Positions 1 through 64,000 of a stretch of 64,000 nt of DNA are shown in pieces (positions within the stretch are counted from its first letter, which is position 1; the number at the start of each line of letters is the position of its first letter). The translations under genes were made by a program, and so were the position numbers. The notes below the pieces were generated by a model, which was given only the letters and a program-made list of their open reading frames with translations, did no database searches and was not told the origin of the DNA. Source of the stretch: an uncultured Paracoccaceae bacterium (GTDB lineage: Bacteria > Pseudomonadota > Alphaproteobacteria > Rhodobacterales > Rhodobacteraceae); the NCBI GenBank assembly GCA_947500135.1, contig CANMQX010000010.1:1-64000 (forward strand), in the 5' to 3' direction.

Positions 1-81
1 TCACGCCCCAAGGCGCGCCAACAACTGGCCGACTTTTGCTCCGCCCCAATGGCAGACTTTTACGCCGCCGTTGACAATTGA
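1..81 (+). CDS. 3' end of an unidentified protein (partial)
   Basis: Frame 1 is open from the first base to a TGA at 79-81. It reads as a plausible C-terminus with alanine, aspartate and aromatic residues (ADFCSAPMADFYAAVDN at the end) and codons that resemble the neighbours. Only 26 residues are visible, so neither the family nor the true frame can be confirmed. It could equally be a chance open frame. Confidence 0.3.
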   Translation, partial: SRPKARQQLADFCSAPMADFYAAVDN

Positions 82-357
82 CTGAGCCTGAACACCTAAT
101 GCAGCGAGTAGTTCCACAACTGATCGGGCTTCAGCTAACGAGTTAGATATCCCCGAAATGGGTACGAATTCATGGCATAATCGGACGTTCGAAGACTAGA
201 CGCATAAAGCTACCGTTGTTCGCTGTCGGAATGTGCGAACTCCCGCAACCAATGAAAACGAACGCCCTGCAGTTAGCCCTGCGGGGCGTTGTTCGTTTCC
301 ATAAACCATTTCCGTGATCGCGCCCGCTTTCGGGGGCCAGAGCAAAATGTTGATCAT
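82..357. other. Intergenic region with no gene recognised
   Basis: No convincing coding frame or RNA gene is visible between the partial frame ending at 81 and the znuB stop at 358. The only clear structure is the hairpin at 262-289. The composition is less GC-rich than the surrounding genes. Confidence 0.5.
262..289 (-). terminator. Probable terminator of the zur-znuCB operon
   Basis: An 11-bp stem with one G-T wobble (ACGCCCTGCAG pairing with CTGCGGGGCGT) encloses a six-base loop. Read on the minus strand it lies about 70 bases after the znuB stop and is followed by a T-rich run (CGTTTTCATT). The longer flanks AACGAAC and GTTCGTT also pair across it. Confidence 0.6.
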
Positions 358-1152
358 TTATCCCGAAGCGCTGAAGCTCTTGATCACACCGGATCCGACG
401 AACGTTATCGCCGCCACGCAGACGATTGTGGGCCCTGCTGGCGTGTCGAACACAAAGGCTGCGCGCAGGCCCACAATGGCCGACAGCATCCCGATCAAAC
501 CGGCAGCGATAGCCATTCCTTCGGGCGTTCGGGACAATGGCCGCGCGGCAGCGGCTGGAATGATCAGCATGGCGGCGATCAGCAGCACCCCAACCACTTT
601 GATTGCGACGGCCACTGTGATGGCCAGTGCCACTGTCAGAACCAGTTGTTCGCGTTTGGGGTCAATCCCGCTGGCATGGGCCAGATCCTCGTTCAGCGTT
701 GCGGTCAACAGGGCCGACCAGCGCCAGCTGATCAGCGCCACGACCAGCCCTGCCCCGCCCCAGATCACCGCGAGGTCACCGCGTGAGACCGCAAGGATAT
801 CGCCAAAGAGATATGCCATCAGGTCAATCCGCACGCCGGAGAGAAACGACACCGCAACAAGCCCGAAGGCGAGCGCGGAATGGGCCAGTACACCCAGCAA
901 TGTATCCATCGCATATCCCCGCCCCGATAGCAGGCTGACCGTCAGCGCCATCAGTAATGCCACGGCCATTGTGCCAATGAAGATCGACATCGAAAATGCC
1001 AGCGACAGGGCCACACCCAGGATCGCGGCATGCGCCGTCGCATCCCCAAAATATGCCATCCGCCGCCAGACGACGAAACATCCCAGGGGTGCGGCTGCAA
1101 GGGCCACGCCGATACCGGCCAAGGCGGAGCGCAGCATAAAATCATCAAGCAT
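358..1152 (-). CDS. znuB: Zinc ABC transporter permease ZnuB
   Basis: A 264-residue inner-membrane permease of the ABC-3 family that moves zinc released by ZnuA across the cytoplasmic membrane. The protein is almost entirely hydrophobic helices, and it has the family's usual length and its early conserved stretch (WRRMAYFGDATAHAAILG, near residues 29-46). Its ATG overlaps the znuC stop by one base (TAATG), so the two genes are translationally coupled. Expected to be repressed by Zur through the operator near 2418-2464. Manganese or iron permeases share the fold, but the zur and znuA neighbours point to zinc. Confidence 0.93.
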   Translation of the reverse strand: MLDDFMLRSALAGIGVALAAAPLGCFVVWRRMAYFGDATAHAAILGVALSLAFSMSIFIGTMAVALLMALTVSLLSGRGYAMDTLLGVLAHSALAFGLVAVSFLSGVRIDLMAYLFGDILAVSRGDLAVIWGGAGLVVALISWRWSALLTATLNEDLAHASGIDPKREQLVLTVALAITVAVAIKVVGVLLIAAMLIIPAAAARPLSRTPEGMAIAAGLIGMLSAIVGLRAAFVFDTPAGPTIVCVAAITFVGSGVIKSFSASG

Positions 1153-1907
1153 TATTCTGCGGCCTCGGTGTGATTGTGGTCGTGGCTATGATCGTCATGG
1201 TCATGCCCATGATCATGTTCATGCCGGTACAGCGCCAATGCGCCGCCTGTTCCTGTCCCGAACAGCGCACGGTATTCCGGCGCGGATGCGACAACGGCGG
1301 GCGTGCCTTCGCAGCAGACATGGCCGTTGAGGCACACAACCCTGTCGGACGCACTCATCACCACATGCAATTCATGACTGATCATCAGAACGGCGCAGCC
1401 AGTGTCCTGCCGCACCTTTTCGATCTGCTGGTAAAACGAGGCTGATCCGCGTTGGTCGAGCCCTTGGGTCGCTTCGTCCAACAGCAACAAATCAGGTTTT
1501 CCGATCAATGCACGCGCCAGCAGCACCCGCTGGAACTGCCCGCCCGAAAGCTGTGATAATTGCGCCTTGGACAGATCCGGCACACCTGCCTGTTTCAGGA
1601 CGTCATCGATTTGTACCCCGGTCACACCGCCGGGCAATTTCAGAAACCGCGCCACGGTGATCGGCAATGTTACATCAATATGCAGCTTTTGCGGGACATA
1701 TCCGATTGTCACGTCGCGCCCGCGCATCACACTTCCCTTGATCGGCCGCACCGCACCGATAATCGCCCGCAGCAGGCTGGTTTTGCCAGACCCGTTCGGG
1801 CCGACAATCGTCACGATCTCGCCCGGGTCAACATGCAAGGACACCCGCGACAGCACAGTCCTTGCGCCGTAACGGACGCTGAGGTCTTTCACCTGAACGA
1901 GGCTCAT
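1152..1907 (-). CDS. znuC: Zinc ABC transporter ATPase ZnuC, His-rich tail
   Basis: A 251-residue ATPase that powers the ZnuABC zinc importer. The Walker A motif (GPNGSGKTSLL, about residues 36-46), the signature LSGGQFQRVLLARAL and the Walker B motif LLLLDEAT are all present. The last 25 residues form an unusual histidine/aspartate tail (repeats such as HDHGHDHDDHSHDHNH), which may bind or sense zinc at the ATPase. That role is an inference. The start overlaps the zur stop by four bases (ATGA), and the stop overlaps the znuB start by one base, giving a compact zur-znuC-znuB operon. Confidence 0.94.
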   Translation of the reverse strand: MSLVQVKDLSVRYGARTVLSRVSLHVDPGEIVTIVGPNGSGKTSLLRAIIGAVRPIKGSVMRGRDVTIGYVPQKLHIDVTLPITVARFLKLPGGVTGVQIDDVLKQAGVPDLSKAQLSQLSGGQFQRVLLARALIGKPDLLLLDEATQGLDQRGSASFYQQIEKVRQDTGCAVLMISHELHVVMSASDRVVCLNGHVCCEGTPAVVASAPEYRALFGTGTGGALALYRHEHDHGHDHDDHSHDHNHTEAAE

Positions 1908-2419
1908 GCGTCGGCCTTGTCAACGCAGGCGGGGCAAACGCCTTCGGCCTCAACCACGGTGCGTTCGATCCGGAAACCGGTGGCGCGGGCGGCGTCCCCC
2001 AACGCGCCGCGTGCAGGCGACGATTGTGTTTCAGCCACGGCATCGCAAAGACGGCAAATCATAAATGCAGGTGTGTGCGATTGGCTGGGATGGACGCAGG
2101 CAATAAAGGCGTTCAGCCGCTCGATCTTATGGGCCAGACCGTTTGCGACCAGAAAATCCAATGCGCGATATGCAACAGGCGGCTGTGACCCAAACCCGCC
2201 CTCACGCAGCCGGTCCAATATCGTATATGCGCCAAGCGCGCGGTGTTCTTGCAACAGGATTTCCAGCACCTTGCGCCGCACGGGCGTAAAACGCAGCCCC
2301 TCAGCCGCACAACGCGCCTCTGCCGCGGCAAGCGCATCGGTCACGCAGGCACCGTGGTCATGATGCGTGAACCCAAGGGGGCCGTCGCCGCTGTCGCGTT
2401 TTTTGGAGTCACTTGTCAT
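1904..2419 (-). CDS. zur: Zinc uptake regulator Zur (Fur family)
   Basis: A 171-residue Fur-family repressor expected to bind DNA when zinc-loaded and to switch off zinc uptake. Two CxxC pairs (C122/C125 and C162/C165) form the structural zinc site typical of the family, after an N-terminal winged helix whose core includes GLRFTPVRRKVLEILLQ. A short N-terminal extension carries HHDHGAC, which is not universal in the family. It is the first gene of the minus-strand operon with znuC and znuB and is divergent from znuA across a 56-base gap holding Zur-like sites, so it is probably autoregulated. Confidence 0.92.
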   Translation of the reverse strand: MTSDSKKRDSGDGPLGFTHHDHGACVTDALAAAEARCAAEGLRFTPVRRKVLEILLQEHRALGAYTILDRLREGGFGSQPPVAYRALDFLVANGLAHKIERLNAFIACVHPSQSHTPAFMICRLCDAVAETQSSPARGALGDAARATGFRIERTVVEAEGVCPACVDKADA

Positions 2420-2464
2420 GTTATTACATTTCGTCTATCTGGCCTGTAATGTTATAAGATCACA
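2418..2464. promoter_or_regulatory. Zur operator region between zur and znuA
   Basis: The gap contains TGTAATGTTATAAGATCACA at 2445-2464, which shares TGTAATGTTAT with the reverse complement of the perfect palindrome at 5026-5042. A second related copy, AATGTAATAACATG on the minus strand, overlaps the zur start at about 2418-2431. Two sites serving the two divergent promoters is the simplest reading. Zur binding is inferred from context. Confidence 0.7.
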
Positions 2465-2475
2465 CGGAGACTCCA

Positions 2476-3477
2476 ATGTCCAGAACGCTTACCGCCCTCT
2501 CACTTACGGCTGTTTTGATGGGGGGTGCCGCTTTTGCAGATGCACCACAGGTTGCTGTTGATATCGCACCCGTGCATTCGCTGGTCGCCCGTGTGATGGA
2601 CGGTGTCGGCACGCCCGATCTGATCGTGCAACCCGGTGCCAGCCCGCATGAATACAGCCTGCGCCCGTCCGAGGCGGCCGCATTGCAGGACGCCGATCTT
2701 GTGTTCTGGATCGGCCCTGATCTGACACCATGGCTGACAGACACGCTTGAAACTCTCGCCCCGGATGCGGCTGTTACGACCTTGCTAGAGGCTGACGGCA
2801 CGATTGAGCTGGCGTTTCGCGAAAGCGCATTGTTCGAGGCGCATAACCACGATGACCATGACGCACATGGCGATGATGATCACGCGGACCATGATGATGA
2901 GGACGGTCACAAAGATCATGATGACCATGACCACGAGGAAGCCGGGCATGACGGGCATGATCATGGCTCGCATGACCCCCATGCGTGGCTGTCGCCGCAG
3001 AATGCTAAGACATGGCTGAATGTGGTTGCGGGCCAACTGTCTGCCGCTGACCCTGATAACGCGGGTGCGTATTTTGCAAATGCGGCCGCTGGTCGTGCCG
3101 AAATCGAGGCCTTGATTGGTGACGTGAACGCCACGCTGGACCCGGTGCGTGACGGTCAGTTCGTCGTGTTTCATGACGCATATCAGTATTTTGAAACCGA
3201 TTTTGACTTTCCGGCATCTGGTGCAATCTCAATTGGCGACGCGTCTGACCCGAGCCCGGCACGGATTGCAGAAATTCAGGCACGGATCGCTGATGAGGGG
3301 ATCGATTGCGTTCTGGCAGAACCGCAGTTCAACCCGGGCCTTGTCGAAACGGTTCTGGACGGGACATCGGCACAGACCGGCATTCTTGATCCGCTTGGCT
3401 CTGATCTGGAACCGGGATCGTCGTTGTACCCGCAACTGATCCGAAACCTGTCAACCGCCCTTGCGGGCTGCATGTAG
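2476..3477 (+). CDS. znuA: Zinc ABC transporter substrate-binding protein ZnuA
   Basis: A 333-residue periplasmic zinc-binding protein that delivers zinc to ZnuB. A signal peptide covers about residues 1-21. Metal ligands expected for the cluster-9 family are visible: H58 (GASPHEY), H169 (DPHAW), a later FHDAYQYFE and the acidic DPLGSD. Between about residues 121 and 169 lies the charged His/Asp loop that marks zinc rather than manganese binders. Divergent from zur and preceded by Zur-like sites. The next gene starts 8 bases downstream. Confidence 0.94.
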   Translation: MSRTLTALSLTAVLMGGAAFADAPQVAVDIAPVHSLVARVMDGVGTPDLIVQPGASPHEYSLRPSEAAALQDADLVFWIGPDLTPWLTDTLETLAPDAAVTTLLEADGTIELAFRESALFEAHNHDDHDAHGDDDHADHDDEDGHKDHDDHDHEEAGHDGHDHGSHDPHAWLSPQNAKTWLNVVAGQLSAADPDNAGAYFANAAAGRAEIEALIGDVNATLDPVRDGQFVVFHDAYQYFETDFDFPASGAISIGDASDPSPARIAEIQARIADEGIDCVLAEPQFNPGLVETVLDGTSAQTGILDPLGSDLEPGSSLYPQLIRNLSTALAGCM

Positions 3478-3484
3478 CGGCGGC

Positions 3485-4132
3485 GTGTTGCGCATCTTTT
3501 GGACCATTCTACTGATTGCGATGTGCCTTGGCGGAACGGCCAAGGCACATCCGCATGTGTTTGTGGATGCGCGCACCGGGTTCATTTTCGATGGTGATGG
3601 GCACCTGAATGCGCTGCGAATTTCATGGACTTATGACGAATTCACGACGCTTATTCTGTTTGAATCCCTGAATTTGGACAAGGACGGCGATGGCCTGTTC
3701 AATGATGCAGACCGCGTCGCCGTGATCGAGGGTGAAACCAACTGGGATCCAGAGTATAAAGGTGACGTCTACCTTGAAATTGCAGGGCAGGATTATCCGC
3801 TGGAACGCCCCGAATCTGCGGCTGTCACGCTTGCAAACAATCAGGTTGAAGTGTCGTTTGACCTGCCTTTGTCGCAGCCAGTTCGGATGGGTGACACCCC
3901 TGCTGTCCTGCGCCTTTATGACCCGATTTTCTTTTACGCCTACACCATTCTGCCCGCCACCGACCCAATAGCGTTACCGCAGGGCTGTGAGGCACAGATC
4001 GTATCCTTTGAACCGGACGCCGCCGAAAGCGCCTTGCAGGAAAAGCTCGCCGCATTGGGGCGCGAGGAAACGCCGAGCAAGCAGAATGTCGGGCGCCTGT
4101 TTTCTGACGAGGTTCAGCTGACATGCGGCTAA
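3485..4132 (+). CDS. DUF1007 family periplasmic protein
   Basis: A DUF1007 (COG3683-type) protein of about 215 residues. The N-terminus is a signal peptide ending in TAKA, followed immediately by HPHVFVDARTGF, the conserved mature start that places two histidines at the N-terminus. An acidic stretch DKDGDGLFNDAD follows. The frame is open from 3461, but GTG 3485 gives a clean signal peptide and only an 8-base gap after znuA. DUF1007 genes usually sit next to NicO transporters, as here. The biochemical role is unknown; a periplasmic metal-handling partner of the next gene is an inference. Confidence 0.82.
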   Translation: MLRIFWTILLIAMCLGGTAKAHPHVFVDARTGFIFDGDGHLNALRISWTYDEFTTLILFESLNLDKDGDGLFNDADRVAVIEGETNWDPEYKGDVYLEIAGQDYPLERPESAAVTLANNQVEVSFDLPLSQPVRMGDTPAVLRLYDPIFFYAYTILPATDPIALPQGCEAQIVSFEPDAAESALQEKLAALGREETPSKQNVGRLFSDEVQLTCG

Positions 4133-5004
4133 AGCTTGGTGTTATCGTGTGTTGCATCCTGGCCGTCGCTGCCGCTGCGTGGGCCTTTGTACCATGGTTT
4201 GAGATGCAGCGATGGGCGGCTGGTGAACAGCGCATGTTCCAAAATGCGATGGCCGGTGCATTGCGCGGCATTCAGGCCGGTGATCCGCAAGCCGTCTGGA
4301 CATTATGTGGCGCGACCGCTGCATATGGTTTTTTCCATGCGCTTGGCCCGGGGCACGGAAAGGTGCTGATTGGCGGGGCTGCATTGGCCAGCGGTGTGAC
4401 CCTAAAACGCCTGAGCGTTTTGACAGTGCTATCCAGCTTGGCACAGGCGGCAACGGCTATTGTGTTAGTTGGCGGGCTCGTTTTTCTTTTGCAAATGCAG
4501 TCGGGTGACTTGGCTGCGATGACCGAACGCTGGCTTGCGCCTGCAAGCTATGCAGCGATTGCCGTGATCGGTGCTGTGCTGGTGTTTCGGGGCGCACGGA
4601 TTTTGCACAGGATGGGTCAGGCCAGACATGCGGCGCATGGTTGCTGTGGCCATGCCCACGGCCCCAGCGTGACGGAAGTTGCCACCTTGCATTCGGCCCG
4701 CGATGCTGTGGCGCTTATCGCCAGTATCGCAATCAGGCCCTGCACCGGGGCGCTGTTTGTTCTGGTCATCGCGGCCCGGTTTGATGCTTTCGCGGTGGGA
4801 TGCCTTGCGGTGATCACGATGGGGTTTGGGACTGCGGCGTTCAACCTGACGGTTGCCACCTCTGGCGTGGCCGCGCGATGGCTGGCCGCGTTTGGTGCGC
4901 GTGATCGGACCGCCATGCAAACCGTATCGGCCACGCTACACGTCACGGGCGGCACCCTGATCGTCGCCATGAGCATGGGCATGTTGTTGCCCTATCTAAG
5001 TTAA
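4123..5004 (+). CDS. NicO-type (RcnA/HoxN-like) metal transporter
   Basis: A 293-residue membrane protein of the nickel/cobalt transporter NicO family. It carries the diagnostic HALGPGHGK motif at residues 72-80, about six hydrophobic helices, and a short Cys/His loop (HAAHGCCGHAHG, about residues 174-185) before the second half. It overlaps the DUF1007 gene by 10 bases, so they are co-translated, and it lies in the apparent znuA operon. Standard annotation would be nickel/cobalt efflux, but transcription with zinc uptake genes suggests zinc transport under limitation. Direction and metal cannot be read from sequence. Confidence 0.82.
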   Translation: MRLKLGVIVCCILAVAAAAWAFVPWFEMQRWAAGEQRMFQNAMAGALRGIQAGDPQAVWTLCGATAAYGFFHALGPGHGKVLIGGAALASGVTLKRLSVLTVLSSLAQAATAIVLVGGLVFLLQMQSGDLAAMTERWLAPASYAAIAVIGAVLVFRGARILHRMGQARHAAHGCCGHAHGPSVTEVATLHSARDAVALIASIAIRPCTGALFVLVIAARFDAFAVGCLAVITMGFGTAAFNLTVATSGVAARWLAAFGARDRTAMQTVSATLHVTGGTLIVAMSMGMLLPYLS

Positions 5005-5025
5005 GGCGTCTTGCTTTCTCAATAA

Positions 5026-5042
5026 ATGTTATGTCATAACAT
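5026..5042. promoter_or_regulatory. Perfect 17-bp Zur-like palindrome
   Basis: ATGTTATGTCATAACAT is a perfect palindrome around a central T. Its flank extends the match with the znuA-side site (TGTAATGTTAT on the minus strand). It lies 46 bases before the CobW-type gene at 5089 and 21 bases after the NicO gene, so the GTPase gene likely has its own Zur-controlled promoter. Confidence 0.75.
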
Positions 5043-5088
5043 TACATCTCATCAAATAGAGTTCACTTCTTTCAAGGATACGCACCCA

Positions 5089-6297
5089 ATGGCCGAAAAA
5101 CTTCCTGTCACCGTCCTTTCTGGTTTTCTTGGCGCGGGGAAGACCACGCTGCTTAACCGCGTGTTGAACAACCGCGATGGTCGCCGCGTTGCCGTGATCG
5201 TCAACGACATGTCAGAGGTGAATATCGATGCCGATCTTGTGCGGGCCGATACTGAGCTTAGCCGCACCGATGAAACACTGGTCGAAATGTCAAACGGGTG
5301 CATCTGTTGCACGCTGCGAGATGATCTTCTGGCAGAGGTCCGCAGGCTGGCATCTGAAGCACGCTTTGACTATCTGTTGATCGAATCCACCGGCATTTCC
5401 GAGCCTTTGCCCGTCGCCGCCACTTTCGATTTTCGTGATGAGGATGGGATCAGCCTGTCTGACGTTGCCCGGCTGGATACGATGGTAACGGTTGTGGACG
5501 CGGTGAACCTGCTGCGCGACTATTCCAGCCATGATTTCCTACGCGACCGGGGCGAGGTGCTGGGCCAGGATGATGAGCGTACATTGGTGAATTTGTTGGT
5601 TGAACAGATCGAATTTGCCGATGTTGTTGTGCTGAACAAGGTCGCCGATGCCGAACCCCATCAAGTGGAAGCCGCCCGCCAGATCATCCGCAGCCTGAAC
5701 GCCGACACAAGGATCATCGAAACAACCCATTCGGATGTACCTGCCGATGCCATTCTGAACACAGGGCTGTTCGACTTTGACAAGGCGCATGAACATCCGA
5801 TGTGGGCCAAAGAGCTGTATGGCTTTGCCGATCACGTCCCTGAAACCGAAGAATACGGCGTTGCGTCATTTGTTTACCGCGCGCGCCGACCGTTCGAGCC
5901 CGAAAAAATCATGTCGGTGCTGAATGGCGATCTGGGGGGCGTGATCCGTGCCAAGGGGCATTTCTGGATCGCAACCCGCCCCGATTGGGTGGCAGAGTTT
6001 TCATTGGCTGGGGCGCTGTCATCAATCAAACCGTTGGGCACATGGTGGGCATCGGTCCCAGAAGATCGCTGGCCCCGGCACGAGAGTATTGAGAGCTACA
6101 TGACCGCGCATTGGCAAGAACCGTGGGGCGACCGGCGGCAAGAGCTTGTGTTTATCGGGTCCGGCATCGACTGGGCCGACATCAAGGCACGGCTTGATGC
6201 AGCCCTTGTGCCAGAAGACGTAGCATCATCGCCAGACGCCCTGCCCGATTTTCCAGATCCTTTCCCGTCCTGGCGCATGGCGGAACAGGCGGCATGA
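5089..6297 (+). CDS. CobW/COG0523 GTPase, probable zinc metallochaperone
   Basis: A 402-residue GTPase of the CobW/COG0523 family (ZigA/YciC/ZNG1 type), which passes metal to client enzymes at the cost of GTP. It shows the Walker A motif [12 protein letters not shown] (residues 11-22), the metal motif GCICC (C71, C73, C74), ESTGISEP and the guanine motif NKVAD. The C-terminal CobW domain follows from about residue 270. The frame is open upstream to 5026, but that would begin inside the palindrome, so ATG 5089 after CAAGGATA is preferred. Zur context favours zinc over cobalamin. Confidence 0.88.
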
Positions 6298-6351
6298 CCG
6301 TGGCGTAGGCGGGTGCCAGCAGCTGATCGAAGGATCGGGTGAAGCCCGGGG

Positions 6352-6789
6352 TCAGGACGCCAACCCGCCCGTCTCAGCCACCCATTTAGCCAGCCGTCCG
6401 CCATAGGTCGGCACACGGTTTGGCAGCCCGACAAACGCATCCATGTCGTACAGCGTCCAGCGCTGTCCTTCGTCACCGAACACGATGTCGTCCACCGCTG
6501 TCACGGGCATTTGCGCGACAAAGAATGCATTCCATTTGGTTGGGTCCGTGCTGGACGGGAACGCGCTTTCCCACAGCACGGCTTCGGGGGGCAGGATCAG
6601 CCCCAATTCCTCCTCCAACTCGCGCGCCACGGTCTGAAATGTCGTCTCATCGCCTTCGCGCCCACCCCCGGGCAGATCCCACAGGTTCGGATAATGGATA
6701 TGGGGGAAATCGTCGCGCAGGATGCTGACAATCCGGTCGCCCAGAAACAGCGCGACCTTCGCACCCTGATGCACCCCCGTTGTTCTCAT
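6352..6789 (-). CDS. Nudix hydrolase
   Basis: A 145-residue Nudix hydrolase acting on a nucleoside diphosphate linked to another moiety. The Nudix box spans residues 42-64 and matches Gx5Ex7REUxEExGU exactly, ending RELEEELGL. The length is that of a single-domain enzyme such as a MutT-like pyrophosphatase. The substrate cannot be told from sequence. Convergent with the CobW gene and divergent from dinB, whose start lies 25 bases away, so a shared promoter region is likely. Confidence 0.85.
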   Translation of the reverse strand: MRTTGVHQGAKVALFLGDRIVSILRDDFPHIHYPNLWDLPGGGREGDETTFQTVARELEEELGLILPPEAVLWESAFPSSTDPTKWNAFFVAQMPVTAVDDIVFGDEGQRWTLYDMDAFVGLPNRVPTYGGRLAKWVAETGGLAS

Positions 6790-6814
6790 ATCCTTCGCCC
6801 TTTAGACTGTGCCT

Positions 6815-8068
6815 ATGCCCGCAATTTGCCGCGATTGTCTGACCACATTTGACAGCGAAACCCGCTGTCCGCAATGCCGCAGCCCACGGGTGACGCGGCA
6901 CCCTGAACTGTTCGACCTCAGCATCGCCCATATGGATTGCGATGCATTCTACGCCTCTGTGGAAAAGCGCGACAACCCGGAACTGGCCGACAAGCCCGTC
7001 ATTATCGGCGGCGGGCGGCGCGGCGTGGTGTCCACCGCCTGCTATGTCGCTCGGATCAAGGGCGTCAAATCGGCGATGCCCATGTTCAAGGCGTTGAAGC
7101 TGTGCCCCGAAGCCGTTGTCGTCCGCCCGCGGTTCGACGCCTATGTCGAAGCCTCCCGCGCGATCCGGGCGATGATGGATGAACTGACCCCGGTGGTTGA
7201 ACCGCTGTCTCTGGACGAGGCTTTCATGGACCTGACCGGCACCGCCCGCCTGCATCATGCGCCCCCAGCCGTGATGCTGGCACGGCTGGTCAAGCGGATG
7301 AAATCCGAGATTGGGCTGACCGGGTCCATTGGCCTGTCCCATAACAAATTTCTGGCCAAGGTCGCCTCTGACCTCGATAAACCACGTGGGTTTTCGATTA
7401 TCGGAAAGGCGGAAACCACCGCCTTTCTGCGCCCCAAATCGGTGCGTCTGATCTGGGGGATCGGCCCTGCGGCACAGACCAGCCTGAACAATGCAGGCAT
7501 CCGCACTTTCGACGATCTGCTGCGCTGGGACCGGCGCGATCTGCATGACCGTTTCGGGGGGATGGGCGAACGGCTTTATTCTCTGGCGCGGGGCGAAGAC
7601 GGGCGGCGGATCAGCGCCCATACTCCGGTCAAGACATTGTCAAATGAAATGACATTCAACGAAGACACCAGTAATGCGGACATTCTGGACGGCCATATCT
7701 GGCGGATGTCCGAAAAGGTCAGCGCGCGGGCAAAGGCCAAGGACAAGGCAGGGCGGGTTGTGACGCTGAAACTGAAAACCCATGATTTCAAAGGGATCAC
7801 CAAACGGTTGAGCCTGCATCACCCAACCCAGATCGCCGACACGATCTATCGGACGGCACGCGGGTTATTCGATCAGGTTGGGGACAAAGGACCATATCGG
7901 CTGCTGGGTGTCGGCCTGTCCGACATCACATCTGCCGACGGGGCCGACCGCGAAGGTGACCTGCTTGACCCCGAGGCCGGCAAACGGGCAGAGGCAGAAA
8001 AAGCCGCCGACCTGATCCGGCAGAAATTCGGGGCGGATGCGATTATTAAGGGGCGGGCTTTGCGGTAG
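6815..8068 (+). CDS. dinB: DNA polymerase IV (DinB) with N-terminal zinc ribbon
   Basis: A 417-residue Y-family translesion polymerase. Catalytic acidic residues lie in AHMDCDAFYASVE (D41) and in SLDEAFMD. The little-finger domain follows after about residue 260. Before the catalytic core is a 30-residue extension with C5-x2-C8 and C18-x2-C21, a probable zinc ribbon absent from E. coli DinB. ATG 6815 is preferred over the in-frame GTG at 6809, because it begins just before the cysteine pair. Divergent from the Nudix gene. No LexA-type box was identified. Confidence 0.92.
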   Translation: MPAICRDCLTTFDSETRCPQCRSPRVTRHPELFDLSIAHMDCDAFYASVEKRDNPELADKPVIIGGGRRGVVSTACYVARIKGVKSAMPMFKALKLCPEAVVVRPRFDAYVEASRAIRAMMDELTPVVEPLSLDEAFMDLTGTARLHHAPPAVMLARLVKRMKSEIGLTGSIGLSHNKFLAKVASDLDKPRGFSIIGKAETTAFLRPKSVRLIWGIGPAAQTSLNNAGIRTFDDLLRWDRRDLHDRFGGMGERLYSLARGEDGRRISAHTPVKTLSNEMTFNEDTSNADILDGHIWRMSEKVSARAKAKDKAGRVVTLKLKTHDFKGITKRLSLHHPTQIADTIYRTARGLFDQVGDKGPYRLLGVGLSDITSADGADREGDLLDPEAGKRAEAEKAADLIRQKFGADAIIKGRALR

Positions 8069-8094
8069 TCGAAGCCAGCGAATTATGTGGAAAT

Positions 8095-8125
8095 AGATAA
8101 TTGTGCTATTCTTCCCAGATAATTG
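8095..8125 (+). repeat. Paired direct repeat AGATAATTG upstream of a hypothetical gene
   Basis: AGATAATTG occurs at 8095-8103 and again at 8117-8125, exactly 22 bases apart, about two helical turns. The pair lies between dinB and the secreted-protein gene at 8148, in AT-rich DNA. It could be an activator or repressor site. No regulator is identified. Confidence 0.35.
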
Positions 8126-8147
8126 ATTCCTTTTTTATGGTTTTACA

Positions 8148-9158
8148 ATGTCTAGAAGAATTATTTTCTCAGCACTATTCACTTTGGCTACGACCAGCTT
8201 AGTCGCGCAAGATTACAGTACTGGCCAGTGCCACCCCAGCAGTTTCAATGTCAACGGATTGTACTATTCCGCCACGGGGTCACCAAATGATGCAACCAGA
8301 ATTATCATGCCGTTTTCACCCGGCATTGATCAAAGTAAAATCCTGTCACTTACGGGCGCAAATCGGTTGGAATATTCATCTAGTGGGCGTTTCTTTCTTA
8401 GATCTGGTGTCGGAAACGCTCCTTGGTTGAATATCGACACATCCGCGAGCAATGAAGCCATACTGGTGAAACGCCAGACAAACAGTAGTGAAGCCTTGGT
8501 TCCAGAATTCATCAATGTTTTCAGGAGCACATTACCAACAGACCTTTGTCCGAAAGACAACAGAAGCCAGTTTTCAGACGAACGAAATTTTATCGCGCAG
8601 GGTGCGTTTATTCGATATCATCAGGCGGGCGTCAACAACCGGACGACCGGGGAATTAAGCCGAAGCTTTCATTTCGCTTTCCGAAACGGATCAGTAAGTT
8701 GCGTGCGTACGGATGATCCGATCTCGGTTAATGGGACGGATGTGTCAGCGCTGGCATATAACGGCGATATCTTTGACGTCCGGACCAGCGGTGGTCAATT
8801 TATTGAACAGACCGCTGTCGAAATCGCCAGTGTTATATTGCCAAAACCCGCCTATGCCGATCAGGCAGAGCGGCAGCGTATCCAACAAGAAGACGGACTG
8901 CTGAACATCACGAGCGTGGAGGCGACCCTTTTCCATGCCGCGCAAAAAGCTGATTTATGCGTCACCTGGCCTGTACCAATTCCAACCGTAAAGGCGGGTG
9001 GTTTTTGGACAAAACTATTTGATAATCGCGACAGGCACAGAGACGCGGCGGCAGAGCTATTTGACAAGGGAAGCTGGTCGCCACAGGTAACAGAAGTTTT
9101 CATTTATCGTGTCGCCGCGCAATTGCCGGCCGGGGTTCTTCGGCTGTATTGGAAATAG
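8148..9158 (+). CDS. Secreted hypothetical protein
   Basis: A 336-residue protein I do not recognise. It starts with a signal peptide (MSRRIIFSALFTLATTSLVA), and the mature part contains four cysteines (QCHP, LCPK, SCVR, LCVT) that could form two disulfides in the periplasm. The middle part is rich in Asn, Ser and aromatic residues and looks like beta structure. The start lacks a clear Shine-Dalgarno sequence. DNA is visibly more AT-rich than in dinB or the ABC-F gene. The next gene starts 5 bases after its stop, so the two probably form an operon. Confidence 0.7.
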   Translation: MSRRIIFSALFTLATTSLVAQDYSTGQCHPSSFNVNGLYYSATGSPNDATRIIMPFSPGIDQSKILSLTGANRLEYSSSGRFFLRSGVGNAPWLNIDTSASNEAILVKRQTNSSEALVPEFINVFRSTLPTDLCPKDNRSQFSDERNFIAQGAFIRYHQAGVNNRTTGELSRSFHFAFRNGSVSCVRTDDPISVNGTDVSALAYNGDIFDVRTSGGQFIEQTAVEIASVILPKPAYADQAERQRIQQEDGLLNITSVEATLFHAAQKADLCVTWPVPIPTVKAGGFWTKLFDNRDRHRDAAAELFDKGSWSPQVTEVFIYRVAAQLPAGVLRLYWK

Positions 9159-9162
9159 CGCC

Positions 9163-9822
9163 GTGATCACCAAAGAGCTCGAGAATATCCTGAAATCTTT
9201 ACCGGCATTTCTGAGGATGGCAGTCGACGCAAGAAATCCACTTATTCCGCAGGATGTGCAACTTGACCGTATTGAGGTTGTTACAAAAGCGACCTGGTTT
9301 GTTGTGCCGTTTCATTTCATGGCCTTTATCAGTTTGGTACCATGGAATGAATCAGATACAACGATGACAGTTGTTCTGTCGCTGATTACGCTGGTGCTGC
9401 TAAGTTGGGTCGGCATTATTTGCGGCCTTTTTCATTCGTTTTTCAGCGGATTGAAGGGCGATTTACGTGAAAGATCTATGGGCGGCTGGGCCGTGACGCT
9501 GACCTTATGCTGGTTCTTTTGCGTCGTCGTCTTATCAATAATCAATATCTTTATCTGGCTTTTGAATGGGCGCGAATACTGGCCCAATATCGAATCCGAA
9601 CTTAGCAATATTCTGGATGGATCCATGTTGGATGGTCATGCGACGATGGTGCTGGTCTTTGTTGTGCCCTTGTTGGCCACGATTTTGACGTTCGGCGTGT
9701 TTGGTGCAAACCGCGGGCGATCATTACGACAAGTCGCGCCGGTTTTCATAATTTGTTGGCTTATCACTGGTTCAATGATATTATTCAGCCTAAGGTTTCT
9801 GACGCCGATCGCAGCGGCATAG
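9163..9822 (+). CDS. Hypothetical polytopic membrane protein
   Basis: A protein of about 219 residues starting at GTG 9163, five bases after the previous stop. The frame is open to 9109, but the upstream part overlaps the preceding gene. An amphipathic N-terminus (VITKELENILKSLPAFLRM) is followed by about five hydrophobic helices near residues 44-60, 68-92, 109-134, 159-181 and 191-213. No family motif is recognised. Composition matches its partner at 8148, and together they look like an acquired two-gene unit. Confidence 0.65.
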   Translation: MITKELENILKSLPAFLRMAVDARNPLIPQDVQLDRIEVVTKATWFVVPFHFMAFISLVPWNESDTTMTVVLSLITLVLLSWVGIICGLFHSFFSGLKGDLRERSMGGWAVTLTLCWFFCVVVLSIINIFIWLLNGREYWPNIESELSNILDGSMLDGHATMVLVFVVPLLATILTFGVFGANRGRSLRQVAPVFIICWLITGSMILFSLRFLTPIAAA

Positions 9823-9974
9823 CAAGATAACAGGAGGGCACGAGCTGAACATGCGTATCATCCGCCGACTTCAGCATGGTCCCCGCCACGCCCTGTAAAT
9901 CCGTTTGCAGGGCATGATCCGAAACGGTCTGCCCATCCCGCCGCGCCAGCGGCACTTCCTGATCCGAGACCGAT
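9785..9974 (-). pseudogene. Possible 3' remnant of an unidentified gene
   Basis: On the minus strand one frame running from inside the ABC-F start region to a stop at 9785 has GC-rich third positions and a protein-like composition (for example QGVAGTMLKSADDTHVQLV). It has no start of its own that makes sense and is cut off by the ABC-F gene. This may be the tail of a gene disrupted by rearrangement. The alternative is chance coding bias. Confidence 0.2.
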
Positions 9975-11489
9975 ATGACAATCATCAACATTAACGCGCT
10001 GGGCGTGACCCTTGGCGACCCGCTTTTCACTGATCTGAACCTGACCATTTCCAAAGGCGACCGCATCGGGCTGGTTGCCGCCAACGGGCGCGGCAAATCC
10101 ACCCTGATGGGCTGTATTGCTGGCACGTTTGAACCCACGACCGGCGATATCACCCGCGCGCGCGGCTTACGTGTCGGCCATGTGGAGCAGAATGTGGCTG
10201 CCGCTGCGTTAGAAAAAACGCTTTACGATCATGTGCTTGCCGCCTTGCCGCAAGAGCAGGCGGATTATGAAAGCTGGCGGGTGGATGTCGTGCTGGATGA
10301 TCTGAAAGTGCCCTATGATCTGCAACACAAACCACTGTCGGAACTGAGTGGCGGTTGGCAGCGCACCGCCCTTTTGGCCGCCGCATGGATCACCGAACCG
10401 GACCTTTTGCTGCTGGACGAACCGACCAACCATCTGGACCTGCATCGCATCGGTTTGCTGCAGGAATGGCTGGCTGCCCTGCCCCGCGAAGTTCCGATTC
10501 TGATCACCTCACATGACCGCGCATTTCTGGATGCCGTGACCAATCGTACCTTGTTTCTCAGGGCCGAACGCAGCCGCACCTTTGTCCTGCCCTTCACACA
10601 GGCGCGGGCGGCACTGGATGAGGCTGACGCGGCCGATGAACGCCGCTTTGCCAATGATCTCAACAAGGCCAGCCAGCTGCGCAAACAGGCGGCCAAGCTC
10701 AAGAATATCGGGATCAATTCAGGTTCTGATCTGCTGGTGAACAAGACGAAGCAGTTGACAGAACGGGCAGCCAAGATCGAGGCAGCAGCAAAGCCCGCCC
10801 ATCAGGAACGCGGCGCAGGCGATATCCGGCTCACCAATAGCGGCACCCATGCCAAGGCGCTGATATCTTTGGATGACGTGACCGTGGAAACGCCCGACGG
10901 GCGGCAACTTTATACCACAGGCAAGAAATGGATCAGCCCGGGCGACCGCATTGTGCTGCTGGGCACCAATGGCACCGGCAAGACCCGGCTGATCAAGATG
11001 ATCCACCGGGCTATCGCGGCAGAGGTGCCGGGGCTGAAATCAGCCCCAACCGTCGTGGAAGGCTATTCAGATCAACATCTGAGCCAATTGTCAGATAACG
11101 ACACCCCGATGACGGCTGTTGCTGGTGCCTTTGATGTGGGCGACCAGCGCGCGCGCGGTTTGCTGGCCGGGGCCGGGGTGAATATCCAAATGCAGGATAC
11201 CAAGATCGGGGCCTTGTCTGGTGGCCAAAAGGCCCGGCTGGCGATGCTGATCCTGCGCCTGCAGCAGCCCAATTTCTACCTGCTGGACGAACCGACAAAC
11301 CACCTGGATATCGAAGGGCAAGAGGCGCTGGAGGAAGAGCTGATCGCCCATGACGCCGCCTGCCTGTTGGTCAGCCACGACCGCAGCTTCCTACGCAATA
11401 CCGGCAACCGGTTCTGGGAAATCCAGCGCAAGCGATTGGTTGAGGTGGATGACCCTGAGGCATTCCTGAGCACCGAGATGGCGGGCTGA
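9975..11489 (+). CDS. ABC-F family ATPase
   Basis: A 504-residue soluble protein with two ABC ATPase cassettes and no membrane segment, typical of ABC-F factors that act on the ribosome (EttA/Uup-like or antibiotic-protection types). Cassette 1 has a Walker A variant AANGRGKSTL (about residues 36-45), signature SGGWQRTALL and LLLLDEPTNHLD. Cassette 2 has GTNGTGKTRL, SGGQKARLAML and LLDEPTNHLD. The inter-cassette linker is charged and helical, about 90 residues long. No C-terminal Uup coiled coil is seen. Which subfamily it belongs to is uncertain. Confidence 0.88.
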   Translation: MTIININALGVTLGDPLFTDLNLTISKGDRIGLVAANGRGKSTLMGCIAGTFEPTTGDITRARGLRVGHVEQNVAAAALEKTLYDHVLAALPQEQADYESWRVDVVLDDLKVPYDLQHKPLSELSGGWQRTALLAAAWITEPDLLLLDEPTNHLDLHRIGLLQEWLAALPREVPILITSHDRAFLDAVTNRTLFLRAERSRTFVLPFTQARAALDEADAADERRFANDLNKASQLRKQAAKLKNIGINSGSDLLVNKTKQLTERAAKIEAAAKPAHQERGAGDIRLTNSGTHAKALISLDDVTVETPDGRQLYTTGKKWISPGDRIVLLGTNGTGKTRLIKMIHRAIAAEVPGLKSAPTVVEGYSDQHLSQLSDNDTPMTAVAGAFDVGDQRARGLLAGAGVNIQMQDTKIGALSGGQKARLAMLILRLQQPNFYLLDEPTNHLDIEGQEALEEELIAHDAACLLVSHDRSFLRNTGNRFWEIQRKRLVEVDDPEAFLSTEMAG

Positions 11490-11674
11490 GGCACCGTGCG
11501 GTGGTTTAATCGCCATTGATGCGGTTTTAGGGTCCGACGCAATGCCGACATGTCGCCGAAGTTTTGCCGATCACGGATTTCCCTGCGCAATAAGGGATTA
11601 ACCTCTGATTCGGCTCATTTGCGGAAAAACACCGCGCAGTAGGGGGCACGCAACACCACCGCGCGGACCACACC

Positions 11675-12544
11675 CTACGCGACAAAGCGGTCCCGGATCG
11701 CCCGGAAATGCGGCACAAGGACATCGCGGAACGCCTTGACCTTTGCTGCTGGCCAGACATCCGGGTGGGCCACCGCCCAAATCTCGGCATAAGGCTGCGG
11801 TGGCAGGACAGGCACCTGCACCAACCCCGATGCCCGACCCAGAAATAACGGCATCCGCGCCACCCCCAGCCCGGCCTGGGCCGCCGCCCGAATGGCAACC
11901 ATGTCATCAAAAGTCATGCGAATGCGGTGGTTCGGATAGGCCGGGTCCACGTTGCGTGGCACATCCATATAGGCGGCGTAAACCACCCAGTCGATCATGC
12001 CCTGCGGGTCCGCGGCGATACGGTCCGCCCACGCAGCCGTTGCAAAACTGGCCGATTGTTGCGGCGTCAGGCGCAAGCCCTTCAGACTGTCGCCGGGATC
12101 ACGGCTGATCCGGATCGCAAGGTCAGCCTCACGTCGGTTCAGGTCCAGCAGATCATTGGTGGCACGCACATGTAATTCAACCTCGGGGTAGGTCGCGCAG
12201 AACTGATCAATGACCGGGGCCAGAACGTGGGCAATCAGCAATTGCGGCGCAGTGATCGTCAACGGACCACGCAAGGTCGTATCGCGCCCCTGCAACTGAC
12301 GCAGCAGGGCGTTGGCATCATCCTCCATCCGTGCGGCGTGTTCGGCGACCATTTGCCCAGCTTGTGTCGGCTGATATCCATCGGCCAACCGGTCGAACAA
12401 TTTCTGGCCCAACATATCCTCAACCCGGCGGACGCGACGGGCCACGGTGGTGTAATTCACCCCCAGCGCACCCGCTGCATTGGCCAGCGATGTGCCCCGG
12501 ACCAGGCATAATACGGTGCGAAGATCATCCCATGACGGCTCCAT
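11675..12544 (-). CDS. LysR-family transcriptional regulator
   Basis: A 289-residue LysR-type regulator. The N-terminal helix-turn-helix (SLANAAGALGVNYTTVARRV, about residues 18-37) is followed by a substrate-binding effector domain of normal length. ATG 12544 (MEPSWDDLR) fits the family start better than ATG 12553, which falls in a palindrome. It is divergent from the DUF1330 gene at 12643 across a gap with ATGCAT-type palindromes, so it probably controls that gene and itself. The effector is unknown. Confidence 0.85.
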   Translation of the reverse strand: MEPSWDDLRTVLCLVRGTSLANAAGALGVNYTTVARRVRRVEDMLGQKLFDRLADGYQPTQAGQMVAEHAARMEDDANALLRQLQGRDTTLRGPLTITAPQLLIAHVLAPVIDQFCATYPEVELHVRATNDLLDLNRREADLAIRISRDPGDSLKGLRLTPQQSASFATAAWADRIAADPQGMIDWVVYAAYMDVPRNVDPAYPNHRIRMTFDDMVAIRAAAQAGLGVARMPLFLGRASGLVQVPVLPPQPYAEIWAVAHPDVWPAAKVKAFRDVLVPHFRAIRDRFVA

Positions 12545-12552
12545 GCCATGCA

Positions 12553-12581
12553 TTCATGCATGAACAAGATGCATATGCACG
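12553..12581. promoter_or_regulatory. Candidate LysR operator
   Basis: The LysR/DUF1330 gap starts with the perfect 12-base palindrome TTCATGCATGAA (12553-12564), followed by GATGCATATGCAC (12569-12581), which repeats the ATGCA core. Clustered palindromes at the divergent promoter are expected for a LysR-regulated pair. Binding is inferred. Confidence 0.45.
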
Positions 12582-12642
12582 CGTTTTCGCATATAGGCCA
12601 GATGCCTATGATCAGCGGACACGTAAGAAAAAGGAGATCACA

Positions 12643-12924
12643 ATGATCTATGCTTATGCCAGCCTGACCATTACCAACCCCGCCGCCCTCGCCGAATATC
12701 GCGAAAAAGCAGCGGCAGCCCTTGCCCAGCATGGCGGTAAGATTGAAACAGCAACTGCTGATGCAAGGGCGATTGATGGCGCACCAGTGATACCAGATGC
12801 AGCAGCGCTGCTATCCTTCCCCGATAAGGATGCAGCACTGGGCTGGATCAATGATCCCTCACTGGCGGATCTGCACGCTTTGCGGCGCAGTGCCGGGGCA
12901 TCCGATATCGTTCTTTTGGGGTGA
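12643..12924 (+). CDS. DUF1330-like small protein
   Basis: A 93-residue protein of the DUF1330 / dimeric alpha-beta barrel type: ferredoxin-like fold, MIYAYASLTITNPAALAEY at the start and LLSFPDKDAALGWINDP in the middle, matching the family's pattern of a strand followed by an F-x-D-x3-A-x2-W segment. ATG 12643 follows a strong AAGGAG at 12631-12636. The frame is open much further upstream, but that part is antisense to the LysR gene. Function is unknown; members may be small degradative or binding enzymes. Likely target of the divergent LysR protein. Confidence 0.75.
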   Translation: MIYAYASLTITNPAALAEYREKAAAALAQHGGKIETATADARAIDGAPVIPDAAALLSFPDKDAALGWINDPSLADLHALRRSAGASDIVLLG

Positions 12925-12939
12925 AACAGCAGCTAGGTC

Positions 12940-12965
12940 GTAAGATGGGTCTTGACCCATCTTAC
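12940..12965. terminator. Bidirectional hairpin between convergent genes
   Basis: GTAAGATGGGTC and GACCCATCTTAC are perfect inverted repeats separated by TT, so the real hairpin has about a 10-bp stem and a six-base loop. It lies between the DUF1330 stop (12924) and the stop of the convergent amidohydrolase (12980). There is no strong T-run on either side, so its efficiency is uncertain. Confidence 0.55.
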
Positions 12966-12979
12966 CGTTCGGCGTCGCA

Positions 12980-13858
12980 CTATTCTGCTGCCACCCTCTG
13001 CTCGTCCGGGCGGCCGATCTCGGTCAGTTCGGCGATGACACCATTCAGCAGGGTCTTGAATGCCTCAAAATCCGCATGCGGTTCCAGCGTTTGTTCATCC
13101 ATGTAAAGCGCGCGGTCCAGTTCGACTTGGATCGCGTGCTGCTGCTTTGACGGACGCCCGTAATGCTGGGTGATGAATGCACCCGCAAAGGGCATGTTGC
13201 GCGCCACACGCAGGCCTGCGCTGGCAAAGGCGGCTTCAACCTGTTCCACCACGGATGCCGCTGCTGTCGCCCCGAACCTGTCACCCAGCACCACATCAGG
13301 CCGTACTGCCCCTGGCGGTCCCACATTTTGCAGCGCCTCATGCGGCATGGAATGGCAGTCGATCAGGATCGCCTCACCAAACACATTATTGCTTTCGTCC
13401 AGCAGCGTTTGCAGCTGGTCATGATAGGGCCGCCAGCAATTGGCGATGCGCGCATGCGCCTCTGTCAGGCTGATCTTGCCCTTGTAAATATAGCGCCCAT
13501 TGGCCACGACACGCGGGATCACCCCCAGCCCGCTGGCGATCCGCGGGTTATGGGCGTTGCGCCGCACCCCTTCGATCAGGGCGGAATCAAGCTCATCCGG
13601 CCCCCTGTTCAGGTCAAGATATGCGCGCGGCGCGCAGGCCGTCAGCAGCGGCGCCCCATGATCAGGCGCATCAGCATAAAGCAGATCAACAAAAGCATCC
13701 TCTGATGACCGTATCTCGCGCGCGTCCAGAACCGCCCGGCGCAGGAACGCCTCGGGGTAGTTGCGCCCGCTATGCGGTGACGCAAAAACCACCGATGTGG
13801 TGCGTGCCTTTGGCCGGGCAAGATGGTAGGCAGAATCGGGCAATTCATGCTCCTTCAC
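12980..13858 (-). CDS. N-formylglutamate amidohydrolase
   Basis: A 292-residue N-formylglutamate amidohydrolase family protein, which hydrolyses N-formyl-L-glutamate in histidine degradation or acts on related N-acyl amino acids. It has the family's early SPHSGRNYP motif (about residues 28-36), the LDLNRGPDELD segment, and IDCHSMPH in the middle. No other hut genes are nearby, so the physiological substrate is open. Convergent with DUF1330 across a shared hairpin. Confidence 0.88.
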   Translation of the reverse strand: MKEHELPDSAYHLARPKARTTSVVFASPHSGRNYPEAFLRRAVLDAREIRSSEDAFVDLLYADAPDHGAPLLTACAPRAYLDLNRGPDELDSALIEGVRRNAHNPRIASGLGVIPRVVANGRYIYKGKISLTEAHARIANCWRPYHDQLQTLLDESNNVFGEAILIDCHSMPHEALQNVGPPGAVRPDVVLGDRFGATAAASVVEQVEAAFASAGLRVARNMPFAGAFITQHYGRPSKQQHAIQVELDRALYMDEQTLEPHADFEAFKTLLNGVIAELTEIGRPDEQRVAAE

Positions 13859-13896
13859 ACCCTAGATAACGTGTTTTTGGAATTTACCAAAAGGCC

Positions 13897-13925
13897 TTGA
13901 TCCCACTTCCGACTCCTTCTATAGA
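13897..13925 (+). promoter_or_regulatory. Sigma-70-like promoter for tRNA-Val
   Basis: TTGATC (13897-13902) and TATAGA (13920-13925) are separated by exactly 17 bases. The -10 lies 68 bases before the tRNA, which leaves a normal 5' leader for RNase P processing. Confidence 0.5.
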
Positions 13926-13993
13926 CCGCACGACTGACGTGGGTGGCTCCCGCGTCTCATTTCGTTATGGGACGGGCCGCGCATTTTGGACAT

Positions 13994-14068
13994 GGATGAT
14001 TAGCTCAGCGGTAGAGCACTTCGTTGACATCGAAGGGGTCACTGGTTCGATCCCAGTATCGTCCACCA
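13994..14068 (+). tRNA. tRNA-Val (GAC)
   Basis: The acceptor stem GGATGAT pairs with ATCGTCC with one G-T pair. The D arm is GCTC/GAGC. The anticodon stem CTTCG/CGAAG encloses TTGACAT, giving anticodon GAC (valine). The T arm ACTGG-TTCGATC-CCAGT is complete, and discriminator A plus CCA is encoded. The whole gene is 75 bases. Confidence 0.96.
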
Positions 14069-14152
14069 TGAATTCGAGGTCCCGGATTTACCCCGGGGCG
14101 TAACTGTAACCCAAGGCGCAATCCGCGCGCCGCGACATGAAGGATCGGACCC

Positions 14153-14278
14153 ATGAAGGTACGTAACTCCCTCCGCTCGCTCAAGCAGCGCCATCGCGAT
14201 TGCCGCGTCGTGCGCCGTAAGGGCCGCGTCTATGTGATCAACAAGACGCAACGCCGGTTCAAAGCCCGCCAGGGCTGA
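14153..14278 (+). CDS. rpmJ: 50S ribosomal protein L36
   Basis: A 41-residue very basic protein beginning [17 protein letters not shown], recognisable as ribosomal protein L36 of the longer alphaproteobacterial form. Only one cysteine (C17) remains of the C-C-C-H zinc ribbon of the classic 37-residue form, so this is a zinc-independent (C-) type. ATG 14153 follows AAGGA at 14140-14144. A good terminator follows 21 bases after the stop, so it is monocistronic. It is missed by tools that ignore ORFs under 60 codons. Confidence 0.93.
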
Positions 14279-14299
14279 ACCACGCGAAAGCAGCAAATT

Positions 14300-14334
14300 A
14301 AAGGGTCGTGCCGATGGCGCGGCCCTTTTTCGTT
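14300..14334 (+). terminator. Rho-independent terminator of rpmJ
   Basis: AAAGGGTCGTGCC pairs with GGCGCGGCCCTTT (two G-T wobbles) around GAT, followed by a T-run that continues into TTCGTT. It lies 21 bases after the rpmJ stop. Confidence 0.85.
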
Positions 14335-14383
14335 GGAGTGCTATCATCGCAATCGGGCAGATCATCCGCAGAACCGAAAGGTA

Positions 14384-14509
14384 GGTTCGCGCCCGACCCC
14401 GAGGGCGGGGGTGTTTGGGGCGCTGCCAAACCAAAATGCGCAAAGCTTGCAGCAAGATGCGCCGTAGCAGTTGCGCGCGCGCCCTGGGGGACGGGGTCGG
14501 GCGCGAACC
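14384..14509. repeat. Perfect 18-bp inverted repeat with a 90-base interior
   Basis: GGTTCGCGCCCGACCCCG at 14384-14401 is repeated in exact reverse complement at 14492-14509. The interior is GC-rich and can fold further (for example GCTTGCAGCAAGATGC). It sits in the 281-base gap between rpmJ and the convergent amidase. No transposase or coding frame is credible here. It may be a structured RNA, a terminator-like element or a MITE-like repeat. Confidence 0.6.
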
Positions 14510-14559
14510 GGATCGGCAAGCGATCCGGGGCACCTGTTTAATGCGGCGTATATTGAATT

Positions 14560-15897
14560 TTAGGGTGCGTCTGACAAAGCCGTTTCTGCCGCTGCACATA
14601 GCCGCAACAGCGCTCGTTCCCCGCCCGCCGGTCCGTTGAACATGATCCCGCAGGACGGCGTATCTGTTGGCAGACTCACCCCGCAGGTCCCCATCAGGTT
14701 TCCGATCCGCGTGTTGCGCAGCGCCAGCAGGTTTTCGGTTTTGTAATAAGCTTCATCCGCCAATAGCCGTGCTGCATCCGGCGGCAGGATCGGCGCGGTG
14801 GGCATAATCACCGCATCGAACCCGGCGGTTGCAGCGGCATAGGCCTTGCGAATGTCATGCAACTGATGCCAGCCCGCCACGTAATCCGCCGCACTAACCG
14901 ATTTACCGCCCCGCACCCGTTCCAGGATTTGCGGAAACATCTTTTCGGGTGCGGCTTCGACCTTGTCCCGCCACCAGCCATAGCTGTCCGCCCCGTAAAG
15001 ATTGCCCGCATGCGCAAAGGCGTCGTGCAGCGGCGCAAAGCTGCGGGTTTCGATCTGCGCCCCCGCTGCCCGCAATCGCCCGACGGCGGCATCAAAGCTG
15101 GCACGCGGTTCTGGCCGGATATCGTCAAAGGCGATCGTGTCGAGGATCATCAGCCGCGCCCCGTCAAGGCTGCCACCCGTAAGATCGGTGGCTCTGTCCC
15201 CGCCCAAGACGCCGAGGAGCAGGCTGGCATCCTCGACCGACCGGCAGAGCGGCCCGACCGTGTCGAATGTCAGGCAGAGCGGCACGACGCCGTCGAGCGG
15301 CAGCAGTCCATGGGTCGTTTTCAACCCCACCAGATCGTTCCAGGCGGATGGGATGCGCACCGATCCGCCTGTGTCAGAGCCGATCCCCGCCGCCGCCAAG
15401 CCGAAGGCCACTGAGGCCGCCGCCCCTGAAGATGACCCGCCCGGCACCGCGTTTGGGTCGTTCACGCAAGGCGGCGTGGCGGTAATCGGGTTCAGCCCCA
15501 ACCCGGAAAAGGCGATTTCGGACATGTGGGTTTTGCCCAAGCAGACCAGCCCGGCGGCGGTCGCGTTTTCCAGCACCAGCGCGTCCCGCTCCGGCACCCG
15601 GCCTGCCATCAGGGCGGTGCCTGCCTCTGTCCCGATCCCGGCTGTATCGAACAGGTCCTTCCACGACAGCGGCACCCCGTCGAGCAGGCTGCGCCGGAAC
15701 CCGGTTTTGGCACGTTCGGCAGCTGCTGCCGCCTCTGCCCGCGCCCGTTCATGGGTGACCCGGGAATAGATCCGGTCGCGATGTTCGTGGTTATCGATGG
15801 CATCGAGATAAAGATCGGTCAGCGCCACCGGATCTATCGTACCAGCCCCGATCCCATGCCCCAGATCAGCCGCGTTCATCCATCGCCAGTCCTGCAT
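14560..15897 (-). CDS. Amidase (amidase-signature family)
   Basis: A 445-residue amidase-signature enzyme that hydrolyses an amide bond. The Ser-cisSer-Lys triad is visible: K80 in PLSWKDLF, S155 in the GGSSSG run, and nucleophile S179 in SDTGGSVR. Length is normal for the family. The frame is open to 15987, but ATG 15897 (MQDWRW) is chosen because the longer version overlaps the divergent hydroxylase gene. GatA-like glutamyl-tRNA amidotransferase is unlikely, as no gatB or gatC lies nearby. The substrate is not predictable. Confidence 0.87.
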   Translation of the reverse strand: MQDWRWMNAADLGHGIGAGTIDPVALTDLYLDAIDNHEHRDRIYSRVTHERARAEAAAAAERAKTGFRRSLLDGVPLSWKDLFDTAGIGTEAGTALMAGRVPERDALVLENATAAGLVCLGKTHMSEIAFSGLGLNPITATPPCVNDPNAVPGGSSSGAAASVAFGLAAAGIGSDTGGSVRIPSAWNDLVGLKTTHGLLPLDGVVPLCLTFDTVGPLCRSVEDASLLLGVLGGDRATDLTGGSLDGARLMILDTIAFDDIRPEPRASFDAAVGRLRAAGAQIETRSFAPLHDAFAHAGNLYGADSYGWWRDKVEAAPEKMFPQILERVRGGKSVSAADYVAGWHQLHDIRKAYAAATAGFDAVIMPTAPILPPDAARLLADEAYYKTENLLALRNTRIGNLMGTCGVSLPTDTPSCGIMFNGPAGGERALLRLCAAAETALSDAP

Positions 15898-15980
15898 CGC
15901 CACCTCCGTTTTCTTTGGGCGGACGGTAGCGGCCAAGGGGCGCATGGACAATCCCGGTTCACTGGGGCTAAGTCTGCTCC

Positions 15981-17192
15981 ATGACAACGGATATCATTAT
16001 TGTAGGCGGCGGCCTGAACGGCCCCGCATTGGCGCTGGCGGCAGCAAAGGCTGGGTTTACGGTGACGATCATCGACGCCTTGCCAGTGGATACCCGCGCA
16101 GCACCAAACTTTGACGGGCGCAGCTATGCGCTGGCCCTGGCGTCGCAACGCCTGTTGCGCGGGATTGATGTGTGGGATCAGGTTGCGGATCATGCCCAGC
16201 CGATGCTGGAAATCAAGGTGACCGATGGCCGCGCGGGCGAAGGCCCAAGCCCCTGGATGATGCATTTCGATCATGCTGAGATTGAAGAAGGCCCGATGGG
16301 GTATATGGTCGAGGATCGGCATCTGCGCCGCGCCTTTCTGGACGCCATGCAGGCGTCGCCGCTGATCACCCATCTGGCCGGTGAAACCGTGGTCGCGCAG
16401 GCGGTTGAGGGCGCGCAGGTCACCGTGACGCTTGGGTCCGGCAAGGTGGTGACGGGTCGTTTGCTGGTCGGGTCGGACGGGCGCGCAAGTGGTACGGCCA
16501 CCCGTGCGGGGATCAAGCGCACCGGCTGGGGTTATGGCCAGACCGCCGTGGTCTGTGCGGTGGCCCATGAAAAGCCGCATGGCGGCATCGCTCATCAGTT
16601 TTTCATGCCGAATGGGCCACTGGCGATCCTGCCCCTGACGGATAGTCGCAGCTCAATCGTATGGAGTGAGAGCGACGCCCGCGCTGCCACACTGGACGCG
16701 ATGGATGATGAGGCCTTTCTGGAGGCGTTGCGCCCCGCCTTTGGCAGTTTTCTGGGCCAGATCAGTCTGACGGGCGCCCGGTTCACCTATCCGCTGGGCC
16801 TGACGCTGGCCAATAGCTTTATCGCGGATCGTGTCGCGCTGGTCGGTGATGCCGCCCATGGCGTGCATCCGATTGCGGGCCAAGGGCTGAATGCGGGTTT
16901 GCGCGATGTGGCCGCATTGGCAGAAGTCCTGACAGAGGCGCGTAGCCGTGGCGAAGATTTTGCGGGGCCGCAGCCGCTGGCCCGGTATCAGCAATGGCGC
17001 CGGTTTGATACGACAACGCTTGCGCTGGCCACGGACACATTCAACCGGTTGTTTTCTAACGACAACCCATTGCTGCGCGCGGCCCGTGATATCGGCATGG
17101 GATTGGTCAACGCCGCCCCCGGACTGCGGCGCGGGTTTATCCGCGAGGCGGCGGGCCTGACGGGCGATTTACCAAAACTGATGCGCGGGTAG
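15981..17192 (+). CDS. UbiH/UbiF-family FAD monooxygenase (ubiquinone hydroxylase)
   Basis: A 403-residue class A flavoprotein monooxygenase of the UbiH/UbiF/VisC/Coq6 group, which hydroxylates the ubiquinone ring. It has the FAD dinucleotide fold GGGLNGPALALAAAKAGF (about residues 9-26), the DG motif GSDGRASGTA and the second FAD motif VGDAAHGVHPIAGQGLNAGL. Which ring position it modifies cannot be told. The polyprenyl diphosphate synthase for the quinone tail lies nearby at 21693. Divergent from the amidase. Confidence 0.88.
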   Translation: MTTDIIIVGGGLNGPALALAAAKAGFTVTIIDALPVDTRAAPNFDGRSYALALASQRLLRGIDVWDQVADHAQPMLEIKVTDGRAGEGPSPWMMHFDHAEIEEGPMGYMVEDRHLRRAFLDAMQASPLITHLAGETVVAQAVEGAQVTVTLGSGKVVTGRLLVGSDGRASGTATRAGIKRTGWGYGQTAVVCAVAHEKPHGGIAHQFFMPNGPLAILPLTDSRSSIVWSESDARAATLDAMDDEAFLEALRPAFGSFLGQISLTGARFTYPLGLTLANSFIADRVALVGDAAHGVHPIAGQGLNAGLRDVAALAEVLTEARSRGEDFAGPQPLARYQQWRRFDTTTLALATDTFNRLFSNDNPLLRAARDIGMGLVNAAPGLRRGFIREAAGLTGDLPKLMRG

Positions 17193-17252
17193 CATCGGTC
17201 GAGGGCTGCCCTAAGCTCAATTACGGTGCTTCGTGGGTTACCACTAAGCCTC

Positions 17253-17669
17253 TTAGTGCTCGTCCCCGCAAAGCGCGTGGTCTGACAGGGCAGCAAGCAC
17301 ATAGCAGTTTTCTGACACGCCCTGCCCGTCGCAGCCTTTGGCGATCCGATTCAGTTCCTTTTCCAGCGCTTTGAGCTTTTTGATCTTGGCGCGCACGTCG
17401 GCCAGTTGGGCCGAGGCGATATCATTGGCGGCCTGACAGGACTGGTCAGGGTGCCCCTGAAGTTCGATCAATCCCGAAATCGCATCAATGGAAAACCCCA
17501 GATCGCGGGCGTGCCGGATGAAGGATAGCCGCTCCAGCCCTGCTGCATCATAGCGCCGCTGATTCCCTGCCGTCCGGTCCGGTGCGGGCAGCAGGCCGGT
17601 TTCCTCATAATAACGGATTGTCGGCACTTTCACGCCCGTCTGTCGAGACAATTGGCCAATTGTGAACAT
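17253..17669 (-). CDS. MerR-family heavy-metal regulator (PbrR/CadR-like)
   Basis: A 138-residue MerR activator. The winged helix starts MFTIGQLSRQTGV and continues IRYYEETGLLP. A dimerisation helix follows, with cysteines at 78, 113 and 122, the same spacing as the thiolate sites of PbrR/CadR/ZntR regulators. The C-terminus adds HALCGDEH. ATG 17669 is chosen: the open frame to 17708 would run through the operator. It is divergent from the cation efflux gene, with a 15-base dyad between them, so it is expected to switch that gene on with a soft metal such as lead, cadmium or zinc. The metal is inferred. Confidence 0.87.
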   Translation of the reverse strand: MFTIGQLSRQTGVKVPTIRYYEETGLLPAPDRTAGNQRRYDAAGLERLSFIRHARDLGFSIDAISGLIELQGHPDQSCQAANDIASAQLADVRAKIKKLKALEKELNRIAKGCDGQGVSENCYVLAALSDHALCGDEH

Positions 17670-17683
17670 CTGCAAGAAACCTC

Positions 17684-17713
17684 TTGAATCTCTAGTTACT
17701 AGAGCCATTACAA
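17684..17713 (+). promoter_or_regulatory. MerR-type promoter with central dyad
   Basis: TTGAAT (17684-17689) is followed by a long spacer containing the perfect dyad CTCTAGTTACTAGAG (17690-17704) and then an AT-rich -10 (TTACAA or the register one base on). A dyad filling an 18-19 base spacer is the hallmark of MerR-activated promoters. It faces the efflux gene at 17745. Confidence 0.7.
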
Positions 17714-17744
17714 CAATACTGAACCAAGATCAAAGAGGGTTTTC

Positions 17745-18383
17745 ATGCCAGGTTGCTGTGGACATGACGCCAAATTCGATGGTGTCTCGGATGACTATAA
17801 ACGACGGCTGTGGCTGGTGATCGCGCTGAATGCGGTCATGTTTGCCGTTGAGATGAGCGCAGGTCATCTGGCCGGGTCGCAGGCCTTGCAGGCCGATGCG
17901 CTGGATTTTCTGGGTGACGCGCTGACCTATGGTATTTCGCTGGCGGTGATCGGCGCATCATTGCGGGTGCGTACCAGTGCGGCCCTGGCCAAGGGGATCA
18001 GCCTGTTTGCAATGGGGGTCTGGGTGTTCGGATCGACCGCCTATCGCGTATTCTATATCGGTGTGCCGGAGGCGCAGATCATGGGTGTCGTCGGCGCGTT
18101 GGCCCTAGCCACGAACCTTGCCAGCGTCATGTTGCTGGTCCGTTACAAGGATGGCGATGCGAATGTCCGGTCTGTCTGGCTATGTTCGCGCAATGACGCC
18201 ATTGGCAACGTCGCGGTCATGATTGCCGCACTTGGTGTATGGGGCACGGCGACCGGTTGGCCTGACCTGATTGTCGCGGGGATCATGGCATCGCTATTCC
18301 TGAGTTCTGCGTTTCAGATCGTCCGGCAGGCCTTGCAGGAACGTCGCGCGGCAGGCGCCGATTTGCATCCCGGCGCGGTCTGA
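17745..18383 (+). CDS. Cation diffusion facilitator-like transporter
   Basis: A 212-residue membrane protein with about six helices and the N-terminal MPGCCGHD, resembling cation diffusion facilitator proteins but lacking the long cytoplasmic domain. Aligned by eye with ZitB-type proteins, the first HxxxD site is D54-x3-D58 (DFLGD) and the second is C147-x3-D151 (CSRND), so both histidines are replaced, one by cysteine. That suggests a softer metal than zinc. It is controlled by the divergent MerR regulator through the dyad at 17690. Efflux of a toxic metal is the likely role. Confidence 0.82.
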   Translation: MPGCCGHDAKFDGVSDDYKRRLWLVIALNAVMFAVEMSAGHLAGSQALQADALDFLGDALTYGISLAVIGASLRVRTSAALAKGISLFAMGVWVFGSTAYRVFYIGVPEAQIMGVVGALALATNLASVMLLVRYKDGDANVRSVWLCSRNDAIGNVAVMIAALGVWGTATGWPDLIVAGIMASLFLSSAFQIVRQALQERRAAGADLHPGAV

Positions 18384-18487
18384 GGCCCGGGGTCAGCCCT
18401 GCAACAATTTGCCGCCCCGACAATGCCGCATTTGCATGAAAGGCTCTGTCGCTCTAGGCTCCGGCAAAACGAACAAAAGGGTTCTTT

Positions 18488-20194
18488 GTGACAGTGCTTC
18501 GTCGATCTATTTCCGCCATTGCAATGGCGTGCTTTCTTTCATCTGCAAACACGGTTCTGGCCGACCCCAATGCGGGCGCCTATCTGGCCGCACGCCATGC
18601 CGGGACGGTGGGTGATTTTGCCAGCGGTGCGCAGTATTTCACCAAAAGCCTGATCGCTGATCCGGCCAATGCCTATCTGCTGGAAAATGCCCTGACCTCT
18701 TTCATGGCGCTGGGTCAGATTGACCGGGCGATCCCGGTGGCAGAGGTGATTGTCGCGCAAGGCTATCAAAGCCAGATGGCGCATCTGGTCCTTTATCTGC
18801 AGGCCGCCAAGAATGAAGAATGGTCCGATGTCTTTTCCGGTCTGGAAATGGGTCGCACCGTTGCCCCGCTTGTCGACGGGCTGATCCAGGCCTGGGCGCA
18901 TCTGGGCGAAGGCGACATGACCAAGGCGCTGGCCAGTTTCGATCAGGTGATCGAAGGGGAAGGCATGGCGCTTTATGGTTTGACCCATAAGGCTTATGCG
19001 CTGGCCTCTGTCGGGGATTTCGAAGGTGCCGAGGCGGTATTTGGTGATGCAGCCGCAGCGGGCCAGTTGCGGTATAGCGCCCGCAGTGCCATCGCCCATG
19101 CCCAGATCCTGAGCCAGCTGGGCCGCAATGATGATGCGCTGACCATTGTCGACACCGTCTTTACCAATCCCGGTGATCCAATGGTCGCCGATCTGCGCGC
19201 TGATCTGGGCGCGGGCAAAGGTGTTGCCTTTGACGCCATCACCAGCCCCATTCAGGGCATGGCTGATATTTTCCACGCGGTAGCCGGTGCCGTGCATGGC
19301 GACGCGCCTGATGCCTATACCCTGCTATATGCCCGTGCCGCGACCTATCTGGACCCTGACAGCACCACCGCCGTTCTGATGACGGCTGAGCTGCTATATG
19401 ATTTGCAGCAATATGATCTGGCCAATGAAACCTATGCCAGCGTGTCACGCGACGATCCGTCCTTTCATGCCGCAGAGCTGGGCCGTGCCGAGGTGTTGAC
19501 CGATGCGGGTCGCAAGGATGCCGCCATCGAAGTGTTGGAGGCCCTGGCCCGCAGCCACCCGGAACTGCCGCAGGTTCATGCCAGCAAGGGCGATACCCTG
19601 CGCCGCGCCGAACGCTTTGCCGAAGCCGCCGCTGCCTATACCCGCGCCCTGGACATTTATGACAGCGCCAGCCCGGTCAAATGGTTCGTCCATTACACAC
19701 GCGGCATCGCCTTTCATAAGGTGGATAACTGGCCGCAGGCCGAGGCCGATTTTCGCGCCGCACTGGCCTTGCGCCCCGATCATCCGCAGGTTCTGAACTA
19801 TCTGGGTTATTCGCTGGTCGAACGCGGTGAAAAGCTGGATGAAGCCTTGTCGATGATCGAAACCGCCGCCGCTGCACGCCCGGATAACGGGGCAATCATC
19901 GACAGTCTTGGCTGGGTTCTGTTTCAACTGGGCCGCTATGAAGAGGCTGTGGGCTATATGGAACGTGCCGCATCGCTGGAACCGGTGGACCCTGTCATCA
20001 ATGATCATCTGGGCGATGTGTATTGGGCCGTTGGCCGAAAGATCGAGGCGCATTTTCAGTGGAACCGCGCCTTGTCCTTTGACCCCACCGAAAAGGAAGC
20101 CTTGCGTATTCGTGACAAGTTGACCCGTGGTTTGGATGTGGTTTTGCGCGACGAGGGGCTTGACCCCATCCGTGTGGCCCGTGGCAACGATTAG
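18488..20194 (+). CDS. Exported TPR-repeat protein
   Basis: A 568-residue protein with a signal peptide (about residues 1-25, ending VLA) and tetratricopeptide repeats through most of its length. The clearest repeats lie near the C-terminus (LNYLGYSLVERGEKLDEAL, IDSLGWVLFQLGRYEEAV, NDHLGDVYWAVGRKIEA). It is probably a periplasmic or outer-membrane scaffold. The GTG start is supported by the signal peptide. Its end overlaps the ispE start by 14 bases, an arrangement seen in related bacteria, but no functional link to isoprenoids is known to me. Confidence 0.85.
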   Translation: MTVLRRSISAIAMACFLSSANTVLADPNAGAYLAARHAGTVGDFASGAQYFTKSLIADPANAYLLENALTSFMALGQIDRAIPVAEVIVAQGYQSQMAHLVLYLQAAKNEEWSDVFSGLEMGRTVAPLVDGLIQAWAHLGEGDMTKALASFDQVIEGEGMALYGLTHKAYALASVGDFEGAEAVFGDAAAAGQLRYSARSAIAHAQILSQLGRNDDALTIVDTVFTNPGDPMVADLRADLGAGKGVAFDAITSPIQGMADIFHAVAGAVHGDAPDAYTLLYARAATYLDPDSTTAVLMTAELLYDLQQYDLANETYASVSRDDPSFHAAELGRAEVLTDAGRKDAAIEVLEALARSHPELPQVHASKGDTLRRAERFAEAAAAYTRALDIYDSASPVKWFVHYTRGIAFHKVDNWPQAEADFRAALALRPDHPQVLNYLGYSLVERGEKLDEALSMIETAAAARPDNGAIIDSLGWVLFQLGRYEEAVGYMERAASLEPVDPVINDHLGDVYWAVGRKIEAHFQWNRALSFDPTEKEALRIRDKLTRGLDVVLRDEGLDPIRVARGND

Positions 20195-21047
20195 CGCCAC
20201 CGCACCGGCCAAGGTCAACCTGACCCTGCATGTCACCGGCCAGCGCGATGATGGCTATCATCTGCTGGACAGTCTGGTGGTGTTTGCCGATGTCGCCGAT
20301 CAGTTAACGGCCACGGTTGCCCCTGATCTGCGGATCACGGTCAGCGGCCCGTTTTCGACAGGCGTTCCCACCAATCACAGCAACCTTGTGCTGCGCGCCG
20401 CCGAAGGGCTGCGTCAGACCCGTGGTGTCACCAAAGGCGCTGCGATCACATTGGAAAAACATCTGCCGCATGCCGCTGGCATCGGCAGTGGGTCGTCGGA
20501 CGCCGCTGCCGCTCTTGCGCTTTTGGCAGAGCTTTGGGGCGTGGCGCCTTTGCCCGCCACTGCGCAAGAGGTGCTTGCCCTTGGCGCCGATGTGCCGGTC
20601 TGCATGCGCAACCCCGCCCCCACCCGCATGTCTGGCATTGGCGACGTCCTGTCACCTGTGCAGCGATTGCCTGATTGCGCTCTTGTGCTGGTCCGCCCGC
20701 CGGTTGAGGTGCCGACTAGCGTCGTGTTCAAAGGCCTTGCCAGCAAGACAGGCACGGCGATGGACCCAATCCCCGATGGTATGGACCTTCAGGCTTTTAC
20801 CAATTGGCTGTCGGCCCAGCGCAATGATATGGCCGCACCTGCCTGCCTGTTGGCACCGGATATTCGCGAAGCGATTGCAAAGCTGTCATCGAACCGAAAT
20901 GTTGCGGCTGCGGGCATGTCAGGGTCCGGCGCCACATGTTTTGGCGTGGTCAAGGATATGGCCACCGCCCGGCAAGTAGCCCGCATCGTGCAATTGTCGC
21001 ATATGAACTGGTGGGTCGCCCCGGCGCAGGTGTTGGGCCGCGCTTAG
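20181..21047 (+). CDS. ispE: 4-diphosphocytidyl-2-C-methyl-D-erythritol kinase
   Basis: A 288-residue GHMP kinase that phosphorylates CDP-methylerythritol in the MEP pathway to isopentenyl diphosphate. It has the N-terminal APAKVNLTLHV motif, the ATP loop PHAAGIGSGSSDAAAAL and the C-terminal AAGMSGSGATCFG. The frame is open to 20127, but GTG 20181 (VATISATAPAKVN) gives the family's start and a 14-base overlap with the TPR gene. Its product feeds the polyprenyl diphosphate synthase encoded at 21693. Confidence 0.93.
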   Translation: MATISATAPAKVNLTLHVTGQRDDGYHLLDSLVVFADVADQLTATVAPDLRITVSGPFSTGVPTNHSNLVLRAAEGLRQTRGVTKGAAITLEKHLPHAAGIGSGSSDAAAALALLAELWGVAPLPATAQEVLALGADVPVCMRNPAPTRMSGIGDVLSPVQRLPDCALVLVRPPVEVPTSVVFKGLASKTGTAMDPIPDGMDLQAFTNWLSAQRNDMAAPACLLAPDIREAIAKLSSNRNVAAAGMSGSGATCFGVVKDMATARQVARIVQLSHMNWWVAPAQVLGRA

Positions 21048-21172
21048 CATCCGATTTGTCGAAAATTTGCCACATCGCCATCATGATTTGGTGCGGTTGT
21101 GGGTTCAGGCATTGAACAACCGTGGGGCTGGATTACCCCGTGCGCATTATTTTGATCAATCAGGACGATGGC

Positions 21173-21688
21173 ATGCCGTTTATTATTCTTATTCTGACAA
21201 CCCTTGGCGGTGCGCTTTGGTGGTGGGCCCGCCAGAACCCGCGTGATGCGCTGGATATGGCGGCTGATGCGGCGACAACCGTGCGCAACGCGCCCCGCAG
21301 ACTCGCGTTTCGCAAGCAAACCAATGCCCATCCTGTTGAAGGGATTGATGACCCCCGGATTGCTATTTGCGCGATTGCGCAGGCCTTTATCGAGCTTGAC
21401 GATCTGCCAACCAAAGACCAGCGCGACCGTCTGTATGTTCAATTGCGCAGCAAGCTGCGCTGTTCCGAGGACGAGGCACAGGAGATGGAAGTGCTTGGCC
21501 GCTGGCTGCAAGGCCAGTGCCAGAACCCCGAAGCCGCGATCACTCGGCTTGCCCGCCGGTTGCGCAAGATTGACGGCGATACGTCGTGGGACCTGTTGCA
21601 GGATATGCTGGGCGGTCTGGTTGATGGTGAGCTGTCGCAAAACCAGGTTTCTGCCGTCGCGGATATCAAGCGGGCATTCCACCGATAG
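21173..21688 (+). CDS. Hypothetical membrane-anchored protein, TerB-like C-terminus
   Basis: A 171-residue protein. One N-terminal hydrophobic segment (about residues 2-18, ending WWW) is followed by an alpha-helical acidic domain. The IAICAIAQAFIELDD helix and the later helices resemble tellurite-resistance TerB/DjlA-N domains, but the match is weak by eye. ATG 21173 is preferred, with AGGACG upstream. The frame is open to 21122. It ends 4 bases before the convergent polyprenyl synthase stop. Function unknown. Confidence 0.7.
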   Translation: MPFIILILTTLGGALWWWARQNPRDALDMAADAATTVRNAPRRLAFRKQTNAHPVEGIDDPRIAICAIAQAFIELDDLPTKDQRDRLYVQLRSKLRCSEDEAQEMEVLGRWLQGQCQNPEAAITRLARRLRKIDGDTSWDLLQDMLGGLVDGELSQNQVSAVADIKRAFHR

Positions 21689-21692
21689 GACG

Positions 21693-22691
21693 TCAGGTGA
21701 TCCGCGCCACAACGTAATCGGCAAGGTCGACCAGCATCGTTTTCAGCGGATGATCCGGCACCGCGTTCAGGGCGGCCTTGGCCTTTTCCGCCCAGTTGAT
21801 CGCATCAATCCGGGTGCTTTCCATCGTGCCATGTTTGCCCAGCAGGCTGATCGCATGGTCCAGATCGCCACCCTCCTGCCGCCCTTTCTGGATGGTTCGC
21901 ACCCAGAAATCACGCTCTGCCCCGTCGGCCTGCGCCACAGCGCGGATCACGGGCAAGGTCAGTTTACGCTCGCGGAAATCGTCCCCCACGTTCTTGCCGG
22001 TTGCTTTGGTGCCGCCATAATCCAGCAGGTCATCCACGATCTGAAACGCGATCCCGAGCGCGTCGCCATAATCATAAAGCGCCTGTTTGGTGGCCGCATC
22101 CTGTCTCGCAATCTCGCCGCCCACTTCCATGGCGGCCGAAAACAGGGCTGCCGTTTTACCGCGCACCACCTTGATATAAATCTCTTCGGTCGTGCTAAGG
22201 TCACTGGCGGTGGTCAGTTGCAGCACCTCGCCTTCGGCAATGGTTGCCGACGCGTTGGCCAGGATATCCAGCACCCGCATCGACCCGGTTTCGACCATCA
22301 GCTGGAAGGATCGGGCGAAGAGGTAGTCGCCTACCAACACGCTGGAGGTATTGTCCCACAGCAGGTTCGCCGTGGGCCGCCCGCGCCGTTGTTTGCTTTC
22401 ATCGACCACGTCATCATGCAGCAAGGTGGCCGTGTGAATGAACTCCACCGTTGCGGCCAGATGCACATGATAGGGGCCGTCATAACCGCTCATCCGCGCC
22501 GCCGCCAAGGTCAGCATCGGGCGCAGGCGTTTGCCCCCAGCTTCGACCAGATGGGCGGTGACTTCGGGAATGCGCGGCGCATGTTCGGACGCCATCCGCT
22601 GGCGGATCATCGCGTTCACCGATGTCAGGTCGTCGGCCAGTGCTGCGGCCAGTTGTTCATGCGGTTTGGTGGCGGCTGTATCGAGGCTCAT
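21693..22691 (-). CDS. Polyprenyl diphosphate synthase (quinone side chain)
   Basis: A 332-residue trans-polyprenyl diphosphate synthase. The first Asp-rich motif is LLHDDVVDESKQRRGRPTAN and the second is VDDLLDY. It condenses isopentenyl diphosphate into the long chain (probably decaprenyl) of ubiquinone. Residues before the first motif (THTATLL-type small side chains) fit a long-chain enzyme rather than a farnesyl synthase. ATG 22691 (MSLDTAATK) is chosen over 22718. It shares the ubiquinone theme with the UbiH-type gene and the isoprenoid theme with ispE. Confidence 0.9.
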   Translation of the reverse strand: MSLDTAATKPHEQLAAALADDLTSVNAMIRQRMASEHAPRIPEVTAHLVEAGGKRLRPMLTLAAARMSGYDGPYHVHLAATVEFIHTATLLHDDVVDESKQRRGRPTANLLWDNTSSVLVGDYLFARSFQLMVETGSMRVLDILANASATIAEGEVLQLTTASDLSTTEEIYIKVVRGKTAALFSAAMEVGGEIARQDAATKQALYDYGDALGIAFQIVDDLLDYGGTKATGKNVGDDFRERKLTLPVIRAVAQADGAERDFWVRTIQKGRQEGGDLDHAISLLGKHGTMESTRIDAINWAEKAKAALNAVPDHPLKTMLVDLADYVVARIT

Positions 22692-22746
22692 GAACGATTC
22701 CGTCATCTGAATAGACAACGCCCCGGCGTCATCTTAGGTCTTGGGT

Positions 22747-22965
22747 ATGAAAGAGCTTTTGCGCACCAACGACCCCACCGTCATCGCCTTTGCAACCGCC
22801 CTGTTGGACGCCGAGGGTATAGACTGGTTCACCTTCGACGTAAACATGAGCGTGCTGGAAGGCAGTATAGGCATAATGCCGCGCCGATTGATGGTGCTGG
22901 ACCGCGATTTGTTCATGGCAGAGGCCGTGATGCGCGATGGCGAGATTGAGCTTGGGCGTGACTGA
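22747..22965 (+). CDS. DUF2007 domain protein
   Basis: A 72-residue protein of the DUF2007 (putative signal transducing protein) family: MKELLRTNDPTVIAFATALL, then IDWFTFDVNMS, then RLMVLDRDLFMAEAVM, the family's two beta-alpha-beta units. ATG 22747 is preferred to TTG 22741. It overlaps the methyltransferase start by 8 bases, so the two are coupled. The family's role is unknown. Confidence 0.82.
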   Translation: MKELLRTNDPTVIAFATALLDAEGIDWFTFDVNMSVLEGSIGIMPRRLMVLDRDLFMAEAVMRDGEIELGRD

Positions 22966-23713
22966 TGATCTGACATGTGACGACTTTCTGGGCGGGCTGG
23001 TGACAGTTGAGCAGCCCCGTAAAGGATACCGTGCGGGGGTAGATCCGGTGCTGTTGGCCGCGTCCGTTGATGCAAAGCCGGGGCAGGCTGTGCTAGAGCT
23101 TGGGTGCGGGGTTGGGGTGGCATCGCTTTGCCTTGCCGCCCGTGTGCCGGATTTGCAAATCGCAGGCGTTGAAATGCAGGATGCTTATGCGACGCTGGGC
23201 CGTGCCAATGCCGTGCGGAATGCAGCGCCCCTGCAGGTGATTACCGCCGATCTGCGCGCCATGCCCGATGTGATCCGGCGGAGACGGTTTGATCACGTCA
23301 TGATGAACCCGCCCTATTTTGACCGCCGGGCGGGCAGTGCATCTGATGATGGCGGGCGTAATACCGCGCTTGGGGGGGATACCCCGCTGGCCGATTGGCT
23401 GGATATTGGGGCCCGCCGCGTCGGGCCAAGGGGCTATCTGACGGTCATTCAACGGATGGAACGGCTGCCCGAGGTTTTGGGCGCGTTACATGGACGGTTG
23501 GGGGCGATGGTCCTGCTGCCTATTGCGGGGCGTGCGGGCAAACCACCGGAATTGTTCCTGCTGCGAGCCCGCCAAGAAGGGCGCGCGCCGTTTCGCATGG
23601 CCCCGCCCCTGATCATGCATGAAGGGGCTGCGCATCGCAGTGATGCCGAAAGCTATGCCCCACAGGTCCGTGATATTCTGCGGAATGCTGTCAGCTTGCC
23701 CTTTGGTGTTTAA
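22958..23713 (+). CDS. N6-adenine methyltransferase, TrmN6/YfiC-like
   Basis: A class I SAM-dependent methyltransferase of about 251 residues. The SAM motif is VLELGCGVGVASLCLA and the catalytic NPPY motif (VMMNPPYFD) marks amino-group methylation, as in the tRNA1(Val) adenine-37 enzyme TrmN6. GTG 22958 gives the VTDDLTCDDFLGG start expected for the family; ATG 22937 is the alternative. Translationally coupled to DUF2007. A tRNA substrate is an inference, although a tRNA-Val gene lies in this window. Confidence 0.85.
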   Translation: MTDDLTCDDFLGGLVTVEQPRKGYRAGVDPVLLAASVDAKPGQAVLELGCGVGVASLCLAARVPDLQIAGVEMQDAYATLGRANAVRNAAPLQVITADLRAMPDVIRRRRFDHVMMNPPYFDRRAGSASDDGGRNTALGGDTPLADWLDIGARRVGPRGYLTVIQRMERLPEVLGALHGRLGAMVLLPIAGRAGKPPELFLLRARQEGRAPFRMAPPLIMHEGAAHRSDAESYAPQVRDILRNAVSLPFGV

Positions 23714-23831
23714 CTTTATGGCAACCTTTCTGTCCGAGCCTGATTAAAGCCCCAAAATGCTGCCATGCAGCGTGACTTGCGGCGCCAGATATGGTGCAAT
23801 CAATGCATCACACACCCAGAGGAGGACGATC

Positions 23832-23999
23832 ATGAGCTTGAGTTCGCATTTGCAGGAACTGAAGAAGAAGCACCAGCACCTCTCGGAGTCGGTTGAAGTT
23901 CTACAGCGTAGCCCTGCGACTGATGACCTCGAAATCGCGAAACTGAAAAAGCAGAAGCTGATGCTGAAGGAAGAAATTACGCGCCTCAGCACGCATTAA
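23832..23999 (+). CDS. YdcH/DUF465 family small protein
   Basis: A 55-residue all-helical charged protein (MSLSSHLQELKKKHQHLSES, then DDLEIAKLKKQKLMLKEEI) of the DUF465/YdcH family, which forms a helical hairpin or coiled coil. It has a very strong Shine-Dalgarno GGAGGA at 23821 region just before ATG 23832. The open frame to 23757 has no support. The function of the family is not established. Confidence 0.88.
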   Translation: MSLSSHLQELKKKHQHLSESVEVLQRSPATDDLEIAKLKKQKLMLKEEITRLSTH

Positions 24000-24043
24000 T
24001 CTGCGCAATTCTCTGGCGCTGGCGGTTAACGCCGGTGCCCCAC

Positions 24044-24985
24044 TCACATCAGTTCGGACGCTTTGACCAGAATGCGTCCGTTTTCATACTTGTGTGACGA
24101 CTGAATTTCTTTGAGGACCCAATCCTCGAACGCGGCGATATGCGGGCGTGTTTCATTGCCCAGTGGGCAGATGAAGCGAAACTGCGATTCCGCGACCAAT
24201 CCAACATCGAAAGGTGCGACCAATTGGCCGGAGTCTAGCATTCTTGTGGCCAGTGAGACGCGGCCTAAAACGACGCCTGCGCCTGCAATCGCCGCATCCT
24301 GCGCGTGATCAGCCTGTGAAAACCGAGGCCCGTGGCTGGTGTCGAATGTGATGCCCGCAGCCTGCGCCCATGCGGCCCAATTTGCTGGCGTTTTAAAGAA
24401 ACTAATCGAATCGTCATGGATCAGCGTGGCATCGGCCAGCTTTTCAGGGCGGTCGATCTGTTCGGCCATGTCTGGCGTCATCATCGGTGTCATCCATTCC
24501 TTGATAAGAGGTCGGGAATAAACCGCCTTGTCATGGCCCAGGCCAAACCGGATCGCGACATCGACCTCGTCCCTATCGAAATCGATCAGGCGCAGGGTTG
24601 CAAGGAAGCGCAACTCAATTTCCGGGTGGGCCTGGGCGAAATCATACATGCGCGGCGCCAACCATTTGGAGGTGAAAGCGGGGCCCGCCGTGACCGTCAG
24701 CACCCCGCTATCGTTCAGCCGTTTTGTATTACGCCATGCCGCAGACAGGTTGGCAAAGGCATCCGATGTACCGGGAGCCAGCGCGCGCCCGGCTTCGGTC
24801 AGTTCCACCGCGCGATTCAAGCGGCGAAAGACGGGCATGCCGAGATCCGCCTCTAACGCTTTGATTTGGTAGGATAATGCGGCGGGCGTGACGTTCAGTT
24901 CCGCCGCCGCCTTGGCAAATGACATGTGGCGCGCGGCGGCCTCAAACGCGCGCAAGGCAGTCAGTGGTGGTAATCTTTCATTCAT
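24044..24985 (-). CDS. GcvA-like LysR-family regulator
   Basis: A 313-residue LysR regulator of the GcvA type, beginning MNERLPPLTALRAFEAAARH with the helix-turn-helix SFAKAAAELNVTPAALSYQI. The effector domain includes LTVTAGPAFTSKWLAPRM, typical of GcvA-like proteins. A good T-N11-A dyad starts three bases upstream of its ATG, so autoregulation and control of the divergent transcript are likely. The target is unknown; there are no glycine-cleavage genes here. Confidence 0.88.
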   Translation of the reverse strand: MNERLPPLTALRAFEAAARHMSFAKAAAELNVTPAALSYQIKALEADLGMPVFRRLNRAVELTEAGRALAPGTSDAFANLSAAWRNTKRLNDSGVLTVTAGPAFTSKWLAPRMYDFAQAHPEIELRFLATLRLIDFDRDEVDVAIRFGLGHDKAVYSRPLIKEWMTPMMTPDMAEQIDRPEKLADATLIHDDSISFFKTPANWAAWAQAAGITFDTSHGPRFSQADHAQDAAIAGAGVVLGRVSLATRMLDSGQLVAPFDVGLVAESQFRFICPLGNETRPHIAAFEDWVLKEIQSSHKYENGRILVKASELM

Positions 24986-24987
24986 GA

Positions 24988-25012
24988 TTCAGTTTAATAC
25001 AGCTTAACTGAA
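24988..25012. promoter_or_regulatory. LysR-type operator dyad (TTCAGTT-N11-AACTGAA)
   Basis: TTCAGTT (24988-24994) and AACTGAA (25006-25012) are exact inverted repeats separated by 11 bases, the classic T-N11-A architecture. The site lies immediately before the GcvA-like start and about 85 bases before the tiny ORF at 25097. Confidence 0.65.
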
Positions 25013-25096
25013 CCTATAGGAAGTCTCGTTTGTCAGGCAGCATTTGAAGGCGCATATTGGGATCAGCAAGACAGACACCTATAAAGGATTTGATCC

Positions 25097-25210
25097 GTGT
25101 TTGAGACAACAACAAACGCCCGCATCCGCGAAGGTTTTGAACGCGCCCATGCAGAACGCGGTGCAGCATTGCGCAATGCTTGGCACTGGCTGAGACATCG
25201 CGGCAAATAA
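25097..25210 (+). CDS. Tiny basic hypothetical protein (37 aa)
   Basis: GTG 25097 starts a 37-codon frame (MFETTTNARIREGFERAHAE at the start, NAWHWLRHRGK at the end). AAAGGA lies 8 bases upstream, and a strong hairpin terminator starts 34 bases after the stop. The amphipathic basic helix with WHW is reminiscent of DUF1127-type small proteins of alphaproteobacteria, but the match is not secure. TTGGGA-17-TATAAA at 25057-25085 could be a promoter, yet it would give a nearly leaderless mRNA. Confidence 0.5.
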   Translation: MFETTTNARIREGFERAHAERGAALRNAWHWLRHRGK

Positions 25211-25244
25211 TTCGCTCCGACTGCCAAACGGTAGCCGAACGAAA

Positions 25245-25273
25245 GAAGGCCACGCCTGATCAGCGTGGCCTTC
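25245..25273. terminator. Bidirectional terminator
   Basis: GAAGGCCACGC pairs perfectly with GCGTGGCCTTC around a seven-base loop (11-bp stem). On the minus strand it is followed by TTTCGTT and serves phaB, whose stop is at 25294. On the plus strand it serves the tiny ORF, with weaker T content. Confidence 0.78.
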
Positions 25274-25293
25274 GTCATTTCATGCAGTGAGGC

Positions 25294-26019
25294 TTAGGCC
25301 AGATACTGACCGCCATTTGCCGACAGGGTCGAACCGGTTACAAAACCCGCATCATCCGAGACGAGGAAGGCCACAGCCCGCGCAATTTCCGACGCTTCGC
25401 CAAGGCGGCCGACAGGGATTTGCGGCAAGATGACTTCGTTCATCACTTTTTCGGGGATCGTGCTCATCATCTCAGTATTGATGTAACCCGGAGCCACAAT
25501 GTTGACGGTGATCCCGGCGCGCGCGCCTTCCTGAGCCAGCGATTTGGTAAAGCCGATATCGCCTGCCTTTGTCGCGGCATAGTTGGCTTGGGCAAACTGC
25601 CCCTTCTGACCGTTGATCGAACTGATCGTGACGATCCGCCCGAACTTGCGTTCACGCATCCCGCCCCAGACATTATGTGTCATGTTGAAGACCCCATTCA
25701 GGTTGGTGTCGATACATTCATGCCATTGCTGCGGCGTCATCTTGTGGAATGGCGCATCACGGGTGATGCCCGCATTGTTGACCAGAATTTCGACCGGGCC
25801 GAGGTCATCCTCGATCTGTTTGACGCCAGCGGCGCAGGCGTCATAGTCGCCCACATTCCATTTATAGGTCTTGATGCCGGTTTCGGCAGTGAAGGCCGCG
25901 GCCTTTTCGTCGTTGCCGGCATAGGTTGCGGCCACTTTGTAGCCTGCATCCTTCAACGCGGTGGAAATGGCTGCGCCGATACCGCGCGAGCCGCCAGTTA
26001 CGAGTGCAACACGGGACAT
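25294..26019 (-). CDS. phaB: Acetoacetyl-CoA reductase
   Basis: A 241-residue short-chain dehydrogenase that makes (R)-3-hydroxybutyryl-CoA with NADPH for polyhydroxybutyrate synthesis. The cofactor loop is GGSRGIGAAI (residues 8-17), and the active site is ISSINGQKGQFAQANYAATK with Tyr-x3-Lys. The C-terminal TGSTLSANGGQYLA is typical of PhaB. It has AAGGAG before ATG 26019 and follows phaA on the same strand. A FabG role is possible but less likely given the neighbour. Confidence 0.92.
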   Translation of the reverse strand: MSRVALVTGGSRGIGAAISTALKDAGYKVAATYAGNDEKAAAFTAETGIKTYKWNVGDYDACAAGVKQIEDDLGPVEILVNNAGITRDAPFHKMTPQQWHECIDTNLNGVFNMTHNVWGGMRERKFGRIVTISSINGQKGQFAQANYAATKAGDIGFTKSLAQEGARAGITVNIVAPGYINTEMMSTIPEKVMNEVILPQIPVGRLGEASEIARAVAFLVSDDAGFVTGSTLSANGGQYLA

Positions 26020-26099
26020 GGGATTCTCCTTCAGGGAATTTCTTTACGTAATCTTATTATCGTTGCGCCGCGATGGACGCAACAATATTACGATGTGAG

Positions 26100-27275
26100 T
26101 TAAGGACGTTCGACGCAGAGCGCAACGCCCATGCCGCCACCAATGCAAAGGGTCGCAAGACCCTTTTTCGCATCCCGCCGCTTCATTTCAAAAAGCAGCG
26201 TGTTCAGAACCCGGCAGCCGGATGCACCAATCGGGTGACCAATTGCGATCGCGCCACCGTTCACGTTGACGATGGCCGGATCCCAACCCATATCCTTGTT
26301 CACGGCACAGGCCTGCGCGGCAAAGGCTTCGTTCGCTTCAACAAGGTCGAGGTCGTCAACGGACCAGCCTGCCTTTTCCAGTGCTTTGCGTGATGCGTAG
26401 ATCGGACCAACCCCCATAACCGATGGGTCAAGGCCAGCGGTGGCGTAAGATGCGATGCGGGCCAGCGGTTCGATCCCGCGTTTTTTCGCGTTGTCCGCAG
26501 ACATCAGGAGGGTCGCGGCGGCCCCGTCATTCAGGCCGGATGCGTTGGCCGCTGTCACCGATCCGTCCTTGGTGAAAGCCGGGCGCAGTTTTTGCATCGC
26601 TTCCATGGTGGCACCGTGCCGGATGTATTCGTCCTGATCCACGACGATGTCGCCCTTGCGGGTTTTTACGGTGAAGGCCGCAATTTCGTCAGCGAATTTG
26701 CCTGCCTTTTGCGCGGCTTCGGCTTTGTTCTGCGATGCGACGGCGAATTCATCCTGCATGTCGCGGCTGATTTGCCATTTTTCGGCAACATTTTCTGCCG
26801 TCTGGCCCATGTGATAGTTGTTGAACGCGTCCCACAGCCCGTCGCGGATCATCGTGTCGATATATTTCATATCGCCCATCTTTTGACCGGCCCGCAATGC
26901 GGCGGCGTGGGGGCTGAGCGTCATGTTTTCCTGACCGCCAGCGGCGATGATGTCGGCGTCACCCAGTTGGATATGCTGCGCGCCCAGTGCGACGGCCCGC
27001 AGGCCGGACCCACAAACCTGGTTGATCCCCCAAGCGGCGGATTCCTGTGGCAGACCTGCGTTGATATGCGCCTGACGCGCCGGGTTCTGGCCCTGCGCTG
27101 CGGTCAGGACCTGGCCCAGAATTGTTTCGCTGACTTCGGATTTGTCCACCCCGGCCCGTTCAACAACGGCTTCCAGAACGGCGGTGCCCAGATCATGGGC
27201 GGGTGTGTTGGCAAATGCGCCACCAAAGCTGCCCACGGCGGTGCGTGCGGCAGATGCGATAACAACGTTGGTCAT
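26100..27275 (-). CDS. phaA: Acetyl-CoA C-acetyltransferase (beta-ketothiolase)
   Basis: A 391-residue biosynthetic thiolase that condenses two acetyl-CoA. Nucleophile C88 lies in [10 protein letters not shown], with GHPIGASG carrying the catalytic His and [13 protein letters not shown] carrying the C-terminal Cys. ATG 27275 follows a purine-rich AAGGGGACC. The frame is open to 27326. It forms the phaA-phaB operon, 80 bases apart. The polymer synthase phaC is not in the window, as is common in Rhodobacteraceae. Confidence 0.94.
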
Positions 27276-27427
27276 GAATTCGGTCCCCTTCAGGTTATTT
27301 CCTTGGCAGGACGAGGCCAGATGCACATAGCCAGTGCGAGTCGGTCCCCACTGCCGCTCGCTTTCGTGTGTATTGTGTAGATCACCCTAGGGCAACGCGA
27401 TTCCCTTATGCGTGTGGCGCATGGCGG

Positions 27428-28270
27428 CTAAAGGGTGAACTTTGGCACCCCATAAAGATACCCTTGCAAACAATCCACGCCGATCTGACGCAGGAACGCG
27501 GCTTCATCTTCGCTTTCCACGCCGTCGGCGATGGCGAACATTTCGAACTGGTGGGCAACGGTGATCAGCGCCTCTGTCAGCACCTGATTATCGGGATCGT
27601 TCTGGATACCCTTGATGAAGCTTTTGTCGATCTTGACCAGATCGAAAAAGAAATCCTTGAGGTAGCGAAAGGCCGTCATCCCCGCCCCGAACCCATCGAG
27701 CGCGAACGCCACCCCCTTGGGCTGCATTTCGGCCATAAACCGAATGACGTTTTCATGCAGCATCATGGCCGAGGTTTCGCTGATTTCAAAAATCAGCCGG
27801 TCGCCCAGATTATCCCTGTCCCGCAGCCCGTCATCAAGAATCCGTCGCCATTCCCCATCGCCGATGGATCGTGCCGACAGGTTGACCGATAGCCGGATTT
27901 GCGGGTTTTGCTTCAGCGTGTTCAGCGCCAGCGCCAATGTGATACAATCGATCTGCCGCCCGAATCCCGTTTCTTCGACAAGGGGCATGAAATGGGCTGC
28001 CGGAATGATCCTCCCTGCATCATCCATCAGCCGCACCAACCCTTCATAAAAGGCGGTGCGCGGTTCAACATCAGCTGTAACGATGGGATGAAAGGCAAGC
28101 CGCGCCCGCTGCGCATCCAGCGCATCCCCAACAAGGTTCATTACATCGGCATCCCGGCTGGCCATTGCATAATGCAACGGATCGAGAAGCGCCTTTTCGT
28201 CGGTTTCAGCGCGGGTAAGCGTAGCGTTTTGCATGTCCGGGCTCCATACTGCCTGCATAACATGGCCCAT
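27428..28270 (-). CDS. EAL-domain protein, probably degenerate
   Basis: A 280-residue protein with a c-di-GMP phosphodiesterase-type EAL domain from about residue 55. Several active-site residues are present: E76 (YEGL), N130 (SVNLS), E162 (FEISE), K213 (KIDKSF), Q269 (LQGYLYG). The DDFGTG loop has become LDGFGAG (second Asp replaced by Gly193), and the AEGVE motif has become ADGVE (Glu to Asp249). Loss of a metal ligand suggests little or no phosphodiesterase activity. The N-terminal 55 residues are unclassified. AGGAGG precedes ATG 28270. Confidence 0.85.
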   Translation of the reverse strand: MGHVMQAVWSPDMQNATLTRAETDEKALLDPLHYAMASRDADVMNLVGDALDAQRARLAFHPIVTADVEPRTAFYEGLVRLMDDAGRIIPAAHFMPLVEETGFGRQIDCITLALALNTLKQNPQIRLSVNLSARSIGDGEWRRILDDGLRDRDNLGDRLIFEISETSAMMLHENVIRFMAEMQPKGVAFALDGFGAGMTAFRYLKDFFFDLVKIDKSFIKGIQNDPDNQVLTEALITVAHQFEMFAIADGVESEDEAAFLRQIGVDCLQGYLYGVPKFTL

Positions 28271-28303
28271 GGCCTCCTAAGAACTGATTAAGGAACCTGA
28301 CTG

Positions 28304-28903
28304 ATGCAACGCTGTGGCTGGGCCGGGGTGGAACCGATTTATGTGGCCTATCATGACACCGAATGGGGGGTACCCGAATATGACAGCCGCGCCTTGTGGG
28401 AAAAGCTGATCCTTGATGGGTTTCAGGCGGGCCTATCCTGGATCACGATCCTGAAGAAGCGCGACAACTTTCGCGCCGCCTTTGCCGCGTTTGATCCGCG
28501 CGAGATTGCCACATGGGGCGACGCAGAGGTGGATCGTTTGCTAACTGATCCCGGCATCATCCGCCATCGCGGCAAGATCGCCGCCACGATCAGCAATGCC
28601 CGCGCCTGGTGCGCCATTGAAGAGGCGCAAGGCTTTGACCAGTTTCTGTGGCGCTATGTCGATGGGGCGCCGCTGCGCACGACCCTTTCCGACCGGACGG
28701 CGATGCCAACCCAGTCGGATTTGTCCGTTCAAATATCAAAAGACCTCAAGAAAGCCGGTTTTAAGTTTTGCGGCCCGACCATTGTTTACGCCTTCATGGA
28801 GGCAACGGGCCTGATCAACAATCACCTGACAACATGCTTCCGGCATCAGCCCTGCGCGGAACTTGCGCAGGCACCAGAGAAAGTTCTACATAGTGATACC
28901 TGA
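28304..28903 (+). CDS. tag: DNA-3-methyladenine glycosylase I
   Basis: A 199-residue base-excision enzyme that removes 3-methyladenine. The zinc snap is visible: C4 and H17 at the N-terminus (MQRCGWAG, YHDTEWG) and LINNHLTTCFRH at the C-terminus. The conserved FQAGLSWITILKKR motif (about residues 40-53) and FKFCGPT are present. Divergent from the EAL gene with a 33-base gap. Confidence 0.93.
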   Translation: MQRCGWAGVEPIYVAYHDTEWGVPEYDSRALWEKLILDGFQAGLSWITILKKRDNFRAAFAAFDPREIATWGDAEVDRLLTDPGIIRHRGKIAATISNARAWCAIEEAQGFDQFLWRYVDGAPLRTTLSDRTAMPTQSDLSVQISKDLKKAGFKFCGPTIVYAFMEATGLINNHLTTCFRHQPCAELAQAPEKVLHSDT

Positions 28904-28920
28904 ACAGGCCCCAACCCCAA

Positions 28921-30012
28921 CTATTTGTTGACGATGAAATCGCCAACCAGCGTCCGGTTTTCTGTGACTTCTTCTGCCGCGATGCCGGTGGATGGTGGCC
29001 CTTCGGCGCGGGAGAATGTTTCGTCATAATTGGCTTCAAACGTGCCGCCGACGCCCTCGGCGTTATAGCCAAAGAACGTGCCTTCCGACGCCTGACTGTT
29101 CATCACCACCTCGGATGGCAGGATCTCACCTTGTGGACCGATTCCGCCGTTTACAACCTCTCTTGGGTTACTGCTGGCTGTTGTTTCGACGACGATGTCA
29201 CCGGTAAAGCCTGACCCGCTGACCGAAGCGTCCTGAAGCCTGACCGTCAGGTCGTGTGTGACCGAACTTGATCCTGCCTGACGATCATCTGTGGACTGAT
29301 AAGACCCATTAAACAACGTACCGGTCACATCGCCCGTGCCAAAATCAACATTGATGTTCACGGCTTCCCCATCAGCTTCAACAATTCTTTCGATCCGGCT
29401 AAAGCTACCGTCGCCTTGTTCGATCCAGTCAGTGGATGTGACCAATATGCGCGACCCAAAGCCAGAGCTGTAATTTGTCGTGCCAGTTAGCCGGTTCTGT
29501 GGTGTCACGAACCCGAATGTGCCTTCGGCCGCGGGCAGGTTGGGGTTGGGGATGAAATCATTGCCGATTGCGATACCGCGCACCGCCTTTGACACCCGAT
29601 CGATGCGCAGGTCCTGCAAGGGGCTGCCGTCGGTATTGGGCGCGCCGCTGGACCAGTTTTCCTGACTGAGCGCATTCCTGTAGTTGAATTCAGTGGAACG
29701 GCCTGCATAGGTCAGGATGGCTTTGTCGGAGGTGATGTATTCGATGGTTGCCGTCACGCGCTTGGGGGCTGCTCCATTGCCTGCCGCGCCAACCACCAGT
29801 GAGATTGGGAAAGACTTGCCAACAAAACTGTCGCGCGTAACCGGCTGGTCGTCTGCATAGACCAGATCGGGGTTTGGGGTGATGTCAGGATCGGGTGGTG
29901 TTACATCTGGTGTTCCTCCCCCGCTGCCACCGCTGCCGCCCCCGCCGCCACAAGCAGCAAGCGAGACAAGAAGAGAAAGGATGATGGAAGGTCGCGTGAA
30001 TGGCGCTGACAT
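28921..30012 (-). CDS. TbpB-like surface lipoprotein
   Basis: A 363-residue lipoprotein: signal peptide with lipobox LAAC, followed by a Gly/Ser linker and Pro/Asp-rich stretch, as in surface-exposed lipoproteins. The mature part is beta-rich, and near the C-terminus EGTFFGYNAEGVGGTFEANY matches the beta-barrel signature of transferrin-binding protein B and HpuA domains. ATG 30012 follows GAGGAC; the longer open frame to 30279 lacks support. The family binds host or environmental metal proteins; here no TonB receptor is adjacent, so the ligand is unknown. Confidence 0.75.
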   Translation of the reverse strand: MSAPFTRPSIILSLLVSLAACGGGGGSGGSGGGTPDVTPPDPDITPNPDLVYADDQPVTRDSFVGKSFPISLVVGAAGNGAAPKRVTATIEYITSDKAILTYAGRSTEFNYRNALSQENWSSGAPNTDGSPLQDLRIDRVSKAVRGIAIGNDFIPNPNLPAAEGTFGFVTPQNRLTGTTNYSSGFGSRILVTSTDWIEQGDGSFSRIERIVEADGEAVNINVDFGTGDVTGTLFNGSYQSTDDRQAGSSSVTHDLTVRLQDASVSGSGFTGDIVVETTASSNPREVVNGGIGPQGEILPSEVVMNSQASEGTFFGYNAEGVGGTFEANYDETFSRAEGPPSTGIAAEEVTENRTLVGDFIVNK

Positions 30013-30292
30013 GTTGTCCTCATTTAGATTTTTTGGGGAAACACTTGAAAACCGGCGAAGCCAAACTGTGTATGCTATCGCGTATGGTCCATTCCGGGCG
30101 CATTGCAACGCAGGTATTTTTGTGTAGGGCGCGGTTGTTTCCAATGCCACCGTGGAAAGGTTACCCTGCTGTTTTCGTTGCGTAATTCGCAACAAACATG
30201 GCGGCTTTCCGCCTAATGTTGTTTTGCAAAAAGGTGCTGTGTCACGCGCGAGGTCGCTTGCCGCAAAGGGCAGAGTCAAGCTGCACGTTTGA

Positions 30293-31636
30293 TCAGACCA
30301 TAGTGTCGGCAGTTTGGCCCGCAGGGCGTTCTTCTCTCAGCACATGTTCCAGCAGCGCGTCCCGTTTACTGGCCTGCATGATGATGTCATTCAGGCTGAT
30401 CTTGCCATCTGCAACGTCCTGCTCCACCTGATAATAAGCAAAAGTCAGGTAGTTCATGAATGCATCGCGATCACTGGCCGAAAACCATGATCGGTCCGGC
30501 GTGGCCAGCGCATCACGCAAAGCCTCGCCCGTCGGCAGATGTTCGGCCAGCCCACCGAAATCCCAGAATGCCTGTCCCAATGTCATCACCGGTTTGTCAA
30601 AGTAAAACGACTGGATACCGACAGAGGAATTGAGCGTCATAACGCTTTGCGCGTGTTTGACCTGCAAGAACGTGTCGGTCTTGTTGTCCAGTTTCAGTTT
30701 CTTGCTGGCGTTCTGTGCAATGATATCCTGAAACGTCACCTGACTGGACGGATGTTCCTTGATCCGCAGATGCCAGCCACGGGGCAGCGATTGGGCTGCA
30801 TCGCAGAGCTCTTGAACATAGGTTTTCATGGACTTGAACCGCCCGCCAAAGCTGACGACTTGGCTGTCGGTGGGCACCTGTAGCGGGCAAAAGATATACT
30901 TCCCCTCGCCACTGATATCCCGTTGTTCCTGCGCGGTGTAGGGATGCACCGTCTGGCGCGCGACGAGTTGCGTGGACAGATCACGCCATGCCTGTGCATC
31001 AATGCCGGACATCCCCTGCCAGGCCCGGTAGAAATCCATCCGCCGTGGCAAAGAGTTTTCGAAATTCACCCCCGCCAGATCGCAGGTGATCCGACCGGGG
31101 ATTGGCGATTCTTCCATATATAAATGTGTGAGCCCAAGGTCCTGCGCCACATCCATGAAAAGCCGCCGATGCCCCCGCACCCCATTCCAGCAGATGCAGA
31201 CCTCTGGCATGGTCCGCATCATCAGGGCCGCAATATACCATGCCTGCCCCCGATAGATGACCCGTTTGACCGATCGCTTTGCCCGGTTCGGATAGGGTGC
31301 GACCAGTTCATCGATCACCCGTCTCGTCCGTTCCTTGGATTGGAACGCCTTTGGCGGGAATAACCGGATGCCCGTATGTGGCATGTGGATATGGGCATCA
31401 GGCGACCCGGAGATGGCCTGTTGCAACTTGTTGATCCGATCCCGGCTGTGGCCCCGGATCAGGGGCCGATAGCCGTCGGGCAGCGGATCAATCCGCAACA
31501 GCCGCTTTGACGGATGCCCATCGGGAAGCCGCGCAGAACCAAGGAAATGTCGCCCCTCTGGCACGTCCTGCGAGGTGGCTTCGCCGGTTTTGTCCATGGA
31601 CCGGTGGTTGCCCAGATCAGTGATGCGCACATTCAT
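30293..31636 (-). CDS. KpsS/KpsC-like capsular polysaccharide protein
   Basis: A 447-residue protein that resembles the capsule-synthesis (KpsS/KpsC) glycosyltransferase fold. Conserved-looking parts are HIHMPHTGIRLFPPKAF, IFCPLQVPTDSQV, the KEHPSS loop and MTLNSSVGIQSFYFDKPVMTLGQA toward the C-terminus. Such enzymes add Kdo or related sugars to a lipid anchor. ATG 31636 (MNVRITDL) has a purine-rich SD; the frame is open to 31669. It stands alone, without kpsMTED neighbours, so the glycan is unknown. Confidence 0.72.
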   Translation of the reverse strand: MNVRITDLGNHRSMDKTGEATSQDVPEGRHFLGSARLPDGHPSKRLLRIDPLPDGYRPLIRGHSRDRINKLQQAISGSPDAHIHMPHTGIRLFPPKAFQSKERTRRVIDELVAPYPNRAKRSVKRVIYRGQAWYIAALMMRTMPEVCICWNGVRGHRRLFMDVAQDLGLTHLYMEESPIPGRITCDLAGVNFENSLPRRMDFYRAWQGMSGIDAQAWRDLSTQLVARQTVHPYTAQEQRDISGEGKYIFCPLQVPTDSQVVSFGGRFKSMKTYVQELCDAAQSLPRGWHLRIKEHPSSQVTFQDIIAQNASKKLKLDNKTDTFLQVKHAQSVMTLNSSVGIQSFYFDKPVMTLGQAFWDFGGLAEHLPTGEALRDALATPDRSWFSASDRDAFMNYLTFAYYQVEQDVADGKISLNDIIMQASKRDALLEHVLREERPAGQTADTMV

Positions 31637-31840
31637 TGCCCTTGCTCCTGCTTTGGCGGGTTGGGGCAAGGCGCAACACGGATACCGATCGCTAACGTCA
31701 TAAAGCCGCCCTTGCTAGGTGATCAGGGCAAGCCCCGAATGATCACTCTAGGCTAGGCAGCGAACCCAACGGTTTCGCGACGTTTGCGTGAAGGTTTTGT
31801 TATAGTGGACAGGGCTTTATGACAGCCGGGCGACAATGCC

Positions 31841-32281
31841 CTACCAGCGGTCCAGCGCTTCTTCGTCGGCGTCTTTGGCAGCCACCCAATCGGCCCCCTG
31901 ATCGGTGATTTCCTTTTTCCAGAACGGCGCCCTAGATTTGAGGTAATCCATCAGGAAATCAGCCGCCTCAAACGCGGCGGCCCGGTGGGCAGCGGCGGTT
32001 GCGACCATCATGATCGGCGCGCCGGGTTTCAGCGCCCCATGCCGGTGGATGACCAGGCAATCAGCAAGCGACCAGCGATCCACCGCCTCTTGCGCGATCT
32101 TGGTAATCGCCGATTGTGTCATGCTTGGGTAATGTTCGATCAGCATTTCCTGCAGGTTGCCGTCAGTGTCGCGCACCACGCCGGTAAAGCTGACCACAGC
32201 GCCGATATCGGTGCGGTTTTGGGCGAAGCCATTTAGTTCGACCCCTGCATCAAACGGTTCTGATTGGACCCTGATCTGCAT
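31841..32281 (-). CDS. moaE: Molybdopterin synthase catalytic subunit
   Basis: A 146-residue MoaE, which with thiocarboxylated MoaD inserts the dithiolene sulfurs into precursor Z. The catalytic region VVSFTGVVRD and the MoaD-contacting LIHRHGALKPGAP and SRAPFWKKE with its active lysines are present. Its ATG overlaps the moaD stop by one base. Part of pgsA-moaD-moaE. Confidence 0.94.
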   Translation of the reverse strand: MQIRVQSEPFDAGVELNGFAQNRTDIGAVVSFTGVVRDTDGNLQEMLIEHYPSMTQSAITKIAQEAVDRWSLADCLVIHRHGALKPGAPIMMVATAAAHRAAAFEAADFLMDYLKSRAPFWKKEITDQGADWVAAKDADEEALDRW

Positions 32282-32526
32282 CAGCCACCTGTCATCGGCG
32301 GAAAGAACGCGACCTCTTGCACTCCTGCCAGGGGTGCGTCGAAATCCGAGAGTTCCTGATCAAGCGCGACCCGCAGTGCCGATGTATCGGCAAAGGCGGC
32401 GGCATAGCGGTCTTCGCGCGCGGTCAATTCGGCGATCAGGTCATTGACGGTCGCAGCCTCGGTTTCCACCTTTTCTTGCGGTATCCCGATCCGTTCCCTG
32501 ACCCAGGCAAAATACATCACATTCAT
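32281..32526 (-). CDS. moaD: Molybdopterin synthase sulfur carrier subunit
   Basis: An 81-residue ubiquitin-fold protein ending in Gly-Gly (PPMTGG), the residue pair that is adenylated and thiocarboxylated. MNVMYFAWVRERIGIP is the typical N-terminus. The start overlaps the pgsA stop by one base (TGATG) and the stop overlaps moaE the same way. The longer open frame to 32643 lies inside pgsA and is not used. Confidence 0.93.
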   Translation of the reverse strand: MNVMYFAWVRERIGIPQEKVETEAATVNDLIAELTAREDRYAAAFADTSALRVALDQELSDFDAPLAGVQEVAFFPPMTGG

Positions 32527-33191
32527 CAGCCAACATCCCTTAGATATGGTTGTGCCTTGCGGAAATAATCCCACCCGGTGATCAGGGTCAGGATTGCCGC
32601 GATCCATAGCAGGACAATACCGCCCCACCAGCTTGCCTCCCACCCAGTCAATTTCCAGCGCAGACCGACCTCATCCGGGATGGCCCCATCAAGGATGCCC
32701 TGCACCATTTCATCCGTCATGCCGATACTTTGTTCGATGAAATAATGCTCAAAAGCCCCTTTTGCAAAAAGGACGGCAATGGCGACCATCTGCGCAGTGG
32801 TTTTCCATTTGGCCAGATTGGTGACTTTCAGACGGCCTGCGGTTTCACCCAGAAATTCGCGCAGCCCAGATACGAAAACCTCACGAAAGATGATGATCGT
32901 GGCGGGCAAAAGGATCCATGGGTTCATGCCGGAAAAGCCGGTGATGACCAGCAGCGCAATGATGACCATGGCCTTATCGGCAATCGGGTCCATCATCGCC
33001 CCCAGCTTGGTTTCTTGTTTCCATGCACGGGCCAGATATCCGTCAAGAAAATCGGTTATAGCGGCGGCAATGAACAGGACCAAAGCAAACCAATCCGCCC
33101 AAGGCCGGTTGAAATAAAGAAACATGATCACCACACCAGGTGCTGCCAAAAGCCGCAGAATGGTCAGGATATTGGGCAGGTTCAAAATCAT
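32526..33191 (-). CDS. pgsA: CDP-diacylglycerol-glycerol-3-phosphate 3-phosphatidyltransferase
   Basis: A 221-residue membrane enzyme committing CDP-diacylglycerol to phosphatidylglycerol. The CDP-alcohol phosphotransferase motif is complete: FLDGYLARAWKQETKLGAMM followed by DPIADK. N-terminal MILNLPNILTILRLL supports ATG 33191 over GTG 33218. Hydrophobic helices span the rest. First gene of the pgsA-moaD-moaE operon, an order common in Rhodobacteraceae. Confidence 0.94.
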   Translation of the reverse strand: MILNLPNILTILRLLAAPGVVIMFLYFNRPWADWFALVLFIAAAITDFLDGYLARAWKQETKLGAMMDPIADKAMVIIALLVITGFSGMNPWILLPATIIIFREVFVSGLREFLGETAGRLKVTNLAKWKTTAQMVAIAVLFAKGAFEHYFIEQSIGMTDEMVQGILDGAIPDEVGLRWKLTGWEASWWGGIVLLWIAAILTLITGWDYFRKAQPYLRDVG

Positions 33192-33307
33192 ACCAATAGT
33201 GGTAGCGCGCAGGCTCACGGGACGCCAGAGGCGAATGATACCATCACAACATACGCATATGTCGGTAGGTCTCGTAGTCTCTTAAGACAGATGCCGCGCC
33301 GAAAACA

Positions 33308-34387
33308 CTATTCTGAAAACACCAGTCGCCCAGCCACCCATGGAAAGACGATGCGTTCCAAGCGGTCCACGACAAGTTGACGATGATCACCAACATAGAC
33401 ATCCAACTGATGTGGAATCCGTTCTTCCCCTAGACGCTGCGAGAATTCCATTGTTCCTGTCGGGATATGCAAAAACTGATCATCCAGACCAACGCCCATT
33501 CCAAGCCCTCGGAGATCACGAAGCGCCCCACGCGCTTGGCGCACTTGCCGAACCGGAAACTCATCAACAAAGGTGTCGAAACCCTCGCGATCAAGAACAA
33601 TCTCCCCTTGAACGATGTCAAATGGGAAGTCTCCATAAATAAGCTCGGCATCCGGATCTGGGCTGAATGCGGTGACGATGCCCAGAATTGCAATTGGGTA
33701 AAAATCTCGTTCCTCCAAGAGGTTCTGAATATCGCCCGTCTCCTTGATTTCAGAAGCCCGCCTCCACGCGTCGTTCCCAAGACTGAGGTCTTGTTTGGGC
33801 GTTAAGCAGCATGGACTAAGAGCCCAAACAACCGAAAAGACCCCCGGTCTATTCATTGCCAAGTTGAGCGCGCCATAGCCCCCCATTGAATGGCCTACGA
33901 CGGCACGACTTTCTGGATGGTTAAGCGTTCGCCAATTCTCATCGACGTATTTAACGAGATCACCTGCGATATAGTCTGCCCAGTTTCCACTTACCGGCGA
34001 GTTCCGATAGTAGCCTCCCCCATATTTGTTACCGCCGTTAGGCATTACAACGATCATTTCAGGTAGTTCTCCGTTCGAGATCATTCTATCCAGGATCGTC
34101 GGAACCTCGAAATTCTCAACCCAAACCCCGTAGTCATCGAATATTCCGTGGAGAAGATAGATCACTGGAAAGCGACGATCCGGCTGTTTGCTGTAATTGG
34201 GCGGAAGATAGATTGCAGCGGACTGAACGCTCGGTGTTTTCAGCAAGTTGCCCGCAAGTGACGGTGCAAGCACATCAACTTCAATGATGCGCTCTGCACT
34301 TTCTGTAGCAGACTGTGCCGCCAGGATACTGGGAAACGCCACAAGAACTAAAGTAAGAACAACTTTGCTGAAAAATGACTTCGCCAT
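33308..34387 (-). CDS. Secreted alpha/beta-hydrolase esterase
   Basis: A 359-residue esterase of the esterase D / tributyrin esterase (PF00756-type) group, exported by a signal peptide (AKSFFSKVVLTLVLVAFPS then AAQS). The oxyanion region is YLLHGIFDDYG, the nucleophile is in VVGHSMGGYGALNLA, and the His is near GDHRQLV. ATG 34387 follows GAGGTGG; the frame is open to 34444. Codon use is more AT-rich and uneven than in pgsA and pnp, suggesting acquisition. The substrate is unknown. Confidence 0.82.
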   Translation of the reverse strand: MAKSFFSKVVLTLVLVAFPSILAAQSATESAERIIEVDVLAPSLAGNLLKTPSVQSAAIYLPPNYSKQPDRRFPVIYLLHGIFDDYGVWVENFEVPTILDRMISNGELPEMIVVMPNGGNKYGGGYYRNSPVSGNWADYIAGDLVKYVDENWRTLNHPESRAVVGHSMGGYGALNLAMNRPGVFSVVWALSPCCLTPKQDLSLGNDAWRRASEIKETGDIQNLLEERDFYPIAILGIVTAFSPDPDAELIYGDFPFDIVQGEIVLDREGFDTFVDEFPVRQVRQARGALRDLRGLGMGVGLDDQFLHIPTGTMEFSQRLGEERIPHQLDVYVGDHRQLVVDRLERIVFPWVAGRLVFSE

Positions 34388-34760
34388 CGGTTTCCACCTC
34401 ATGTAAACGCACTTAACATTTAGGTGTGCTTTGTGATGACACAACCTTTTTCAGGAATCGTTCCTTTGGAATGACCGCGAAGCTTGCGTAGTTCACGTAC
34501 ACTCAACACAAATCCGGTTTTGAACTCGCTAAGCAAAAGCCGGTGTTCGTGAGAACGGCAGCATCGTACAGTCGGGTTCAATCCAGACCTTCCCTGCTCC
34601 GGCATATGAGTGGATTTGCCCATTGCAGTAACATGGCACCGCGTCGGGCGGCTGGATATCTGCTTGGTCTTCCCAAACCTGCCAAAACCCGATATGGCCC
34701 GCAAATCTGAAAGCCGGCGCCCGCATTCCAGCGCCTGACAAAAGAAGATACCGGGATGAG
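34388..34760. other. Intergenic DNA of atypical composition
   Basis: A 373-base stretch between the esterase and the pnp leader, with lower GC than pnp. It contains no rpsO, although rpsO often precedes pnp. One minus-strand frame at 34529-34741 is the only coding candidate and is listed separately. No other RNA gene or repeat was recognised. Confidence 0.5.
34529..34741 (-). CDS. Possible small hypothetical protein
   Basis: A 70-codon frame from TTG with a protein-like, aromatic-rich composition (for example GHIGFWQVWEDQADIQPPDA, then GQIHSYAGAGKVWIEPDC). There is no good ribosome-binding site and no family match. It may be a fragment of an older gene or a chance frame. Confidence 0.25.
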   Translation of the reverse strand: MSGAGMRAPAFRFAGHIGFWQVWEDQADIQPPDAVPCYCNGQIHSYAGAGKVWIEPDCTMLPFSRTPAFA

Positions 34761-34800
34761 GGGGAATACGCCCCCTACGCAAAAGGCCGCAAATCGGCCA
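34761..34800 (+). promoter_or_regulatory. Tandem hairpins in the pnp leader
   Basis: GGGGG-AATACG-CCCCC (34761-34776) and GGCCG-CAAAT-CGGCC (34786-34800) are perfect small stem-loops. The second ends 4 bases before the AGGA of pnp. pnp is autoregulated through 5' hairpins in enterobacteria; a similar control here is an inference. Confidence 0.5.
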
Positions 34801-34811
34801 ACTAGGAAAAC

Positions 34812-36950
34812 ATGATGTTTAACGAAGTGAAAAAATCAATGCAGTGGGGCGAAGAAACGCTCACACTCGAAACGGGCAAGGTTGCCCGTCAAGCCGATGG
34901 CTCTGTCATCGCAACGCTGGGCGAAACCAGCGTTATGGCCAACGTGACATTCGCACGGGCCCAAAAGCCGGGTCAGGACTTCTTTCCGCTGACCGTCCAC
35001 TATCAAGAGAAGTATTACGCCGCCGGGAAAGTCCCAGGCGGCTTTTTCAAGCGCGAAGCACGTCCCACTGAAAAAGAGACGCTGACTGCCCGTTTGATCG
35101 ACCGTCCGATCCGCCCCTTGTTCGTCCCTGGCTTTAAGAACGAAGTGCTGGTGATGTGTACGGTTTTGTCCCACGATCTGGTTAATGACCCGGACATGGT
35201 GGCGATGATCGCGGCCTCCGCCGCCCTGACCATTTCAGGCGCGCCGTTCATGGGCCCGATTGCGGCAGCCCGCGTTGGTTTTGTGGACGGTGACTACATC
35301 CTGAACCCTGAAATCGACGACATGCACAACTTGCGTCTGAACCCAGAGCAGCGTTTGGATCTTGTTGTTGCCGGCACCAAAGACGCCGTGATGATGGTGG
35401 AATCCGAAGCATATGAGCTGACCGAGGAAGAAATGCTCGGCGCCGTCAACTTCGCCCACGAACAGATTCAGCCTGTCATCGACCTGATTATCGATCTGGC
35501 CGAGGACTGCGCGAAAGAGCCGTTTGATTTCCAGCCGGTTGATTACTCTGACCTGTCTGCCGCTGTTAAAGCTGCCGGTGAAGACAAGATGCGCGCTGCC
35601 TATGCGATCACTGACAAACAGGAACGCACGGCTGCGGTGAAAGCCGCAAAAGAAGACATCGTTGCGGCCCTGACTGAAGAACAGCAGGAAGACGGCAATC
35701 TGGGCGCGGCACTGAAAAAACTGGAATCCGGTGTTCTGCGCGGTGACGTCGTCAAGAACGGCAAGCGGATCGACGGGCGTGCGCTTGATACGATCCGCGA
35801 GATTGTGTCCGAGACCGGCGTTCTGCCACGTACCCACGGTTCTGCCCTGTTCACACGTGGCGAAACCCAAGGTCTGGTCGTGACCACACTGGGCACTGGC
35901 GATGATGAGCAGATGATCGATGCCCTGACCGGCATGTATAAATCCAACTTCATGCTGCACTATAACTTCCCACCCTATTCGGTCGGTGAAGTTGGCCGCG
36001 TGATGGGGCCGGGCCGTCGCGAAATCGGTCACGGGAAACTTGCTTGGCGCGCGCTTCAGGCGGTTCTGCCAGCAGCAACGGATTTCCCCTACACGATCCG
36101 CGTTGTGTCAGAGATCACTGAATCCAACGGATCATCTTCGATGGCATCCGTTTGTGGTGGTTCCCTGTCCATGATGGACGCCGGTGTGCCTTTGAAAGCA
36201 CCGGTTGCCGGTGTGGCCATGGGTCTGGTGATGGAAGATGATGGTCAGTACGCCATCCTATCCGACATTCTGGGTGATGAGGATCACCTTGGCGATATGG
36301 ACTTCAAGGTGGCTGGTACCGAAAACGGCATCACATCCTTGCAGATGGACATCAAGATCGCGGGCATCACGCCAGAGATCATGTCAAAAGCGCTGGATCA
36401 GGCCAAAGCTGGCCGTTTGCATATCCTGGGTGAGATGGGCAAAGCCCTGAACACCGCCAATGATCTGGGTGTTCACGCCCCCAAGATCGAAACCATGCAG
36501 ATCCCAACCGACAAGATCCGTGAAGTCATCGGGTCGGGTGGCAAGGTCATCCGCGAGATCGTGGAAACCTCCGGCGCCAAGGTCGATATCAACGATGACG
36601 GTGTGATCAAGCTGGCCTCCAACGATGCCGAGGCGATCAAGAAGGCCTATGACATGATCCATTCGATCGTGGCAGAACCCGAAGAAGGCGTGATTTACAA
36701 AGGGACAGTTGTGAAACTGGTCGACTTTGGTGCATTCGTGAACTTCTTTGGCAAGCGAGACGGTCTGGTCCACGTGTCCCAGATCGAAAACCGCCGTCTG
36801 AACCATCCTTCCGATGTTCTGAAAGAGGGTCAGGAAGTCTGGGTCAAGCTGCTGGGCTTTGATGACCGCGGCAAGGTCCGTTTGGCCATGAAGATGGTTG
36901 ATCAGGACACCGGTCAGGAAATCAAGAAAGAGGAAGCGGCAGAGGGTTGA
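34812..36950 (+). CDS. pnp: Polynucleotide phosphorylase
   Basis: A 712-residue 3'-5' exoribonuclease that phosphorolyses RNA. Two RNase PH domains (about residues 1-230 and 310-550) flank a helical linker. A KH domain follows ([20 protein letters not shown], about 560-580), then an S1 domain ([20 protein letters not shown], about 625-645). Length is standard. ATG 34812 follows AGGA; ATG 34815 is equally possible. A strong terminator follows, so pnp is monocistronic. Confidence 0.97.
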
Positions 36951-36985
36951 TCCCAACGTCGTCCCGGACCTGATCCGGGATCTCA

Positions 36986-37031
36986 CCCAATAAAAAGGCC
37001 CCGGTGGAAACGCCGGGGCCTTTTTATTGGG
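36986..37031. terminator. Strong symmetrical terminator after pnp
   Basis: A perfect 19-bp stem: CCCAATAAAAAGGCCCCGG against CCGGGGCCTTTTTATTGGG, loop TGGAAACG. With A-run and T-run on opposite sides it can terminate both pnp and the convergent sulfotransferase. A further small hairpin, TCCCGGA-CCTGA-TCCGGGA, lies at 36962-36980. Confidence 0.92.
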
Positions 37032-37081
37032 GCGCAACCCGATCTTGACGGGCAGCTTCGCAAGACCTCGCGATCATCGTG

Positions 37082-37849
37082 TCAGCAAGTCAGATCGCGA
37101 CCTTCGGATCGAAACCGATCAGCCCATTCGCGGCTTACGTTATCTGACAGTTTGGCAACCGGAACCACGGTTTTATCGGCGGGTTCATATGCCAGCCCCA
37201 ACGCCGCAACGATGCGCGATAGCTGTGCATAAGGATCAGCAGATAGGTCATCATAGCTGATACGCAGTGGCTTTATGTCTTGGGCTGCAAACCACAGCTT
37301 CCAGTCCTCATCCGCCTTTACGAACACCGCCATTTCTGCCGATATTGCTGTCGCATCATAGACTGGTTCCTGGGCTGCGCCGTTGCGTTCTAATTCTGTC
37401 CCATCAGGTGCCTTGTGCCACAAACCAGTTTGTGTGGCCTTCACAACCGATATCGCCTGGTCCAATTTGCTTTGACGGGTCAAATGGATAAAGAGTGTCC
37501 TGCCGAATTCCCTTTCGACCCGCGCCTTGTCGCCGTCGCATGATGGGTGAAGCACCTTCAACTGCTGCATGAAGAAGTCAAAACTTCTTCGTTGCAACCG
37601 CAGACCAAAAATACCCGAACCGGCGCATCCGGTTTGATGTGCTGCGTCAAATATCGCCCGAAGCACATCCTCTGATTTGTCGAAATCGTCAGCATTCAAT
37701 CGATGGTACCCAAGCCATTTTTCTAAAGAGGGTTCATGGAAATGTGAATCCGGGAACCCAGCATGACCAATTTCTCTCAGCATTCGACACAACAGCGTAC
37801 TTCCACTGCGCGGGCTGGTACAAATGATATAGGAATCAAATGGTTTCAT
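37082..37849 (-). CDS. Stf0-type sulfotransferase
   Basis: A 255-residue PAPS-dependent sulfotransferase of the Stf0 family (first described for trehalose 2-sulfotransferase). The 5'-phosphosulfate loop is TSPRSGSTLLC (residues 11-21), and the later LTRQSKLDQAISVVKATQTG is the family's 3'-phosphate motif and extension. It probably sulfates a sugar, but the acceptor is not predictable. Divergent from the LicD-like gene at 37974, suggesting shared use on a surface glycan. Confidence 0.85.
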   Translation of the reverse strand: MKPFDSYIICTSPRSGSTLLCRMLREIGHAGFPDSHFHEPSLEKWLGYHRLNADDFDKSEDVLRAIFDAAHQTGCAGSGIFGLRLQRRSFDFFMQQLKVLHPSCDGDKARVEREFGRTLFIHLTRQSKLDQAISVVKATQTGLWHKAPDGTELERNGAAQEPVYDATAISAEMAVFVKADEDWKLWFAAQDIKPLRISYDDLSADPYAQLSRIVAALGLAYEPADKTVVPVAKLSDNVSREWADRFRSEGRDLTC

Positions 37850-37973
37850 CGTTTCACGTTACGGTTGCCTTGACGTCCTGTCACCCCGCTGGACGCATGC
37901 GCGGCGGTCGTTGTCAAATCGCGGCAGCCTCCGTAAAACCGGGTTCATAGTCCCGGTGCCCTGGAGATAATCA

Positions 37974-38966
37974 GTGACCAGCCTGCTGCGCCCGCGCAAC
38001 ATTCCCAAACAGACCAAACCGCTGGATGCGGATGCTTGGGTGATCTTGCACGCGCTAGACGCCCAGTTGCGGGGCGCCGATGGTCAGGCCGTACCAGATT
38101 ACAAAACATTGCGCACCAAGCTGGATCAAATCCCGCGCGCCCAGCGAGGCGTCGACTGGACCGAGCGTGTCGTCAAAATCTATTGCAAGCACCGCTTAAA
38201 GGCTCAGCGCTGCCAAACCCTGAAGACAAGGATCAAGGCACATCGAGAGGCCGAAGGCAAAACTGATGCGTTCACGGCTTTCTGCGATGAACTGACCGCG
38301 CTGACCGCCCCCTATGTCCTGACGATGCATGGTTACACTTTGCCCTTCCGAAACCGTGATATCGATGAAGTCACTTCGGAACTGACCCAGATCATTGCCA
38401 TTTTGGATAATCTTGGCGTGCAGAGTTTCATCAACTCCGGCACGCTCCTTGGGGCCGTCCGTGAAGGCGCGTTCCTGGGCCATGATGATGATGCTGACCT
38501 GGCGGTGCTAATCGATGGATCAACCGATGATGCGCTGGTGACCGGGCTATTTGCCTTGGGCGACCGGCTGAACCAGACCGGCGCCTTGCAAAGCCCGGCC
38601 GCGTTCAGCAAACGCAGCCCGGTGATCAAGATCGAGATGACATCAGGCGTGGTCGTGGACCTCTTTCCTATGTGGATACGCGATGATCGTGTCTTTATCT
38701 GGCCGCATACATTTGGCGAACTGCACCGCGATGATGTTTTCCCTTTGGGATCACAAATGTTGAACGGCGCGGCCTTCCCTGCCCCGTGCGATGCCGACAA
38801 AATGCTGGCGCTGAATTACGGGGCGGGCTGGCGCAGTCCGGATGCGCATTTTCAGTTCCCCTGGAAAGAAGCCCGCGAAAAGTTTGCGGCTGTCATCACA
38901 TGTTATAAGCGTCGGAAATCCAGGGCACGCTTTCTTGGCGCGATCCCTGGGTTTCGTGGGCGTTAG
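37974..38966 (+). CDS. LicD-family nucleotidyltransferase-like protein
   Basis: A 330-residue protein with a LicD-type phosphotransferase domain in its middle: INSGTLLGAVREGAFLGHDD followed by DADLAV, the Asp-rich motif that binds metal and the CDP-alcohol. LicD proteins attach phosphocholine or related groups to glycans. The first 120 residues are basic and helical with no known domain. The GTG start is preceded by a purine-rich stretch. Divergent from the Stf0 gene. Confidence 0.8.
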   Translation: MTSLLRPRNIPKQTKPLDADAWVILHALDAQLRGADGQAVPDYKTLRTKLDQIPRAQRGVDWTERVVKIYCKHRLKAQRCQTLKTRIKAHREAEGKTDAFTAFCDELTALTAPYVLTMHGYTLPFRNRDIDEVTSELTQIIAILDNLGVQSFINSGTLLGAVREGAFLGHDDDADLAVLIDGSTDDALVTGLFALGDRLNQTGALQSPAAFSKRSPVIKIEMTSGVVVDLFPMWIRDDRVFIWPHTFGELHRDDVFPLGSQMLNGAAFPAPCDADKMLALNYGAGWRSPDAHFQFPWKEAREKFAAVITCYKRRKSRARFLGAIPGFRGR

Positions 38967-39044
38967 GTTTTTCGCTCTGATCTCAACTATTTGTTGAGAT
39001 TGAGCATCTAACACGCAGTTATCAACATAGCCCGGAGATCTTTG

Positions 39045-39680
39045 ATGAAATCGTTCCTTTTCGCCGCGACCCTCGCCTGTTTCGCAACGTCGTCGTACGC
39101 GCAGGAGGCGGGCGATACGACCGTCGCGCTTGGCTTGTCGACATTCGGCGCCAATCTGGAGGCAGGATATTACACCAATCCCCAATGGCGTGTGCGCGGG
39201 GCGCTGATGGGTGGTTATAGCTATTCCGAAACTGATGAGGACGGTCTGGAAACCACAGAGGTTGATGTGCAGCTGGGTGCTGTTGCCTTGCTTGCCGATT
39301 ATTACCCGGTTGCTTCGGGTTGGCGTGTCTCAGCCGGGTTATTGTTTTCCAACAGTGATATCGATGCGCTGGTGTCCGGCGATGTTGAGGTGAATGATGT
39401 TGTCTATCCGGGTGAGACGCTGGAAATTTCGGCAGAGTTCGAAAACGAAATCGCGCCCATGATCACCACAGGTTATGATCTGGGTTTCGGCGATGGCTGG
39501 TCATTCAATTCAGAACTAGGGCTGGTCCTGATCGGGGGGATCGACCTGACGGCAACCGCCAGCAATGCCACGATCCAGGATGATATCGACAATGATGCCG
39601 ACTATCAGGATGCGCAGGATGACGCCGCTGACCTGTCGATCCTGCCCTATGTGGGGCTGAACGTATCTTATCAGTTTTAG
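39045..39680 (+). CDS. Small outer-membrane beta-barrel protein
   Basis: A 211-residue protein with a signal peptide (about residues 1-19, ending SYA) and alternating beta-strand pattern ending in NVSYQF, the C-terminal aromatic signal read by the BAM complex. Repeated GY/G-rich strands suggest an eight-stranded barrel. Ligand or function is not recognisable. Very low cysteine, acidic loops. Starts at ATG 39045; TTG 39042 is the alternative. It is followed by a hairpin shared with the convergent peroxiredoxin. Confidence 0.8.
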   Translation: MKSFLFAATLACFATSSYAQEAGDTTVALGLSTFGANLEAGYYTNPQWRVRGALMGGYSYSETDEDGLETTEVDVQLGAVALLADYYPVASGWRVSAGLLFSNSDIDALVSGDVEVNDVVYPGETLEISAEFENEIAPMITTGYDLGFGDGWSFNSELGLVLIGGIDLTATASNATIQDDIDNDADYQDAQDDAADLSILPYVGLNVSYQF

Positions 39681-39684
39681 GCGG

Positions 39685-39708
39685 CAAGGGCCCGTCAAAG
39701 GGCCCTTG
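39685..39708. terminator. Hairpin between convergent genes
   Basis: CAAGGGCCC and GGGCCCTTG form a perfect 9-bp stem with loop GTCAAA, 5 bases after the barrel gene stop and 15 bases before the peroxiredoxin stop. Without a T-run on either side it may act as a stability element rather than a classic terminator. Confidence 0.55.
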
Positions 39709-39722
39709 CACAAGCGGACCAA

Positions 39723-40376
39723 TCAGTCCTTTAGCTTGGTGGTGCGCAGATAGGGCAGCACGGTGGTGAAATCACCGAACTTGGCTTGCGCGTCTTCGTT
39801 GCTGACCGTGGCAGGGATGATCACGTCATCGCCCACATTCCAGTTGGCAGGCGTCGCAACGCCCCGCCCGATTGAGGTCTGCAAACCATCCAGTGCGCGC
39901 AGCACCTCGGCAAAGTTGCGCCCGACAGTCATCGGATAGGTCATCGACAGCTTCAACTGCTTGTCTGGTCCGATGATGAACACCGACCGCACGGTCGCGC
40001 TGTCAGCGGGCGTGCGCCCGTCGGGCAGGTAAGCCTCTGCCGGTAGCATGTCGAACGCTTTGGACACTTCCAGCCCGGCATCGGCGATGATCGGGAAACC
40101 GGCCTTGGCCCCGCCAACGGTTTCAATATCGCCTTTCCATTTCTTGTGATCCTCAACACCGTCAACGCTGACGCCGATCACCTTGGTGCCCCGCTTTTCC
40201 CATTCAGCGGCCAATTGCGCCACGGCCCCGAATTCTGTGGTGCAGACGGGTGTGAAATCCTTGGGGTGCGAAAACAGGATCGCCCAGCTGTCACCAATCC
40301 AGTCATGCAGTGAAAACGTGCCTTGGTCAGTCTCAACCGTCAGGTCAGGAATTGTGTCATTGATACGCAAGCTCAT
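39723..40376 (-). CDS. 1-Cys peroxiredoxin (Prx6 type)
   Basis: A 217-residue peroxiredoxin that reduces hydrogen peroxide and organic peroxides. The peroxidatic C45 lies in HPKDFTPVCTTEFG, and there is no second cysteine in the protein, so it is the 1-Cys type that needs an external reductant. The C-terminal extension (WNVGDDVIIPATVSNEDAQ) is typical of Prx6. Convergent with the outer-membrane gene. Confidence 0.92.
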   Translation of the reverse strand: MSLRINDTIPDLTVETDQGTFSLHDWIGDSWAILFSHPKDFTPVCTTEFGAVAQLAAEWEKRGTKVIGVSVDGVEDHKKWKGDIETVGGAKAGFPIIADAGLEVSKAFDMLPAEAYLPDGRTPADSATVRSVFIIGPDKQLKLSMTYPMTVGRNFAEVLRALDGLQTSIGRGVATPANWNVGDDVIIPATVSNEDAQAKFGDFTTVLPYLRTTKLKD

Positions 40377-40503
40377 TGCCGTTCTCCTTTTGGCAGAATA
40401 CCTTCGACGCCTATTCTAAACCCGGCGCGAGGGGAGTACCACATCTGCTTGTGTCCGGTCACAAACAGTGATCAGAATGCGCTGAAAACAACGAGGTCGT
40501 AAG

Positions 40504-41949
40504 ATGATTGAGAACCGCAATTTCTATATCAACGGTGCCTGGGTTCCCCCTGTCAAAGCGCGCGATCATGATGTGATCGACCCTTCAACAGAAGATGTTT
40601 GCGCCGTCATCTCGCTTGGTGATCAGGCGGATACGGATTCGGCTGTTGCCGCCGCCAACGCCGCATTCCCCGGTTGGGCCGCGACCCCGCCCGCCGAACG
40701 GGCGGAATATGTCAAAAAGATCCTTGCGCAGTATCAGGCCCGGTCCGAAGAAATGGCCGAGGCGATCAGTCTGGAAATGGGTGCCCCAATTGATATGGCG
40801 CGCAGCAGTCAAGCCACCAGCGGGCCCTGGCATATCGAAGGGTTCCTGACCGCATTTGACGAGATTGAATGGGTTCGCCCCTTGGGGTCGCACGCGCCTG
40901 ATGATCGCATCGCGATGGAACCGATCGGCGTTGTCGGCCTGATCACTCCGTGGAACTGGCCGATGAACCAGGTCACGCTGAAGGTGATCCCGGCCTTGTT
41001 GGCCGGGTGTACCATCGTGCTGAAACCGTCAGAGGAGGCGCCACTATCCTCACTGCTGTTTGCCGAGTTTGTCCATGACGCCGGTGTGCCACCGGGTGTC
41101 TTCAACCTCGTCAATGGTGATGGTGTTGGCGTTGGCAGTCAGCTGTCACGCCACGAAGATGTGGCGATGATCAGCTTTACCGGGTCCACCCGGGCGGGCA
41201 AGGCGATCTCGGCAGCGGCGGCAGAAACGCTGAAACTGGTGACACTGGAACTGGGTGGCAAAGGCGCTAACGTGGTTTTCGCCGATGCTGATGAAAAGGC
41301 CGTCAAACGTGGCGTTCTGCATTGCATGAATAATAGCGGCCAATCCTGCAACGCCCCGACCCGCATGCTGGTGGAGCGGTCGGTCTATGATCAGGCGGTT
41401 GAAACCGCCGCCGAAGTGGCAAGCAAGGTTGGCGTTGGCCCAGCCTCCGAAACCGGCCGTCATATCGGCCCCGTCGTCAACAAGACCCAGTGGACCAAAA
41501 TCCAAGACATGATCGAAGTTGGCATGAACGAAGGTGCCCGCCTTGTCGCTGGTGGCCCAGGCCTGCCAGAGGGTGTGAACCGCGGCTACTATGTCCGCCC
41601 CACCGTGTTTGCGGATGTCCGCAACGACATGCGGATCGCGCAGGAGGAAATCTTTGGCCCTGTCCTGTCGATCATCCCCTTCGATACCGAAGAGGATGCC
41701 GTGCAGATCGCCAATGACACGCCTTACGGTCTGACCAACTATGTCCAAAGCCAGGATGGCGCCAAGCGCAACCGCATGGCCCGCGCCCTGCGGTCCGGCA
41801 TGGTGGAAATGAACGGCCAGTCGCGCGGACAAGGCGCGCCCTTTGGTGGCGTCAAGATGTCTGGCCGCGCCCGCGAAGGCGGCGTTTGGGGGATTGAGGA
41901 ATTTCTGGAAGCGAAATCCATCTCTGGCTGGTCAGGCGCTGACGACTAA
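40504..41949 (+). CDS. Aldehyde dehydrogenase family protein
   Basis: A 481-residue NAD(P)-dependent aldehyde dehydrogenase. The cofactor region (VGLITPWNWPMNQVTLKVIP), the catalytic Glu in LELGGKGANVVF and the catalytic Cys in NNSGQSCNAPTR are intact. Length is standard. The physiological aldehyde is not predictable. It is followed by a perfect terminator and then by a glyoxalase/hydrolase pair that resembles quinone-detoxification genes, so a role in toxic carbonyl removal is plausible. Confidence 0.9.
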   Translation: MIENRNFYINGAWVPPVKARDHDVIDPSTEDVCAVISLGDQADTDSAVAAANAAFPGWAATPPAERAEYVKKILAQYQARSEEMAEAISLEMGAPIDMARSSQATSGPWHIEGFLTAFDEIEWVRPLGSHAPDDRIAMEPIGVVGLITPWNWPMNQVTLKVIPALLAGCTIVLKPSEEAPLSSLLFAEFVHDAGVPPGVFNLVNGDGVGVGSQLSRHEDVAMISFTGSTRAGKAISAAAAETLKLVTLELGGKGANVVFADADEKAVKRGVLHCMNNSGQSCNAPTRMLVERSVYDQAVETAAEVASKVGVGPASETGRHIGPVVNKTQWTKIQDMIEVGMNEGARLVAGGPGLPEGVNRGYYVRPTVFADVRNDMRIAQEEIFGPVLSIIPFDTEEDAVQIANDTPYGLTNYVQSQDGAKRNRMARALRSGMVEMNGQSRGQGAPFGGVKMSGRAREGGVWGIEEFLEAKSISGWSGADD

Positions 41950-41969
41950 CTGCCCCAATAGTCATGTGC

Positions 41970-41996
41970 ATGGCCGCACCAAATAGGTGCGGCCAT
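41970..41996 (+). terminator. Terminator after the aldehyde dehydrogenase
   Basis: ATGGCCGCACC pairs perfectly with GGTGCGGCCAT around AAATA (11-bp stem), 20 bases after the stop, followed by CGCTGTTTTG. Confidence 0.8.
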
Positions 41997-42055
41997 CGCT
42001 GTTTTGTGCATCTGAATTTCATTTATCTATCCATGCAAAGGATAGGAGAGTGAAA

Positions 42056-42985
42056 ATGCTCAAACAGATCAAAGGATTGCATCACGTGACATCATTGGCG
42101 CGCGATGCCCGCCAAAATAATGCGTTCTTCACCAATGTGCTTGGCCTGCGCCGGGTCAAGAAAACGGTGAATTTCGACGCGCCAGACGTCTATCATCTCT
42201 ATTACGGGGATGAGGCCGGAACCCCCGGCACGGTCATGACCTATTTCCCGTTTCCCAATGCGGCCCGGGGTCGTCCCGGTGTGGGTGAGGTGGGGCGCAC
42301 GGCCTTCACCATTCCAAAAGGGTCCGCATCTGGCTGGCTGGACCGTCTGACGACGTTCGATGTCACGGGCCTGTCGCAGGACAGCCGCTTTGGCGAAACG
42401 CGTGTTCTGTTTGATGGTCCCGACGGTGACGGCTTTGCCCTTGTCGAGGCCGATGACAACCGCACGCCATGGACCGGCAATGGCATTGGCGAAGACATCG
42501 CGATCCGTGGTTTTCATTCCGCCGATATGCGCCTGCGCAACGGGGCTGCAAGTGCAGAGCTGTTGCAGTTCATGGGTTACGAAAAATACGGTACGCAGGG
42601 CAATGTGACCCGCTTCATCGTGCCGGGTGGCAATGCCGCGAATGCGATTGATGTTGAGGTGACGCCTGAAGCCCAAAGTGCCTTGCAAGGCGCCGGGTCA
42701 GTTCACCACATCGCCTTTGCCGTCGAAAACCGCGCCCGCCAGTTGGAAGTGCGCGAAGCCCTGCTTGATACAGGTTATCAGGTCACCCCGGTAATCGACC
42801 GCGACTATTTCTATGCGATCTATTTCCGAACCCCCGGCGGCGTGCTGTTCGAGGTGGCCACCAATGAACCCGGCTTTGATCGCGACGAGGATACCGCCCA
42901 TCTGGGCGAGGCGCTCAAACTGCCCAGCCAGCATGAACATCTGCGCGCAAGGCTGGAAAGCACAATGGCGCCGATTGGCGACTGA
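42056..42985 (+). CDS. VOC-family ring-cleaving dioxygenase, MhqO-like
   Basis: A 309-residue vicinal-oxygen-chelate protein with two glyoxalase-like modules. The metal ligands lie in GLHHVTSLARD (module 1), SVHHIAFAV (module 2) and FEVATNEP. This is the pattern of MhqO/LinE-type dioxygenases that open hydroquinone rings. ATG 42056 follows AGGAGAG. The next gene, an MhqD-like hydrolase, starts 1 base after the stop, as in mhqO-mhqD pairs of Bacillus. Confidence 0.85.
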   Translation: MLKQIKGLHHVTSLARDARQNNAFFTNVLGLRRVKKTVNFDAPDVYHLYYGDEAGTPGTVMTYFPFPNAARGRPGVGEVGRTAFTIPKGSASGWLDRLTTFDVTGLSQDSRFGETRVLFDGPDGDGFALVEADDNRTPWTGNGIGEDIAIRGFHSADMRLRNGAASAELLQFMGYEKYGTQGNVTRFIVPGGNAANAIDVEVTPEAQSALQGAGSVHHIAFAVENRARQLEVREALLDTGYQVTPVIDRDYFYAIYFRTPGGVLFEVATNEPGFDRDEDTAHLGEALKLPSQHEHLRARLESTMAPIGD

Positions 42986-42986
42986 T

Positions 42987-43583
42987 ATGGCCTATGTTGC
43001 GAAACGAACAAAAGGGGCAGCGGGTCAACCGCTGTTCCTGACCTTTCACGGCACCGGCGGCACCGAAGATCAGTTCCACGGATTTGCCCGACAGCTGATG
43101 TCGGACGCCCATATCACATCCCCGCGCGGCGACGTGTCCGAACATGGTGCCCTACGCTACTTCGCCCGCACCGGCGAAGGCGTCTATGATATGGACGATC
43201 TAACCTGCCGGACGGACGCGATGGCTACATTTATAGATGCAGAGCGTGCCGCGACCGGGGCTGATCAAGTGATCGGGCTGGGCTATTCAAACGGGGCGAA
43301 CATCCTTGCGTCGGTTGCCCTGCAGCGACCGGAACTGGTGGATACGCTGATCCTGATGCACCCGCTGATCCCTTGGGAACCGGCGCCGCAATCTGGATTG
43401 CGCGGTCGGAAGGTGCTGATCACCGCAGGCCAGCGTGACCCGATCTGCCCGGCCCCAATGACAGAGCGTCTGGCCGGTTACATGGGCGCGCAGGGTGCAA
43501 CGGTGCAGATAAACTGGCATCCCGGCGGTCATGAGATCAACCAGAGCGAGATCGATGCCATTGTGGCGTTCCTGGCCGCCTAA
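42987..43583 (+). CDS. Alpha/beta-hydrolase, MhqD-like
   Basis: A 198-residue hydrolase of the phospholipase/carboxylesterase group. The oxyanion loop is FLTFHGTGGTEDQF, the nucleophile is in IGLGYSNGANILAS, the Asp is in GQRDPICP and the His is in HPGGHEI. It follows the VOC gene directly and probably acts after ring cleavage in quinone/hydroquinone detoxification. This is an inference from the mhqOD pairing. It overlaps the convergent RluA gene by 4 bases. Confidence 0.85.
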   Translation: MAYVAKRTKGAAGQPLFLTFHGTGGTEDQFHGFARQLMSDAHITSPRGDVSEHGALRYFARTGEGVYDMDDLTCRTDAMATFIDAERAATGADQVIGLGYSNGANILASVALQRPELVDTLILMHPLIPWEPAPQSGLRGRKVLITAGQRDPICPAPMTERLAGYMGAQGATVQINWHPGGHEINQSEIDAIVAFLAA

Positions 43584-44227
43584 AACGGGCATTTTGCGGT
43601 GATCCGCATCCCCCGCCCGCCATCGGGGTGCCGGAACTGCAAGGTTTCGGAATGCAGCATCAGCCGGGGAAAATCGCGGGCTGGGCCTGTCGCGTAAAAC
43701 GGGTCACCCAAGATCGGGTGGCCCAAAGCCAGCATATGCACCCGCAATTGATGCGACCGCCCCGTGCGAGGCATCAGCCTGATCCGGGTTTCCTCATTGC
43801 CGGCGCGCACCACCCGCCAATCGGTTACCGCCTGTTTGCCATTTTCATGATCAACCATCTGCAAAGGCCGGTTCGGCCAATCCACGATCAACGGCAGATC
43901 AACAGTGCCGGTTTTTTCCGCCACCTCACCCCAGACACGGGCAACATACGTCTTTTTCGTCTGCCGTTTTTCAAATTGCAGACCAAGGTGACGCTGCGCA
44001 TGCGGGGTCAGCGCAAAGATCATGACCCCGGATGTATCCCGGTCCAGCCTGTGGACAAGCAATGCTGTGGGAAAGGCCGCCTGCACCCGCGCGATCAGGC
44101 AATCGGCCAGATCAGGGCCCTTGCCTGGCACCGATAACAAGCCGCTGGGTTTGTTGACCAGCAGCACCTCGTGATCGTCATACAGAATATCAAGCGGGTC
44201 CTGCGGCGGGGTGTAGATAGCCGTCAC
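43580..44227 (-). CDS. RluA-family pseudouridine synthase
   Basis: A 215-residue pseudouridine synthase, with catalytic Asp in HRLDRDTSGVMIF and the RTGRSHQLRVHMLALGHPIL motif. It lacks an S4 domain and is as short as RluA itself, which modifies 23S rRNA U746 and tRNA position 32. The start overlaps the YggS stop by 4 bases (ATGA). Confidence 0.9.
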   Translation of the reverse strand: MTAIYTPPQDPLDILYDDHEVLLVNKPSGLLSVPGKGPDLADCLIARVQAAFPTALLVHRLDRDTSGVMIFALTPHAQRHLGLQFEKRQTKKTYVARVWGEVAEKTGTVDLPLIVDWPNRPLQMVDHENGKQAVTDWRVVRAGNEETRIRLMPRTGRSHQLRVHMLALGHPILGDPFYATGPARDFPRLMLHSETLQFRHPDGGRGMRITAKCPF

Positions 44228-44877
44228 CCGTAGACACGCTCACCAAAAATGGCAGAGCCGACGCGGATATGGGTGGCACCCAACGCGATGGCGCGTTCAA
44301 AATCGCTGCTCATTCCCATGGACAGACCTTTGAGGCCGTTGCGTTCCGCGATCTTGGCCAGCAAGGCGAAATGCAGTGACGGTTCTTCATCCACCGGGGG
44401 AATGCACATCAACCCTTTCAATGGCAGGTCCAGCGCACGGGTCTCGGCGACAAAGGCGTCGACCTCTGTTGGCAGGATACCAGATTTCTGCGGCTCTTCG
44501 CCGGTATTGACCTGAATGAACAGATCAGGGCATTGCCCCATCTCTTGCGCCAGCCGGGCGATGGTCTTGGCCAGCTTTGGACGGTCGAGCGTATGGATGG
44601 CCTGCGCCAGCTCCATCGCCTGCCGGGCTTTGTTGGTTTGTAGCGGCCCAATCAGGTGCAATGTGATGTTCTGATAGCGCTCACGGAAGGCAGGCCACTT
44701 GCCCGCCGCCTCTTGCACCTTATTCTCGCCAAAAACACGATGTCCTTGATCGAGAATCGCTGCGACTCGATCATTGGGCTGCACCTTTGATACGGCGATC
44801 AACTCTACATCTTGGGTGTCGCGACCGGCCGCTTCACAAGCGGCGCGCATTCTGGCCTGAATATCTGCGAGAGGCAT
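44224..44877 (-). CDS. YggS-family PLP homeostasis protein
   Basis: A 217-residue PLP-binding protein of the YggS/PROSC family, which buffers vitamin B6 and affects amino-acid metabolism. The PLP lysine is in ELIAVSKVQPNDRV, and the phosphate-binding LSMGMSSDFERAI and THIRVGSAIFG are present. First gene of the two-gene operon with the RluA-type enzyme. Confidence 0.92.
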   Translation of the reverse strand: MPLADIQARMRAACEAAGRDTQDVELIAVSKVQPNDRVAAILDQGHRVFGENKVQEAAGKWPAFRERYQNITLHLIGPLQTNKARQAMELAQAIHTLDRPKLAKTIARLAQEMGQCPDLFIQVNTGEEPQKSGILPTEVDAFVAETRALDLPLKGLMCIPPVDEEPSLHFALLAKIAERNGLKGLSMGMSSDFERAIALGATHIRVGSAIFGERVYG

Positions 44878-45066
44878 GGAAGGCTCCGAAAAATAAGGAT
44901 CACGGGTTGTTTCGGCCTGAAATAGGGAGATTTGCCCTGAATGTCATGGCCGAAAGCACTGTGTGTCCTTGATGCATCATTTTATTTTGACCCACCAATA
45001 ACTTCCCCAATTTACTTGAGTGTGCAGGCCGTAAGGCGCAGTTAGTCCGCAATGCTAGTAAATCTG

Positions 45067-45082
45067 GCATTCTTGGGAATGC
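45067..45082 (+). promoter_or_regulatory. Small hairpin in the porin 5' leader
   Basis: GCATTC-TTGG-GAATGC is a perfect six-base stem ending 22 bases before the porin ATG. Leaders of porin mRNAs are often bound by small RNAs or stabilised by hairpins. Its role here is a guess. Confidence 0.35.
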
Positions 45083-45104
45083 AAAAACACGAGGGAAAAT
45101 ATCC

Positions 45105-46208
45105 ATGAAAAGCATCCTTCTTGCCTCTACAGCACTCGTCGCCTTCGCTGGCGCAGCCGCTGCTGACGGCCATACATCGATCACACACACACTGAGCACA
45201 ACGCTGGGTTACAACGACAACAACGGCAACACCATCATCAATGATGACGAAACCGGTTTCTACTGGGAAGGTAACCTGAAGACAGACGCCAAGGCGACTC
45301 TGGATAACGGTCTGACAGCTGGTGCATATTTCGAAATCACTGTTGCTGAAGACAATGACACAGCCAACGACGATGGCGGCATTGATCTGAGCTCTTCTGA
45401 CTTCGTTCTGTCTTTGGAAGCTTCCAATGGCGGCCTGTTCTTCGGTGACACTGGTCGTGCCGCTGAGAAGTACTGGAAATCCGCTGGCGATATGGAATCT
45501 GACGGCGTATCCACAGGCAGCGACTCTGCTGTTCTGCGTGGCGACATCGCTGCTGGCCCAGTCAAAGCATCCATCTCGACAATCATCGACGAAGACAACG
45601 ACAGCGAAGAGCAATGGTCTTTCGGTGCAGAAGTTGACGCCGGTGTTGCTGTGATCACAGCTGCTTACCAGGAAGAAACAGACTTCGTTGATGCAGACGA
45701 CGACTTCAATGGCGACGAAATCTGGGGCCTGTCCGCTCAGGGTACATTCGGTGGCGCAACAGTAACTGTTGCTTATGCTGAAAACACAACTGATGATCAG
45801 CAGTCCACAGGTATCAAAGTGGCCTATCCATTCGGCCCAGTGACAGCAACTGCTTACTATGTTGACGAGCAGGGCGGCGCGCTGGACGGTGAACCAAACT
45901 TTGGTATCAACGTTGCATATGCAGACGGCCCAATCGGCGCCACAGTTGACTATCAGGACGACCAGGGCACAGAAAAGTGGTCGGTCGAAGGTTCCTATGA
46001 CGTTGGCAACGGTCTGACATTGTTCGCTGGTGCGCTGGACGAAACGGAAGACGACGCTGACTACTATGTTGCTGCGAAGTACGACCTGGGCGGTGGCGCA
46101 GATTTCCTGATCTCCTACGCTGTTGACAAAGACGGTGGCGCGGAAGACGAAATCGGTTCCGACGAGTACCAGGAAGGTACAACTGTTGAGCTGAACTTCT
46201 CGTTCTAA
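45105..46208 (+). CDS. Outer-membrane porin
   Basis: A 367-residue general porin of the Rhodobacter type: signal peptide (ending AAAADG), strongly acidic loops, sixteen-strand barrel pattern, and a C-terminus ending in VELNFSF with the BAM signal Phe. Codon use (GCT, GGT, ACA, GTT) is more biased than in its neighbours, as expected for a very highly expressed gene. GAGGG precedes the ATG. A UUCG-capped terminator follows. Confidence 0.92.
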   Translation: MKSILLASTALVAFAGAAAADGHTSITHTLSTTLGYNDNNGNTIINDDETGFYWEGNLKTDAKATLDNGLTAGAYFEITVAEDNDTANDDGGIDLSSSDFVLSLEASNGGLFFGDTGRAAEKYWKSAGDMESDGVSTGSDSAVLRGDIAAGPVKASISTIIDEDNDSEEQWSFGAEVDAGVAVITAAYQEETDFVDADDDFNGDEIWGLSAQGTFGGATVTVAYAENTTDDQQSTGIKVAYPFGPVTATAYYVDEQGGALDGEPNFGINVAYADGPIGATVDYQDDQGTEKWSVEGSYDVGNGLTLFAGALDETEDDADYYVAAKYDLGGGADFLISYAVDKDGGAEDEIGSDEYQEGTTVELNFSF

Positions 46209-46235
46209 GCCAAACAGTCGATCAGACTTAAGTCA

Positions 46236-46264
46236 GAGCGGTCCTTCGGGGCCGCTCTTTCTTT
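46236..46264 (+). terminator. UUCG-capped terminator after the porin
   Basis: AGAGCGGTCC pairs with GGGCCGCTCT (one wobble) around the ultrastable TTCG loop, followed by TTTCTTTTT. It lies 27 bases after the porin stop. Confidence 0.92.
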
Positions 46265-46345
46265 TTGGCCTCATGCCATATTGGCTTGTGACAGTGCTGC
46301 CCCTTCGCTACACCTTTTGCCAAACCCAGCATTGGGAGAGAAAGC

Positions 46346-46750
46346 TTGAAAACGACCCTGACAAAACTGCGTATTGGCCTGATGGTGCTTGTGATTGGTG
46401 CGATGGCAGCATGCGGCGGCGGTGGCCCCGCCCCAACGCCGCGGGGCGCCGAAAACGTAGCCGTAAACCGGTACCTTTGGGCGGCATCGCTGGATGTGCT
46501 TAGTTTTCTGCCGGTGCAGACTGCTGATCCTTTTACCGGTGTCATCTCCACCGGCTTTGGTACCCCTCCGGGCAGCGGCCGCGCCTATCGCGCCACGGTT
46601 CAGGTCACAGACCCCGCATTGGACGCCCGTTCACTGAATGTCGCGTTGCAAACACGTGGTGGCCCGGTCGCTATCGAGACCCAGCGCGCCGTCGAGGATG
46701 CAATCCTATCGCGCGCCCGTCAGCTACGCATTGCCGACGGCGCCCTATAG
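46346..46750 (+). CDS. DUF3576 lipoprotein
   Basis: A 134-residue lipoprotein with a lipobox near AMAAC, then a Gly/Pro linker and the DUF3576 domain (VNRYLWAASLDVLSFLPVQT, DPFTGVISTGFGTPPGS). GGGAGAG precedes a TTG start. The gene stands immediately before leuS, as it does in many alphaproteobacteria. The function is not known. Confidence 0.85.
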   Translation: MKTTLTKLRIGLMVLVIGAMAACGGGGPAPTPRGAENVAVNRYLWAASLDVLSFLPVQTADPFTGVISTGFGTPPGSGRAYRATVQVTDPALDARSLNVALQTRGGPVAIETQRAVEDAILSRARQLRIADGAL

Positions 46751-46779
46751 CCATTGGCACCCCGCCCGATTATCAATAC

Positions 46780-46805
46780 CGCCGGGCCCACCGCCCGGCG
46801 TTTCG
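46780..46805 (+). terminator. Hairpin between DUF3576 gene and leuS
   Basis: CGCCGGGC-CCACC-GCCCGGCG is a perfect 8-bp stem followed by TTTCGTTTTG. It lies only 27 bases before the leuS ATG, so it may be a terminator of the DUF3576 gene, or an attenuator for leuS read-through. Confidence 0.65.
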
Positions 46806-46826
46806 TTTTGTTGAAAGACCGATCCG

Positions 46827-49424
46827 ATGACCACTTACGCACCCGCCACGATTGAGGCGAAATGGCAGGAAGCCTGGGCTGACGCGCAGACGTTCAAGGC
46901 CGTCCGCAGCAACGACAAGCCGAAGTATTACGTGCTTGAGATGTTCCCATACCCATCGGGCAAGCTTCACATGGGCCATGTGCGCAACTACACGATGGGC
47001 GACGTCATTGCCCGCTATAAGCTGGCAACGGGCCATAACATCCTGCACCCGATGGGCTGGGATGCGTTTGGGATGCCCGCCGAAAACGCGGCCATGGCGA
47101 CGGGCATTCACCCCAAGGATTATACCTACGGCAATATCGCCGATATGAAGGCGCAGATGGGTCCGCTGGGCCTGTCGATTGACTGGTCCCGAGAATTCGC
47201 CACCTGCGATCCGGACTATTACGGCCAGCAACAGGCCTTGTTCATTGATTTCCTGGCCAAGGGCCTGATTTATCGCAAGAAAGCCGTGGTGAACTGGGAC
47301 CCGATCGACATGACCGTGCTGGCCAATGAACAGGTGATCGACGGCAAAGGCTGGCGGTCCGGGGCCGAGGTTGAGCGGCGCGAACTGGTGCAATGGTTCT
47401 TCAAAATCAGCGACTATTCCGAAGAACTGCTGGAGGCGATTGATACGCTTGATAACTGGCCCGCCAAGGTCAAGCTGATGCAGGCCAACTGGATCGGTAA
47501 GTCCCGGGGACTACAATTCGCGTTTGAACGCACCGATGGCGGCGAGATTGAGGTGTATACCACACGCCCCGATACGCTGATGGGCGCATCATTTGTTGGT
47601 ATATCCCCTGATCACCCACTAGCCAAAGAGTTGGAAGCAACCAATCCCAAGGTCGCAACCTTCTGCGCAGAATGTCGCAAGGGCGGCACCACCGCTGAGG
47701 CTGTCGAAAAGGCGGAAAAGCTGGGATACAACACCGGTCTCACTGTGAGACATCCATTTGATGAATGCGATGACTTACCCATATTCATCGCCAACTTTAT
47801 CCTCATGGATTACGGCACCGGTGCAATTTTCGGCTGTCCGGCGCATGACCAGCGAGATTTGGATTTCGCACGAAAATATGGCTTGAAGGTTATCAACGTG
47901 TTCGAGCCCGACATGGGTCTACATGAAGGTTGGAAGGGGGAGCCTTCTGCCTACGAAACGCTTCCTAGTGAACACAATTCTATTCCGGCATTTGTTCCGC
48001 CAAAGTCGGATGAGGTGCGGTATCGGCTACCGATCGATGGACGCACTGCAATGCGGACCGGTAAAGAGGCTATAGAGACTGCCATCACCCATTGCGAAGC
48101 GATCGGCATCGGTCAGGGCGTTACGAAATACCGTCTGCGCGATTGGGGCTTAAGCCGCCAACGCTATTGGGGTACGCCGATCCCGGTTGTGCATTGTGAC
48201 GCTTGTGGCGTGGTTCCCGAGAAGAAGGAAAACCTGCCCGTCGAGCTGCCTTATGATGTCACCTTCGATATCCCGGGCAACCCATTGGATCGTCACCCGA
48301 CATGGCGCGATTGTGCCTGCCCGTCTTGCGGCACGCCTGCCAAGCGCGAAACCGACACGATGGACACGTTCGTGGATTCGTCATGGTATTTCGCGCGCTT
48401 CACGTCGCCCAATGCGGCGACGCCCACCAATGCGGATGACGCGGCCTATTGGATGAATGTGGACCAGTATATCGGCGGCATCGAACACGCGATCCTGCAC
48501 CTGCTGTATAGTCGATTCTTTGCCCGCGCGATGAATATGACAGGCCATTTGCCGCAAGGCACGTCAGAGCCGTTTAACGCCCTGTTCACCCAAGGCATGG
48601 TGACGCATGAGATCTACGTGACCCGGGACGAAAACGATCGCCCTGTCTATCACTTGCCAGAACATATCGAATGGACCGAAAGCGGTGCGCGGCTGGGGGC
48701 CACGGGTGAAGCTGTCGATGTGATCCCCTCTGCGAAAATGTCCAAGTCGAAAAAGAATGTCGTTGATCCCGATGACATCCTACAAAAATACGGGGCCGAC
48801 ACCGCCCGCTGGTTTGTCCTGTCCGATAGCCCGCCGGAACGCGACGTAGAATGGACGGCCTCGGGTGCCGAGGCCACGTTTAAACACCTGAACCGGGTTT
48901 GGACGCTGGCCGACCGTATTGCGGGAATGGATGACGCGCCCGGTCAAGGTGATGACGACCTGCTGCGCGCCATGCATCGCACCATCCATGACGTGACGCT
49001 GGCGGTTGAAACCTTTGGCTTTAACGCGGCCATTGCCAAGCTTTATGCCTTTACCGCAACGCTGCAGAAATCAAAGGCAGGCAAACCGACCAAAGTGCAG
49101 GCGGCCAAGGTGCTGGCACAGCTGATGTCACCCATGACACCGCATCTGTCCGAAGAGATCTGGACCCTGCATGGCGGCACCGGTCTGATCGCCAACGCGC
49201 CATGGCCCGTCGCGGATGAGGTGATGCTGGTTGAAGACACCGTAACCATGCCAATCCAAATCAACGGCAAACGCCGCGCTGAAATTCAAGTTGCGGCGGA
49301 TGCCAGCAAAGACGCGATTGAAGCCATGGCGATGGAAGTGGACGCAGTCCAGCGTGCGTTGGATGGTGGTCAGCCGAAAAAGTTGATTGTTGTGCCCGGG
49401 CGGATTGTGAACATTGTCATCTGA
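46827..49424 (+). CDS. leuS: Leucyl-tRNA synthetase
   Basis: An 865-residue class I synthetase that charges tRNA-Leu. The HIGH motif is [19 protein letters not shown], the KMSKS loop is [17 protein letters not shown]. The CP1 editing domain (about residues 225-420) contains the threonine-rich [13 protein letters not shown] and the conserved [18 protein letters not shown]. Codons from about 47500 to 48130, which cover CP1, are unlike the rest of the gene (ATA, CTA, AGA), which suggests recombination. The coding frame is intact throughout. Confidence 0.97.
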
Positions 49425-49902
49425 CCTGATCCCCCGCCGCGCAGCCCTGTTGGGTCTGCTCGCCGCCGTAGGCGGCTGCGGCTTCGCGCCGGTGCATCGT
49501 GATGGGGCATCGCTACAAGGTCAGATCGCATTTGACACGCCGGAAAGCGTGGCGGGTTTTCGGATGCGCGAACAGTTGGAAAAGCGGCTCGGTGCTGCAC
49601 AAAATGCGCGCTACATGCTGCGCGTGCGCCCGTCGGGCGGCAGCCGCGCCGGTGCGATCACGTCAGACGGCGACACGGTGCGGTTCAACGTCATTGGGAA
49701 CGCGACATGGCGCTTGCGTGACCTTCGCAACAATCAGGTGATCGACAGCGGCAAGGTCGAGAACTTTAGCAGCTATGCCGCGACCGGTTCGACCGTGGCC
49801 ACACAGGCGGCGGAAACCGACGCCAATGCCCGCCTGTCGGTCACCCTGGCCGATTTGATTGTCAGCCGCCTGCTGATCCTGTCCCCCAGATTGACCAAAT
49901 GA
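49414..49902 (+). CDS. lptE: LPS assembly lipoprotein LptE
   Basis: A 162-residue lipoprotein with an N-terminal signal ending in VGGC, the LptE partner of the LptD translocon that inserts lipopolysaccharide. The mature domain has the strand-helix pattern of LptE ([27 protein letters not shown]). TTG 49414 overlaps the leuS stop by 11 bases, and the stop overlaps holA by 4. The order leuS-lptE-holA is conserved across alphaproteobacteria and enterobacteria, which supports the call. Confidence 0.87.
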
Positions 49903-50921
49903 AGCTGACCGGGCAGGCAGCCACGGCTTACTTTCGCAAGCCTGACCCGACACATACCGGGCTTTTGATCTTTGGTGCCGACCCGATGCGCGTTGCCGCC
50001 AAACGGCAAGAGGCAATCGCCGCCCTTGTTGGCCCCCAGGGCGAGGAAGAGATGCGTCTGACCCGGATCAATGCTGCCGACCTGCGCAAGGATCCCGCCC
50101 TGCTGGACGACGCGATCAAGGCGCAAGGGTTCTTTCCCGGACACAGGGTCGCCTTTGTCGAAGATGCTACAGACGGGCTGTCAAAGCTGCTGGATGCCGC
50201 CTTGGGCGACTGGCAGGCGGGGGATGCGCAGGTTGTCGTCACCGCCGGTCAGCTGACCGCGAAATCCGCCCTGCGCAAGGTGTTTGAGGGGCACGGCAAT
50301 GCCGTCGCCATTGGCATTTATGACGATCCGCCCAGTATGGCCGATATCGAACAGACACTGGGCCAAGCCGGGATCATGCGGCCAGAGCGTGACGTGATGG
50401 ACATGCTGATGTCACTCGCAGGCAGCCTGGAACCAGGCGATTTCCGCCAGACAGTGGATAAGATCAGCCTGTATAAGCGCGGCGATGAAACGGTCCTGAC
50501 AGTCGCTGATGTTATGGCCTGTGCACCGCAATCAGCGGATGTTGATGTCGATGATGTGCTGGATGTCGTCACGCAAGGGCAAGCCGATCAATTGGGGCCG
50601 ACATTGCGCAACCTTTATGCCCAAGGGGTCACCCCAGTAACGCTGTGCATCGGGGCGATGCGGCATTTTCGGCGGTTGCATGTGGTGGCGTCTGATCCGG
50701 GCGGGCCTGGTGCAGGGGTCGGGCGGCTGCGGCCCCCCGTCTTTGGACCACGGCGGGACAAGATTGCGCGTCAGGCAGGCCATTGGGGGCGCGCACGGTT
50801 GGAACGGGCATTGACCGCATTGACGGATGTGGATTTGCAACTGCGTTCAGCCAGCACCGCACCACAAAGCGCGTTGATGGAACGCACCTTGATCAGACTG
50901 GCGATGATGGCGCGCCGCTAA
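49899..50921 (+). CDS. holA: DNA polymerase III delta subunit
   Basis: A 340-residue clamp-loader subunit (AAA+-like, without ATPase motifs) that opens the beta clamp. LLIFGADPMRVAAKRQE at the start and the C-terminal TLCIGAMRHFRRLHV region are family-like. ATGA overlap with lptE couples them. It is the last plus-strand gene of the DUF3576-leuS-lptE-holA cluster. Confidence 0.9.
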   Translation: MKLTGQAATAYFRKPDPTHTGLLIFGADPMRVAAKRQEAIAALVGPQGEEEMRLTRINAADLRKDPALLDDAIKAQGFFPGHRVAFVEDATDGLSKLLDAALGDWQAGDAQVVVTAGQLTAKSALRKVFEGHGNAVAIGIYDDPPSMADIEQTLGQAGIMRPERDVMDMLMSLAGSLEPGDFRQTVDKISLYKRGDETVLTVADVMACAPQSADVDVDDVLDVVTQGQADQLGPTLRNLYAQGVTPVTLCIGAMRHFRRLHVVASDPGGPGAGVGRLRPPVFGPRRDKIARQAGHWGRARLERALTALTDVDLQLRSASTAPQSALMERTLIRLAMMARR

Positions 50922-50926
50922 GGCGA

Positions 50927-51151
50927 TCAGTTGCTGGCGGCGGCCAGCGCCATGGCAAGAAACGCGCCCAGCAGAATGTAGCCACCATTTACAGAACCCT
51001 GTGGCGGATCAAATGGCACTTCGGGCGCTGCGGCCTCTGGTTCTTGGATAGGGGCAGCCAATCCACCAGCTTGCGCGGATTGACCCGCGATACAGATAAC
51101 GGCGGCAAGTGTTGTCGCTTTCAAAAAATGCACGGTAGACCTCGGTTTCAT
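50927..51151 (-). CDS. Small secreted single-pass protein (divergent paralogue)
   Basis: A 74-residue protein: signal peptide ending SAQAGG, a Pro/Glu linker (EPEAAAPEVPFDPPQGS) and a C-terminal hydrophobic helix (GGYILLGAFLAMALAAASN). The plan matches the two near-identical proteins upstream, although the sequence has diverged. GTG 51133, with AGGT six bases upstream, is an alternative start. Possibly a YjbE-like product of the exopolysaccharide locus. Confidence 0.65.
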   Translation of the reverse strand: MKPRSTVHFLKATTLAAVICIAGQSAQAGGLAAPIQEPEAAAPEVPFDPPQGSVNGGYILLGAFLAMALAAASN

Positions 51152-51247
51152 GGTGTCACTGGTTATTCATGGGTCATCGATATCAGAGTGGCAGACCCAT
51201 CACATATATATCGTAGCGGAGCACGTGTTCATGGTCCCGCATAAAAA

Positions 51248-51294
51248 ATCGGCCGGCAGAACACTGCCGGCCGATCATTTGTCATAACGACAAA
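51248..51294 (-). terminator. Double hairpin 3' of the second small protein
   Basis: Downstream of the 51298 gene (minus strand): a small stem TTTGTC/GACAAA at 51278-51294, then a perfect 12-bp GC-rich stem ATCGGCCGGCAG/CTGCCGGCCGAT at 51248-51275, followed by a run of six T. The larger one is a clear terminator. Confidence 0.85.
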
Positions 51295-51297
51295 TTC

Positions 51298-51510
51298 TTA
51301 GTCAGCTTCGTTGACAGCAGCTGCGATCAGCAGAGCGGCCAGAATACCAACGATCACGTATGTGCTGTTGATGGAAGAACCGGCAGGTGCGGGCTCTTCT
51401 ACGACGACGACTGGAGCTTCCATAACTTCTGGGGCCAGGCCACCAGCGTTAGCGGTGAAGCCAGAGATTGTCAGTGCAGCTGCAGCGGCAAGAGTTGTTG
51501 TAAGGCGCAT
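51298..51510 (-). CDS. Small secreted single-pass protein, copy B
   Basis: A 70-residue protein starting at MRLTTTLAAAAAL (ATG 51510, with AAAGGA correctly spaced; ATG 51516 is too close). Signal peptide ending NAGG, linker VVVVEEPAPAGSS and a C-terminal helix YVIVGILAALLIAAAVNEAD. The C-terminal half is identical to copy C. Proteins of this type are often mislabelled ferrochelatase in databases; there is no catalytic domain here. Confidence 0.82.
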   Translation of the reverse strand: MRLTTTLAAAAALTISGFTANAGGLAPEVMEAPVVVVEEPAPAGSSINSTYVIVGILAALLIAAAVNEAD

Positions 51511-51533
51511 GTTCATTTTCCTTTATTGCAAAA

Positions 51534-51575
51534 CGGCCGGTTCAAGCCGGCCGATTATTTATCTCGTAGCGAGAT
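51534..51575 (-). terminator. Double hairpin 3' of the third small protein
   Basis: On the minus strand after the 51580 stop: small stem ATCTCG-TAG-CGAGAT (51561-51575), then CGGCCGG/CCGGCCG (51534-51553) followed by TTTT. The layout repeats that at 51248-51294 with different stem sequences. Confidence 0.75.
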
Positions 51576-51579
51576 TCTT

Positions 51580-51792
51580 TTAGTCGGCTTCGTTCACGGC
51601 AGCTGCAATCAGCAGGGCTGCCAGAATACCAACAATGACGTAAGTGCTGTTGATCGAGGACCCAGCAGGTGCTGGTTCTTCCACAACAACAACTGGGGCA
51701 TCCATAACCGCAGGTTCAGGGTTACCAGCGTGTGCGGCAAAACCGGTGACGGCCAAAGCGGCGGCAGCGGCGAGCGTAGTAGTAAGGCGCAT
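51580..51792 (-). CDS. Small secreted single-pass protein, copy C
   Basis: A 70-residue protein starting at ATG 51792 after GGAGAACAG. Signal peptide (MRLTTTLAAAAALAVTGFAA, then HAG), linker and C-terminal hydrophobic helix. The last half (from VVVVEEP to NEAD) is identical to copy B, and the first 13 residues are too, so this is a recent tandem duplication. It is transcribed after yjbH-yjbF on the same strand. A YjbE-like role in exopolysaccharide is inferred from location. Confidence 0.82.
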   Translation of the reverse strand: MRLTTTLAAAAALAVTGFAAHAGNPEPAVMDAPVVVVEEPAPAGSSINSTYVIVGILAALLIAAAVNEAD

Positions 51793-51894
51793 ATCTGTTC
51801 TCCATTGATGCACGGGTGGACGTCGGCCAAAAGCCGCCCCACATTGGCGCATTAAATCAGCACATTAGGCAAAATCCAAGATACCTAGCGAAGT

Positions 51895-52554
51895 TTAGAA
51901 CATATCGATCTGAAGATATCCCGCCTGTGGCGAGATCGCTTGCAAGCTGCGAATTATATGTCCAGCGCCATTTACCCAATAAACATTGGTGAATTGCAGG
52001 CCTTCGCTTGCGCATTTCTCTTCAAAACGCGTCGTATTTTGCTTTGTTTTCAGCCTTTCAATGGTTTCCGCCCCCTGAGAAACGATGCGGCACTGCAACA
52101 GTTCAGTCGAAATTCGGTCCATATTGGTCAGAAATTCATGCCTACGTCGTGCTTCTCCGCCGCCTGAGCGGATCGCCGCCGAGACTTCAGAGACATCCGC
52201 TGCCATCAAATCACGCACCAGACCGCGCGTGGCCACAACGATCCCGTTTTCGAATGTGATGCTGACACTGGCGCTATCGACCCATGTCGACCGGTTGCCA
52301 TTGCTGCCGGACTGCACATTGGTGTCCCAACGGTCCAGATTGCGGGTAAACACCCGGATATATTTGCCCGGCTCTGAAACAACCTGCTCGCGCGTGATTG
52401 ATGCGGCAGGCGCGGGTGCCTCTGCAGCGCCCTTGCCAAGGCCCAGCAAGGCGCCGCCAAGCTGGCTGAACGTGTTGTTCTTGGCCATTGGGCCGCATGC
52501 GGTAACGCCTGTCAGTGCCAGCCCCAGGATTATCAGTCTTGTGTATTTCATCAT
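51895..52554 (-). CDS. YjbF family lipoprotein
   Basis: A 219-residue lipoprotein with a lipobox TGVTAC. The C-terminal half (CRIVSQGAETIERL, LQFTNVYWVNGAGHIIRSLQ) matches YjbF/GfcB proteins of the yjbEFGH / group 4 capsule systems, which act in polysaccharide secretion at the cell surface. ATG 52554 overlaps the yjbH stop by 4 bases, so they are coupled. Its membership of the family is firm. The polysaccharide exported is unknown. Confidence 0.87.
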   Translation of the reverse strand: MMKYTRLIILGLALTGVTACGPMAKNNTFSQLGGALLGLGKGAAEAPAPAASITREQVVSEPGKYIRVFTRNLDRWDTNVQSGSNGNRSTWVDSASVSITFENGIVVATRGLVRDLMAADVSEVSAAIRSGGGEARRRHEFLTNMDRISTELLQCRIVSQGAETIERLKTKQNTTRFEEKCASEGLQFTNVYWVNGAGHIIRSLQAISPQAGYLQIDMF

Positions 52555-54680
52555 CGCCAGAACCGCCCCCATGTATCCGACAGGTCCGCCTTGTGCCCGC
52601 CGCGGATGACATCATAAAGCCTGCCATCAACCGACAAGCGCGCACCGCCATCCCCGACACGAGTCCGAAACGTGTTGCTGTAGCTGCCCCGCGATGCGGA
52701 CCCGGTAAAATAATCCTGTGGGATCGAAATGCTGACGCCCTTGTTATAGGATCCGGACCCGAAATCATCATAGGACATGTCGGTCTGGGTCACATAGGCC
52801 CCGATCACCCAGCCATTGTCGAATTCCCGATCCACCGAAAGGGTCGCACCCCAATCGCCCGCCAGATACCGCCCCACATCAAGCTGCGTGTGATATCCGT
52901 TGCCAAGGTCGTAATAGGCGGACAGGTGGCCAGTTGTGACGTCATAGTCATATTCGTCAAAACCGAACCGCATATCCGAATCCCGCTGTGCGACCTGGCT
53001 CAACTCCAATCCCAACCCAAACCGGCTTTCGACCGGCTTCCACAACAATTCGCCCGACACACCGCCGAACATCCGTTCCAGGTAGCCAACGCTGACGCGG
53101 CCATACAGGTCCTGCCCGGGGCGGGAATAATGGGTCAGCGACAGACGCTGCAGCACTGGCACCCCGTCATTGCCATAACGGCTGCCATCGGATCGCACGT
53201 TCTGAATATCCGGCGTCCGTTCGGTGCCGGTCGGGTCATCATCGGGCGGCAACAGGCTTTGGTCGATTGCGCCGGACAGGACCAGATTGGGTTGGATGCG
53301 GTAGACACCCTGCAACCGCAGCCCAAGATCGACATTGACCGATCCATCGCCTGTAAAGGGATTAATCCGGAAGTATGGACCAAGCCCCCATGCAAACGGG
53401 CTGCTTTCACGTTCCAGACTGACCAGACCGTCAGAGCCGCCCGCATCACCAAAACCAGACCGCTGACGGATCGCCTCGGTCCCACCGGCGCGGTTTTCCA
53501 ACTGCTCCAGATCGCTACGGGCGATGCTGATCGCCGATACCGGGATACCCCGGCGTTCGGATTCCAGAATGAAGGTTTCGATCGATGGCGGCATGATCTG
53601 GGTCATCATCCGCGCGGCACGACCCGCCGCCTGCGCATCCGACCGGTAGCGGTTGTTGATGTAACGGACCCGTGCCGTGCGGTCTGTCAGTTCCAGCCCG
53701 GTCAGGGTCAGGTTTTCAAGCTTCAGCAACCCGCGCAACGCATTGCGAAGGGCTGCATCAGGCAAGGCCTGCCTGTCCCAGCTTTGCGCCGCCCGCGCGT
53801 CTGCTGCCCGCACCTTGACCGGTGGTGGCGCCTTTTCCAGACCGCTGCCACTTGCCCGTTCATTGGGATCCAGCGTAAAGCTGCCCGAGATGCCAATCTG
53901 CGAGCCATAAAGATATGACAATCCCAGCTGGATACCTGGACGGGGCCGGTAGGTCAGCCCGTAGTTAAAGGGCGATTCCACCGGCACGGCGACACCGCCT
54001 GCCACCTCAGGATATTCACTGGATGAATATTCAAGCTTCGCGCCCCAGCGGTCATTGATCTGATATTCAACACCGCCAAAGAATGCCGCATCGCCCCGGA
54101 ACCAGTCACTGGATGCCAATTGGCCATCCGGGTCCGACCCGTCATAGCCGTCGCGATCTGTCAGACCACTGCCAAGCGGATTGTCAAACCCGTCCCGCGT
54201 GCCTAGCGCACCCCAGCCAAGCCCAGCAGTCACAATCAGATTGTCCCCAATGGATTTGGAGGCAACCACATATTCAGACTGGAAACGACCGGGTGTCAGA
54301 AAATCGCGCAAGCCGATGGCGACGGCGGGCAAATACTCTGTTTCATTGTTCAACCGGTACTGCAGATCAAACCCGCGCTCGATGTCACTATCCGTGCCAG
54401 AGCTTGGCGGATCCTCATACAGATCCACATTGGCGTAACGATAGCTGAGCGACAAACGCTGGCTTGCCTGAAAGTTCAAGGTGACGCGCGCCAAACCGTC
54501 GGTATAGGCGATTGTGGCGGCAAAGCTGTCTTCAGGCGCGCCTTGCGCTGTTGGCATTTCCAGCAAACCGGGTGTGCCAAAATGCGAATAGGTGGCAGTC
54601 AGGTCCTGACCTGTGGCACCGCTTGCAATCGTGACCGACATAGCGGCAACTGATGACATCAGGCGATTGCTTTTGGGCAT
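52551..54680 (-). CDS. YjbH-type outer-membrane protein
   Basis: A 709-residue outer-membrane protein of the YjbH/GfcD family. A signal peptide ends in GATG. The mature part shows two blocks of beta-strands: YSHFGTPGLLEMPTAQGAPE at the start is the family's opening motif, and VDGRLYDVIRGGHKADLSDT with WGRFWR at the end is its closing one. ATG 54680 follows AGGGAG; TTG 54698 is the alternative. YjbH proteins are predicted barrels working with YjbF in exopolysaccharide export. No yjbG is visible. Confidence 0.88.
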   Translation of the reverse strand: MPKSNRLMSSVAAMSVTIASGATGQDLTATYSHFGTPGLLEMPTAQGAPEDSFAATIAYTDGLARVTLNFQASQRLSLSYRYANVDLYEDPPSSGTDSDIERGFDLQYRLNNETEYLPAVAIGLRDFLTPGRFQSEYVVASKSIGDNLIVTAGLGWGALGTRDGFDNPLGSGLTDRDGYDGSDPDGQLASSDWFRGDAAFFGGVEYQINDRWGAKLEYSSSEYPEVAGGVAVPVESPFNYGLTYRPRPGIQLGLSYLYGSQIGISGSFTLDPNERASGSGLEKAPPPVKVRAADARAAQSWDRQALPDAALRNALRGLLKLENLTLTGLELTDRTARVRYINNRYRSDAQAAGRAARMMTQIMPPSIETFILESERRGIPVSAISIARSDLEQLENRAGGTEAIRQRSGFGDAGGSDGLVSLERESSPFAWGLGPYFRINPFTGDGSVNVDLGLRLQGVYRIQPNLVLSGAIDQSLLPPDDDPTGTERTPDIQNVRSDGSRYGNDGVPVLQRLSLTHYSRPGQDLYGRVSVGYLERMFGGVSGELLWKPVESRFGLGLELSQVAQRDSDMRFGFDEYDYDVTTGHLSAYYDLGNGYHTQLDVGRYLAGDWGATLSVDREFDNGWVIGAYVTQTDMSYDDFGSGSYNKGVSISIPQDYFTGSASRGSYSNTFRTRVGDGGARLSVDGRLYDVIRGGHKADLSDTWGRFWR

Positions 54681-54794
54681 AACATGCTCCCTCTTCAACG
54701 CATTCCCTCTTGTCTATCCTGTGCCGCCGGCTTTGGGAATCCCGAAATACAGGGGGTAAAAAAGGGCCATTTCAAGGCATTTTAGTCACACGCT

Positions 54795-55547
54795 ATGCGT
54801 GTAAACCAATTGTTAACCTTCTTATTCTCAATTCGGCGCATGTTAGTATCACATCGTAACAAGTTCATCGTGTTTGAAGATCCATTGGGCGCATGCCCAT
54901 GGATCGCACGATCCCTTCAACCCTGGCTTGATCAGCCCATTATGTCCGATATTGCCCGGGTTGCCGAAACCTCGTTTTTCAACGGTATGTCGCCGGGCGA
55001 GGCCGAGCTTGCTTTTGACATGCACGGCCTCGTCTTTCGCGATTACACCCGTATCGCGATTGTTCGGAACCCCTATGCCAAGATGGCCCAGCTTTACTAC
55101 CGGATCGCCATGACCGACCCGGTCTGGCGCATGCGGCAGCATCTGGGCCTCAGCCTGCCCCAATTTGGCACATGGCTGCGGCAGACCCGCAACAGCGGCA
55201 GGGGCGCGGGTTATTTTAATGGCACGCGGTGGCGCAAATTCGGGGCCTGGTCGGCTGATGCATGGTGCGGTGACGCCATCACCCATACCGTCCGGGCAAG
55301 CCATGCGGTCGCTGATCTGAACCGCATTTTCGAAGGTCTGGGCATCGCACCTGCCTTTGGCCATCGCCGGGTTCATGAGTTGGGCGTTCAACGTCTATCC
55401 CGGTTATATGACAATAAAAGCAATATGTTGATCCGGGAACGGTATCAATCGGACCTTAAACTGCTTAAGGGTGAAACTACCCATCTGCACCTTGTTCCAA
55501 CCCGTCCGTCCCGTCCCGCATTGCTGCCTTACAAATCCGTCGCATAG
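54795..55547 (+). CDS. Sulfotransferase-like protein with a changed 5' loop
   Basis: A 250-residue protein resembling family 2 membrane sulfotransferases. The 3'-phosphate motif is good (YTRIAIVRNPYAKMAQLYYR, about residues 82-101), but the usual PKTGGTS loop near residue 30 reads EDPLGACPWIARSL, with the catalytic basic residue missing. It may be inactive or use a different mechanism. Divergent from yjbH, which suggests a role in the same polysaccharide. It overlaps the convergent flavoprotein by 19 bases. Confidence 0.65.
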   Translation: MRVNQLLTFLFSIRRMLVSHRNKFIVFEDPLGACPWIARSLQPWLDQPIMSDIARVAETSFFNGMSPGEAELAFDMHGLVFRDYTRIAIVRNPYAKMAQLYYRIAMTDPVWRMRQHLGLSLPQFGTWLRQTRNSGRGAGYFNGTRWRKFGAWSADAWCGDAITHTVRASHAVADLNRIFEGLGIAPAFGHRRVHELGVQRLSRLYDNKSNMLIRERYQSDLKLLKGETTHLHLVPTRPSRPALLPYKSVA

Positions 55548-56692
55548 CGCGCAGCGGACAGACCTGCCAAGCGCCCCGTCGCCAGACATCCCGTGATCAG
55601 GTAGCCCCCGGTTGGGGCCTCCCAATCCAGCATTTCGCCTGCGCAGAACACGCCTGGACGCGCCCGCAACATCAGATCATCCGTCAACGCATCAAACCGC
55701 AGACCGCCTGCGGTCGATATCGCCTCATCCATCGGACGCGGACCTGCATGCCGGATCGGCAACGCTTTGATTAGCGGGGCAAGGTCATCGGGATAGGGTC
55801 GCCCAAACTCGGCCAGCAGCGCCAGACGTAGCGGATCAAGCCGCAAAACCTTGCGCAGATGATTGGACAGGCTGGTCTTGCCGCGTGGCTTTTGCAGGGC
55901 CGCGCGGACCCGATCCAACGGCCAATCGGGTCGCAAATCCATGGTCAATTCCGCCCCGTTCCGCACCGCCCGCGACACGGCATAAACGCCGCCGCCCTCT
56001 ATCCCCTTTTTGGAAACAATACACTCTCCGCGTGAGTATTGATGCCCTGATTGCAGGGCGACAGACTTGATCGGCGCGCCCAGAAATCGGGTCATGTGAT
56101 CCGACCACTGCACGACGAAACCCATATTGGCGGGGGCAAACCGGGTGACCGCGTCGGAAAGGTGCCCTGCCCACGCACCGTCAGACCCAAGCCGCGCCCA
56201 ACTGGCACCCCCAAGGGAAAGCACAGTCACCTTCGGCGTTAGTATCTGCAGCCCACCCATCGTATCAAACTGCAGCACGCCGTCGGTCCAGCCTTGCCAC
56301 CGCCAGCGGGTGCGCAAGGTCACGCCCGTCGCACCCAACCGCGCCAGCCATGCCCGCAGCAAGGGCGAGGCCTTCATCGCTTTGGGAAATACCCGACCGG
56401 TAGAGCCACTGAACAAGGGCTGATCTAAACCCGGCGCCCAGTCCATGACGGCATCCGGGCCAAAAGCCCGCAAGGCCGTGGCCATCGGCGCCGGCACGTC
56501 GCCATAGGCCGACAGAAACGCCTCAATCGGTTCATCCTTGGTCAGGTTCAGCCCCGATTTACCCGCCATCAGAAATTTGCGGCCCACCGACGGCATTGCG
56601 TCGGCGACAGTGACAGACAGGCCACGCGCGGCCATGACTTCTGCCGCCATCAACCCGGCAGGCCCAGCCCCGATGACCAGCGCATCGGTCAC
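55529..56692 (-). CDS. HI0933/YhiN-family FAD oxidoreductase
   Basis: A 387-residue flavoprotein of the HI0933 (BaiN-like) family: Rossmann motif VIGAGPAGLMAAEVMAARGL, then VGRKFLMAGKSGLNLT, typical of the group. The C-terminal FCAGEMLDWEAPTGGYLI matches the FAD-binding end. The substrate is unknown; BaiN relatives act on bile-acid-like compounds. The ATG overlaps the MscS stop by four bases, and it is the last gene of a four-gene operon. Confidence 0.88.
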   Translation of the reverse strand: MTDALVIGAGPAGLMAAEVMAARGLSVTVADAMPSVGRKFLMAGKSGLNLTKDEPIEAFLSAYGDVPAPMATALRAFGPDAVMDWAPGLDQPLFSGSTGRVFPKAMKASPLLRAWLARLGATGVTLRTRWRWQGWTDGVLQFDTMGGLQILTPKVTVLSLGGASWARLGSDGAWAGHLSDAVTRFAPANMGFVVQWSDHMTRFLGAPIKSVALQSGHQYSRGECIVSKKGIEGGGVYAVSRAVRNGAELTMDLRPDWPLDRVRAALQKPRGKTSLSNHLRKVLRLDPLRLALLAEFGRPYPDDLAPLIKALPIRHAGPRPMDEAISTAGGLRFDALTDDLMLRARPGVFCAGEMLDWEAPTGGYLITGCLATGRLAGLSAARYATDL

Positions 56693-57999
56693 GCGGGCAT
56701 GTTGCCCTTGATCTCGACCACGCGGTGCGGATAGGGGATTTCGATATCGTTGTCTTTCAGCGCATTCCAGATCAGGAACATCACGTCAGACGAATACTTG
56801 TTCTTGCCGTCATCAATGCCTTCGACCCAGAATTCGACCGCAAAATCGATACCGCTATCGCCAAAACCGCGCAGCTCACAATCAGGCGGTTCTGGCATAT
56901 CCAACACACCGGGATGTTTGGCCACCGCAGCCTCGATGATCGCGGGGACCTTGTTGATATCGGTGTCGTAGCTGACGGAAAAATCGACCTCCAACCGGTT
57001 GGCGGAACCGCTATCGGAATAGTTCACGACGCGGGTGGTGATAAAATCCTCGTTGGGGACAACAATCCAACGACCATCATAGGTTTCCAGGATCGTGGCA
57101 CGCGCGGTCATTTTAATGATTGTGCCCGTCTCACCCCCATCAAGTTCGACATAATCGCCCACGGTCGCCTGCCCTTCGATCAGCAGGATCACGCCAGAGA
57201 TGAAATTCGACGCGATCTTTTGCAAGCCGAACCCAAGGCCGACACCCACCGCACCACCGATAATGGCAAGCGAGCTGAGGCTGATTCCCATGATATTCAT
57301 CAACAGCAGGAAACAGGCACCAAAAATGACGAATTCCGCGGCCTTGACCGATAGCTGCCGGATCGCAGGCCGCATCGATTGCTGTTCGATATAGGCCGCC
57401 GATTGCGAATTGGACCATTGGCCCAGCCAGAACAACAGGCTGCCTGCGATGACACCACGAATGATCGCCAGCGCCGAAAAGCTGATATTGCCAAGGCTGA
57501 CCACGGTGCCCGCCAGCGCGGCCAGCACCTGATCCAGAAAGCCCAGCGCATAAAGTGCGGCCACCGGGACCAGCACGAATTTGGCCAGAAGTTTCAGGAA
57601 GGGGTCCTGAATGATGTGTTTGGCCAGCGCCCGCGCGGCGAGGAACAGGAACACCCGTTTGCCAAAGGCGATCACGGCACCTGATCCGAAAAGGGACCGG
57701 GTCACGGCCTCCCCTATCGCGGTGAACCCATATGCCAAAAGGGGCAGCAGAAGCGGCAAGAAAATCAGGATGAACCGGCGGGCCTTGGACAGAATTGTCG
57801 CGCTATCCTGGGGTGGGGCCAGGACCCGCGTGATCCGGGGCGCGATGATCCGGTTGGCAATCCGCGCCAGCAAATAGGCCCCGACCAGCAGCGCAAATTG
57901 CGACCATGCGGCAGGTGACAATAGCCATTCCTGGCCCAGTTTCATCCCTTGATGCATGGCCTCATAAGCCTGATCGACAAGTGGAATATCAGTTTCCAT
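56689..57999 (-). CDS. MscS-family mechanosensitive channel
   Basis: A 436-residue inner-membrane protein with several N-terminal helices and the MscS core: pore helix near LSSLAIIGGAVGVGLGFGLQ, then KIASNFISGVILLIEGQATVG, and the beta domain with DGRWIVVPNEDFITTRVVN. It opens under membrane tension to release solutes. It overlaps the enoyl-CoA hydratase gene by 11 bases. Confidence 0.92.
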   Translation of the reverse strand: METDIPLVDQAYEAMHQGMKLGQEWLLSPAAWSQFALLVGAYLLARIANRIIAPRITRVLAPPQDSATILSKARRFILIFLPLLLPLLAYGFTAIGEAVTRSLFGSGAVIAFGKRVFLFLAARALAKHIIQDPFLKLLAKFVLVPVAALYALGFLDQVLAALAGTVVSLGNISFSALAIIRGVIAGSLLFWLGQWSNSQSAAYIEQQSMRPAIRQLSVKAAEFVIFGACFLLLMNIMGISLSSLAIIGGAVGVGLGFGLQKIASNFISGVILLIEGQATVGDYVELDGGETGTIIKMTARATILETYDGRWIVVPNEDFITTRVVNYSDSGSANRLEVDFSVSYDTDINKVPAIIEAAVAKHPGVLDMPEPPDCELRGFGDSGIDFAVEFWVEGIDDGKNKYSSDVMFLIWNALKDNDIEIPYPHRVVEIKGNMPA

Positions 58000-58621
58000 T
58001 GACTGCCCCCCCGGCAGGTATCATCGCCTTGATCGCAGCGGCATGTGCGGGCGCGGCCGCCTGCACGTCGCTGCATAACGCACGCGCCTGCGGGATCAAC
58101 TGGTCAGGTTCGCAAACCTGATCCACCAGCCCCCAGGCATCCGCATCCACCGCGCTGACCTTTTGTCCCGCCATCAGGATCATCTTGGCCCGCGCTGGCC
58201 CAACCAACGCCGTCAGGCGCGGGGGGTCAGATGGTTGCGGCAGAAAGCCCAGTTTCATCACAGGGTAAAAGAAATTGGCACGCGGCACGGCGATCCGCAG
58301 ATCACAGGCCAGCACCATGCCGAACGCACCGCCAGCGACGGTTCCGTTCAACGCGGCAATGGTCAACCCCGGCAGGCGGGCAATCGCACCTGACAGCCGT
58401 TCCCAGACCGGGTCTGTGGCCAAACCAGCTTTAGCCGCCTCCAGATCAGCGCCCGCACTGAACACCTGTCCGGTGCCGGTCAGGATCAGCGCCCGCGCGC
58501 CCTGCGCGGCCTCGGCAATCTCTGCCAGTTCTGTCAGCATCTGCCGGGTCAGCGCACCTGCCTTTTCGGGACGGTCGATGGTCACAGCCCACAGATCGCC
58601 GTCCTTGTCACAGCGGATCAT
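57989..58621 (-). CDS. Enoyl-CoA hydratase/isomerase family protein
   Basis: A 210-residue crotonase-fold protein, shorter than the usual 255-260. The oxyanion region GAGADLEAAK is present (as VFSAGADLEA), and AALNGTVAGGAFGMVLACDL supplies the second backbone amide. The glutamates of a classical hydratase are not clear by eye, so an isomerase or another crotonase reaction is possible. Start overlaps the SDR stop by 4 bases. Confidence 0.87.
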   Translation of the reverse strand: MIRCDKDGDLWAVTIDRPEKAGALTRQMLTELAEIAEAAQGARALILTGTGQVFSAGADLEAAKAGLATDPVWERLSGAIARLPGLTIAALNGTVAGGAFGMVLACDLRIAVPRANFFYPVMKLGFLPQPSDPPRLTALVGPARAKMILMAGQKVSAVDADAWGLVDQVCEPDQLIPQARALCSDVQAAAPAHAAAIKAMIPAGGAVNGN

Positions 58622-59376
58622 GCAAGACCGACCTGCGCGCGAATCTCATCCTCGCGCAGGCTGATATCGGTGCCCAGATAAGGGTCAGCCGCATCGGTAC
58701 ACATCCAAAGCAGGGTCTGTGCGGGCCATTCTGGTGGGATATGCGCCGACCAGTCCAGCTGGCTGACGGGGTTGATGCCCGACGCCTTGATTTCGCGCTG
58801 CATTTCGGTGGCAACCGTACCCGGCGACAGGCCCATGATGCGCAGTCCCTTGTCACGGGCTTCCTTGTCGGCAGCACGGGTCAGCATGTAAACGGCAGCC
58901 TTTGAGGAACAATAGGCCGTCCAACCTTCGACCGGGCCATGTGCGGCCCCGGATGAGATGTTGATGATCGTGCCGTGGCCCTGCGCAATCATGCCCGGCA
59001 TCGCCGCGCGCATGCCGTACATCACACCTTTGAGGTTGATATCGATCGTACGCGCCCAATCCTCTGGATCGGTATCAACAAGATGGCCGATCGGGTCGAT
59101 CATACCGGCGTTGTTGATCAGGATATCAAGCCCGCCAAAGGTCCGGGCAGTGGCAGCAACGGCGGCCTCAACCTCGGCATGGCGGGACACGTCACAGGGA
59201 ATGGCAAGCGCCTGATCCCCGATATCGCCCGCCAGTTCTGCAATCGCGTCAGTGCTGCGGGCGACAAGTCCCACATTTGCACCTGCATCAGCGAATACAC
59301 GCGCCGTCGCCGCCCCAATCCCACGGCTGGCGCCGGTTATCAGTACGGTTTTCCCGACCATATCGATCTTTTTCAC
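58618..59376 (-). CDS. Short-chain dehydrogenase/reductase
   Basis: A 252-residue SDR. The cofactor loop is TGASRGIGAATARVF (residues 14-28). The NNAG motif is present (INNAGMIDPIG), with the Ser in NISSGAAHG and Tyr-x3-Lys in AYCSSKAA. The first gene of the operon continuing into the crotonase, MscS and flavoprotein genes. The substrate is unknown; pairing with a crotonase suggests acyl-CoA or related oxidation. Confidence 0.88.
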   Translation of the reverse strand: MKKIDMVGKTVLITGASRGIGAATARVFADAGANVGLVARSTDAIAELAGDIGDQALAIPCDVSRHAEVEAAVAATARTFGGLDILINNAGMIDPIGHLVDTDPEDWARTIDINLKGVMYGMRAAMPGMIAQGHGTIINISSGAAHGPVEGWTAYCSSKAAVYMLTRAADKEARDKGLRIMGLSPGTVATEMQREIKASGINPVSQLDWSAHIPPEWPAQTLLWMCTDAADPYLGTDISLREDEIRAQVGLA

Positions 59377-59496
59377 GGTTATCCCTTTCGATCTGTCTTT
59401 GGGGTGGCTAGGTAGTAAACCGTCAATCCCGCCCCTTGCACCATCATACGAACGCTTGGATCGGTACGAAAGAGAGATAACGAAAGGTAATTCTCA

Positions 59497-60999
59497 ATGA
59501 CTTACATTACTCCCTTGCGCAGCGCGGTTTGCATTGCAGCGCTTTTTGTTGGTGGGGCCGCACAGGCCGATGTTACGGCGGCCCAGGTTTGGGAAGACTG
59601 GAAATCGCAGATGGGGCTTTATGGTGAAAATGGCGTCACCATCGGGGCTGAGGAACAATCAGGCGACACATTGACCGTGCGCGATCTGGCACTTGAAATG
59701 GATGATGGCGAAACAAGCTTTGCCGCCACAATGGGCGACATCACCCTGACAGAGCTGGGCGATGGCACCGTCAGCGTGACAATGGCTGAAAGCTATCCGC
59801 TCGTGATTACCGGTGATGACGGCGTGGTCGTGACATTGCAGGTCAGCCAATCCAACCTTGAAATGATCGTCAGCGGCGATCCCGAGGCGATGAATTACGC
59901 CATTTCTGCAGATCGTTACGGGATTGAACTGGTTGATGTGGTCGATGGCGACGTGACCTTTACCGGTGACGCAAGCCTGATGGCCAATGACATGAGCGGG
60001 ACATACACCACAACCGGCGATGAACTGCGCAATCTGACCTATGACATGGACATTGCGTCGCTTGATTTCCTTGTCGACGTGCAGATCCCTGGCGCCGATG
60101 GTGAATACATCACCGCATCCGGCAAATACGACAACATGTCGATGCAGGCTGACATGGTCATGCCCATGGATGTCGATTACGACAACCCCGACGACATGTT
60201 CGCCAAGGGCTTTTCTGTCGAAGGCGGCTATTCCATCGACAGCACCGCTGCGGTCTTTGACATCAATGCAGATGGCGATCAGGTTGCCGGTTCCGCCAGC
60301 ACCGGGCCTGCGAACCTTGAAGGCGTCTTTAACAGCCAGACCGTCGGCTATGACACCACCGTGTCGGACCTTGCCGTCAGCCTCACCACCAGCGATCTAC
60401 CCTTCCCTGTCGACATTTCCATGGCCGAATATGGCATCGGCTTTCAGATGCCCGTCGGCAAATCCGACGAAGTGGCCGATTTGGGCCTGAGCATCAATCT
60501 GATCGATCTGGCTGTGAATGACATGATCTGGGACATGTTTGACCCCGGTTCAGTGTTACCGCGTGATCCTGCAACGATCCAACTGGATATCGCAGGCAAA
60601 GGTAAGGCCCTGTTTGATATGCTGGACCCCGAACAGGCCGCCGCAATGAACAATGCCGATATGCCGTTTGAGCTTGAAAACATGTCTCTGAACACCTTGC
60701 GGGTTGCCCTTGCAGGCGCACTGATGACAGGCACAGGCGAATTCACCTTTGACAACACCGATCTGGAAACCTTTGACGGGATGCCCCGCCCCGAGGGTGA
60801 CGCCATCGTTGAGGTGTCCGGCCTGAACAAGCTGATGGACAATCTGGTTGCCATGGGTCTGGTCCCCGAGGATCAGATCATGGGCGGCCGGATGATGCTG
60901 GGTATGTTTGCCCGGACAACCGGCGACGACCAGCTGGAAACCAAGATCGAGGTGAACGGCGAAGGTCATGTTCTGGTGAACGGCCAGCGAATGCGCTAG
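59497..60999 (+). CDS. DUF2125 protein, copy 1
   Basis: A 500-residue exported protein with a signal peptide (ending AAQA). It consists of repeated beta-strand segments and a DUF2125 C-terminal half. The last about 80 residues (FDNTDLETFDGMPRPEGDA, GRMMLGMFARTTGDD, INGEGHV-type end) are closely matched by the next gene. Function unknown; probably periplasmic or envelope-associated. ATG 59497 follows AAAGG. A perfect terminator separates it from copy 2. Confidence 0.82.
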   Translation: MTYITPLRSAVCIAALFVGGAAQADVTAAQVWEDWKSQMGLYGENGVTIGAEEQSGDTLTVRDLALEMDDGETSFAATMGDITLTELGDGTVSVTMAESYPLVITGDDGVVVTLQVSQSNLEMIVSGDPEAMNYAISADRYGIELVDVVDGDVTFTGDASLMANDMSGTYTTTGDELRNLTYDMDIASLDFLVDVQIPGADGEYITASGKYDNMSMQADMVMPMDVDYDNPDDMFAKGFSVEGGYSIDSTAAVFDINADGDQVAGSASTGPANLEGVFNSQTVGYDTTVSDLAVSLTTSDLPFPVDISMAEYGIGFQMPVGKSDEVADLGLSINLIDLAVNDMIWDMFDPGSVLPRDPATIQLDIAGKGKALFDMLDPEQAAAMNNADMPFELENMSLNTLRVALAGALMTGTGEFTFDNTDLETFDGMPRPEGDAIVEVSGLNKLMDNLVAMGLVPEDQIMGGRMMLGMFARTTGDDQLETKIEVNGEGHVLVNGQRMR

Positions 61000-61015
61000 A
61001 CAAATAGCCAACAGG

Positions 61016-61046
61016 CGGCGCGGTGGGTGACCACCGCGCCGTTTTT
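61016..61046 (+). terminator. Terminator between the two DUF2125 genes
   Basis: CGGCGCGGTGG pairs perfectly with CCACCGCGCCG around GTGA (11 bp), followed by TTTTTCTTT, 17 bases after copy 1 ends and 22 bases before copy 2 starts. Confidence 0.9.
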
Positions 61047-61067
61047 CTTTGCAGACCAAGGATTATT

Positions 61068-62591
61068 ATGATGATGCGGTACCCGACACTGACCCCAATC
61101 CTGCTGGCTTTGGCCGCGCCTGCCATGGCAGATATCACCGCTGATGATGTCTGGGCCAACACCACCGCATATTACGCCGCGACCGGGGGCACATTGACAG
61201 CCGATCTGACCCGGGATGGCAGCAGCGTTTTCGTGGAAAACACATCGCTGACCTATACATTCCCCTATGATTTCGGGCGCATCGTGGTTGGCTTGCCGCC
61301 AATGACAATGGTCGAAGAAACCGACGGCACGGTCACGCAGAAACTGCCCAAGACGTTCAAGCTAGGCGTGTCGCTGCAGGATATGCCCGACATTGGCGGC
61401 GATTTCGCACTGCACAGCACAATCACCCAAGAAGGCTTCACCGCCACCGCATCAGGCACGCAAGGCGATATCACCTATCAACGCGGGGCCAACGCATTCG
61501 CCGCAGCCGTGGATGTGGACATGGATGGGGGCTTTGGCGATGCGTTCTTTCTGACCTTCAACTTCACAGGTGACGCCTATGGCCAGAAAACCCGGATCAC
61601 CGAAGGTGAGCTGATCACTGTCACACTGGAAAGCACGACAGACGCGATGCGCTATACTTATCAGTCTGATGAGGGCTACGGCTACCGGACCGAAGGGCGC
61701 GGCGTCTACGAGGCCAGCGTCGGTCGGGCAACCATGGCCTTGCCCGCAGGTGGGTCCGACATCACCAATCTGGCCCCGGCCTTTGCCGCCGGTCTGCTGA
61801 TCGACGCGGCAAGCACCACCGCTGGTTCACTGGACGAAACATCCACCTATGCGGATAATCAGCTGATCTCCTCCGACAGCACAAAAACCGGCCCCGGTCA
61901 GACGACGATGCGGCTATCCGCCGATGGGATCAGTGGTTTTGGTGATGTTCAGGATGTCGAAATCGGGTTCCGGATGCAGGATATCTTCAACCTGGATGTG
62001 AATGTCGCCATAGAACAGATCACCGCCCGCTACGGCTTTCCCCTGATGGCCGCCGAAGTGCCGCAACCGATGTCCCTTACGATGACGCTTGACGATGTCA
62101 CGGTGAATGATGGCACATGGGATCTGTTGGATGCTGGCCGCGCGATCCCCCGCGATCCAATGCGGCTGGAACTTGATCTGGCCGGTGATCTTTTGCTGGG
62201 CGTCGATCTGGTCAATTTCGCGGGGTTGGAGAATGCATTTGCTGGACCCGACATGCCCATCGGGATCGAAAAGCTGACCCTGAATGCGCTGAACCTTGTC
62301 ATGGCCGGTGTCACTGCTGACGGCTCTGGCGCGTTCCGGTTTGACAACACCGATCTGGAAACCTTTGACGGCTTTCCGCGGCCCGAGGGCAGCGCCGAAA
62401 TCAACGTAACCGGCGCGAATGCTCTGCTCGATACGCTGGTTGATGCAGGGCTCGTCCCGCAAAGCGAGGTCGGCATGGGCCGGATGATGCTGGGTATGTT
62501 TACCCGGCCCACCGGTGATGATGCGTTATCATCAAAACTGGAAATCAACCCGGATGGTGAAGTCCGCGTAAACGGTGAGCGGGTCAGATAA
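61068..62591 (+). CDS. DUF2125 protein, copy 2
   Basis: A 507-residue paralogue of the preceding protein: signal peptide ending PAMA, the same DUF2125 plan, and a nearly matching C-terminus (FDNTDLETFDGFPRPEG, GRMMLGMFTRPTGDD). ATG 61068 is one of three consecutive ATGs after AAGGATT. Tandem duplication followed by divergence is clear from the ends. Function unknown. Confidence 0.82.
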   Translation: MMMRYPTLTPILLALAAPAMADITADDVWANTTAYYAATGGTLTADLTRDGSSVFVENTSLTYTFPYDFGRIVVGLPPMTMVEETDGTVTQKLPKTFKLGVSLQDMPDIGGDFALHSTITQEGFTATASGTQGDITYQRGANAFAAAVDVDMDGGFGDAFFLTFNFTGDAYGQKTRITEGELITVTLESTTDAMRYTYQSDEGYGYRTEGRGVYEASVGRATMALPAGGSDITNLAPAFAAGLLIDAASTTAGSLDETSTYADNQLISSDSTKTGPGQTTMRLSADGISGFGDVQDVEIGFRMQDIFNLDVNVAIEQITARYGFPLMAAEVPQPMSLTMTLDDVTVNDGTWDLLDAGRAIPRDPMRLELDLAGDLLLGVDLVNFAGLENAFAGPDMPIGIEKLTLNALNLVMAGVTADGSGAFRFDNTDLETFDGFPRPEGSAEINVTGANALLDTLVDAGLVPQSEVGMGRMMLGMFTRPTGDDALSSKLEINPDGEVRVNGERVR

Positions 62592-62646
62592 GCTTGCGGC
62601 AAGCGTCGACGCGCACTAGGTCCTGTTGGCAAGCAAAGGATACTCT

Positions 62647-63993
62647 ATGACCCAATCCCTTTCCGACCTGACCCAGCAGCTTTTGGACGCGGCCCGCAAG
62701 GCCGGGGCCAGCGCCGCCGATGCCATCGCAGTTGACGGAACATCCGTGTCCATCGATGTGCGTGCAGGTGCGCTGGAACAGGCCGAACGGTCTGAAGGGA
62801 TCGAATTGGGGCTGCGGGTTCTGGTCGGGCAGCGGCAGGCCTGCGTCTCTGCCTCTGACACCAAACCCGATACATTGGCGCAAATGGCGGAACGCGCCGT
62901 TGCCATGGCTAATGAAGCACCCGAGGACCCCTATGCTGGGCTTGCCGACCCGTCCCAACTAGCCACCAACACCGACACGGAAACGCTGGAACTGTTTGAT
63001 CCCAGCGCCGAGCCTGACCCAGCCATGCTGCAAGACGACGCCGCGCGGGCAGAGGCGGCAGCCTTGCGCAACAAGGGCATCAGTCAGGTACAATCGGCAT
63101 CTGCGGGCTATAGCAGGCGCCGGGTCCATCTGTCGGCCAGCAACGGGTTTTCTGCCGGATATGCGCGCACTGATCGCGGCCTGTCCTGTGTGGCCATCAG
63201 CGGCACCGGCACCAACATGGAACGCGATTACGACTACGATAGCAGGATTTTTCAGGCCGATCTGCGCGACGCGGATGATATCGGCACTCAAGCCGCGATC
63301 CGGGCCGTAGAACGGGCTGGCGCCCGCAAACCCAAAACCGGTGCCTTCCCGGTTCTCTTTGACGAACGGGTCGCCAATTCCCTGATTGGCAGCCTGCTGC
63401 AAACCACCAACGGCATGACCATCGCCCGCGGTTCTGGCTGGTTACGCGACAAGCTTGGCGAGCAGGTCTTGCCCAAGGGGTTGTCGGTCATCGAAGACCC
63501 GCATCGCAAACGGGCCTCCAGCTCGCGGCTGTTTGATGCCGAAGGGCTGCCAACGGCGCGCCGGGCGATCGTCGATGATGGTGTGCTGACCGGCTGGACA
63601 ATGGATCTGGCCACAGGGCGGCAGTTGGGGCTGGACAGCAGCGCCAATGCCGCGCGCGGCACCTCTGCCCCGCCGTCACCAAGCACCAGCAATATCGCCT
63701 TGACCCAAGGCGACCAAAGCCGCGATGACCTGATCACGCAGATGGGTACGGGGCTGCTTGTGACCTCGATGATCGGGTCCACGATCAACCCCAATACCGG
63801 TGACTATTCGCGCGGGGCGGCGGGGTTCTGGGTCGAAAACGGGCAAATCACCTATCCGGTCAATGAATGCACCGTCGCAGGCAATCTGCGCGGTATGCTG
63901 ATGACGATTATTCCGGCCAATGACGCGCGCACGCATCTATCGCGGGTGGTGCCATCGCTGCTTGTCGAGGGGCTGACACTTGCCGGGGACTGA
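62647..63993 (+). CDS. pmbA: TldD/PmbA (TldE) family metalloprotease regulator
   Basis: A 448-residue PmbA/TldE protein, which with TldD forms a protease that matures peptides such as microcins and degrades CcdA in E. coli. The conserved C-terminal GFWVENGQITYPVNECTVAG and the central RDKLGEQVLPKGLSVIEDP are visible. As in other TldE subunits, the HExxxH metal motif of TldD is absent. ATG 62647 follows AAAGGA. No tldD gene lies in the window. Confidence 0.92.
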   Translation: MTQSLSDLTQQLLDAARKAGASAADAIAVDGTSVSIDVRAGALEQAERSEGIELGLRVLVGQRQACVSASDTKPDTLAQMAERAVAMANEAPEDPYAGLADPSQLATNTDTETLELFDPSAEPDPAMLQDDAARAEAAALRNKGISQVQSASAGYSRRRVHLSASNGFSAGYARTDRGLSCVAISGTGTNMERDYDYDSRIFQADLRDADDIGTQAAIRAVERAGARKPKTGAFPVLFDERVANSLIGSLLQTTNGMTIARGSGWLRDKLGEQVLPKGLSVIEDPHRKRASSSRLFDAEGLPTARRAIVDDGVLTGWTMDLATGRQLGLDSSANAARGTSAPPSPSTSNIALTQGDQSRDDLITQMGTGLLVTSMIGSTINPNTGDYSRGAAGFWVENGQITYPVNECTVAGNLRGMLMTIIPANDARTHLSRVVPSLLVEGLTLAGD

Positions 63994-64000
63994 TCTTGAC

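Follow-up and report, generated by a model that had tools for sequence, protein, structure and literature searches.

In this marine bacterium, genes for three tiny, putatively exported proteins adjoin a pair of genes for the export of a sugar polymer. We analysed the locus within a stretch of 64,000 nucleotides, referred to here as the window. The first gene of the pair, yjbH (52551..54680, minus strand), starts with the ATG at 54680, and its translation is an outer-membrane polysaccharide export protein of the GfcD family, which matched PF06082 over residues 30-693 in the Pfam search (E 8.1e-182). The second, yjbF/gfcB (51895..52551, minus strand), encodes a lipoprotein that matched PF11102 in the same kind of search (E 2e-27), and the lipobox-like motif LTGVTAC can be read in its product. 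The start of yjbF shares one base with the stop of yjbH; the two genes are indeed coupled, with the place and strand given in the original prediction, and both the YjbF and the YjbH members of a yjbEFGH or gfcABCD operon are present. Comparison of YjbF with solved structures gave weak matches to BamE, FliG and 30kLP (best E 0.055), which we did not use. Regarding GfcC/YjbG (PF06251), which had been noticed as lacking, no match was found in the whole genome or in any of 149 genomes of the family, while the E. coli control did match; the absence is real, but it is family-wide and nothing special to this locus. The same genome carries a second YjbHF pair, on its contig C5.

The three small ORFs lie on the 3' side of yjbF and on the same strand (minus). 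Copy 1 (51580..51792, 70 aa) has a predicted signal peptide, an acidic Pro/Val linker, a C-terminal helix and the tail NEAD, and it is conserved across the genus at the holA site described below. Copy 2 (51298..51510, 70 aa) is 86% identical to copy 1, the C-terminal half being identical. Copy 3 (50927..51151, 74 aa) is a divergent member that is convergent with holA; it aligns with copy 2 at 40% identity, was matched by our final profile with an E of 3.6e-11, and has counterparts at four other loci (L218-L220 and L222). All three share the predicted signal peptide, the acidic Pro/Val-rich linker and the single C-terminal helix. Thus the arrangement proposed originally is right as to position and strand, and its terms "secreted" and "single helix" stand as predictions, made from hydropathy, a signal-peptide heuristic and one AlphaFold2 model. 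That model, built from one sequence, has modest confidence (mean pLDDT 70.7, pTM 0.35) and contains only two helices, at residues 2-22 (the signal) and 49-69 (the C-terminal one). None of the three proteins matched a Pfam family at E<=1, PF11106 included, and searches of Pfam, NCBIfam and PHROGs gave no family above the curated cut-off or at E<=0.01. Weak matches to Psb34 and to a PHROG were set aside.

Copies 1 and 2 had been taken for recent duplicates with identical C-terminal halves. The identity holds at the protein level, but the codon comparison gave a dS of 1.29 and a dN of 0.08, and the 37 C-terminal codons differ by 19 synonymous and no nonsynonymous changes. We therefore rejected a recent duplication, since a dS of about 1.3 is too large for it. 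Further copies of the family are found in the same genome at C4:259911 (65%) and C2:193967 (39%).

Downstream of the small genes, on the plus strand, lie 49899..50921, which we take to be holA (DNA polymerase III delta) and which served as the site marker in tblastn synteny, and 49414..49902, presumably an lptE-like gene; both are conserved neighbours. Beyond yjbH is 55529..56692 (minus strand), which we assume to encode an HI0933-type flavoprotein; in loci without yjbFH this gene is found near the small gene. We also considered whether the small genes might be transcribed separately. A terminator-like hairpin of 13 pairs followed by TTTT (51247..51276, minus strand) lies after copy 2; between positions 50700 and 55000 there are 8 terminator-like sites versus 4.4 (sd 2.4) in shuffles, an unclear excess, so the hairpin is no proof. 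A GC-rich inverted repeat of 8 pairs between copies 1 and 2 (51534..51553) is terminator-like on the plus strand only. The single promoter-like site in the same interval, 54967-54939, is upstream of yjbH, and shuffles contain 2.4 such sites.

In the genus of the window (56 genomes) the small gene adjoins holA in all 29 loci fetched. These loci were fetched by their small-gene match, which makes retention of the small gene true by construction; what is informative is the absence of yjbFH, its stumps and the selection. In 12 of the 29 loci yjbFH is missing and the small gene remains at holA, and 4 of these 12 keep only a stump of the end of yjbF. All four clade-B loci without yjbFH (L235, L236, L239, L242) have a C-terminal piece of yjbF before the small gene, and therefore the change in this clade was a loss of yjbFH. 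There, an ORF that by eye resembles glutathione S-transferase separates the small gene from the HI0933-type gene, and in L246 a sulfotransferase-like ORF does so. The presence or absence of yjbFH requires at least three label changes on the HolA tree. Without yjbFH, the pN/pS of the small gene was 0.23 in clade A and 0.12 in clade B, compared with 0.31 in its presence; the gene is under purifying selection where yjbFH has gone. The constant position beside holA, together with this codon evolution, places the small genes above chance, and we conclude that the three are real.

Next to YjbH genes elsewhere, flank scans covered 100 places in other genomes (L074-L172, L047) and the second pair of this genome (L014); six of the 108 YjbH places were left unfetched (G004, G120:C1, G044, G098, G049, G078). 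At these 101 loci, ORFs for small exported proteins with a single C-terminal helix are most frequent 0.5-1.5 kb past yjbH, just beyond yjbF. A strict scan for signal plus helix was positive at 51 of them and a relaxed check by eye added several, the remaining loci either lacking such an ORF in the zone or having it at another position. A profile iterated from the window proteins gave 80 matches at E<1e-3, among them YjbE/GfcA-like proteins encoded next to yjbF in many Rhodobacteraceae; 59 of the 66 matches in loci of the same family fall 0.6-2.3 kb past yjbH. About half of the loci lack a match in this zone (50 of 101 have one), and 16 of the 59 zone matches are on the strand opposite to yjbH; therefore, they cannot all share its transcript.

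Once enterobacterial relatives had been taken in, the iterated profile reached E. coli YjbE with an E of 2.3e-4, a link that is made by profiles of short, Ala-rich, low-complexity proteins and from starting proteins without a Pfam match; E. coli GfcA stayed beyond its reach (E 1.4). For comparison, PF11106 matches YjbE at 5e-33 and the protein of locus L193 at 1.2e-33. These properties leave some room for a false family, in which a signal peptide followed by an Ala-rich helix arose many times and the link to YjbE is convergence. The short, biased sequences, the lack of Pfam matches and the missed GfcA are in keeping with it, but we consider it rather improbable. No reversed decoy scored below 1e-3 and only two below 0.1, although such decoys are an incomplete control for the order imposed by a signal peptide; among 1,192 control ORFs, only family members and YjbE scored below 1e-3; the matches cluster in a single zone of 1.7 kb; and intermediates such as L090, L082 and L076 combine a window-type N-terminus with a Thr/Ser tail. 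The profile link and the zone next to yjbF give partial support to the proposal that the proteins are YjbE counterparts. A description of them as standing instead of yjbE is misleading, for they are YjbE-like themselves.

A dedicated role does not follow, since the family also occurs without yjbFH. That the small proteins serve the YjbFH exporter alone, as its YjbE-type subunits, with their number raised for reasons of dosage or of polymer structure, is in our judgement unlikely. Besides the kinship with YjbE, this explanation has on its side an old adjacency: a small gene lies between yjbF and holA in all eight holA-linked yjbFH loci of other genera, and in the named set of loci all 34 holA-linked yjbFH loci have a zone match, which at 33 loci sits strictly between these two genes, yjbF and holA. 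The named set partly overlaps the earlier loci (17 of 67 share an exact 200-mer); in the other 50, recounted, 34 of 37 matches fall in the zone and all 20 holA-linked loci have one there. Two or three copies, in tandem at several loci, also recur beside other yjbFH pairs. Adjacency is, all the same, not obligatory. The original prediction was to fall if the small proteins occurred mostly away from yjbFH, and this is largely what we found: only 21 of 124 family-level matches lie within 5 kb of a YjbH, 78 have hemH within that distance and 25 have neither gene nearby, so that for 103 no YjbH occurs within 5 kb on the same contig (143 of 150 ferrochelatase rows used, 7 partial, weak or second rows being left out, with an assumed mean genome of 3.8 Mb). 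Four nearly complete genomes that carry the family (G585, G606, G617, G618) have no detected YjbF or YjbH, absence in draft genomes meaning below detection at the threshold used. Moreover, a second site of the family in the genus adjoins an lldD-like gene and has no yjbFH in its vicinity among the small-protein matches listed (74 of 78 YjbH rows compared, four N-terminal halves of split matches being left out, with 150 small-protein rows), and the selection on the small gene outlasts the loss of yjbFH. Several genomes with a yjbFH-less locus carry another YjbH elsewhere, and for this reason the small protein may act there in trans with a distant YjbH.

If the small gene simply belonged to the holA site and yjbFH were a chance neighbour, its constant place beside holA in the genus, with or without yjbFH, would be expected. 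This hitch-hiking appears quite unlikely to us, as holA is absent from the fetched stretch at 42 of the 50 loci with a zone match in the family set and at 15 of 49 in the named set, and small exported ORFs beside yjbF are also present in other families as well as in E. coli.

The tail separates the window proteins from many relatives. Runs of four Ser/Thr residues were found in 12 of 14 relatives from other families, in 24 of the 48 usable proteins (of 54) from other yjbFH loci of the same family, the largest group, in 1 of 12 holA-linked proteins of other genera and in 1 of 45 at the holA site of the genus, a count from which the divergent third copies L221 and L222 were filtered out. The window tails, ending in NEAD, NEAD and SN, are not Thr/Ser-rich, and 44 of the 45 proteins at the genus site have no Lys or Arg in the mature part. 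By analogy with GfcA, which Larson et al. (PMC8592465) suggest is a glycosylated carrier passed on for display and whose companion GfcB they liken to the LolA chaperone, the polymer might glycosylate the small protein, which YjbF would then deliver to YjbH. In spite of the Thr/Ser tails common among relatives and of a few Ser/Thr before the helix, where glycosylation would still be possible, this is very improbable, because the tail has gone in the lineage of the window and the gene is retained where YjbF and YjbH are absent.

We give about an even chance to the explanation that we prefer, namely that the window ORFs are divergent YjbE/GfcA-like single-helix envelope proteins which lost the Thr/Ser tail and work without YjbFH. 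It starts from a computed family with a conserved holA-side site, long-term purifying selection and persistence without yjbFH, and from these we infer a role. The three ORFs would be members of a family, present in several copies, of envelope proteins that are exported by Sec, contain a single helix and are distant kin of YjbE and GfcA. Cleavage of the signal peptide after A-x-A would leave about 48 residues without Lys or Arg, and the strongly hydrophobic Ala/Leu helix, with its core G-[VI]-L-A-A-L-L-I-A-A-A, would be retained in a membrane, and probably in the inner membrane. Its face of small residues could pack with itself or with partners, and the resulting homo-oligomer might serve the organisation of the envelope or of the polymer surface. 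Next to yjbFH the small protein is probably a YjbE-type accessory of that exporter. In the lineage of the window, which would have lost the tail of many YjbE/GfcA-like proteins, the core function would need neither YjbF nor YjbH. The job of the small proteins in the cell envelope is probably independent of the exporter, because relatives lacking the export genes keep the small genes under selection. A wider version, to which we give somewhat less than an even chance, is that a tail-less YjbE/GfcA-like lineage, freed from YjbFH, spread in Rhodobacteraceae as a general multi-copy, single-helix envelope protein at the holA, lldD-like and hemH sites.

If this is true, what the YjbE/GfcA group as a whole has conserved would be a function of the helix, independent of the exporter. 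Species that naturally lost yjbFH and kept the small gene, in some cases together with a yjbF stump, are a clean setting in which to test for an exporter-free role. Furthermore, unannotated small proteins at yjbFH, holA, lldD-like and hemH loci now form one family.

Regarding the known systems, we know of no function for YjbE, and a study from 2007 by Ferrieres is said to deal with yjbEFGH. In open-licence PMC literature nothing was found on YjbH exopolysaccharide in Rhodobacter, and nothing relevant, among the matches listed, on yjbE as an exopolysaccharide small protein or on Loktanella exopolysaccharide with a small secreted protein. The window proteins resemble YjbE of the E. coli yjbEFGH operon in being small, in having a signal peptide and one C-terminal hydrophobic stretch, and in adjoining yjbF; they differ in lacking the PF11106 match and the Thr tail, in being encoded after yjbF instead of first, in the lack of yjbG, and in the persistence of the family without yjbFH. 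The hemH-adjacent small proteins of Rhodobacteraceae, some of them presumably misnamed ferrochelatase, are direct matches of a window protein with the same Val-rich linker and helix, but their neighbour is ferrochelatase and not yjbFH. GfcA of the E. coli group 4 capsule (gfcABCD) was called "entirely uncharacterized" in a paper on GfcD modelling (PMC11494523), and its signal peptide is an in silico prediction according to another (PMC10278209). The likeness to the window proteins consists of a signal peptide, a hydrophobic helix, a polar tail and a gfcB/gfcD companion, whereas GfcA contains 30% Thr (PMC8592465) and is missed by our profile.

In the window, yjbH (52551-54680, minus strand; PF06082, E 8.1e-182) and yjbF (51895-52551, minus strand; PF11102, E 2e-27) overlap by one base, which bears out the original prediction that the two genes are coupled on one strand. 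The three small same-strand ORFs that it placed past yjbF were also found, between 50927 and 51792: copy 1 (51580-51792, minus) lies 3' of yjbF, copy 2 (51298-51510, minus) 3' of copy 1 and copy 3 (50927-51151, minus) 3' of copy 2, and the Pfam search returned no family for any of the three proteins at E<=1. No GfcC/YjbG gene had been seen at the locus, and there is none in the window genome either, but this is not peculiar to the locus. Actually, the gene was found in 0 of the 149 genomes of the same family, with the E. coli control detected, and therefore its absence is general in the family. The closest records to the window YjbH stand at 98% (an uncultured isolate) and 70% (Yoonia sediminilitoris), and by these nearest records the source organism is placed as a Yoonia-type member of the Rhodobacteraceae. 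Divergent from yjbH there is an ORF (54795-55547), named sulfotransferase-like by eye, that could be a modifier of the exported polymer. Among the 29 genus loci, whose short flanks often stop before that position, one (L246) showed a relative.

Copies 1 and 2 had been described as recent duplicates with identical C-terminal halves. The halves are indeed identical and the proteins share 86% identity, but a recent duplication is ruled out by a dS of 1.29 (dN 0.08). The last 37 codons hold 19 synonymous and 0 nonsynonymous differences (31 synonymous sites), and therefore the C-terminal identity reflects purifying selection acting on linker and helix rather than recency. The site holds three members in L218, L219, L220 and L222 as well. 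Regarding selection on the small gene in the genus, the 18 rows with yjbFH gave a pN/pS of 0.308; among the rows without it, the value was 0.234 for the 7 of clade A and 0.116 for the 4 of clade B. The pairs compared are not independent.

An all-frame scan of 101 YjbH places (100 in other genomes and L014, from the window genome) for short ORFs that begin like a signal peptide and have a single hydrophobic helix at the C-terminus gave a same-strand maximum of 0.51 per kb at 500-1000 bp past yjbH, the background being about 0.02 per kb in the 4 kb leading up to the end of yjbH, a span that includes yjbH itself. The opposite-strand maximum was lower (0.16 per kb; the other bins lying outside 500-2500 bp had 0-0.10), and 51 of the 101 loci were positive at 450-2200 bp. 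An iterated profile, seeded with 41 small proteins from genus loci and run on 8,068 ORFs and 8,068 reversed decoys, finally gave 80 matches at E<1e-3 with 0 decoys (2 decoys below 0.1). Among the 66 matches at same-family loci, 59 lie in a zone 0.6-2.3 kb past yjbH, spread over 50 loci; 43 of the 59 share the yjbH strand and 16 are on the opposite one. The remaining 14, among them YjbE at 2.3e-4, come from E. coli or other families; E. coli GfcA was not reached by the profile (E 1.4). Among 1,192 control ORFs (window, L009-L011, L014, L173, L174) only family members and YjbE fell below 1e-3. A named set of 67 YjbH loci, 17 of them already used earlier, placed 60 of 63 matches in the zone (49 loci) with no decoy below 1e-3, and the 50 previously unused loci placed 34 of 37 there (32 loci). 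Beyond the family, with up to 1.5 kb fetched per side, such a small protein was recognised by eye in 11 of 15 YjbF loci at class level and 8 of 17 at phylum level. The E. coli equivalents, YjbE and GfcA, are encoded upstream of yjbF/gfcB.

The small family is ancient, constrained, multi-copy and fixed in its site, adjacent to yjbFH yet not dependent on it. The window protein gave 124 matches in 94 of the 149 family genomes; at a cut-off of 5 kb, 21 (15 genomes) are close to a YjbH, a neighbourhood for which chance would give 0.28, 78 (71 genomes) are close to hemH, and 25 to neither. Neighbourhood with yjbFH recurs elsewhere, but most matches are not near YjbH. In the window's genus the small family occurs in all 56 genomes and YjbH in 46, and in 29 of 29 fetched loci (L218-L246, one per genome) the small gene adjoins holA (49899-50921, plus strand, in the window), yjbF being next in 17 and yjbFH missing in 12. 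In these 12, an HI0933-type gene that elsewhere is positioned beyond yjbH lies 0.7-1.4 kb from holA, with another ORF intervening there in five. The four clade B loci carry a YjbF C-terminal remnant (about residues 193-220 of 224) immediately before the small gene (best E 5e-6 in L239, 1e-5 in L236, 6e-4 in L235 and 0.003 in L242; one reversed-sequence match at 0.045), and therefore yjbFH was lost there. No remnant was found in the other eight yjbFH-less loci, nor in L015. In clade B a glutathione S-transferase-like ORF, named by eye, replaces yjbH and most of yjbF.

In other genera the small gene lies between yjbF and holA in 8 of 8 holA-linked YjbH loci, and in the named set the holA-linked loci have a zone match in 34 of 34 (strictly between yjbF and holA in 33); thus, the joint yjbFH-small gene-holA arrangement looks ancestral. 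A HolA tree (40 rows) implies at least three changes in whether the site carries yjbFH. Nine of the ten genus genomes without YjbH are also without YjbF, and in four that are 99-100% complete (G585, G606, G617, G618) neither was found. Some genus genomes, such as G566, G574, G608 and G595, have a YjbH of a divergent subtype that scores about 265-290 bits, the usual full-length score being 560-730.

Next to an lldD-like gene the genus has a second site, which holds 1-4 small-gene copies and no YjbH within 3 kb (10 of 12 fetched stretches, L315-L322, L324 and L326, the other two having been chosen for other reasons); these copies are often tandem, with acidic tails. The stretches L022-L043 are mostly hemH-adjacent. 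In Rhodobacteraceae, 71 of the 94 genomes with matches have a window-protein relative no more than 5 kb from ferrochelatase, and some of these small proteins are misnamed ferrochelatase. No small-family member was found near the window genome's own hemH; the two further members in this genome, C4:259911 (65%) and C2:193967 (39%), are distant from either YjbH gene. The second YjbF/YjbH pair of this genome is on C5 (L014:6462-9154), in surroundings that we take, from genes named by eye, to be a polysaccharide cluster. About 4.6 kb from it, on the same strand, is a small exported ORF (L014:13742-14029) that has a C...C core and for which the final profile gave only E 0.92.

With signal cleavage and helix ends placed by a heuristic, a four-residue Ser/Thr run past the helix was found in 12 of 14 relatives outside the family (E. 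coli included), 24 of 48 proteins at other same-family yjbFH loci and 1 of 12 at holA-linked loci of other genera. Of the 45 proteins at the genus holA site, 30 with yjbFH and 15 without, one had such a run, and of the 22 at the lldD-like site none. Loci such as L090, L082 and L076 are intermediates, with a window-type start and a Thr/Ser tail. The 45 genus holA-site proteins have short tails (median 4 with yjbFH, 2 without), 44 of them lack both Lys and Arg in the mature part, and their helices are more hydrophobic (medians 3.04 and 2.94 vs 2.51-2.63). An exception to tail loss is the third small ORF of a yjbFH-less holA site (L245:2032-2256), which ends in a short Ser/Thr run. The tail was lost in the same lineage that is able to dispense with yjbFH, which suggests that the link between YjbE/GfcA-like proteins and the exporter lies in the tail rather than in the helix. 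The small protein would be exported by Sec, its signal peptide probably being cleaved after A-x-A, and would keep a single membrane helix, whose small residues would make it suitable for self-packing; its role may be in envelope or polymer-surface organisation.

Regarding known systems, Larson et al. (PMC8592465) give GfcA as 30% Thr and possibly inner-membrane or secreted, propose that it might carry O-antigens as a modification and go to GfcD, and describe the GfcB fold as LolA-like. In Fruet et al. (PMC11494523), GfcD is modelled as an exporter for a polymer anchored to lipid and GfcA is called "entirely uncharacterized". An E. coli IS1 insertion between yjbE and yjbF is reported (PMC8117528) to give sedimentation resistance and, in a preliminary characterization, colanic acid overproduction. 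A limited search of the open-licence literature yielded no report of the small-protein family. The window YjbF/YjbH pair is of the known gfc/yjb kind, without GfcC. As for the proposal that the small proteins are YjbE counterparts, the profile does reach YjbE and the matches cluster in the zone, but the window's small proteins have neither a match to the YjbE Pfam model nor the Thr/Ser tail, so we do not class them as YjbE; they resemble YjbE/GfcA and are probably distant kin.
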